A DNA stretch of 28,035 nucleotides from a virus. Position numbers and translations under genes: made by a program. Positions 1-28,035 of the stretch are shown one piece after another (the first letter of the stretch is position 1; every line of letters begins with the position of its first letter). The notes under the pieces were generated by a model, which worked only from the letters and a program-made list of their open reading frames with translations, was not told the DNA's origin and did not search any database. The stretch spans positions 1-28,035 of the IMG/VR virus record IMGVR_UViG_3300012355_000003; one strand, given 5' to 3'.

Positions 1-111
1 CTGAAGAACGCCACGCTGGTCTACTCGGGTGGCCAGATCTGCTGCGCGCCGACTGTGGGTTGTGGCGCGGTCGCCAAGGCGCACGCCGAGCTGGAGCCCG
101 CCGATGGCTGA
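1..111 (+). CDS. C-terminal end of an unknown gene (partial)
   Basis: The reading frame is open from the first base of the window and stops at TGA 109-111, giving 36 visible residues with three cysteines (ICCAPTVGC near residues 13-21). The stop sits directly at the start of the next small gene, as in the rest of this tightly packed cluster. Nothing in the fragment identifies a family, and the real start lies outside the window. I accept it as coding because the frame fits the chain of overlapping genes and because the alternative frame across the same bases gives an arginine-rich shadow. Confidence 0.45.
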   Translation: MKNATLVYSGGQICCAPTVGCGAVAKAHAELEPADG

Positions 112-212
112 CGTTCCCGCCAAATGCCCATCCCTGCCAGTCCTGCCCCCGCCCGATCTGGGGCAAGGCCGACCAGTGCGGATCCTGCCAGGCCACCAAG
201 GAGAAGCCGTGA
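108..212 (+). CDS. 34-aa zinc-knuckle-like micro-protein, probable CTG start
   Basis: This frame encodes 34 residues with two CxxC pairs (C10-x2-C13 and C24-x2-C27), a spacing typical of small zinc ribbons in phage early regions. There is no ATG, GTG or TTG close to the cysteine motif. CTG at 108-110 overlaps the stop of the preceding gene, and a GGAG lies about 11 bases upstream at 93-96. TTG at 60 is an alternative but would overlap deeply with the previous gene. The stop TGA at 210-212 overlaps the GTG of the following gene (GTGA), which supports translational coupling. Zinc binding is inferred from the cysteine spacing; the function is unknown. Confidence 0.4.
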   Translation: MTFPPNAHPCQSCPRPIWGKADQCGSCQATKEKP

Positions 213-400
213 GCAAGGTACTTGTCATCGAACTCCCCGACGAAACGGACCTCGTCGAGACGATCAAGGCGATGAATGCGGTCCAAGTCGCCAACATCGA
301 ACGCTGCCGGGTCTTTGCCGCGGTCGGTGAGGATGCTGAAGCGGTGCTCGCAGTCTTCGACGCCAACAAGGCCGACCCCGACCCGCAGGAAACCCCATGA
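209..400 (+). CDS. Small protein of unknown function (63 aa)
   Basis: The start is taken as GTG 209, overlapping the previous stop by the GTGA arrangement. A longer in-frame extension from ATG 104 would run over the zinc-knuckle gene and gives an unconvincing proline-rich leader. The predicted protein begins SKVLVIELPDETD and alternates hydrophobic beta-like and acidic helical stretches, suggesting a small alpha/beta fold. It ends with an ATGA overlap to the next gene. I do not recognise the family. Position suggests it belongs to the transcript leading toward the HNH gene and the terminase region. Confidence 0.6.
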   Translation: MSKVLVIELPDETDLVETIKAMNAVQVANIERCRVFAAVGEDAEAVLAVFDANKADPDPQETP

Positions 401-630
401 GCGACCAGCGCCATGCGATTTCCGGCCGCATGGTCGGACGGTCCGGAGTCGTGACGTTCTGCCACTGCGGCCTTGCCTTCTTCGTCGCCTACGACGGTGC
501 CGAGACCACCGAATCAAGAACGGCTGCACGGGAAGCCGCTGATGAGCGTTGGTCGCAGCACTGGAAGGAAGTCCGACCTGACCAGTGGCGAATCGCGCAT
601 CCATCCGGTCCCGAGGAGGCACGCCCTTGA
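397..630 (+). CDS. Small protein with a lone CxC motif (77 aa)
   Basis: Starts at ATG 397 in an ATGA overlap with the previous gene. The N-terminal half is beta-rich and contains FCHCGLAFFVAY near residues 21-32; the C-terminal half is charged and tryptophan-rich (ERWSQHW, near residues 50-56). The CHC motif suggests possible metal binding, but no second cysteine pair is visible, so this is weak. Small proteins that begin with a treble-clef-like CxCG motif and end in a helix with conserved tryptophans are common in actinobacteriophages. No function can be assigned. The stop overlaps a TTG start of the following gene. Confidence 0.6.
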   Translation: MSDQRHAISGRMVGRSGVVTFCHCGLAFFVAYDGAETTESRTAAREAADERWSQHWKEVRPDQWRIAHPSGPEEARP

Positions 631-1025
631 CCCTGCCGTCCGGCTACCGCGGACCCCACGACCCGAGTCGTGACCCCGACCAGGTCATGGCCGACCCGGT
701 CGCGCAGAACCTCATCGCCGAGATCGTCCAACTCCACGAGGATCTCCTCGCCAAACTCAACCACGACATCGAACTCGCCGCCCACCCCACCACCGAACCG
801 AACTCCGGCCGAGTCACCGGCACCGGCGACCATGACCAGATACAAGCACGACAAGACGCCGTCGAACGGGCACGCCACGAACGAGACCGGGGCCGCAACA
901 ACGCGCTGCGGGAACTGCGACGCCTCAAGGAGTACTACCAGGAACACCTCGGCCTTCGTCCCCTGCGGCGCCCACCGGTCCAGTCGATCGACTACCAGGC
1001 CGACGGACAGCGGAGGGTTGGATGA
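627..1025 (+). CDS. Helical/coiled-coil protein of unknown function (132 aa)
   Basis: The frame is open from 585, but TTG 627 overlaps the preceding stop as TTGA, matching the coupling seen through this cluster. GAGGAGG just upstream (about 613-619) can serve as ribosome binding site. The protein is largely helical and charged: residues about 30-50 (LIAEIVQLHEDLLAKLNHDI) and 75-110 (a run of Q, R, E and D with heptad-like leucines) look like coiled coil. It ends with a basic, proline-containing tail. No enzyme motif is visible. Its stop overlaps the ATG of the next micro-gene. Confidence 0.6.
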   Translation: MTLPSGYRGPHDPSRDPDQVMADPVAQNLIAEIVQLHEDLLAKLNHDIELAAHPTTEPNSGRVTGTGDHDQIQARQDAVERARHERDRGRNNALRELRRLKEYYQEHLGLRPLRRPPVQSIDYQADGQRRVG

Positions 1026-1120
1026 GGTCAACGGCGCAATTCGTCAAGCCAGCGAATCCGCAGGTGGATGCTTGCGCAACCAGCCCGCCACATGATTTCA
1101 TCGCGGTACCTGGAGTGTGA
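1022..1120 (+). CDS. 32-aa micro-protein of unknown function
   Basis: ATG 1022 overlaps the previous stop (ATGA) and is preceded by CGGAGGG with about 5 bases spacing, a strong ribosome binding site. The frame ends at TGA 1118-1120, adjoining the HNH gene. The peptide has two cysteine/proline-containing turns and no clear motif. Support comes from the start signal and the perfect fit between neighbours, not from homology. It might alternatively be a leader that couples translation of the HNH gene. Confidence 0.45.
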   Translation: MRSTAQFVKPANPQVDACATSPPHDFIAVPGV

Positions 1121-1122
1121 CC

Positions 1123-1446
1123 ATGCCACGCTGGGCTGGCACCACCACACAACGCGGCCTCGGCGCCGACCACCAGGCCCTCCGCCGCCAGAAGCTCAAG
1201 GTCCTCGTCGATGGCACCCCATGCCGACGCTGTGCCCTGCCCATGGTCCACCCCGACCACTGCTGCCATGGCCGCTGCTTCTACTGCCGCCTCGACCTCG
1301 GCCACCACACCGACCGTGTCCTCGGCGGCCAAGGACCACGCGAGCTCGAGCATGAGCACTGCAACCGCAGCGCCGGCACCAAGCTCGGCAACCAGCTACA
1401 GGCCAAGCGGCGGAAGCTGAAGCGGCAGCACAGCCGAGCTTGGTGA
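1123..1446 (+). CDS. HNH endonuclease upstream of the terminase
   Basis: The 107-residue protein carries the actinophage HNH signature LEHEHCNRSAGTKLGN near residues 73-88, preceded by a cysteine/histidine-rich stretch (CRRCALPM, then HCCHGRCFYC) that would hold structural zinc. HNH enzymes nick or cleave DNA through a beta-beta-alpha metal fold, and in many long-tailed phages an HNH protein encoded beside the terminase is needed for cleavage at packaging. Start: GGAG at 1112-1115 lies 7 bases before ATG 1123; GTG 1117, in frame and overlapping the previous stop, is an alternative. The C-terminus is strongly basic. It is followed by the long gap before the terminase genes. A packaging role is inferred from position. 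Confidence 0.8.
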   Translation: MPRWAGTTTQRGLGADHQALRRQKLKVLVDGTPCRRCALPMVHPDHCCHGRCFYCRLDLGHHTDRVLGGQGPRELEHEHCNRSAGTKLGNQLQAKRRKLKRQHSRAW

Positions 1447-1490
1447 GCTGAGCTAGTCCCTCTGCGTCAGAGCCCCGGCGCTGCTCCAGA

Positions 1491-1522
1491 GAAATTGCGT
1501 AAATAATAGTGCTAGCAATTTC
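1491..1522. repeat. Inverted repeat GAAATTGC / GCAATTTC, operator-like
   Basis: GAAATTGC at 1491-1498 and its exact complement GCAATTTC at 1515-1522 flank a 16-base AT-rich centre that includes TAAATAAT and a GCTAGC palindrome. The symmetry and spacing would suit a dimeric regulator or a small RNA hairpin. No T-run follows, so a terminator is less likely. Binding by a repressor is inference. Confidence 0.45.
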
Positions 1523-1597
1523 CCGTAGCGGTTGCGCGAGCGACTAGGATAAGAAGGACAAGCGTCACTCAACTCCCTTTTCACCCAGGGAGGGCTC

Positions 1598-1626
1598 TTG
1601 ACTCCGCGCCTCCTCAGCCATCTATT
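1598..1626 (+). promoter_or_regulatory. Possible sigma70-like promoter for the structural operon
   Basis: TTGACT at 1598-1603 (5 of 6 to consensus) is followed after 17 bases by TCTATT at 1621-1626 (4 of 6). It points toward the terminase genes and lies in the only long gap of the window. The match is moderate and actinobacterial promoters are variable, so this is a candidate only. Confidence 0.3.
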
Positions 1627-1757
1627 TTTTCAGCCGAAAAATTCACCGGACGTGAGCTGCTGGAAGTGGCCAAGGGCGGCCAGTAGTACTAGGGATGAAC
1701 CGGTCAGGACCGGCAGCGCACACGTTTTTTGAGCCGTGCGTGAAATCCCAGGCCAGG

Positions 1758-1800
1758 AATAGCGTACAGAGTTCTCGCAACAATAGCGCCGAGAATAGCG
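1758..1800. repeat. Three AATAGCG direct repeats upstream of terS
   Basis: AATAGCG occurs at 1758-1764, 1782-1788 and 1794-1800, with offsets of 24 and 12 bases. The last copy ends 12 bases before the terminase small subunit start. Regular iterons here resemble the arrays bound by small terminase subunits at packaging sites; that role is inferred. Confidence 0.45.
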
Positions 1801-1812
1801 CTTGGAGTTTCC

Positions 1813-2094
1813 GTGATGGGGCCGAACGAGGATGCGGTACGCCGAGATCTTAGGGCGCTGACCAGCAAGAACCGTCTCGTCAAGCTGTCTGGGCTCGAGC
1901 AGCTTGCGGTGACGCTCGCCGCGCAGATCGACGACGCTGACGAACCCCGGGATGTCGCGACGCTCACGCATCAGCTGCGGATGACGTTGGCTGATCTGCG
2001 CAGGACAACTCCGTCGACTGTGAGGAGTGGGATTGATGAGCTCCGCGCTCGACGTGAGACCCGCAAGCGGGATGCTGGGGGCGCAGCGCCCTAG
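1813..2094 (+). CDS. Terminase small subunit (putative)
   Basis: A 93-residue, mainly helical protein directly upstream of the large terminase. Residues about 28-62 contain an LAVTLAAQIDD ... RDVATLTHQLRMTLADL pattern, typical of small terminase subunits of actinophages, followed by a basic C-terminal tail (ELRARRETRKR). The small subunit recognises the viral DNA and delivers it to the large subunit, usually as a ring. Start: GTG 1813 is followed at once by in-frame ATG 1816; GGAG at 1804-1807 suits either. It overlaps the next gene by about 59 bases. Function is inferred from position, size and the helical pattern; a classic helix-turn-helix is not obvious. Confidence 0.65.
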   Translation: MMGPNEDAVRRDLRALTSKNRLVKLSGLEQLAVTLAAQIDDADEPRDVATLTHQLRMTLADLRRTTPSTVRSGIDELRARRETRKRDAGGAAP

Positions 2095-3499
2095 GCTCTG
2101 GTCGGTCCCGCCCTGTTCGATTTCCTCCGCTGGCGCTGAGGCGGTGGACTTGGCAGCCCAGGCTGGCCTGGTCCTGGATCCGTGGCAGCAGTTCGTCCTT
2201 GAGCAGTCGCTTGGTGAGCAGGCCGATGGGCGGTGGGCGGCGTTCGAGGTCGGCGTGATCGTGAGCCGCCAGAACGGGAAGGGCGCGATCCTGGAGGCTC
2301 GGGAGTTGGCGGGGTTGTTCCTGTTCAACGAGCGGCTGATCCTCCATTCCGCGCACGAGTTCAAGACGGCTGCGGAGGCGTTCCTGCGGATCCGGCGGCT
2401 GGTGGAGGACAACCCCGACTTCGAGCGGGAGGTGTCCCGGGTCCGCACCGCCGCCGGCGCCGAGGCGATCGAGCTGAAGAGTGGGCAGCGGCTCCGGTTC
2501 GTCGCTCGCTCGAACGGCTCTGGGCGTGGGTTCACCGGGGATCTGGTGATCCTGGACGAGGCGTACAACCTGGGTGATGAGGCGATGGCCGCGTTGCTGC
2601 CGACCCTGAGTGCCCGACCGAACCCGCAGGTCTGGTACACGTCGACGGCGGGGCAGGAGACCAGCGTCCAGCTTGGCCGGGTCCGGGAGCGGGGGCTGGC
2701 CGGCAACGATCCGTCCCTGGCGTTCTTCGAGTGGTCGGTAGACCCGGACCGCTACGACCGGGAGGACCCGGCGGCGGTGGCGTTGGCGAACCCGGGGATC
2801 GGGATCCGGATCTCGCAGGAGTATGTCGCCAAAGAGCGGGCGGCGTTGGCGCCGACGATGTTCGACCGGGAACGCCTCGGTGTGGGCGACTATCCGACGG
2901 ACATGAGCGACGCGTGGTCGGTCATCTCTAAGGCGGGGTGGGATGGCCTAGCCGACAACGCCGCGGAGCTTGAGGACCCGGTGGCGTTCGGATTGGCGGT
3001 GCACCCGGAGGCGAGGAATGCGTCGATCGCGGTGTCGGGTGGCCGTGGCGACGGTCACGTGTTCGTGGAGCTGGTCGAGTACCGCCCGGGGACGTCGTGG
3101 GTGAAGGACCGGCTGGTGGAGCTCGACAAGCAGTGGGATCCGTGCGCGATCGTGGTGGACGCTGGTAGCCCGGCCGGGTCGCTGATCCCCGAGTTGAAGA
3201 ACGAGGGCTTGCGGATCGTCGAGCCACGGGCCCGTGAGGTCGCGCAGTCGTGCGCGCAACTGTACGACGCGGTCACCGATTCGAAGACCCTGCGTCATCT
3301 CGGGGATGTGGCAAGCCAGAAGCCGGTGCGGGCCGCGTTGGCGGCGGCGCAGAAGTACCCGCTGGGGGATTCGTGGCGGTGGGACCGCCGTCTCCCGGTG
3401 GACCAGTCACCGCTCGAGGCGGTCACCCTGGCCGCATGGGGCTACCGGACGTTCGGGATGGAACTCGGCCCGGCTGACATCACGGTCGCGGCGGTCTAG
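2036..3499 (+). CDS. Terminase large subunit
   Basis: The 487-residue protein is the DNA-packaging motor. The ATPase domain shows a Walker A-like SRQNGKGA at residues 77-84, Walker B VILDE at 171-175 with catalytic glutamate 175, and the coupling motif YTSTAG near 201-206. The nuclease domain follows: IVVDAGSPAG near 372-381 and a late aspartate in DQSPLEAVTLAAWG near the C-terminus. The usual first nuclease aspartate, normally in an 'xDv' strand, is replaced here: the equivalent strand reads FGLAVHPE at about 318-325. ATG 2036 is chosen because GAGGAG at 2022-2027 lies 8 bases upstream; TTG 2033 and GTG 2027 are also in frame. Overall family assignment is secure. Confidence 0.93.
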   Translation: MSSALDVRPASGMLGAQRPRLWSVPPCSISSAGAEAVDLAAQAGLVLDPWQQFVLEQSLGEQADGRWAAFEVGVIVSRQNGKGAILEARELAGLFLFNERLILHSAHEFKTAAEAFLRIRRLVEDNPDFEREVSRVRTAAGAEAIELKSGQRLRFVARSNGSGRGFTGDLVILDEAYNLGDEAMAALLPTLSARPNPQVWYTSTAGQETSVQLGRVRERGLAGNDPSLAFFEWSVDPDRYDREDPAAVALANPGIGIRISQEYVAKERAALAPTMFDRERLGVGDYPTDMSDAWSVISKAGWDGLADNAAELEDPVAFGLAVHPEARNASIAVSGGRGDGHVFVELVEYRPGTSWVKDRLVELDKQWDPCAIVVDAGSPAGSLIPELKNEGLRIVEPRAREVAQSCAQLYDAVTDSKTLRHLGDVASQKPVRAALAAAQKYPLGDSWRWDRRLPVDQSPLEAVTLAAWGYRTFGMELGPADITVAAV

Positions 3500-3517
3500 C
3501 AGGGAGGGTGTGGCGGG

Positions 3518-3793
3518 ATGGCGACAACTCCACGGCAGGAGCGGATCGGGAACATGCCGGTTGCGGGTGAGCAGAACTCGGCGCAGCCAGGCCCGGACGT
3601 GACCAAGCAGGTCGCGTCGACAAAGCGGCAGGCGGAGGCGGCGGCGAACCGGCGGATGAGCGACGCGCATTCGCTGATCGAGTCCCCGCAGGGCGCTGGC
3701 GTGTCCGGCCATGAGGTCGGGACGGGCGGATCGACGTGGGAGTGGGATGCCGGCTTGGCGATCAACGACGTGGAGGGTGGGGGGTCGGGCTGA
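3518..3793 (+). CDS. Small protein between terminase and portal (91 aa)
   Basis: ATG 3518 follows a good ribosome binding site (GGGAGGG, about 3502-3508, with a second GCGGG nearer the start). The protein is polar and apparently disordered, rich in Gln, Ala and Gly, with an alanine/arginine helix at about 30-48 (KQVASTKRQAEAAANRRMSD) and an acidic glycine tail. No known domain is visible. It overlaps the next start as TGATG, so the two are probably co-translated. Position in the packaging/head transcript suggests a virion or assembly role, but this is only context. Confidence 0.6.
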   Translation: MATTPRQERIGNMPVAGEQNSAQPGPDVTKQVASTKRQAEAAANRRMSDAHSLIESPQGAGVSGHEVGTGGSTWEWDAGLAINDVEGGGSG

Positions 3794-4002
3794 TGGGGCT
3801 GACAGAAGACCAGCTGGCCCCTGGCTTGGCGCAGACTGAGAGCGAGGTCCGCGCGGCAACGCCGGCGGCGGATGCGGCCAGCGCGGCACGGCAGGCGGAC
3901 GCGGGCAGGTTCATCCGCGAGAACGGCCGCCAGGTCATCAGCGGTCACGGCGACGTCGGGGACGGGTCGCCGGGACCGGGCCGGCAGGCAGGAGGGTACT
4001 GA
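3793..4002 (+). CDS. Small alanine-rich protein (69 aa)
   Basis: Starts at ATG 3793 in a TGATG overlap with the previous gene. The sequence is low-complexity, with an alanine/aspartate/arginine helix at residues about 18-45 and a glycine-rich C-terminus (GHGDVGDGSPGPGRQAGGY). It resembles the preceding protein in composition (alanine/arginine helix followed by a glycine tail), so the two may be related or may act together, though I cannot show homology. Function unknown. Confidence 0.55.
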   Translation: MGLTEDQLAPGLAQTESEVRAATPAADAASAARQADAGRFIRENGRQVISGHGDVGDGSPGPGRQAGGY

Positions 4003-4003
4003 C

Positions 4004-4240
4004 GTGGCGACCCGCAAGTCGAAGAAGGGCGGCGCCGTGCAGCACGTCGGGTTCGAGGCGGCTGCGGCGAAGGCGGCGGCAGGGTATGGCGGGAGCATGG
4101 AACGCGGCCGACGGATCATCGCAGCGGGTGCGAGGAAGGCGTCGGCTGCGGCGAAGGCCCGTAACCCTCGGCTGGCCAAGGTGAGCGGCGTCACGAAGAG
4201 CGGCGGCGGGAAGAAGTCCGGCGGCCGCAAGGGGAAGTAG
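4004..4240 (+). CDS. Small highly basic protein (78 aa)
   Basis: GTG 4004 is placed one base after the preceding stop and is preceded by GGAGGG at 3991-3996. The protein begins ATRKSKKGG and ends in GGGKKSGGRKGK, with alanine-rich helical stretches between, giving a strongly positive charge throughout. Such a protein could bind nucleic acid or neutralise charge during packaging, but there is no recognisable fold. Small lysine-rich proteins between terminase and portal are seen in other actinophages. Alternative possibility: a scaffold-like helper. Function unproven. Confidence 0.6.
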   Translation: MATRKSKKGGAVQHVGFEAAAAKAAAGYGGSMERGRRIIAAGARKASAAAKARNPRLAKVSGVTKSGGGKKSGGRKGK

Positions 4241-4242
4241 CC

Positions 4243-4545
4243 ATGACCGTCTCCCCGATCGTCACTGGCCAGTTCGCCATGCTGCGGTGGCGACTGGTCC
4301 TTGCCGCCCGTGGGCTGCGGCCGCTGCTGGCGAACGTGCGGGGCCGTACCCGCACGCCGACCTTCCAGATCCTGCTCGCCGTCGGGGGGATGCTTGGGGG
4401 TGCGGCGATCCTTGGCAGGGTGGCGTTGGGGTTGATGCTGATCTTCGGGTCGGTGCTGGTCGGGGTTGATGGGCTGCTGCGGGAGGCGCCAGCATCCGAG
4501 CCGACCTTGCCGGACGCGGTCGAACGGTTCCGGAGGGCGAGGTAG
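4243..4545 (+). CDS. Small membrane protein (100 aa)
   Basis: Residues about 42-80 are strongly hydrophobic (ILLAVGGMLGGAAILG then VALGLMLIFGSVLVGV) with a single arginine between them, consistent with two membrane helices in a hairpin. The N-terminus carries several arginines, giving positive-inside orientation, and the C-terminal 20 residues are charged. It lies 2 bases after the basic protein gene and 3 bases before the portal gene. The location is not that of a normal lysis cassette, although a holin-like role cannot be excluded from topology. No family recognised. Confidence 0.6.
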   Translation: MTVSPIVTGQFAMLRWRLVLAARGLRPLLANVRGRTRTPTFQILLAVGGMLGGAAILGRVALGLMLIFGSVLVGVDGLLREAPASEPTLPDAVERFRRAR

Positions 4546-4548
4546 TTC

Positions 4549-5997
4549 ATGAGGTTGCTCGACCGACTCGCGGACCGCTACAGCCTGCGGCAGGGGTTCT
4601 GGGAGGGGATGGCCTCCGGCGCCGCCGTGTACATGGGCAACTACGGCGACCCCGGGAAAGAGAAGGCGATCGCCAACCTCGTTGGGGCGGCACGGGACGC
4701 GTACCAGTCCAACGGGGCCGTGTTCGCGGTCAGCCTGATCCGCCTCGCCCTGTTCAGCGAAGCCCGGTTCGTGTTCCAGAGCTTGGTCGACAAGCACACC
4801 TACGGCAGCCAGGACCTGCTGGTCCTCGAAGAGCCGTGGCCGAACTGCACCACCGGGGAACTGCTGGCCCGGATGGAGCAAGACTTCACCGTGGGCGGCA
4901 ACGCCTACCTGTGGAAAGCGGAGGACGACCTGCTCGTCCAGATGCCCCCCGATGAGGTCACCATCATCTCCGAGGAGGTCCGGGGGTCACGCGGCCACTA
5001 CCGCCGCGTTGTCGGCTACGACTGGGACCCCAGTCCGGTCCAGAACGTCGCGCCGGGCTCTGATAACCGCTCGGAGATGGCGCAGACGTTCCCGGTGGAG
5101 GAGGTGGTGCACTGGTCGCCCATCTCAGATCCCCGTGCGAAGTTCCGTGGGATGTCGTGGCTGACCCCGGTCATCCGGGAGATCAGCGCAGACACGGCGA
5201 TGACTTCCTACAAAATCGCGTACCTGGAGAACATGGCCGCACCGAACCTGCTCATCAAGTACCAGCAGAAGCTGCGGCCGGACACGGTGGATGCGATCGC
5301 GGAGCGGATGCACGCCAAGTACGGCGGCAGCCAGGCGTTCCGGACGTTCGTGCTGGACCAGGGCGCCGACGCGACTGTGCTGGACAACAGCTTCGACCGG
5401 CTGGGGTTCGCGGACACCCAAGAAGCCGGCGCGATCCGGATCTGCATGGCCTCCGGGGTCGACCCGATCCTGCTCGGGCTTGGCGGTGCCCGCGCTGCGG
5501 TCTCCTACGAGCAGGCCATGCGGCGGCTCGGGGACGTCACCTTGCGGCACCTGTGGCGCACGGCCAGCGCGGCGCTGCAGAAGCTCGTCCCAGGCGTCCC
5601 GCCGGCGGGGGTGCGGCTGTGGTACGACACCTCCGACATCGCGGCGCTCCGCGCGTCAGAGACCGAGCGGGGGCAGACCTCGCAGGTGCAGGCCGCCGCG
5701 CTGCTCACCGTGGTGCAGGCCGGGTACACGCGGGAGTCAGCGGTCGCGTTCCTCTCCTCCGGTGACGTCAGTCAGTTGGTCCCGGAGCCGCAGGCACCAC
5801 CGCCGGGGGTCAGCGGCCGGGAGACCACCTCAGAGAAGATCAGCCCGCCAGCGGCGGCCAAGCCGATCACCGACGGGCATCCGGGTGGTGAGCCGCCACG
5901 ACCGTCGCAGAAGGTTGGGCCGCCGTCGGGGAACGGGAAGGGGCCGACCCCACGGCAGATGAAGCCGATGCCGCCCGCGCTACTCCGACGGCCCTAG
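4549..5997 (+). CDS. Portal protein
   Basis: A 482-residue HK97-type portal, forming the dodecameric ring at the capsid vertex through which DNA is packaged and to which the neck attaches. Diagnostic segments are FTVGGNAYLWK near residues 108-118, the PPDEVTII strand near 131-138, VVHWSP near 185-190, and the long helix region TSYKIAYLENMAAPNLLIKY near 222-241 that precedes the crown/stem helices. The C-terminal 80 residues are proline-rich and likely disordered. ATG 4549 is preceded by GGGCGAGG. The stop TAG 5995-5997 shares the palindrome CTAG with the stop of the converging minus-strand gene, so the two genes end on top of each other. Confidence 0.92.
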   Translation: MRLLDRLADRYSLRQGFWEGMASGAAVYMGNYGDPGKEKAIANLVGAARDAYQSNGAVFAVSLIRLALFSEARFVFQSLVDKHTYGSQDLLVLEEPWPNCTTGELLARMEQDFTVGGNAYLWKAEDDLLVQMPPDEVTIISEEVRGSRGHYRRVVGYDWDPSPVQNVAPGSDNRSEMAQTFPVEEVVHWSPISDPRAKFRGMSWLTPVIREISADTAMTSYKIAYLENMAAPNLLIKYQQKLRPDTVDAIAERMHAKYGGSQAFRTFVLDQGADATVLDNSFDRLGFADTQEAGAIRICMASGVDPILLGLGGARAAVSYEQAMRRLGDVTLRHLWRTASAALQKLVPGVPPAGVRLWYDTSDIAALRASETERGQTSQVQAAALLTVVQAGYTRESAVAFLSSGDVSQLVPEPQAPPPGVSGRETTSEKISPPAAAKPITDGHPGGEPPRPSQKVGPPSGNGKGPTPRQMKPMPPALLRRP

Positions 5998-6170
5998 CGA
6001 GGCGGGTGCTCTCTGACCCAGCGGTCCCATCGTTCTTGCAGGACGGCCATCTTGGCTTTCCACGCGTCGGTGTGGACAAGCCCCTCGCCGACGTAACCGT
6101 TGTAGCTGGCCAGTTGGTGGAATTCTTCCTCGGTCATGTCTGGGGGCAGTTCGAGCTTGCGGCGTCTCAC
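5994..6170 (-). CDS. 58-aa protein, last gene of the antisense block
   Basis: Reading on the minus strand, GTG at 6170-6168 overlaps the stop of the HNH gene (GTGA) and has a GGGAGG ribosome binding site 5 bases upstream, so it is preferred over the in-frame GTG at 6197. The protein starts RRRKLELPPDMTEEEF and has a tryptophan-rich C-terminus (ERWDRWVREHPPR), probably two or three helices. The stop shares CTAG 5994-5997 with the portal gene stop on the other strand. No family is recognised; the compact size and overlaps suggest co-expression with the HNH and HTH genes. Confidence 0.6.
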   Translation of the reverse strand: MRRRKLELPPDMTEEEFHQLASYNGYVGEGLVHTDAWKAKMAVLQERWDRWVREHPPR

Positions 6171-6574
6171 GGGATCCTCCCGGTTGTCTTGGCCCACTGT
6201 TCGACCTCGGCCCAGTCGAACAAGGGTGAGCGGCCGATGGCCCTAGGAGCGGCACCCGTTCTGTTCTGTTGTGGTTGTCTCCACAGGGCAAGAGCGCTGC
6301 GGCGACTGTTCTCCGAACGGGTGACCGGCTCTAGGTGGGCAGGGTTCACGCAAAGTGTGGTACGGCAGAGGTGGTCAAGGGTCAGGCCCTCAGGGATCGG
6401 CCCCACCAGCAACTCATAGGCGAACCGGTGGGCGACAACGTAGCGGCCACTGTCGAGACGAAAGGTGCCGTACGCGTAAGTGCTGGTCGTAATCCACAGC
6501 CAGCACTCATCCGTTCCGTGTCGATCCACTCGAGCCCAGAACCGCTCTTCAACCGGTGGAGTTGTTCTGGCCAT
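6167..6574 (-). CDS. HNH endonuclease with an HTH-type C-terminal tail
   Basis: Start ATG at 6574 with AAGGAG 10 bases upstream; the longer in-frame extension to 6661 runs through the neighbouring HTH gene and is rejected. Residues about 8-95 form a homing-type HNH domain: FWARVDRHG, CWLW, YVVAHRFAYELL, then LDHLCRTTLCVNPAHLE with D67-H68, N77 and H80 as the metal/catalytic set. Residues about 108-135 (APRAIGRSPLFDWAEVEQWA) do not belong to HNH proteins but look like the last strand and helix of an excisionase/AlpA-type DNA-binding protein. The gene overlaps both neighbours on the minus strand. The chimera may reflect insertion of a homing endonuclease into an HTH gene. Confidence 0.82.
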   Translation of the reverse strand: MARTTPPVEERFWARVDRHGTDECWLWITTSTYAYGTFRLDSGRYVVAHRFAYELLVGPIPEGLTLDHLCRTTLCVNPAHLEPVTRSENSRRSALALWRQPQQNRTGAAPRAIGRSPLFDWAEVEQWAKTTGRIP

Positions 6575-6743
6575 GGGACTCTTGCTCCTTGACCCACTGG
6601 TCGAGAGCGTCCTTTCGGTAGCGCAGGTGCCGGCCGAGCTTGGCGACCGGCGGGCCGGCACCCCCTGCGCGCCACTTGCGGAGCGTCTCCTCGGAGACCT
6701 TGAGATGCGCGGCGGCTTCCTTGATGGTGAGCAGCTCTGGCAT
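6549..6743 (-). CDS. Excisionase-like helix-turn-helix protein
   Basis: A 64-residue protein of the HTH_17/MerR-like excisionase family. LLTIKEAAAHLKVSEETLRKW at residues 4-24 is the winged-helix recognition segment; PVAKLGRHLRYRKDALDQWV at about 32-51 gives the beta wing and final helix. Such proteins act as recombination directionality factors, transcription regulators or accessory binding proteins. No integrase is visible in the window, so an excision role cannot be supported; local regulation is equally possible. It starts at ATG 6743, 12 bases after the PH-like gene stop, and overlaps the HNH start by 26 bases. Family assignment is good, role unknown. Confidence 0.82.
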   Translation of the reverse strand: MPELLTIKEAAAHLKVSEETLRKWRAGGAGPPVAKLGRHLRYRKDALDQWVKEQESHGQNNSTG

Positions 6744-6755
6744 GGCGTCCGGCCC

Positions 6756-7121
6756 CTAGCTGGTTCTCGTGGCGAGCGCGTTGAACCGGGCTGCGAACTG
6801 GCGGGCGCTGGACTGGTGCTTGGGGTCGCCCTGCAACTCGATGAGGATCGTGTACGCGTCGTCGGCGCCGGTGATGGTGAGGAAGATTTGCCGGTCGTCT
6901 CGCTTCTTCTTGAACGCCAGCGCGAACGGGCCGGTGAGGATCATCCGGGTGGCGGTGATCCGCTTCTGGAGCTCACCGACGGACTCAACTGACGCGTGCG
7001 CGCCGGCGACGGGGCCGCTGTTCCCGCGGCCAGACACGGTGCCGTTCTTGACACGGATGCCGAACAGGCGGGCTTGCGCCTCGAACTGTTGCCGTTCGAT
7101 CCAGCCTAGAGCCTTGCTCAT
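6756..7121 (-). CDS. PH-like domain protein, first gene of the antisense block
   Basis: A 121-residue protein starting at ATG 7121 with GGGGAAAGG 6 bases upstream; an extension to 7160 lacks a ribosome binding site. The C-terminal 75 residues follow a pattern I recall from small actinobacterial PH-like proteins: PVAGAHASVESVGELQKRIT, then GPFALAFKKKRDDRQIFLTI and a last helix SARQFAARFNAL. The pattern of several beta strands and one C-terminal helix is consistent with a pleckstrin-like fold. These proteins are usually host-type, cytoplasmic or membrane-proximal, with no established enzymatic activity. It leads an opposite-strand operon inside the phage head module, suggesting a moron-like acquisition. 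Fold assignment is by pattern only. Confidence 0.6.
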   Translation of the reverse strand: MSKALGWIERQQFEAQARLFGIRVKNGTVSGRGNSGPVAGAHASVESVGELQKRITATRMILTGPFALAFKKKRDDRQIFLTITGADDAYTILIELQGDPKHQSSARQFAARFNALATRTS

Positions 7122-7225
7122 GTGGGGCCTTTCCCCTGGGCGATTCTGTGGTCGCAGCATGTCACTAACCGTCGCTGTACGCCATAGTCGGTGGGTAACG
7201 AATCGGTACCGGAAGGGGCCCGTCG

Positions 7226-8353
7226 ATGGCGCTCGCCCATGAGAAGGTCGGCCACACCGAACAGGGCCTCTGGCACCACAAAGGCATGCAGCTCCCAGCG
7301 TTCGTGCAGCACATCGCCCGGGATCTCATGGCCGAGCGGGGCATGGACGAATCCCGCGCCATTGCCACCGCGATCGCGCTGATCAAGCGGTGGGCCGCCG
7401 GCGGTAAGGATGTCAAGCCAGAGACCAGAGCCAAGGCCGTCGCGGCGCTGGCGGAGTGGGAAGCGCTCAAAGCCAAGGCAGGGGCATCGAAAGGAAGCGG
7501 GAGGATGACCGACACCATCGAGCAGGTGACCTTCGAGCCGAAGGTGTCCTATCGGGTAGCGCCGCTTGAGGACATCCAAGTCCGCTCCACTGGCGATGGT
7601 CGAACCGTCGAAGCCTACGCCGCCGTCTTCGATGCCTCGGCGGAGATCCACGACCAAGACGGCGACTACATGGAGATCCTTGACCGCACCGCCTTCAACC
7701 GGGCGATCACCGACGCTCAACCCAGCGGCACCCGCAGCCGCTGGTCCATCCGCGTGCTCTACAACCACGGCATGAATCTCCACGGCGGACCATCGGAACG
7801 CTACAGCGTTCCGATCGGAACCCCGCTGGAGGTCCGCGCCGACGGTCGCGGTTTGTATACCGTGACGCGCTACCACAAGACGCCGCTCGCGGAAGAGATC
7901 CTCGAGGCCATCAGGGAAGGCTCGATCGACGGCTACTCCTTCTCTGGACAGTTCCGCCGCACCGACCCGATCGGCCCCCGACCATTCCGGCGCAATCGCA
8001 GTGGTGAGTTGCCGGTGGTCCGTCGACTCGAGTCGACCCTGCGGGAATTCGGGCCGACGCCATTTCAAGCCTACAAGCCGGCGGCGATCACCGGTGTGCG
8101 CAACGTCGAGCAGCTCGCCGCAGAAATCACAGCGATGCCATACGAGGAGCGTATTCGCCTCGCATCGCTGTTCACGGCCGAGCCTCTGTCAGAGAGGTCG
8201 GTCGCCGACGCTCCCGAAGAGGAATCGGGACTCGTCGCCGAGGACTCGCGCCCCCACGGTGGGGAGATGCGCTCCGGTCGGCCCCCCCGTGAGGAACTGA
8301 TCGCCCAGCGGGCGGCGTTCCTCATCCGCCATGGAGGAGGCATCGGTGGCTGA
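7226..8353 (+). CDS. HK97-type prohead protease with N-terminal extension
   Basis: The 375-residue protein has two parts. Residues 1-90 carry a helical module (LPAFVQHIARDLMAERGM, SRAIATAIALIKRWAAGG, then RAKAVAALAEWEALKAK) often fused to or encoded near actinophage capsid proteases. Residues about 94-260 are the herpesvirus-assemblin-like serine protease that removes the capsid delta domain: YAAVFD, H181 in VLYNHGM and S238 in DGYSFSGQF are the expected catalytic His and Ser. The C-terminal 100 residues are charged. ATG 7226 is preceded by GGAAGGGG. An internal ATG 7505 with GGAAG and GGGAGG just before it could give a shorter, protease-only form. It precedes the capsid gene. Confidence 0.9.
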   Translation: MALAHEKVGHTEQGLWHHKGMQLPAFVQHIARDLMAERGMDESRAIATAIALIKRWAAGGKDVKPETRAKAVAALAEWEALKAKAGASKGSGRMTDTIEQVTFEPKVSYRVAPLEDIQVRSTGDGRTVEAYAAVFDASAEIHDQDGDYMEILDRTAFNRAITDAQPSGTRSRWSIRVLYNHGMNLHGGPSERYSVPIGTPLEVRADGRGLYTVTRYHKTPLAEEILEAIREGSIDGYSFSGQFRRTDPIGPRPFRRNRSGELPVVRRLESTLREFGPTPFQAYKPAAITGVRNVEQLAAEITAMPYEERIRLASLFTAEPLSERSVADAPEEESGLVAEDSRPHGGEMRSGRPPREELIAQRAAFLIRHGGGIGG

Positions 8354-9827
8354 CACCGACACCCAGACCCAGGAGCAGCAGCCCCGCCCGGCGCAGGGGC
8401 AGAACATGTACCGGACCCTGCAGGACATCGAGGCGCGGCAGACCTCGATCCGCAGCGAGCTCTCCAAGCTCGACGAACTGCAGAGCCCCGCCGAAGAGGA
8501 TGTCAACTTCCAAGGCACCCTCATCACCGAGTTCGACGCGTTGGAGGCGATGGCGGTCCCGCTCCGCAAGCGGATGGCTGACATTCGCCGGATCAGCCAG
8601 GCCCGCGAGGATCCCGACAACCGTGAGGACGGCGCGCCGCGGACCCGGCAGGCCCCCATGCAGACCACCCGGTCCAATCGGGACCCGCTGGAGAACATCG
8701 ACCGGGTCCGCATGAACATGGTTCCCCCAGAAGACCTCCGCAGCCGTGCGGAAACCCTCATCGAACAGGACAACAAGCGGTACACCCTCACGCAGGACTT
8801 CGCGGAGACCGCGACCCGACGCGCCGTCAGCGACCACCGGATCGCAGCGCACATCCTGCTGACCGGGTCGCAGGAGTACCGGGACGCGTTCCGCGCCTAC
8901 CTCGACAACCCGCACCACAACAACGAGACCCGTCTCCGGGCCCTCACCCTGGCCACCGGCAGCGTCGGGTTCATGTTGCCCTACGTGCTGGACCCCACGG
9001 TGGTCTTGACGAACAACGCCAGCGCGAACCCATTCCGTCGGGTCGCCAGGATGGAACAGACCACCTCGAACGCGTGGCAGGGTGTCAACTCCGCTGGCGT
9101 GACCGCCGCGTGGGTCGGTGAGGGTGCGACCGCCGCCGACGTCTCTCCCTCGGTGGGGCAGATCCAGATCACCCCGGTCAAGGGTGCCGCGTGGGTCATC
9201 GGCAGCTACGAATCCCTGGATGACACTTCGTTCGGGGAGCAGCTCCCCGGGATGCTCGCTGACGCCCGTGATCGGCTCGAGTCGGCCGCGTTCTGCACCG
9301 GCGCGGGCGGCACCGCCAGCCCGCAGGGGTTCATCACCGGCGCGTACGCCACCGCCAACGCCACCACCGGCACCGCGACCGGTACTGCTGTCGCGCCGCT
9401 GGTTTACTCGGTGCAGGCGTCCCTGCCGCCACGGTTCCGCCTGTCGGCCAACGCCGGATGGATGGCCAGTCTGCCGTGGATCAACACCCTCCGCGCGATC
9501 GACCAGTCCGGAGGTAGCTCGTTTTGGGCCAACTTCGGGGCCGGCACGCCGGAGCAGCTGCTTGGCCAGAACATCTACGAGGCCAGCGACATGCGCAACA
9601 CCACCACCGCCGTGACCGGCACCGGTGGCATCGCACTGGCCTACGCCGACTGGAAGCAGTACGTCATCGTCGACCGCGTGGGGGTTAGTATGTTATATGA
9701 ACCCTTGGCGAAGTCGACGGGTCAGCTTCCGACCGGCCAGGCCGGGTGGTACATGTTCTTCAGGACCGGCGCGGGCGTGAGCACCAGCAACGCGTTCCGG
9801 TGGCTTGTGTACGGCACCGCCGCCTAG
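8346..9827 (+). CDS. Major capsid protein, HK97 fold
   Basis: A 493-residue capsid subunit. Residues about 1-105 are helical, charged and low in aromatics, fitting the delta/scaffold domain removed by the upstream protease. From about residue 190 the HK97-like core is visible: TGSVGFMLPYVLDP, then AAWVGEGATAADVSPSVGQI (E-loop/N-arm region), GAAWVIGSYESLDD, the spine-helix region LADARDRLESAAFCTGAGG with SPQGF, and the P-domain strands to the C-terminus. GTG 8346 is chosen because GGAGGAGG lies 5 bases upstream; ATG 8331 lacks a site of its own and contains that sequence. It overlaps the protease stop by 8 bases. It is followed by a strong hairpin. Confidence 0.92.
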   Translation: MADTDTQTQEQQPRPAQGQNMYRTLQDIEARQTSIRSELSKLDELQSPAEEDVNFQGTLITEFDALEAMAVPLRKRMADIRRISQAREDPDNREDGAPRTRQAPMQTTRSNRDPLENIDRVRMNMVPPEDLRSRAETLIEQDNKRYTLTQDFAETATRRAVSDHRIAAHILLTGSQEYRDAFRAYLDNPHHNNETRLRALTLATGSVGFMLPYVLDPTVVLTNNASANPFRRVARMEQTTSNAWQGVNSAGVTAAWVGEGATAADVSPSVGQIQITPVKGAAWVIGSYESLDDTSFGEQLPGMLADARDRLESAAFCTGAGGTASPQGFITGAYATANATTGTATGTAVAPLVYSVQASLPPRFRLSANAGWMASLPWINTLRAIDQSGGSSFWANFGAGTPEQLLGQNIYEASDMRNTTTAVTGTGGIALAYADWKQYVIVDRVGVSMLYEPLAKSTGQLPTGQAGWYMFFRTGAGVSTSNAFRWLVYGTAA

Positions 9828-9829
9828 TC

Positions 9830-9858
9830 TCTGCCGGACTCGCAGAGTAGAGTAGAAT
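9830..9858 (+). promoter_or_regulatory. Weak promoter candidate before the HNH cassette
   Basis: TAGAAT at 9853-9858 differs from TATAAT at one base, inside an AGTAGAGTAGAATGG run directly after the capsid gene. The matching -35 (TCTGCC near 9830) is poor. It would place the start of transcription at the following hairpin, which is awkward. Listed as a weak candidate only. Confidence 0.15.
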
Positions 9859-9860
9859 GG

Positions 9861-9892
9861 TGAGGCCGGAGGGATGCACCCCTCCGGCCTCA
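9861..9892. terminator. 13-bp perfect hairpin after the capsid gene
   Basis: Arms 9861-9873 and 9880-9892 pair perfectly (TGAGGCCGGAGGG with its complement) around a 6-base loop. There is no T-run, so it may slow or attenuate transcription or stabilise the capsid mRNA end, as hairpins after major capsid genes often do. Actinobacterial terminators frequently lack a U-tract. Confidence 0.6.
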
Positions 9893-9923
9893 GGCCACCA
9901 CCCTGACAAGGAGGGCAACGGCC

Positions 9924-10550
9924 ATGGAAGAGCGTACCTGCTCGGTTGAGGGCTGCGGCCGTACCGCTCGCCGAGGCAACACCATCTGCAAACTTCACTA
10001 CAACGCGGAGTGGCGCAGACGCCAGGGACCATGCCGGATCGACGGTTGCGAACGCCAAGTCGGTCAGCGCGGGCTGTGCAGTGCCCACTACCAGCGTTGG
10101 CGTCGAGGCCAGGACTGGCAAGCCGCCATCCCGCAGTACACGAAGCGTGATGGACTCTGCGCAGTCGAAGGTTGCGAGCGGCCCATCCAGGCTCGCGGCT
10201 ACTGCACCATGCACTACCAGCGGACGCTTCTGAAGGGTGATGCCGGTCCGGTCGGGATGCTCAAGGCGTCGCGCGGCGCTGGTTCATCTTCTCGTGGCTA
10301 CCGTTACCTGACGGTCGCCGGTCGCCGGGTCGCTGAGCACCGCTACGTCATGGAGCAGATGCTCGGTCGCCCGCTGGAGCGCTGGGAGACGCCGCATCAC
10401 AAGAACGGCCGCCGCGCCGACAACCGGCCAGTCAACCTCGAACTTTGGGTGAAGCCGCAACTCGCCGGCCAGCGTGTCGAGGATCTGGTGGCGTTCGTGG
10501 TCGAGCACTATCCCTCCGAAGTCCGTGAGGCGCTGGCGGCTCGCCAGTAA
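9924..10550 (+). CDS. Free-standing HNH homing endonuclease with zinc-knuckle repeats
   Basis: A 208-residue protein with AAGGAGGG 8 bases before ATG 9924. The first 100 residues contain three copies of a cysteine/histidine module (C-x4-C ... C-x2-HY) at about 6-26, 37-56 and 79-98, likely zinc-binding DNA-contact modules. The HNH nuclease follows: RVAEHRYVMEQMLGRPLERW at about 135-154, then HHKNGRRADNRPVNLEL at about 158-174 with H158, H159, N167 and N171 as key residues, and a C-terminal PQLAGQRVEDL segment common to this family. Such enzymes cut alleles lacking the gene and spread by homing. Placement between two hairpins, interrupting the head genes, fits a mobile insertion. Confidence 0.88.
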   Translation: MEERTCSVEGCGRTARRGNTICKLHYNAEWRRRQGPCRIDGCERQVGQRGLCSAHYQRWRRGQDWQAAIPQYTKRDGLCAVEGCERPIQARGYCTMHYQRTLLKGDAGPVGMLKASRGAGSSSRGYRYLTVAGRRVAEHRYVMEQMLGRPLERWETPHHKNGRRADNRPVNLELWVKPQLAGQRVEDLVAFVVEHYPSEVREALAARQ

Positions 10551-10564
10551 TCCATCCAATAGGT

Positions 10565-10606
10565 CGGCCGGGGCGACGCAGATCCCTACCTGCGTCGCCC
10601 CGGCCG
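10565..10606. terminator. 17-bp perfect hairpin after the HNH gene
   Basis: Bases 10565-10581 pair without mismatch with 10590-10606, closing an 8-base loop. The stem is very GC-rich and lies between the HNH stop and the methyltransferase start. No T-run follows. Its stability suggests a transcription attenuator or a boundary of the inserted HNH unit. Confidence 0.6.
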
Positions 10607-10618
10607 TAGGGAGACCCC

Positions 10619-11227
10619 ATGCATCCACTATCCATCGCCCGGGCCGCCATCCGCGAGCACGGCGCCATCCAGAAAGAACAGGAACTCGCATCGTTCCTCG
10701 CACTGCTAGCCGACGATCCACCGCAGGTTGTGGTGGAGATCGGGTCGGATGCGGGGGGGACGCTGTGGGCATGGCAGCAGCTGCCCGGTGTCCGCCGCGT
10801 CGTCGGCGTGGACCAGCCCCACGCGGGGTTCTCCAGCGGTGCCGCGCTGAACGAGCACGGCTGTGAGGTCGTCTACGGCGACAGCCATGATCCGAAGACC
10901 CTGGGTGCACTCAAGGAACTGCTTGGCTGGGATGACCTCAACTACGACACCAACATGGAGCCGGTCGACCTGCTGTTCATCGACGGGGACCACCGCTACG
11001 AGGGCGTCAAGCAGGATTTCGAGATGTACTCCCCGCTGGTCCACGACGCCGGGATGGTCGCGTTCCACGACATCTGCCATCATCCCAACCATCCGGATGT
11101 GGGCGTGGACCTGCTGTGGCGCCACCTCGGCGGGGATGGCGCGGTCAAGGACGAGATCGTCACCGACCCGCCAACATGGGGTGGGATCGGTGTGCTCCGT
11201 CGGCAGCTGGCAGAGGTGGCCTCGTGA
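10619..11227 (+). CDS. Class I SAM-dependent methyltransferase (Methyltransf_24-like)
   Basis: A 202-residue Rossmann-fold methyltransferase. VVVEIGSDAGGTLWAW at residues 37-52 is the SAM-binding motif I; GVDQPH near 63-68 supplies the acidic residue that binds the SAM ribose; DLLFIDGDHRYEGVKQDF at 117-134 and MVAFHDI at 147-153 are the D-x-D-H and HD motifs of the cephalosporin-hydroxylase-like group, where aspartates can bind a metal. Members often methylate small molecules or sugars. GTAGGGAG upstream is the ribosome binding site. Its stop overlaps the glycosyltransferase start (GTGA), so the two products probably act on one glycan. The substrate is unknown. Confidence 0.82.
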   Translation: MHPLSIARAAIREHGAIQKEQELASFLALLADDPPQVVVEIGSDAGGTLWAWQQLPGVRRVVGVDQPHAGFSSGAALNEHGCEVVYGDSHDPKTLGALKELLGWDDLNYDTNMEPVDLLFIDGDHRYEGVKQDFEMYSPLVHDAGMVAFHDICHHPNHPDVGVDLLWRHLGGDGAVKDEIVTDPPTWGGIGVLRRQLAEVAS

Positions 11228-12276
11228 AGACCCTGGTGATCGGCGGGATCGCGCATGCCCCCGACGGTAGCGGCTACTACCGCTTCTACCTCCCCTACAA
11301 GCATCTCGGCGCCAACTCCCGCCACATCGTCGGAATGGCCCCACCGGGCCCCCAGCCGGGCCCGCTCGGCCCCGCCGAAGTGGAGCAGATGGACGTGGTC
11401 GCCCTTCAGCGGCCCGCCGGCCGCAACGGCGTCCTACAGATGGAACGGATCGTCGGGCATACCAAGATCGTCTACGAGACCGACGACGACATGCTCCAGC
11501 CGGTCCCCTCCGGACTGCCGCACCTGATCGACGAGGTGACCCGGGAGTCGATCCGCCGCTGCCTGCGGCTGGCGGACGCGGTGACCGTGTCGGTCCCCTA
11601 CCTCGCCGAGCAGATCCGCCCCTACAACGAGCGGGTCTACGTCCTCCCCAACCTGGTGAAGGCTGGGCTGCTCAGCATGCAACGCCCCCGGCGGGACAGG
11701 TTGACGGTGGGGTGGGCGGCCGGCACGTCGCATCTGATCGACATTGTCACCGTCGCCGAACCGCTCCGCGAGGTCCTGGACGCCAACCCGCAGGTGGACA
11801 TGCATTTCATGGGCCACGACTACGGCCCGGAACTGCACCGCGCGGAACTCGAGTCGGCGTTGTACCGGCAGTGCCGCTGGTCGAACTGGCAGCCGGATGT
11901 TGGGGAGTATTACAAGCGGGTCGACTTCGACATCGCGATCGCCCCGTCCGCGGATGTGCCGTTCAACCGCTCCAAGAGCCCGATCCGGACGTTGGAGATG
12001 GGTGCGCTCGGGATCCCCGTCGTCGCGGCGAACCGGCCGCCGTACTCGGACTACGTGCTGGATGGGAAGACCGGGTATCTGGTGGGCGGCAAGGAGGAGT
12101 TCGCGAAGCGGCTGGATGAGCTGATCCACGATCCCGACGCTCGTGCGGAGATGGGTGCTGCGGGCAGGGAGCAGGCGGCCGGCTGGACGATCGAAGAAGG
12201 CTGGCGGAAGTGGGAGTCCGCCTACGAGCAAATCGCTGGCGTGACGACTGATGAGGAGGTTGCTGGTGGCACGTAA
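11224..12276 (+). CDS. Glycosyltransferase, GT-B / family 4-like
   Basis: GTG 11224 overlaps the methyltransferase stop; the frame is open further upstream but without a better start. The 350-residue protein begins with a Rossmann strand KTLVIGGIAH and SGYYRFYLPYKHL, has YETDDDM at about 84-90, and in the C-terminal domain RSKSPIRTLEMGALGIPVVA near 247-266 followed by PPYSDYVLDGKTGYLVGG, the nucleotide-sugar-binding E-x7-E-type region of GT4 enzymes. It should transfer a sugar from an activated donor. Beside the capsid and before further virion genes, decoration of capsid or tail protein is a reasonable guess. Donor and acceptor are not visible. Confidence 0.83.
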   Translation: MKTLVIGGIAHAPDGSGYYRFYLPYKHLGANSRHIVGMAPPGPQPGPLGPAEVEQMDVVALQRPAGRNGVLQMERIVGHTKIVYETDDDMLQPVPSGLPHLIDEVTRESIRRCLRLADAVTVSVPYLAEQIRPYNERVYVLPNLVKAGLLSMQRPRRDRLTVGWAAGTSHLIDIVTVAEPLREVLDANPQVDMHFMGHDYGPELHRAELESALYRQCRWSNWQPDVGEYYKRVDFDIAIAPSADVPFNRSKSPIRTLEMGALGIPVVAANRPPYSDYVLDGKTGYLVGGKEEFAKRLDELIHDPDARAEMGAAGREQAAGWTIEEGWRKWESAYEQIAGVTTDEEVAGGT

Positions 12277-12514
12277 GATCAAGGCGGTCGCGGTCCAGCC
12301 GGTCCATGATGCCGACGGGAGCCTGCTCGCCAACGTCGGCGATGAGATCAGCGAGGCCGAGTACGACCGGGTCGTCGGCAGTGTCCCGCCGGGGACGTAC
12401 CGGCTGGTGATCGTCGAGGATCAGCCGAAGACAGCCAAGGTTGCGGCTGCCGATCAGGGCTCGGTTGCGGACAGCTTCGGGGTGTCCAAGAGCGGCAAGG
12501 CCGGCAAGCCGTGA
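12266..12514 (+). CDS. Small protein after the glycosyltransferase (82 aa)
   Basis: GTG 12266 is chosen because GAGGAGG at 12253-12259 lies 6 bases upstream; ATG 12251 would include that site. Residues about 5-55 (IKAVAVQPVHDADG, VGDEISEAEYDRVVGSVPPG, YRLVIVE) suggest a small beta fold with a helix. The C-terminus is disordered and ends with GKAGKP after a DSFGV motif that recurs at the beginning of the next protein. It overlaps the glycosyltransferase by 11 bases and the next gene by 4. No family recognised; proximity suggests a head or head-tail accessory protein. Confidence 0.6.
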   Translation: MARKIKAVAVQPVHDADGSLLANVGDEISEAEYDRVVGSVPPGTYRLVIVEDQPKTAKVAAADQGSVADSFGVSKSGKAGKP

Positions 12515-13152
12515 CCGACCGAGGGTTCGGCTCCGACAGCTTCGGGGTCGGCGTCCGCTCGCACTTCCAGGACGTCGGCCAGGCCAAGGGCCTACTGCTG
12601 GTGGAACGCTGGGACCAGGACCAGTCGAACTGGGTGTCCCGCAAGCTCGGTGGGGAGCGAGCCGGGCGGCCAGGGTTCCGCCAGCCGAAGGGGTATGAGT
12701 TCCGTGCGCTTGGTGTCGATCCGTACCTGATCACCGAGGGATACTCGAACCTGGTGACCACTGGCGGGTGGGACCGGGTTCTCACCTTGGCGTTCGGTGG
12801 TGGCGGTACCAGCTACGCTTCAGCGAACTGCCGGATCGGGGTTGGGACCGGCACCACCGCGCCAGCGTCGGGGAACACCGACCTAGTCGGGGCAGGCGCA
12901 GCAGGGGAGTACTGGGCGATGCTGGACGCCACCCCGACCACCTCCGCGGGCACGGCGGTGCGGCGGTTGTCGTTCGTGGCCACGTTCGGGACCGGCGTGG
13001 CCAACATCGCCTGGCAGGAGGAAGCGATCGACCAGGGCACCGTTGCGGGGACCGGCGTCGTCGGCACGATGCTGAACCGGATCGTCTCCAACCAGTCCAC
13101 CAAGGTCAGCGGGCAGACCTGGACGGCAACCTTTGCCCTTGACTTCACCTGA
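12511..13152 (+). CDS. Putative virion structural protein (213 aa)
   Basis: GTG 12511 overlaps the preceding stop as GTGA. After a polar N-terminus, residues about 80-213 follow a beta-rich pattern common in phage structural genes: YASANCRIGVGTGTTAP, LVGAGAAGEYWAMLDATP, RRLSFVATFGTGVANIAWQE, GTMLNRIVS, then SGQTWTATFALDF. This 'LNxxxxxIGVGTGTTAAs...NF.W.E..I' arrangement is frequent in capsid decoration or head/tail-associated proteins, though its exact place in the virion is not established as far as I know. The location just after the capsid and glycan genes fits a decoration role. Alternative: a tail-associated protein. Confidence 0.6.
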   Translation: MTDRGFGSDSFGVGVRSHFQDVGQAKGLLLVERWDQDQSNWVSRKLGGERAGRPGFRQPKGYEFRALGVDPYLITEGYSNLVTTGGWDRVLTLAFGGGGTSYASANCRIGVGTGTTAPASGNTDLVGAGAAGEYWAMLDATPTTSAGTAVRRLSFVATFGTGVANIAWQEEAIDQGTVAGTGVVGTMLNRIVSNQSTKVSGQTWTATFALDFT

Positions 13153-13212
13153 GAACGGGCAGGTAGGGGTGAGGTCGGGCGCGGCGCTCGACTAGGAGAG
13201 AATGGGGAAAGC

Positions 13213-13392
13213 ATGAGCAGAGCCAAGAGGATCGCGCTGGCGCTTTGTGCCGCAGCGGTGCTGACCGTCGGGGTCGCCGGGAGCGCGCTGGCCGACGGTC
13301 CGGTCGGCAACTCCGGGCACTCGAACAACGGTTCTACGCAGTGCCAGGCCGGCGGCAACGACCACTGCCCGCCGTTCGGCAACGACAAGTAG
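13213..13392 (+). CDS. Secreted micro-peptide with signal sequence (59 aa)
   Basis: ATG 13213 is preceded by AGGAGAG and GGGGAAA. Residues 1-27 are a classic signal peptide: SRAKR basic start, hydrophobic IALALCAAAVLTVGVAG, and an ALA-D cleavage site at 25-28. The mature part is about 32 residues, rich in Gly and Asn (VGNSGHSNNGSTQCQAGGND) with two cysteines (44 and 52) that could form a disulfide, and ends PPFGNDK. A secreted peptide in the middle of a head-tail operon is unexpected. It could act at the host surface, for example on superinfection or release, but no family is recognised. Below the usual gene-length cutoff, so easily missed. Confidence 0.65.
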   Translation: MSRAKRIALALCAAAVLTVGVAGSALADGPVGNSGHSNNGSTQCQAGGNDHCPPFGNDK

Positions 13393-13398
13393 CCGCTG

Positions 13399-13545
13399 AT
13401 GGATCAGGGGGCCGCGCTGATCGTGCTCGCCGTGATCATGGTCGGCGCGGTCCTCTGGATCGGGCTCGACTGGCACCTCGGCAACCTCGAGGACCTGCTG
13501 AAGGTCGCGCTGTTTCGCCGCCGACATCGCACCACCTCCAGATGA
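13399..13545 (+). CDS. Single-helix membrane micro-protein (48 aa)
   Basis: ATG 13399 lies 6 bases after the secreted-peptide stop. Residues about 5-23 (AALIVLAVIMVGAVLWIGL) form one membrane helix; the rest is an amphipathic stretch ending in a basic tail RRRHRTTSR, predicting N-out/C-in topology. It has no clear ribosome binding site, so coupling to the upstream gene is likely. Size and topology would fit a small holin-like or accessory membrane protein, but it is far from a recognisable lysin gene. Its partner may be the secreted peptide immediately upstream. Confidence 0.5.
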   Translation: MDQGAALIVLAVIMVGAVLWIGLDWHLGNLEDLLKVALFRRRHRTTSR

Positions 13546-13555
13546 GGACCCGCCC

Positions 13556-14116
13556 ATGAGCCGCATGATCCTGGGGCAGCCGATCCCGCCGCTGCATATC
13601 CTCAGCGGCCCCGCATTCAATACGTTCACGACTTTTCAGCAGATCCTCGTCGTCGCTAACAGCACCACCCCGGCGCCGATCATTCCCGCGAACATGCTTG
13701 AGGTCGGTACCGAGATCTGGCTGAGCGCTGACGGGGAGTTCTCCAACACCGGCACCCCAACGCTCGGGATCGGGTTCAAGTATGGCGCGGCCACCCCAGC
13801 GACTGACCTTGCCGCGCCGACCGCGATCACCACCACGACCGGCGCGACGTCCTGGCCGTGGCATGCAGAGTGGGTAGGTCGCGTGCGAGCGGTCGGTGCT
13901 GGTACTGGCGGATCGATTCAAGGCGCTGGCTGGTGGGCGATCGGCACGTCACTGGCCACGTATTCGGCGCAGCAGGCGATCCCGGTGACATTGGCAACGC
14001 GGACGGTCGCGTTCGACACGACCGTCGCGCAGGCGCTCGCACCCGGCGCGGTGTGGGGCACCTCGAGCGTGTCGAACACGATCAAGGTCGACCGGTTCTC
14101 TGTATTGATCGTGTAA
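13556..14116 (+). CDS. Putative beta-rich virion structural protein (186 aa)
   Basis: ATG 13556 follows GAGGACC. The protein starts LGQPIPPLHILSGPAFNTFT and proceeds through strands such as NMLEVGTEIWLSADGEFSNT, a WPWHAEWVGRVRAVGAGTGG core and a C-terminal SVSNTIKVDRFSVLIV. This layout, with an early 'QPIPP.H...GP' motif and a last 'NxIxVxxFxVxxL' strand, recurs in a family of structural proteins often present in several copies in actinophage genomes. A second copy of the terminal strand is present downstream at 14404-14454. The position in the particle is not known. Confidence 0.6.
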   Translation: MSRMILGQPIPPLHILSGPAFNTFTTFQQILVVANSTTPAPIIPANMLEVGTEIWLSADGEFSNTGTPTLGIGFKYGAATPATDLAAPTAITTTTGATSWPWHAEWVGRVRAVGAGTGGSIQGAGWWAIGTSLATYSAQQAIPVTLATRTVAFDTTVAQALAPGAVWGTSSVSNTIKVDRFSVLIV

Positions 14117-14136
14117 GTCAACGAAGAGGAGTTCTA

Positions 14137-14403
14137 ATGCCGCAGAACAGAAAGGCATTTGTCCGCATCGACAACCTTACAGGTGATGATTACTTCACCG
14201 GTCATGTCAGCGTGAGTGGTGCGGAGATCAGATCTCCCGCTGAGGGCGGGAGCGGTGGCGCTGTAGGAGCAGGTGCCACGATCCAGATCGACTACTCCGA
14301 CAGCTCTCAGACTATTCATGAGCGGCTTGCCGATGCCATCCGTGCCAACCGCGCAGACCCTGATCTCATTGTTATCTTCACCGACTCCCCTGGCCGTTAC
14401 TGA
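14137..14403 (+). CDS. Small protein of unknown function (88 aa)
   Basis: GAAGAGGAG lies 5 bases before ATG 14137. The protein starts PQNRKAFVRIDNLTGDDYFTG, has a glycine-rich linker at about 38-48 (GGSGGAVGAG), and a C-terminal half IQIDYSDSSQTIHERLADAI ... DLIVIFTDSPGRY that suggests a small beta-alpha-beta fold. It ends in TGA directly followed, in the same frame, by a 16-codon open stretch homologous to the C-terminus of the preceding structural protein. Codon composition at the start (AT-richer) differs from neighbours, in keeping with a recent acquisition. Family unknown. Confidence 0.55.
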   Translation: MPQNRKAFVRIDNLTGDDYFTGHVSVSGAEIRSPAEGGSGGAVGAGATIQIDYSDSSQTIHERLADAIRANRADPDLIVIFTDSPGRY

Positions 14404-14454
14404 TGGCTGTCGAACGCGATCAAGGTTGACGAGTTCACCGTCATCGTCTTCTAA
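14404..14454 (+). pseudogene. Remnant of a second copy of the upstream structural gene (C-terminus)
   Basis: Directly after the TGA of the preceding gene and in its frame, the codons read WLSNAIKVDEFTVIVF followed by TAA 14452-14454. This aligns with the last 15 residues of the protein ending at 14116 (VSNTIKVDRFSVLIV), and the DNA is clearly similar too. The most economical view is that a paralogue was replaced by the 88-aa gene, leaving its terminal strand. Stop-codon readthrough that adds this strand to the 88-aa protein is a less likely alternative. Confidence 0.6.
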
Positions 14455-14472
14455 AGGGCGGTAGGGGCCGCC

Positions 14473-16077
14473 ATGCTGCTCACCAATACCTTCGAGGGTG
14501 GCTCGGGCGGCGTCGCCATCACGGCGGGGAACTCCGGCGGTGCCAGCGGGACCGCGTTCGATCAGGTGACGGTGAGCGCCGGTGACGGCGCGGCGAACTT
14601 CGACACCGCCCATCCGGCTCACGGCGGTCTGGGGATGCTGTGCCAGACCGGCGCAACCACCGGCGAAGCCTACGTCATGTGGTCGGCAGCGCTCGGTGGC
14701 ACATTCGCCACGCTTTTCGACCGCACCTATCTCTATCTACCGGCGTTGCCGGGCACCCAGACCCGCCTGATCCGCTGGCTGTCCGTCTCGACAGTCCGCG
14801 GGTCGGTGCAGATCAGCACCGCTGGGAAGCTCCTGCTGACCGACAGTGCCGGCACGACGGTCGCCACGTCGGCGACGACATTGCCGACCGGATCACAGTT
14901 CCGTGTTGAGGCCAAATGCACGGGCGACGCGGCCGCAGGGGTTCTCGAGGCGAAGATCTTCCTCACCCCCGATGCGACATCGCCGAATGAGACGCTCACC
15001 GCGACGGCACTGAACACTGGCGGGACGATCGACCGGGTCCGCTTCGGGCAGACCGGCACGGCAATCGCCAACGTCTCCTTCTACCTGGACGACCTCGGTG
15101 CCGCCGATGGGGACTATCTCGGTCCGGCGTCCGCCCCAAGCCAATACCAGCCGCTGTCACCGCAATGGTTCATCCAGCGAGGCCTGTGGAAGCCGTGGCA
15201 GGGCACCGGCAGCGATGTTGCCGCTGCGGTCGCCCAGGTCACCCTGTCCGACAGCGGCTCGGCGTCGGATTCGCTCTCGGTCGCGGTTGCTGCTCCGCTC
15301 ACCGATACGGGTGCGGCCTCGGACACGCTGGCTGTCGCTGCTGCGGTCCCGCTGGCTGACACCGGAACTGCCGTTGACACGCTCGGCGTCGCGATCCCCG
15401 TTCCGCTGGCTGACATTGGTTCGGCGGTCGACTCGTTCACCGTGTCGGTGGCGGTCCCGCTGGGGGATACGGGGTCCGGGGCGGACACGCTCACGGTCGC
15501 CGCCGCAATACCCCTCGCCGACACAGGGACCGCCAGCGACTCGATCAGCGTCCAGCAGGGTGGCCAGGCGGTCACCCTCAACGACTCGGGTACCGCCACC
15601 GACAGCCTCACCGTCGCCGCAGCGGTGCCACTGGCCGACACCGGCACCGCAGGCGATCAGGTGGCAGTCGCCGTCGCCATACCACTGGCCGACGTGGGTG
15701 CCGGGTCGGACTCGATCGTTGTCCAGCAGATCGTCCCCAAGCCGCTCAGCGACACCGGCACGGCCACCGACTCGCTGACCGTCACCGCCACCGTTCCGCT
15801 CGCCGACCTCGGCGTTGCAGCGGACTCGATCGTGGTGTCCGCGTTGCTGGGACTGGCCGACACTGGCGCTGCGGCCGACTCGTTCAGTGTCCAGATCGTT
15901 GGGCCGGGAGCACCCACCCCGGGGACCCTCACCGCAACGGACGTGCTCTTGGCGACGGTTGCCGCGCGCAGTGCCAGCGCCACGCCGACCGCCTCGGATG
16001 GCGCTGCGGGCGGCACCCCCACCAGCGCCACCGCGACCCTGACCGCTGTCGTTGTCATGGCAGGAGGCCCGACCTAG
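14473..16077 (+). CDS. LamG-like protein with twelve 18-residue repeats (534 aa)
   Basis: Residues 1-220 look like a concanavalin/laminin-G jelly roll: FEGGSGG at the start, strands such as TYLYLPALPG and RFRVEAKCTG-like segments (QFRVEAKCTG at about 140), ending in SFYLDDLGAADGDYLGP. A linker with PQWFIQRGLWKPW follows. Residues about 257-475 are about twelve tandem copies of LADTGTAxDSLTVAAAVP-type units, nearly all 18 residues long. The tail (about 476-534) is Thr/Ala-rich. The repeats suggest an extended fibre or beta-stack, and the LamG-like domain a glycan-binding head. It lies directly upstream of the connector gene; a capsid or neck fibre is the best guess. ATG 14473 has only a weak AGGGG ahead. 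Confidence 0.65.
   Translation: MLLTNTFEGGSGGVAITAGNSGGASGTAFDQVTVSAGDGAANFDTAHPAHGGLGMLCQTGATTGEAYVMWSAALGGTFATLFDRTYLYLPALPGTQTRLIRWLSVSTVRGSVQISTAGKLLLTDSAGTTVATSATTLPTGSQFRVEAKCTGDAAAGVLEAKIFLTPDATSPNETLTATALNTGGTIDRVRFGQTGTAIANVSFYLDDLGAADGDYLGPASAPSQYQPLSPQWFIQRGLWKPWQGTGSDVAAAVAQVTLSDSGSASDSLSVAVAAPLTDTGAASDTLAVAAAVPLADTGTAVDTLGVAIPVPLADIGSAVDSFTVSVAVPLGDTGSGADTLTVAAAIPLADTGTASDSISVQQGGQAVTLNDSGTATDSLTVAAAVPLADTGTAGDQVAVAVAIPLADVGAGSDSIVVQQIVPKPLSDTGTATDSLTVTATVPLADLGVAADSIVVSALLGLADTGAAADSFSVQIVGPGAPTPGTLTATDVLLATVAARSASATPTASDGAAGGTPTSATATLTAVVVMAGGPT
15238..15897 (+). repeat. Tandem coding repeat, about 12 units of 54 bases
   Basis: The DNA encodes successive units starting at an L-x-D-x-G motif (LSDSGSASDSLSV, LTDTGAASDTLAV, LADTGTAVDTLGV, and so on). 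Most are exactly 18 codons; three carry 1-2 extra residues (QQGGQAV, QQIVPKP, QIVGPG). Nucleotide copies are diverged but recognisable, pointing to unequal recombination in the past. Confidence 0.75.
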
Positions 16078-16920
16078 ATGCCCAGGTATCCGCAGGGCGC
16101 TCCGATCCGCCTGTCAACGACGGTCAAGGACGTGACCGGCACGCTCGTAAACGCCGGCACGCTCACCCTCACGGTGTCCAAGCCGGACGCGTCCACCCAG
16201 GCGTACGCGGCGCCGACCAACGACGGGACCGGCCTGTACCACCAGGACATCCCGACCGCCGACATCAACCTGCTCGGCCACTACGCGTACAAGTGGGTCG
16301 CCACCGGGACCGGCGCCGGCGTCTCGTACTCGAACTTCGAGGTGTTCGACCCGCTGGAGGTCAGCGTCCTCAGCCTCCAGGACGCGAAGGACCATCTGAA
16401 CATCCCGCAGGCCAACACCACCTATGACGCGGAGTTGCAGTCGAAGATCGCCACCATCCAAGCCAACCTGGAGAAGATGACCGGTGGCCCGATCGTCACC
16501 CGGTCGATCACAGAACGAGTCACCTGTGGGTACGGGTGGAACGAGCTCGTGGTCCGACAGCGGCCGCTGGTCGGGGTCACCTCTATCACCGACGTGGCCA
16601 GCGGCGTCCCGCTCAGCCTTACCGACCTGGACGTGGACACCAACTCTGGGATCATCCGCCGCAAACTCGGGTTGCCGTTCTACGGCCGCAGCCGCGCCTA
16701 CACGGTCGTCTACACCGCCGGATGGGGCACCGCAGTCCCGGCATCGTTCAACGAGGCCGGACGGATCATCCTCGAGCATCTGTGGCAAACCCAGCACGGC
16801 CCATGGGCCCGCCCGAGCATCGGCGGGGAAGAGGAGGTCACCCTGCCAGGGTTCGGGTTCGCGATCCCCAACCGCGCCGCCGAACTCCTCGCCCCCTACT
16901 CGCTCGAGGCGTACGTCTGA
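16078..16920 (+). CDS. Head-tail connector (gp6-like) with N-terminal Ig-like domain
   Basis: ATG 16078 follows the previous stop with no gap; AGGAGG lies about 12 bases upstream. Residues 1-90 resemble an Ig-like beta sandwich (APIRLSTTVKDVTGTL, TLTVSKPD, GLYHQDIPTADI, HYAYKWVATG, SNFEVFD). From residue 97, LSLQDAKDHLNIP ... DAELQSKIATIQANLEKMTG is the helical start of HK97 gp6-type connector proteins that form the ring below the portal, followed by the RPLVGVTSI strand and the late helix FNEAGRIILEHLWQTQHG. The fused Ig-like part is unusual and may face the outside. Connector assignment is good, domain limits are approximate. Confidence 0.75.
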   Translation: MPRYPQGAPIRLSTTVKDVTGTLVNAGTLTLTVSKPDASTQAYAAPTNDGTGLYHQDIPTADINLLGHYAYKWVATGTGAGVSYSNFEVFDPLEVSVLSLQDAKDHLNIPQANTTYDAELQSKIATIQANLEKMTGGPIVTRSITERVTCGYGWNELVVRQRPLVGVTSITDVASGVPLSLTDLDVDTNSGIIRRKLGLPFYGRSRAYTVVYTAGWGTAVPASFNEAGRIILEHLWQTQHGPWARPSIGGEEEVTLPGFGFAIPNRAAELLAPYSLEAYV

Positions 16921-17393
16921 TGGCGACCAGCAAGGTCCCGGCGGTCATCGACTACCTCGTCACCACGTTCACCGCAGCCACCACCCTCGGCGCCGCCACC
17001 CCGCCAGTGGCGGTGTACGACGGGCCGCCAGTCACCCAGGAGCCTGCGCAGCTGCTCCTGTTCGTCGGCATCGACGACCCCGACTCCGATGAGGCACCCA
17101 CGTCAGCGTCGAGTGAGCAGTCATGGGCATCGCTGGGGAAGCAGGCTAAGAACGAGCAGGTCACCGTGTTCTGCACCGCCGAGTCGTGGGGCGGCGATAC
17201 CGACGTCAAAGCGATCCGCACCACTGCCTACGGGATCGTCGCTGCGGTTGAGGATCTGCTCCGCGCCGACGTGATGCTCGGTGGGCTGTTCCAGTTCGGC
17301 CAGGTCACCGGCCTCACGTTGCGGCAGAACCAGACCACCCAGGGCGCGGTCGCCCGGGTCACGTTCCAGATCGAAGGTCAGGCACGAATCTAG
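16920..17393 (+). CDS. Tail terminator / head-tail joining protein candidate (157 aa)
   Basis: ATG 16920 overlaps the connector stop as TGATG. The protein is alpha/beta: VPAVIDYLVTTFTAA helix at the N-terminus, VAVYDGPPV, LLLFVGIDD strand, then NEQVTVFCTAESW and KAIRTTAYGIVAAVEDLLR, ending in VARVTFQIEGQARI. The size, order of elements and place between the connector and tube genes fit the ring protein that caps the tail tube and joins it to the head. No residue-level signature proves this; a head-closure role is the main alternative. Confidence 0.6.
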   Translation: MATSKVPAVIDYLVTTFTAATTLGAATPPVAVYDGPPVTQEPAQLLLFVGIDDPDSDEAPTSASSEQSWASLGKQAKNEQVTVFCTAESWGGDTDVKAIRTTAYGIVAAVEDLLRADVMLGGLFQFGQVTGLTLRQNQTTQGAVARVTFQIEGQARI

Positions 17394-17401
17394 GAGTGGC
17401 G

Positions 17402-17569
17402 ATGCGAGTCAAGAACGTGAGCGGTGGCCCCGTCAACTTCCCGCTGGCCGGCCGGGACGTTGACCCCGATGAGGTCGTCGAGGTCCCCGACGGCACCAAC
17501 CTGCCAGCCGACTACTTCCAGCAGGTCACCGAAACCAAGCCTGCCGCCAAGGCGAAGGACAAGGAGTAG
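17402..17569 (+). CDS. 55-aa protein upstream of the tail tube gene
   Basis: ATG 17402 lies 8 bases after the previous stop, with AGGAG at 17392-17396. Residues 1-45 (MRVKNVSGGPVNFPLAGRDV then VPDGTNLPADYFQQV) form the pattern of a small beta protein common in phage head-tail regions; the C-terminus is lysine-rich (KPAAKAKDKE). The AAGGAG at its 3' end also serves as the ribosome binding site of the tube gene. Too short for standard cutoffs but well supported by spacing. Confidence 0.65.
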   Translation: MRVKNVSGGPVNFPLAGRDVDPDEVVEVPDGTNLPADYFQQVTETKPAAKAKDKE

Positions 17570-17572
17570 GTC

Positions 17573-18721
17573 GTGCCGAACTATGCGAGCGGCCTGGGCG
17601 CTAGCCTCGGCTTCGGCGTCGAATCCACCCCAGGCACCGAAGCCGTACCGACCGCCTGGTACGAGTTCCTGTCGGAGTCGCTGGCCCTCAACCCCACCTA
17701 CATCGACTCCGCCGGGCTGAAGCAGGGACAGGCGTTCAAGCGTGGCGCCCGCACCCAGATCAGCCGCTACAACGTCAACGGCGACATCGTCATCGAACAT
17801 TTCGACCGTGGCGTCTCGGCGACCGGTGGGAAGGGCATGGGGTTCCTGTGGCACTACGCCCTAGGCTCCCCCGCGACCGGTGCGCAGCAGCTCGGCGCGA
17901 CCACGGCGTGGCAGCAGGTCCACCAGCCCGGCTCGACCGCCGGCCTGTCCCTGACCGCCGAGGTCGGACGGCCCCAGGCCGCCAGCCCGTACACGAGCAA
18001 CCGGTTCGGCTACTCGGGGATCAAGTTCGGCGGGTGGGAGTTCACCTGCTCCGACGGCGCGCTCGCACAGCTGAAACTGACCGCCGACGGGATGAACTGC
18101 ACCACCAGCGGCACGATCGTCCAGCCCGTGTTCGCCGCCGCGGCGTACCAGTCGGGGATCTTCTCCTTCGCGGACGCGTACCTGTTCCAGATCGGCACCG
18201 GCACCCAGGCCGGCACCGGGTCGCTGCCCGGCACCGGTGGCACCGGGACCGGGACCGGGAACTACACCACCCTGACCGGCACCGCCACCGTCGCGCACGT
18301 GGTGAAGGGGTTCACCCTGACCGCCGCACGGCCGATCGCCTCCGAACGGTACGGGTTCGGCAACGCCGGCATCAAACGCGAGCAGCTTGAGAACGGCATC
18401 CCTGTCCTGTCGGGCACCCTCGACTCGGAGTTCACGAATCGTACCGAATTCTACGATTTGTTCTCCAGCAACGCGACCCGGTCGTTGCAGCTCGACTTCG
18501 CCCACGGCATCAACGGGTCAGGTGCGGACGGGGCAGCCGGTTCCACCGGCACTGGCGCGTACCGTTTGTCCTTTGTACTCCCATTTGTCAAGTTCAAGAC
18601 CGACCCGCTCAGCGTGAGCGGCCCTGACCTGATCCCCGAGTCGATCGGATTCGAGGTCTACGACGACGGTGGCGGCGTCCCCGTGCAGGTCCGGATCGTC
18701 TCCCAGGACCAGGCGTTCTGA
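17573..18721 (+). CDS. Major tail tube protein
   Basis: GTG 17573 is 6 bases after AAGGAG. The 382-residue protein begins with LGFGVESTPGTEAVPT, a motif common to tube proteins of Gram-positive siphophages, then beta strands (ISRYNVNGDIVIEHFDRGVS, FGYSGIKFGGWEFTCSDGAL) and a domain RYGFGNAGIKREQLENGIPV with LSGTLDSEFTNRTEFYDLF, where the subunit repeats the tube fold. A glycine/threonine linker of GTGTGTG type at about 210-226 separates the halves. Hexameric rings stack to form the tail tube around the tape measure. Position directly before the frameshifting chaperone genes strongly supports the call. Confidence 0.85.
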   Translation: MPNYASGLGASLGFGVESTPGTEAVPTAWYEFLSESLALNPTYIDSAGLKQGQAFKRGARTQISRYNVNGDIVIEHFDRGVSATGGKGMGFLWHYALGSPATGAQQLGATTAWQQVHQPGSTAGLSLTAEVGRPQAASPYTSNRFGYSGIKFGGWEFTCSDGALAQLKLTADGMNCTTSGTIVQPVFAAAAYQSGIFSFADAYLFQIGTGTQAGTGSLPGTGGTGTGTGNYTTLTGTATVAHVVKGFTLTAARPIASERYGFGNAGIKREQLENGIPVLSGTLDSEFTNRTEFYDLFSSNATRSLQLDFAHGINGSGADGAAGSTGTGAYRLSFVLPFVKFKTDPLSVSGPDLIPESIGFEVYDDGGGVPVQVRIVSQDQAF

Positions 18722-19110
18722 TGGTGACCATCGAACTCCCCGACGGCCATTCCGCCGACCTCCGCGACATCGGCGACCTCCGCCGCGGCGATGTCCGGTT
18801 CGCGCTCAAAGCCGCCGACGACGAGGGCATCAACCTCTTCGGCGCCGGCATGGGGCTGTCTGGAATCGGCACCCTCCAGGACGCACTGATCGTCAGGTTC
18901 GTGCGCCGCTGGGATTTGACCAACGAGGATGGCTCTCCGCTCGAGGTCACGCTGGCCAGCGTGCAGGACCTCCCCGTGAAGTACCACAAGCCGCTCGCGT
19001 CGGTGGTTACCCCCGCGCTTGCGGAGATCATCAGCGGTGGTGAGGCCAACGGGCAGGCCCCGTCCCCTTTGCCCGCGGGACCCTCGTCAACATCGGCGCC
19101 TACGGCCTGA
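18721..19110 (+). CDS. Tail assembly chaperone, short form (G-like)
   Basis: ATG 18721 overlaps the tube gene stop (TGATG). The 129-residue protein is alpha/beta with ADLRDIGDLRRGDVRFALK near 12-30 and IGTLQDALIVRFVRRWDL near 48-65, and ends in a disordered proline/serine tail. Location between tube and tape measure and the presence of a -1 slippery site near its end identify it as the short chaperone that coats the tape measure during tail assembly and is absent from the virion. Most ribosomes should make this form. Confidence 0.8.
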   Translation: MVTIELPDGHSADLRDIGDLRRGDVRFALKAADDEGINLFGAGMGLSGIGTLQDALIVRFVRRWDLTNEDGSPLEVTLASVQDLPVKYHKPLASVVTPALAEIISGGEANGQAPSPLPAGPSSTSAPTA

Positions 19111-19307
19111 CCGTCCAGCTCGCCAAGCGGCTCGACCAGGTCTGGCATGCCGCCTTGGATGACTTCTTCTGGGCGGACCGGTTCCGGTGGACGCCTGAGC
19201 AGGCCGACCAGATCGGGTATCGCCGCGCGGAACGGCTCCGGTTCGTGGCCGACGCGATCGACGAGGGCCGCGCGAAGGCGCAGGCCGAAGCCGCCAAGGA
19301 GTCCTGA
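18721..19307 (+). CDS. Tail assembly chaperone, frameshift product (GT-like)
   Basis: The zero frame from 18721 meets CCCTTTG at 19065-19071, placed exactly as C-CCT-TTG. A -1 slip there continues in the frame open from 19044 to TGA 19305-19307, adding 78 residues for a total of about 195: after the slip, ARGTLVNIGAYGLTVQLAKR ... VWHAALDDFFWADRFRW ... AERLRFVADAIDEGRAKA. The extension has no start codon or ribosome binding site of its own and is helical and aromatic, like the T domain of other tail chaperones that contacts the tape measure and tube. The downstream gene starts in a TGATG overlap with its stop. Confidence 0.8.
19065..19071 (+). other. Programmed -1 frameshift site CCCTTTG
   Basis: The heptamer fits X-XXY-YYZ in the reading frame of the short chaperone (Ser-Pro-Leu codons), so both tRNAs can re-pair after slipping back one base. 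The -1 frame is blocked upstream by TGA at 19041-19043, limiting the slip to a 60-base window in which this is the best site. Confidence 0.8.
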
Positions 19308-19822
19308 TGGCGAAGGTTGACGTTGCCGACTACGAGCGGCTGTACCGCTCCACCCGGGGGATGCACCCGGAGATCCGCAGCGCGTTCCGCAAACGGCTGC
19401 GGAAGGCCGCCAAAATCGGTGCGGACGCCGCCAAGATCAAGATCCGCACCATGCCCGCCACCGCCAAGTACACGGCGACGGGTGCGGGGCGGCACTACCG
19501 CAAGAGCAAGCCAGCCACCGGGGTCGGGTTGCGGTCCACGCTCGCGTTGAACATCAAGGTCACCGTCAGCGCCCGGGAGGTCGCGGTCCGCCAGTTCACC
19601 GCCGGGCTCCGCGGCCACAACGCCCGTGACTTGCCGAAGGACATCGACCGCGGCGGCTGGAAACACCCGACGTACGGGCACAAGCCGGTCGTGTTCCAGA
19701 AGGGCTACCCGTACTTCGACTCCACGATGCGGGAGAAACGCCCGGCGATGGAACGCGAGGTCCAGCAGGTCCTGGACGACATCAAGGCGAAGGTCATCGC
19801 CGGCAAGCTGCACCTGGGCTAG
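19307..19822 (+). CDS. HK97 gp10-like / minor tail completion protein
   Basis: ATG 19307 overlaps the chaperone stop. A 171-residue basic protein: HPEIRSAFRKRLRKAAKIGA at about 20-39 is the N-terminal helix, RKSKPATGVGLRSTLALNIKV gives paired strands, and GGWKHPTYGHKPVVFQKGYPYFDSTM (about 116-141) is the 'RHPxFG...Q...PFF' motif of the HK97 gp10 family, followed by a long helix to the C-terminus. Family members act at the head-tail joint or tail completion. In most genomes this gene lies before the tube; here it lies after the chaperones. The fold call is by motif only. Confidence 0.65.
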   Translation: MAKVDVADYERLYRSTRGMHPEIRSAFRKRLRKAAKIGADAAKIKIRTMPATAKYTATGAGRHYRKSKPATGVGLRSTLALNIKVTVSAREVAVRQFTAGLRGHNARDLPKDIDRGGWKHPTYGHKPVVFQKGYPYFDSTMREKRPAMEREVQQVLDDIKAKVIAGKLHLG

Positions 19823-19903
19823 CTGGCGTCCTAGGCAACTCGGGCGGCCTTGATCGACGGACATGGCCAAGGCTTCCACCTTCACACCCCGACAGCGTTT
19901 TAC

Positions 19904-19957
19904 GAAAGGAGGTGGTGCAGTCAGATGCCCGGTAACACGGCCAGTCTGACCTTTTTA
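19904..19957 (+). promoter_or_regulatory. Strong ribosome binding site and frameshift-prone tape-measure leader
   Basis: GAAAGGAGGTG at 19904-19914 is a near-perfect Shine-Dalgarno sequence, but no start in the main tape-measure frame follows it. ATG 19925, 10 bases downstream, opens MPGNTASLTF and would stop at TGA 19976-19978. A -1 shift at the TTTTTAA run (19952-19958) leads directly into KLFGVDVNASRTI of the tape measure. Either a shift, or a sequence change in the T-run, joins them. Confidence 0.6.
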
Positions 19958-19968
19958 AGCTGTTCGGG

Positions 19969-22626
19969 GTGGATGTGAACGCGTCCCGGACCATCTCCGG
20001 CGTGGGTGTCGCCGCTGCCGGCACGGCCAAGGACCTCCAGGTCCTGTCCACCGGCACGCTCAAGTTCGTCGGTGCCGCCGGTGCCGCCGGCATCGCCTCC
20101 GTTGGGCTGGCTGGCGCGCTCGGGGTCGGCCTGGGTGGCGCGTTCGCGGCCGCTGGCGTGGGCGTGGCACTCCTGAACAAGAATGTTCAGGACACTTTTA
20201 AGAACCTCGGTACCAACCTGAAGTCGCAGCTCGCGTCGGTCAGCAAGCCGGTCCAGACCGCGATGCTCGACCTGGCCAAGTACATCAAGACGGCGTTCAC
20301 AACGATGAAGCCGCTGTTCGCGGGCTTCTTCCAGGCGGTCGCGCCGCTGATCACGATCATCGGGCAGGGTCTGGTCGGCGCGGTCGCGAACCTGGTCGGC
20401 GAGTTCACCCCGCTGATCAAGGTGGTCACCCCGATCGTGCGGGAGTTGTTCAACCAGCTCCCTGATCTGATCGGGAACATCGCCTACGCGTTGAACGAGA
20501 TCCTGTCACCCCTGTCGTCCAACACCAAGGCGTTCGGGACCCTGTTGCAGACGATCGGGTCGCTGCTCCCGATTGTCGGCAGCATCATCGGGTCGCTGGT
20601 CCGCCTCGGCGCCCAGATCATGCCGACGTTCCAGCGGGCGATCCTTGGGGTCGGCACCGCGCTGGACTCGGGGCTGATGAAGGTCCTGCCGTTGGTTGGC
20701 AAGGCGATCCAGACGATGCTGCCCCCGATCGCGCGGCTGGCCGCCGCGCTGCTCCCCGCGTTGGGGGCGATCTTGCGGGCGTTGCTGCCGGTCCTGTCCA
20801 GTGTTGTTGCGGCGCTAGCCGGTGCGCTTGCGAGGGTGCTCCCACAGCTGGTCCCCGCGTTCGTCGGCCTCATCCAAGTGGTTGGGCAGCTGTTGAAGGG
20901 GCTCCAGCCGTTGCTCCCGTCGCTGGTCTACCTGGCGGTGTGGATCGGCAAGGTCGCCAACAACCTGCTCAGCGCGATCCTCCCCGTCGTCGTCGCGCTG
21001 CTCAGCGGGCTGCTGCCGGCGTTGAAGGTGATCCTGCCGATCATCATCCAGGTCGCCAACCAGGTCGGGAACGCGCTGGCGGAGGCGTTCAAGCAGGCTG
21101 TCCCGTCGCTGGTCCTGCTCGCCAAGGCGGTCGGGCAGATCCTCATCGCCCTGACGCCACTGATCCCTGTGGTGGTCGCGGCGGCGTTGTCGTTCCTGCC
21201 GCTGATCCCCGCGGCCGCCAGGATCGCGTCGGTGCTCGCGCAGGGGCTGGTCCCGATCGTGCTGGCGTTGACGCCGCTGCTGGTGTTCCTCGCGCCGACC
21301 CTGGTCAAGCTCGCGGTCGCCGCGAAGCTGTGGGCGGTCGCGCAGGGGATCCTGAACGTGGTCCTAGCCGCCAACCCGATCGGGCTGGTGATCATCGCAG
21401 TCGCCGCGCTGGCCGCCGGACTGGTCTATGCGTGGAAGCACTCGGAGACATTCCGGGACGTGGTCAAGGGCGCGTTCAACGCGATCAAGGTTGCGATCGG
21501 CGCGGTCATCACGTTCATCATCACCGCGTTCCGGGGCTGGTTCGACACCGCCACGACCGTGGTGCTGGGCATCCTGCGACTGTTCGGGAAACTCCCCGGC
21601 CCGCTGGGCGCCCCCTTCCGCGCGGCGGAGGACGCGGTCCGCAAGGCCAAGGGCACCGTCGACACCCAGCTCGACAAGATCCAGAAGCGGGTCAACCAGC
21701 TGACCGGCAAGGACATCCCGATCACCGCGCGGACCAGCGTGGAGGTCTCCAAGTCGGTGCGGCAGTACCTGGCCGCCTCGAACGTGCCCGGATTCCACGC
21801 GCGGGGGACGTTGATCCCCGGCTACGGCGGCGGGGACATCTACCCTGCGTACCTGGAGCCCGGTGAGGCGGTCGTCCCCAAGGACAAGGCCGCCCGCCCC
21901 GACTTCCGCGCCTGGGCCCGCTTCATGGGCATCCCCGGGTTCCAGCTCGGCGGGCTGGTCACCAGCTACTACAACCCGACGGTGCGGCAGACCGGCCGGA
22001 TCGGCCAGTCGATGGCGGATGTCGCCGCAGCGGTGCTGGGCCAGCTCTCCAGCCTCGCGTTCGGGGGTGGTGCCGCCAGTGGCAACGTCATCAACCTCGC
22101 CTTGGCGATGGCCAAGCGGATGGCCGCCAGCTTCAAGGTCGCCCTCGCGCTGATCGAGGCCGGCATCGTCGAGTCTGGTCTGCAGAACCTCCCCTACGGG
22201 GACCGGGACTCGTTGGGGTTCCTCCAGCAGCGTCCCTCGCAGGGTTGGTTGCACCCGATGAACATCTCCTACGCCGCGTGGGATTTCCTGCGCCGCGCCA
22301 TCCCGATCCAGGGCCGTTATGGGACTGCGGGGATGCTCGCGCAGGCGGTGCAGCGGTCCGCGTTCCCCGGCCGTTACGACGCGGTCCAGGCCAGCGCGCT
22401 CGGCATCCTCCACGGCTACGGCTACGACCGTGGCGGGTTCCTACCCCCTGGCCTGTCGCTTGCCTACAACGGCACCGGCCGGCCCGAACGGGTCGGCGGC
22501 GGCAACACGTTCATGTTCAACATCACTGCGGTCGGCACCGACCGCAGTGCCGCTCGGCAGCTGCTCCAAAGCATCCGTGAGGATCTCCGCTCCCGCGGTA
22601 AGACCGCCATCGCCAATCAGCTGTAG
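19969..22626 (+). CDS. Tape measure protein with lysozyme-like domain
   Basis: The open frame begins with GTG 19969 and encodes 885 residues, but the likely true start is ATG 19925 through a frameshift (see the leader entry). The protein is dominated by long hydrophobic alpha-helical stretches (about residues 20-520), typical of tape measures that set tail length and insert into the membrane. A positive segment near 555-600 follows. Residues about 715-825 carry a muralytic domain: ALALIEAGIVESGLQNLPYG, DRDSLGFLQQRPSQGW, then AWDFLRRA, with E735 (or E730) the likely catalytic acid. This domain probably opens peptidoglycan during DNA entry. It is followed by GGGNTFMFNI and the terminal helix common in actinophage tape measures. 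Confidence 0.9.
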   Translation: MDVNASRTISGVGVAAAGTAKDLQVLSTGTLKFVGAAGAAGIASVGLAGALGVGLGGAFAAAGVGVALLNKNVQDTFKNLGTNLKSQLASVSKPVQTAMLDLAKYIKTAFTTMKPLFAGFFQAVAPLITIIGQGLVGAVANLVGEFTPLIKVVTPIVRELFNQLPDLIGNIAYALNEILSPLSSNTKAFGTLLQTIGSLLPIVGSIIGSLVRLGAQIMPTFQRAILGVGTALDSGLMKVLPLVGKAIQTMLPPIARLAAALLPALGAILRALLPVLSSVVAALAGALARVLPQLVPAFVGLIQVVGQLLKGLQPLLPSLVYLAVWIGKVANNLLSAILPVVVALLSGLLPALKVILPIIIQVANQVGNALAEAFKQAVPSLVLLAKAVGQILIALTPLIPVVVAAALSFLPLIPAAARIASVLAQGLVPIVLALTPLLVFLAPTLVKLAVAAKLWAVAQGILNVVLAANPIGLVIIAVAALAAGLVYAWKHSETFRDVVKGAFNAIKVAIGAVITFIITAFRGWFDTATTVVLGILRLFGKLPGPLGAPFRAAEDAVRKAKGTVDTQLDKIQKRVNQLTGKDIPITARTSVEVSKSVRQYLAASNVPGFHARGTLIPGYGGGDIYPAYLEPGEAVVPKDKAARPDFRAWARFMGIPGFQLGGLVTSYYNPTVRQTGRIGQSMADVAAAVLGQLSSLAFGGGAASGNVINLALAMAKRMAASFKVALALIEAGIVESGLQNLPYGDRDSLGFLQQRPSQGWLHPMNISYAAWDFLRRAIPIQGRYGTAGMLAQAVQRSAFPGRYDAVQASALGILHGYGYDRGGFLPPGLSLAYNGTGRPERVGGGNTFMFNITAVGTDRSAARQLLQSIREDLRSRGKTAIANQL

Positions 22627-22635
22627 GAGCCGTCT

Positions 22636-23331
22636 GTGGCGTCCAAGTATGTCGGCAGAGCCGCGTTGGATGACGACACCACCATCCCCGACGATCCTGT
22701 GGTGGATGGGGTGACCACCGGCCACGACACCCATCACCCGAACGCGCACTCCGCGATCCGGATCCTCGAGACCTATCTTGGGATTGCTGGTGGTTCGCCG
22801 ACGACGTCGCCGCCCGGGAGCGGCCAGGTGCTGCTGTCCACCAGCGCTGGGCAGTCGGACTGGGCGGCCCCACCGGTCGGCACCCCCTCAAGCACGGTCG
22901 TCGCCAACGACTACACCACCGCGTCCACCGCCGGCGTGGCCACGCCCTACAGTCGTGGGGATCACAAGCACCGCTCCGACCGGCCGATCCTGCCGTTCGT
23001 GTGGACGGTCGACACGGTCACCAACCCGCTGGACCTTCAATACAACCTGTGCGTGCCATTCAACGCCGACCTGTACAGCCTCACCCTCTCCCTCAAGAAC
23101 GTCGCCACCACCGGCTCCAACACCAAGGTCGACCTGAAGGTCGGCGGCACCAGCCGCCTGACGACGCAGCCGGAGATCGTGGTCGGGCAGTCCCTCAACA
23201 CGGTCGCGGCGGTGTTCTCCTCCACCACGCTGACGGGTGGGTCCAGCATCATCACCACCCACATCACGCAGGGGTCGTCGGGTGGGCCGCTGACGATCCT
23301 GCTGCTCGTCCAGCTGACGGTGCCAGCGTGA
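22636..23331 (+). CDS. Minor tail protein (231 aa)
   Basis: GTG 22636 has AGGAG 8 bases upstream. The N-terminal 90 residues are linker-like (DDTTIPDDPVVDGVTTGHDT, PPGSGQVLLST) and include a histidine-rich HDTHHPNAHSA; a YSRGDHKH segment near residue 107-114 is a motif often seen at the base of phage tail or fibre domains. Residues about 120-231 form a beta sandwich (FVWTVDTVTNPLDLQYNLCV, TKVDLKVGG, TTHITQGS, LTILLLVQLTVPA). It ends in GTGA with the glycosidase gene. Probably a tail-tip or fibre-base component; exact role not visible. Confidence 0.65.
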   Translation: MASKYVGRAALDDDTTIPDDPVVDGVTTGHDTHHPNAHSAIRILETYLGIAGGSPTTSPPGSGQVLLSTSAGQSDWAAPPVGTPSSTVVANDYTTASTAGVATPYSRGDHKHRSDRPILPFVWTVDTVTNPLDLQYNLCVPFNADLYSLTLSLKNVATTGSNTKVDLKVGGTSRLTTQPEIVVGQSLNTVAAVFSSTTLTGGSSIITTHITQGSSGGPLTILLLVQLTVPA

Positions 23332-25667
23332 GCCTTGATGGCATCCTGCAGCCCAATGTCGGGGTGCTGTTCGGGGGCTACCCCTCCAGCACCTGCGACA
23401 GCACCACCTCATACCTGACTCGGGTCCGCAACCACGAGAACGCGATCGGCCGGACCAGCGCGACCAACGGCATCCTCAACATCGTCGCCAACTACCACGA
23501 CTGGAACGACTACGCGACCACGTTCCCGACCGCAGACGAGCAGACACTGGCCAGCGAGGGTCGACTGCTGCTGATCACCTGGACCCCCCGGATCTTCGGC
23601 AGCTCGACGCAGTACAACTGGACTGACATTGCCGCTGGCGCCTACGACGCCTCGATCGTGATCCCGCAGGCCAAGCTGATGCGGGACTGGGGCCACAAGT
23701 TCTTCCTCGCGTTCCACAACGAGATGAACGCCAGTTCGACGGCGCAGGGCGGAACCTACGGCTCCGACGCCGACTACGCTGCGGCGGCGCAGCACATCCA
23801 TGACGTATTCGTCGCGCAGGGCGCGCTCAACGTGGTGTGGATGTTCAGCCCGTCCGGATACACCACCACCATCAGCCGGATGAACACGCTGTACCCGGGC
23901 GACGCCTACGTTGACTGGATCGGGAACCACCCATACGGCAGCACCAACACCAGCGAGGACCTCGACTACGTCCTGCAGACCAAGTACCCCATGTACAACT
24001 GGGCCACGGTCACCAAGAGCGGGTCGCACACCAAGCCGATGATGCTTGGAGAGTGGGGGAAGCGGGAAACCAGCGGCACCTACCCGAACACCAAGCAGGG
24101 GTTCTACGACCAGGTCCGCACCACCCTGCAGGTCAACTATCCGCTGATCAAGGCGATCGTGTACTACAACGGGACCGGCGGTGGTACCACCAGCGAGTGC
24201 TTCGACACCTCCGCCGCTGCGACCACCGGCTATAAGGCGCTGGCGGCGGCGGACGCTTTCAACCCGGACCTGTCCCCAGCCGGCCCACCGACCGCCACCG
24301 GCGCGTTCCGGGCCAGCGCCGCCACCGCGTTCTCCAACACAGCCTCCAAAGCGATCGTCATCCCTGCGGCGGTGCAGGCCGCCGATGGGATGCTGCTGTG
24401 GCATACCTGCACCCGCACCGGTCTGAAGAACGCCGCGCAGGGGACCAACCTCGCCAACGTCACCACCGGCAACTCGAACACTGTCGGGTCGAACCCGTGG
24501 GATGCGATCGGTGCGACCATCCCCGTCTACTCGAGCACGCAGGCGCATTCGGGGACCACGTCGATCCACTACAGCCTCGCCGCGAGCACGACCGTGCGGA
24601 CCGCCTGGACCGCCGCGTCGTTTGGGGCAACGTCAAGCTACTACGGCAGGTTGTACTACTACCGGACCGCGCTGCCACCCCAGATCACCCGCCTGTTCCA
24701 ACAGAACGGCGCGAACTCGACGCCGCTGCAATGGGGGATCGGGCTGGACACCGCCGGGAAAGTCATCGTCCGCGACATCCCAGGCGCCTCCACCAAGTAC
24801 ACCTCCACGATCACCCCGGCCGCCAACGTGTGGAACCGGATCGAATGGCAAGCCGTCTGGAACGGGTCGACCACCACCATCACGATCTGGATCTATGAGA
24901 ACACCGGCGCGTCGGAGACAACCATCGACGAGGGTCCGGTCAACGCGACCGCGATCACCCAGGCCGCCGCTGGTGGCGAGTACAACTTCGGGATGCAGTC
25001 CCCATCCCAAACCTACGACATCTACCTCGACGACATGGGCCTGGACGTCAACGCGAAGATGGGACCCGCCGGAACCTCCGCGGTCCTGACCGGCCCGACC
25101 GGGTGGACAGAGGTTATCCCGACCGGCACCCAGCAGGTCGCGGTCGGCGCGGGGGAGCTGTCCAGCCGCTGCTTCCGCAAGACCGCCGCAGCTGGCGACC
25201 CCAACTCAACGATCACCCTGAACACCGACGTGAACGCGCACGGGTCGATCGACCTGGTCGCCTACTCCGGCGCCGACCAACTCGCGCTCGTCGACGTGGC
25301 CGCCGCATCCACCAAGAACACCGACTCCACCACCGTCGTCACCCCGAACGCGACCACCAGCGGCTCAAGCGACCTGATCATCTCCGCCGCGTTCACCCGC
25401 GACAACCCGGGCGGGCTCACGTCGTCGTGGACGCTGCCAGGTGGTGAGGCGCAACGCGCCGTGGCGTTCCCGTCGGGCACCTCGGATGGGCGGGTCGCCA
25501 GTGTCGTCACCGACGACGCCACCACCCACGGCATCGGTACCTACGGAACGAAGACGTTCACCGCCTCAGCGGGCAGCTACCTGGGGATCGGGTGGACGGT
25601 GGCGATCAAGAGTACAGCGGCGGTATCCAGCGGGCAGTCGTTCGGAATGATGTCCACCCACAACTAG
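23328..25667 (+). CDS. Tail-tip protein with GH26-like glycosidase and nested LamG-like domain
   Basis: GTG 23328 overlaps the previous stop. The 779-residue protein has three parts. Residues 1-310 are a TIM-barrel hydrolase resembling GH26 mannanases: LFGGYPS at the start, FFLAFHNEMN with acid/base E132, VVWMFSPSG, YVDWIGNHPYG, and MMLGEWGK with nucleophile E242. Residues about 325-363 start a beta sandwich (ASKAIVIPAAVQAADGMLLW) that resumes at about 588 (LTGPTGWTEVIPTG, then SRCFRKTAAAG and DLVAYSGAD), interrupted by a LamG-like domain at about 365-585 ending DIYLDDMGLDVNAKMGPAG. It should bind and cut a host-surface polysaccharide. Mannan-type substrate is inferred from family resemblance only. 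Confidence 0.8.
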   Translation: MSLDGILQPNVGVLFGGYPSSTCDSTTSYLTRVRNHENAIGRTSATNGILNIVANYHDWNDYATTFPTADEQTLASEGRLLLITWTPRIFGSSTQYNWTDIAAGAYDASIVIPQAKLMRDWGHKFFLAFHNEMNASSTAQGGTYGSDADYAAAAQHIHDVFVAQGALNVVWMFSPSGYTTTISRMNTLYPGDAYVDWIGNHPYGSTNTSEDLDYVLQTKYPMYNWATVTKSGSHTKPMMLGEWGKRETSGTYPNTKQGFYDQVRTTLQVNYPLIKAIVYYNGTGGGTTSECFDTSAAATTGYKALAAADAFNPDLSPAGPPTATGAFRASAATAFSNTASKAIVIPAAVQAADGMLLWHTCTRTGLKNAAQGTNLANVTTGNSNTVGSNPWDAIGATIPVYSSTQAHSGTTSIHYSLAASTTVRTAWTAASFGATSSYYGRLYYYRTALPPQITRLFQQNGANSTPLQWGIGLDTAGKVIVRDIPGASTKYTSTITPAANVWNRIEWQAVWNGSTTTITIWIYENTGASETTIDEGPVNATAITQAAAGGEYNFGMQSPSQTYDIYLDDMGLDVNAKMGPAGTSAVLTGPTGWTEVIPTGTQQVAVGAGELSSRCFRKTAAAGDPNSTITLNTDVNAHGSIDLVAYSGADQLALVDVAAASTKNTDSTTVVTPNATTSGSSDLIISAAFTRDNPGGLTSSWTLPGGEAQRAVAFPSGTSDGRVASVVTDDATTHGIGTYGTKTFTASAGSYLGIGWTVAIKSTAAVSSGQSFGMMSTHN

Positions 25668-25679
25668 CGGCGGCCAGCG

Positions 25680-26984
25680 ATGCCCGACGTCTACACCGAC
25701 ACCTACCACGACCTGTACGGAACGATCGGCCCGCAGGTCGGCGCGATCTACTCCCTCGACGGGATCAACGCACCCCAAGTCATCATCGAGGTCGCGTTCG
25801 GAGGGACCACCACCGTCGACCCCGCCGGCGGTTACTTCGTCCTCGACCAATCCGCGCTGGGGACCGGGCAGCTCGGCACGGTCGGGTTCGTCGACGTCAC
25901 CGCCGACGTGAAACGGGTCAGCTTCCAGCGTGGCCAGGCCGGCGAACTCGAAGCAGCCTCACCGGGGACCTGCCAGATCGTCCTCGACAACACCGCCGGG
26001 ACCTACGACCCCCTCAACCCATCCAGCCCCTGGTCCGGCCTACTCGACGTCGGCGTGGCCGTGTGGGTCAAAGCGGTCTGGCAAACCGTCACCTATCCGC
26101 TGTACCGCGGGTTCACCGATTCCATCAGCATCGACGCCGGGTTCGACCCCACCGTCACCTTGGGCTGCACCGACGGACTCGAGGTGCTCGCCCGCGCCGT
26201 GTTGCGGTCCGGATTCCCCTACCCGGACGGGGAGACCACCGGGCAGCGGATCAACCGGATCCTCGACGGGGCCGCCTGGCCGACCACGCTCCGCAAGATC
26301 GACACGGGCCTGTCCCTCTGCCAGCAGACCGTCCTTGGGGATGCGGGGTCGGCGTTGCAGATGGTGAACGACGCGGCCGCCACCGAGCTCGGCTTCGTCG
26401 CTGTCGACGGGAACGGTGCGCTGGTGTTCTACGACCGCCTACACCCCTACCTGGCGCACCGGTCCCAAAACGTCCGCGCGACCATCTCCGACGTCGGCAC
26501 CGACGTGGACATGCTCGAGCTGACCGTGTCAAAACAGCGGGACACGGTCGCCAACCGGGCGCTCATCACCCGCAACGGCGGCATCGAACAGCAAGCCGAC
26601 AACACCGCCTCCCAGGCTGCCTATGGGATCCGGACGTTCCCGGGGACCGCGGGCCCGCTGCTGCGGGTCGACTCAGACGCGCTGTCATTGGGGAACTGGA
26701 TCGTCGGCCGGTCCAAAACCCCAACCGTGCGGGTCACCCACGTCACCATCCACGCGGAAACCCAAGGGATGTGGACGACCCTGCTCGGCCTCACCTACCT
26801 CGACCGGATCCGGGTCATCCGCGACTACGGCCCCAACACCCTGGACGTGCAGGTCATCATCCAGGCACTCAACCACGACATCACCCAGGACTACTGGGAA
26901 ATCGGGTTCGACACCCGCAACGTCGACAGCTTCAAGCCGTGGGTGCTGAACACCTCGAAACTCAACACCGGGACGCTGGCCTAG
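25680..26984 (+). CDS. Minor tail protein, tail-tip/hub type (434 aa)
   Basis: ATG 25680 lies 12 bases after the glycosidase stop. Residues about 40-130 contain IEVAFGG ... GFVDVTADVKRVSFQRGQAG and the block TCQIVLDNTAGTYDPLNPSS with PLYRGFTDSI, which is the hallmark of a widespread actinophage minor tail protein. The middle (about 160-260) is TLGCTDGLEVLARAVL, GETTGQRINRILDGA and the QMVNDAAATELGFVAVDGNG barrel segment, as in tail-hub proteins. The C-terminal part (VTHVTIHAE, YLDRIRVI, DVQVIIQALNHDI, YWEIGFDT) is a beta-rich hub domain. It probably sits at the tail tip and links the tape measure end to receptor-binding parts. Confidence 0.8.
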   Translation: MPDVYTDTYHDLYGTIGPQVGAIYSLDGINAPQVIIEVAFGGTTTVDPAGGYFVLDQSALGTGQLGTVGFVDVTADVKRVSFQRGQAGELEAASPGTCQIVLDNTAGTYDPLNPSSPWSGLLDVGVAVWVKAVWQTVTYPLYRGFTDSISIDAGFDPTVTLGCTDGLEVLARAVLRSGFPYPDGETTGQRINRILDGAAWPTTLRKIDTGLSLCQQTVLGDAGSALQMVNDAAATELGFVAVDGNGALVFYDRLHPYLAHRSQNVRATISDVGTDVDMLELTVSKQRDTVANRALITRNGGIEQQADNTASQAAYGIRTFPGTAGPLLRVDSDALSLGNWIVGRSKTPTVRVTHVTIHAETQGMWTTLLGLTYLDRIRVIRDYGPNTLDVQVIIQALNHDITQDYWEIGFDTRNVDSFKPWVLNTSKLNTGTLA

Positions 26985-26997
26985 GAGGACGATCACA

Positions 26998-27318
26998 ACG
27001 GCTAGAAAGACGTGGTCAAGCGGAGACATTTTGACCGCTTCGGACCTAAATACGCTAGTTGTGCAGGCCGCGCCCGGGTCGAGCCGCACCCTGCATATCG
27101 GGACCTTCACTGGGACGACCGACGCCAGCGGGTATCTGACCGTCACGCACGGTGCCGGGTTCACCCCGAGCATCGTCATCGCGATCCAGACCAGCCCTGG
27201 TGGTGGCGCTCAGACCGGGGTCATGGGGATACAGAGTATCGGGGCGACAACGTTCGTGGTGCGCGGGAACACTATCGGCGCGGCATCGTTCGCCGGTTAC
27301 TACCTGTGCATGGCATGA
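26998..27318 (+). CDS. Small tail-associated protein, probable ACG start (106 aa)
   Basis: The frame has no ATG, GTG or TTG near its good ribosome binding site (GGAGG 26984-26988). Reading from ACG 26998, 9 bases after it, gives [M]ARKTWSSGDILTASDLNTLV, which matches the N-terminus 'A.KTW..G..LTASDLNT' of a very common phage structural family. TTG 27031 with GGAG 6 bases ahead is the only canonical start but would cut this motif in half. The remainder (IGTFTGTTDASGYLTVTHGAG, ASFAGYYLCMA) is a small beta domain often found at the end of fibre-associated proteins. A sequence change of ATG to ACG is also possible. Confidence 0.65.
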   Translation, partial: TARKTWSSGDILTASDLNTLVVQAAPGSSRTLHIGTFTGTTDASGYLTVTHGAGFTPSIVIAIQTSPGGGAQTGVMGIQSIGATTFVVRGNTIGAASFAGYYLCMA

Positions 27319-27321
27319 CCC

Positions 27322-27663
27322 ATGCCACCTTCTGGTCTTGCTGAGGCGATCACGATCATCCTCGGCGGCTTGGGGATTGTCGGAATCCTCGCTGCCGCAG
27401 CGGCGGTGGCACGCTCGTCGTCGATCAAAAGCAATTTAGAGCTGCTTCGCGGGGAGGTCGCCGACCTGACCGCCTCCAACGCCAGGTTGGAAGGCGAGAA
27501 CACCAAGATGAGCCAGGAACTCCAGGTGCTGCGGGATCTGGTCACCTCCCGAACCGACGTGCAAGAGCTCGCCAAGGAGATCCGGACCATGGTCAGGACC
27601 ATCCATGATGGGTATGTGGTGTTGGCGGCTGCGCAGCAGGGGCAGGCCCGCCCGGGACCATGA
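27322..27663 (+). CDS. Membrane-anchored coiled-coil protein (113 aa)
   Basis: ATG 27322 lies 3 bases after the previous stop. Residues about 7-30 (AEAITIILGGLGIVGILAAAAAV) form one membrane helix; residues about 35-85 (SNLELLRGEVADLTASNARL ... LQVLRDLVTSRTDVQELAK) are a heptad-rich coiled coil; the end is short and polar. The location after the tail genes, where actinophages often place lysis genes, and the topology would fit a holin accessory or spanin-like membrane protein, but no lysin is seen in the window. Alternative: a membrane-associated structural helper. Confidence 0.6.
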   Translation: MPPSGLAEAITIILGGLGIVGILAAAAAVARSSSIKSNLELLRGEVADLTASNARLEGENTKMSQELQVLRDLVTSRTDVQELAKEIRTMVRTIHDGYVVLAAAQQGQARPGP

Positions 27664-27986
27664 GCGATCTTGAGACCGAGATGGAGTCGGCCCGCAACAG
27701 CACCCACGATCTCGGCAGCGGCCATCAAGCCCGGTTCTACCGGACCAGCCTATCCGAGTGGCCAGTCGGCGTGGTCGACATGCACCAAGCCCCTGACAGT
27801 TCCCTATGCGGATGCAGCCTGCCGTTCGCCGACAGCCCCGAGGCGTGGCGCACCCAGGCCGACGGGAGCGTCATCCCCGGCTGGCAGGTCATCTCCCATG
27901 TGCCACTCACCCTGATCCCCTCGGTCGTCTGCACCCGCTGCGGCACGCATGGCTTCATCATTGATGGACGGTGGCGGTCCGCATGA
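27660..27986 (+). CDS. Cysteine-containing protein, DUF6527-like pattern (108 aa)
   Basis: ATG 27660 overlaps the previous stop as ATGA. The C-terminal half contains WQVISHVPLTLIPSVVC, then CTRCGTHGFIIDGRW (about residues 91-105), the 'PS..C..CG.HGFI.DGRW' pattern of small zinc-binding proteins found in phages and mobile elements. Two further cysteines lie at LCGCSLPF (about 49-56), completing a possible four-cysteine metal site. Function of the group is unknown. It overlaps the last, truncated gene by 4 bases. Family naming is tentative. Confidence 0.6.
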   Translation: MSDLETEMESARNSTHDLGSGHQARFYRTSLSEWPVGVVDMHQAPDSSLCGCSLPFADSPEAWRTQADGSVIPGWQVISHVPLTLIPSVVCTRCGTHGFIIDGRWRSA

Positions 27987-28035
27987 GCGTCAGCCGACGG
28001 ATCGGGATGGTGCGGGCCCGGCATGCGCGGCAGAC
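27983..28035 (+). CDS. N-terminal end of an unknown gene (partial)
   Basis: ATG 27983 overlaps the stop of the preceding gene (ATGA) and the frame stays open to the window end. The 17 visible residues are arginine-rich (SVSRRIGMVRARHARQ). Too short for any assignment. Confidence 0.5.
   Translation, partial: MSVSRRIGMVRARHARQ

Follow-up and report, generated by a model that had tools for sequence, protein, structure and literature searches.

Organization of the antisense block

The window, which is the whole stretch of DNA analysed here, was a virus record of 28,035 bases. Four minus-strand genes were located between the genes for the portal protein and the head maturation protease, preceded by a conserved element. 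The features of the locus are the following:

4549–5997, plus strand: portal protein, left flank (Pfam Phage_portal, E 4e-31)
5994–6170, minus strand: p58, a 58-aa protein with a GTG start, last gene of the block (homologues in inserts of relatives)
6167–6574, minus strand: HNH_3 endonuclease, 135 aa, optional passenger (Pfam HNH_3, E 4e-13; phrog_826, E 2e-35)
6549–6743, minus strand: HTH_17/excisionase-like DNA-binding protein of 64 aa, encoded by the conserved gene of the core (Pfam HTH_17, E 6e-16)
6756–7121, minus strand: PH-like protein, 121 aa, exchangeable first gene (phrog_26783, E 4e-15)
7144–7206, minus strand: conserved element, about 60 bp, ahead of the first gene of the block (alignment across relatives)
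7226–8353, plus strand: head maturation protease (S78), right flank (Pfam Peptidase_S78, E 3e-10)

All four minus-strand frames of the first-pass annotation could be found between the portal and protease genes, and each start was preceded by a plausible ribosome binding site, as had also been claimed; in block order, the putative sites were GGGGAAAGG, AGGGG, AAGGAG and GGAGG. The genes had been described as overlapping, which was true of the HTH/HNH and HNH/p58 pairs, while the PH-like and HTH genes were spaced 12 nt apart. The interval assigned to the block, 5994–7121, contained the four frames but not the upstream element at 7144–7206, so that the unit lies partly outside it. The p58 and portal genes converge on one common CTAG (stops at 5994–5996 and 5995–5997) without a spacer.

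The coding status of the PH-like, HTH and p58 genes was evaluated by dN/dS (NG86), the HNH gene having no close relative for comparison. The ratio for the PH-like gene in the minus frame was approximately 0.17 between the window and its relative L009, with 10, 6 and 32 changes at the three codon positions. For the HTH gene, values of 0.16 against L005 (165 nt) and 0.10 against the more distant phage L079 were obtained, and p58 gave about 0.20–0.28 between relatives. The concentration of changes at the third position of the minus frame indicates that these three are genes rather than chance frames in GC-rich DNA. A lack of purifying selection had been named beforehand as grounds for rejecting the proposed cassette; all three genes were under such selection.

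The window had no DNA similarity to annotated phages, and no credible match to RNA families was obtained in the antisense block. With PADLOC, the only matches were a generic one to the mad1 HTH and a weak one to a homing endonuclease. A consensus scan detected no terminator-like site on the minus strand in the region 5500–7500; in actinobacterial terminators the T run is often missing.

Portal–protease junction in related phages

A portal search of IMG/VR yielded 33 loci. The expectation that portal and protease normally adjoin was borne out by 12 relatives (L006, L007, L008, L010, L011, L014, L017, L018, L021, L023, L025 and L034), in which the distance from portal stop to protease start was −8 to +3 nt. 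Against these 12 empty junctions stood six occupied by an antisense insert, and these made up the entire nearest clade (the window, L002, L003, L004, L005 and L009; portal 68–86% identical). Carriage of the block by all relatives in the same place had been put forward as a finding that would count against a mobile cassette. The relatives did not all carry the same block, and the content of the insert also differed within the clade, comprising a PH-like protein, a DUF4352-like lipoprotein, another lipoprotein or an endonuclease VII. The inserts of L005, L002 and L003 had a lipoprotein as the first gene, followed by the HTH gene. The L009 insert consisted of endonuclease VII, PH-like and p58 genes, and that of L004 of a single, different lipoprotein gene, neither cassette having an HTH gene. 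Lipoboxes (LAAC, AAAC or LTGC) were present in the first or last genes of the relatives' inserts. The structural model of the lipoprotein had low confidence (pLDDT 52), so its matches to YcdA, MPT63 and YjhA were taken as a hint only. Among distant relatives, same-strand inserts occupied the junction in L013, L015, L016, L019 and L026, and an antisense HNH gene in L024.

The exchangeable first gene

The product of the first gene was 89% identical to its L009 homologue. At the DNA level, the match between the window and L009 began at the start codon and broke off close to the stop, and this restriction to the gene indicates exchange gene by gene. The AlphaFold model (pLDDT 71.5) predicted a fold for which PH or PH-like domains made up nearly the whole of a second structural match list (best Z 6.4, rmsd 3–4 Å). 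The name PH-like given at first pass is favoured by this predicted fold and match list, but the protein had neither a Pfam match nor a significant Foldseek match. The family likewise gave no match when compared by sequence with solved structures. The homologue in phage Jablanski matched DUF4429, in a different part of the protein from the PH-like homology. The further description as a protein of host type was not supported: relatives were detected in 4 of 396 bacterial genomes sampled from the phylum (E ≤ 0.001) and in none of 18 prophage-bearing genomes.

The window protein was soluble, with no hydrophobic N-terminus and no signal peptide. The signal peptide and lipobox characteristic of Ltp-type proteins were absent from this first gene, lipoproteins occurring in the relatives only, which makes a role at the envelope weaker here than in the lipoprotein-bearing relatives.

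The upstream element and the HTH_17 gene

The element could be aligned upstream of the first gene in the window, L002, L003, L005 and L079/L081, and by its core only in L116; in the window the core, TAGTGMCATRCTGYGA, lies at 7152–7167. It was retained in the window, L002, L003 and L005 although the first gene of the window is unrelated to their lipoprotein genes. A pattern scan of all IMG/VR contigs for the core returned only contigs of the clade set and one further phage (L079/L081). Each contig had one copy, which rules out a dispersed operator. No match to the sigma-70 consensus was found in the element, despite its conservation before exchangeable first genes; a CATGCT hexamer is a possible −10. 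A 10-bp direct repeat, as in a BldC-like operator, was rejected as well: lag 10 was the highest in all five sequences, but with p 0.04–0.4 against shuffles.

The HTH_17 protein matched TIGR01764 (excisionase family, E 3e-9) and phrog_66 ("excisionase and transcriptional regulator"), in agreement with its earlier designation as excisionase-like. Against the curated BldC model it scored 23.2 bits at a cut-off of 77 and is not a BldC-family member by score. Element and HTH_17 gene were jointly present in six of six cassettes and jointly missing in two of two (L009 and L004, whose contigs lack the element), the six element-bearing contigs coming from closely numbered metagenomes, which makes the sample narrow. 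This co-occurrence, together with the protein family, points to the HTH_17 protein as the probable regulator of the cassette, acting on the element, and the element itself is likely to be the promoter/operator. Separate control of the block, as proposed, is made probable by the conserved upstream element that accompanies the HTH gene. The four genes did not behave as the single unit they had been taken for, since the conserved part is the element with HTH_17, and PH-like, HNH and p58 are each optional.

Occurrence of the core in other phages

The element and HTH gene were also found in two phages of other kinds. In L081 (contig IMGVR_UViG_3300036860_000436, of which L079 is a part), the HTH gene was the best DNA in common with the window (165 bp, 95% nucleotide identity); the element (53 bp, 85%) and a few short patches in other genes were shared too. 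The gene between element and HTH, encoding a 100-aa protein with two hydrophobic stretches, was unrelated to that of the window. This cassette lies antisense in the tail module, flanked by tail genes and upstream of the tape measure gene; its neighbours are a phrog_11991 gene on one side and, on the other, an HNH gene that follows the gene for the major tail protein. L116, a 49-kb contig with an integrase, was obtained by a lipoprotein profile search. Its cassette consisted of the element core, a lipoprotein gene and the HTH gene, adjoined the tape measure gene in antisense orientation, and shared 762 bp at 71% identity with the cassette of L003.

With L081 and L116 included, what stays constant is the element plus the HTH gene, a pair that occupies three sites in phages of three kinds. 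Sequence comparison supports selection on the antisense genes, the existence of empty junctions, gene-by-gene exchange, joint travel of the element with the HTH gene, and three insertion sites. The idea of a mobile, moron-like cassette is well supported by the empty junctions, the swapping of content gene by gene and the recurrence of this core at other sites. What recurred was the core and not the four genes as a fixed unit. Because the relatives keep the element and regulator while swapping the first gene, and two unrelated phages have the kit among their tail genes, the cassette resembles a portable slot whose genes would serve the phage during dormancy in its host.

The HNH and p58 genes

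The HNH_3 domain scored 49 bits, above the gathering score of 24.8. The HNH chimera suggested at first pass is plausible: residues of about 110–134 showed a weak similarity, at E 0.1–1 only, to the C-terminal wing that AlpA/excisionase HTH proteins of unrelated phages possess. In tblastn searches with two nuclease queries, which other nuclease types would escape, the HNH query was unmatched in the inserts of L002, L003, L004, L005 and L009 and the endonuclease VII query in those of L002, L003, L004 and L005. A second HNH gene, beside the capsid gene of the window (9924–10550), was 42% identical to the HNH abutting the cassette in L081. Homologues of p58 were present in the antisense inserts of L003, L005 and L009. 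Small p58-like proteins were also encoded on the sense strand upstream of the portal in distant relatives (L018, 1801–2010; L029, 279–479).

Lysogeny context and proposed function

Several homologues of the PH-like protein are encoded in lysogeny regions. Gp25 of AbbeyMikolon adjoins the immunity repressor, gp44 of Jablanski lies two genes from it on the integrase side, and orf2 of bIL309 lies between the integrase and a cI-like repressor, a gene order kept in most Lactococcus prophage relatives. A tyrosine integrase was encoded on the contigs of L002, L004, L009 and L116; resolvase-type integrases were not found in the relatives, and the 28-kb window fragment contained no integrase. Accessory loci characteristically lie antisense among lytic genes, and one of them has its own promoter (PMC7067206); the lipoprotein Ltp is expressed from the prophage and blocks DNA injection (PMC3952083). 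Because of the lysogeny position of the PH-like homologues, the integrases, the antisense position and Ltp, the cassette is probably expressed in lysogeny, and we infer a role in exclusion or host modification.

The favoured interpretation, to which a probability of about 0.6 was assigned, is that a temperate actinobacterial phage carries the block as a moron, or lysogenic-conversion, cassette in antisense orientation, with a control site, a swappable first gene and a small HTH_17 regulator. The element of about 60 bp would serve as promoter and operator, most likely bound by the cassette-encoded HTH_17 protein, which would set cassette expression. The first gene would be an exchangeable slot, filled by the PH-like gene here and, in other phages, by the gene for a membrane protein with two helices or for a lipoprotein, either DUF4352/MPT63-like or of another kind, with HNH, endonuclease VII, zinc-ribbon and p58 genes as optional passengers. 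Transcription would probably occur in the prophage while the head operon is silent, and the product may act at the host envelope, superinfection exclusion being the most likely outcome. A more tentative extension, to which we give slightly less than even odds, is a portable expression unit of temperate actinophages in which the phage-borne element, with the HTH_17 protein as its dedicated regulator, forms a fixed dock. Such a dock would travel among late-gene junctions (the portal/protease gap and two positions within the tail module), keep its antisense orientation throughout, and acquire different host-envelope or PH-type effector genes through recombination at gene boundaries.

Alternative explanations

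The HTH_17 protein carries an HTH_17/Xis-type domain, as expected of an excisionase, and its TIGR01764 and phrog_66 matches would also suit a recombination directionality factor, the block then being a displaced part of the integration module. Excisionase duty is made less likely by the distance to the integrase, which exceeds 10 kb both in L002 (47–49 kb versus 19 kb) and in L116 (about 21.6 kb versus 34.7 kb). Moreover, L009 and L004 have an integrase on their contigs but no HTH gene in the cassette, and the HTH gene accompanies the upstream control element rather than the integrase. This explanation is considered quite unlikely. The window has an HNH gene, L009 an endonuclease VII gene, L081 an HNH gene abutting the HTH gene and L024 an antisense HNH gene at the junction. 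These nucleases could indicate a homing-endonuclease cassette, which would spread through the nuclease and carry its remaining genes as cargo with no selected function. The two tblastn nuclease queries remained unmatched in the inserts of L002, L003, L004 and L005, however, the L116 cassette is a bare two genes, and the common core is element plus HTH rather than a nuclease. L116 and L003 even suggest horizontal spread of nuclease-free cassettes, and purifying selection on the PH-like, HTH and p58 frames speaks against mere cargo, leaving homing as an unlikely driver.

The function could also reside in the antisense transcript: in lysogeny, convergent transcription from the element may damp the portal gene and the packaging genes upstream of it, or else late read-through may silence the block in lytic growth. 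The shared CTAG without spacer and the lack of a detected minus-strand terminator-like site would fit, and superinfection exclusion in BTP1 involves an RNA that is antisense to structural genes (PMC7067206). Purifying selection and exchange at whole-gene boundaries argue that the encoded proteins matter, so that a purely transcript-based role seems rather improbable; an effect of this kind is compatible with the moron cassette. Ordinary head-module accessory genes inverted by chance might be considered in view of the same-strand inserts in distant relatives. Those inserts are unrelated in sequence, whereas the cassette keeps its antisense orientation and its conserved element at all three of its sites, and chance inversion, already disfavoured, is very improbable.

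Comparison with known systems

STMMW_20121 of ST64B resembles the cassette in being antisense to lytic genes, apparently separately controlled and variable between relatives (PMC7067206), but here the element and HTH_17 are retained while first genes are swapped, and three sites carry the core. Ltp of TP-J34 (PMC3952083) is, like the proteins of L002, L003, L005, L116 and L004, a temperate-phage lipoprotein encoded in moron-like surroundings; it differs in that the relatives' lipoprotein is predicted to have a DUF4352/MPT63/YjhA-like fold, the cassette lies in the head or tail module instead of the lysogeny module, and the window has a PH-like gene instead. Defence operons of the Sbash 30/31 type are prophage-mediated, with known cases expressed in lysogeny, and are also variable genes of temperate actinophages (PMC6426596), but they are located near the genome centre beside the prophage ends, whereas the present cassettes occupy head or tail modules. 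The PH-like domain has homologues in Orf2 (Lactococcus phage bIL309) and gp25 (Streptomyces phage AbbeyMikolon), yet these lie beside integrase or repressor genes, and Orf2 has a SHOCT tail. BldC of Streptomyces (PMC5859096) is similarly a small, wHTH-only MerR-like protein, and the strongest self-match of the element is at a 10-bp lag; the low HTH_17 score (23 versus 77 bits) and a repeat not clearly beyond chance set it apart.

The block had been thought possibly undescribed. Antisense accessory loci among lytic genes are already known (PMC7067206), and the new part is the portable element–regulator core with an exchangeable first gene. As far as the open-access literature was searched, a fixed core of this kind that occurs at several late-gene junctions and carries exchangeable cargo is undescribed. 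Accessory genes that are expressed in lysogeny are difficult to recognize in sequence data, and the conserved element with HTH_17, by marking exchangeable cargo, could provide a search handle for superinfection-exclusion and lysogenic-conversion genes in actinophages. The cassette also offers a testable case in which a regulator and its promoter would relocate together from one structural-gene junction to another.

Additional features of the related head modules

A small zinc-ribbon-like protein was encoded near the portal end of the antisense inserts of L005 (1128–1483) and L002 (4660–4818), and the L005 insert contained a second short lipoprotein gene ending at the portal stop. A sense-strand gene for an alanine/lysine-rich protein of about 165–175 aa, perhaps scaffold-like, recurred in the portal–protease gap of L013, L015, L016, L019, L024 and L026, and was part of a longer frame in L019. 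The protease had a separate N-terminal domain (about 100 aa; 7226–7560 in the window), which was missing in L010, L011, L014 and L034 and was joined by variable spacers in L017 and L023. A group I intron (RF00028, 62 bits, above the gathering score) was detected within the major capsid gene of L031 (12135–12394; identical in L032), the gene being split into two frames around it.
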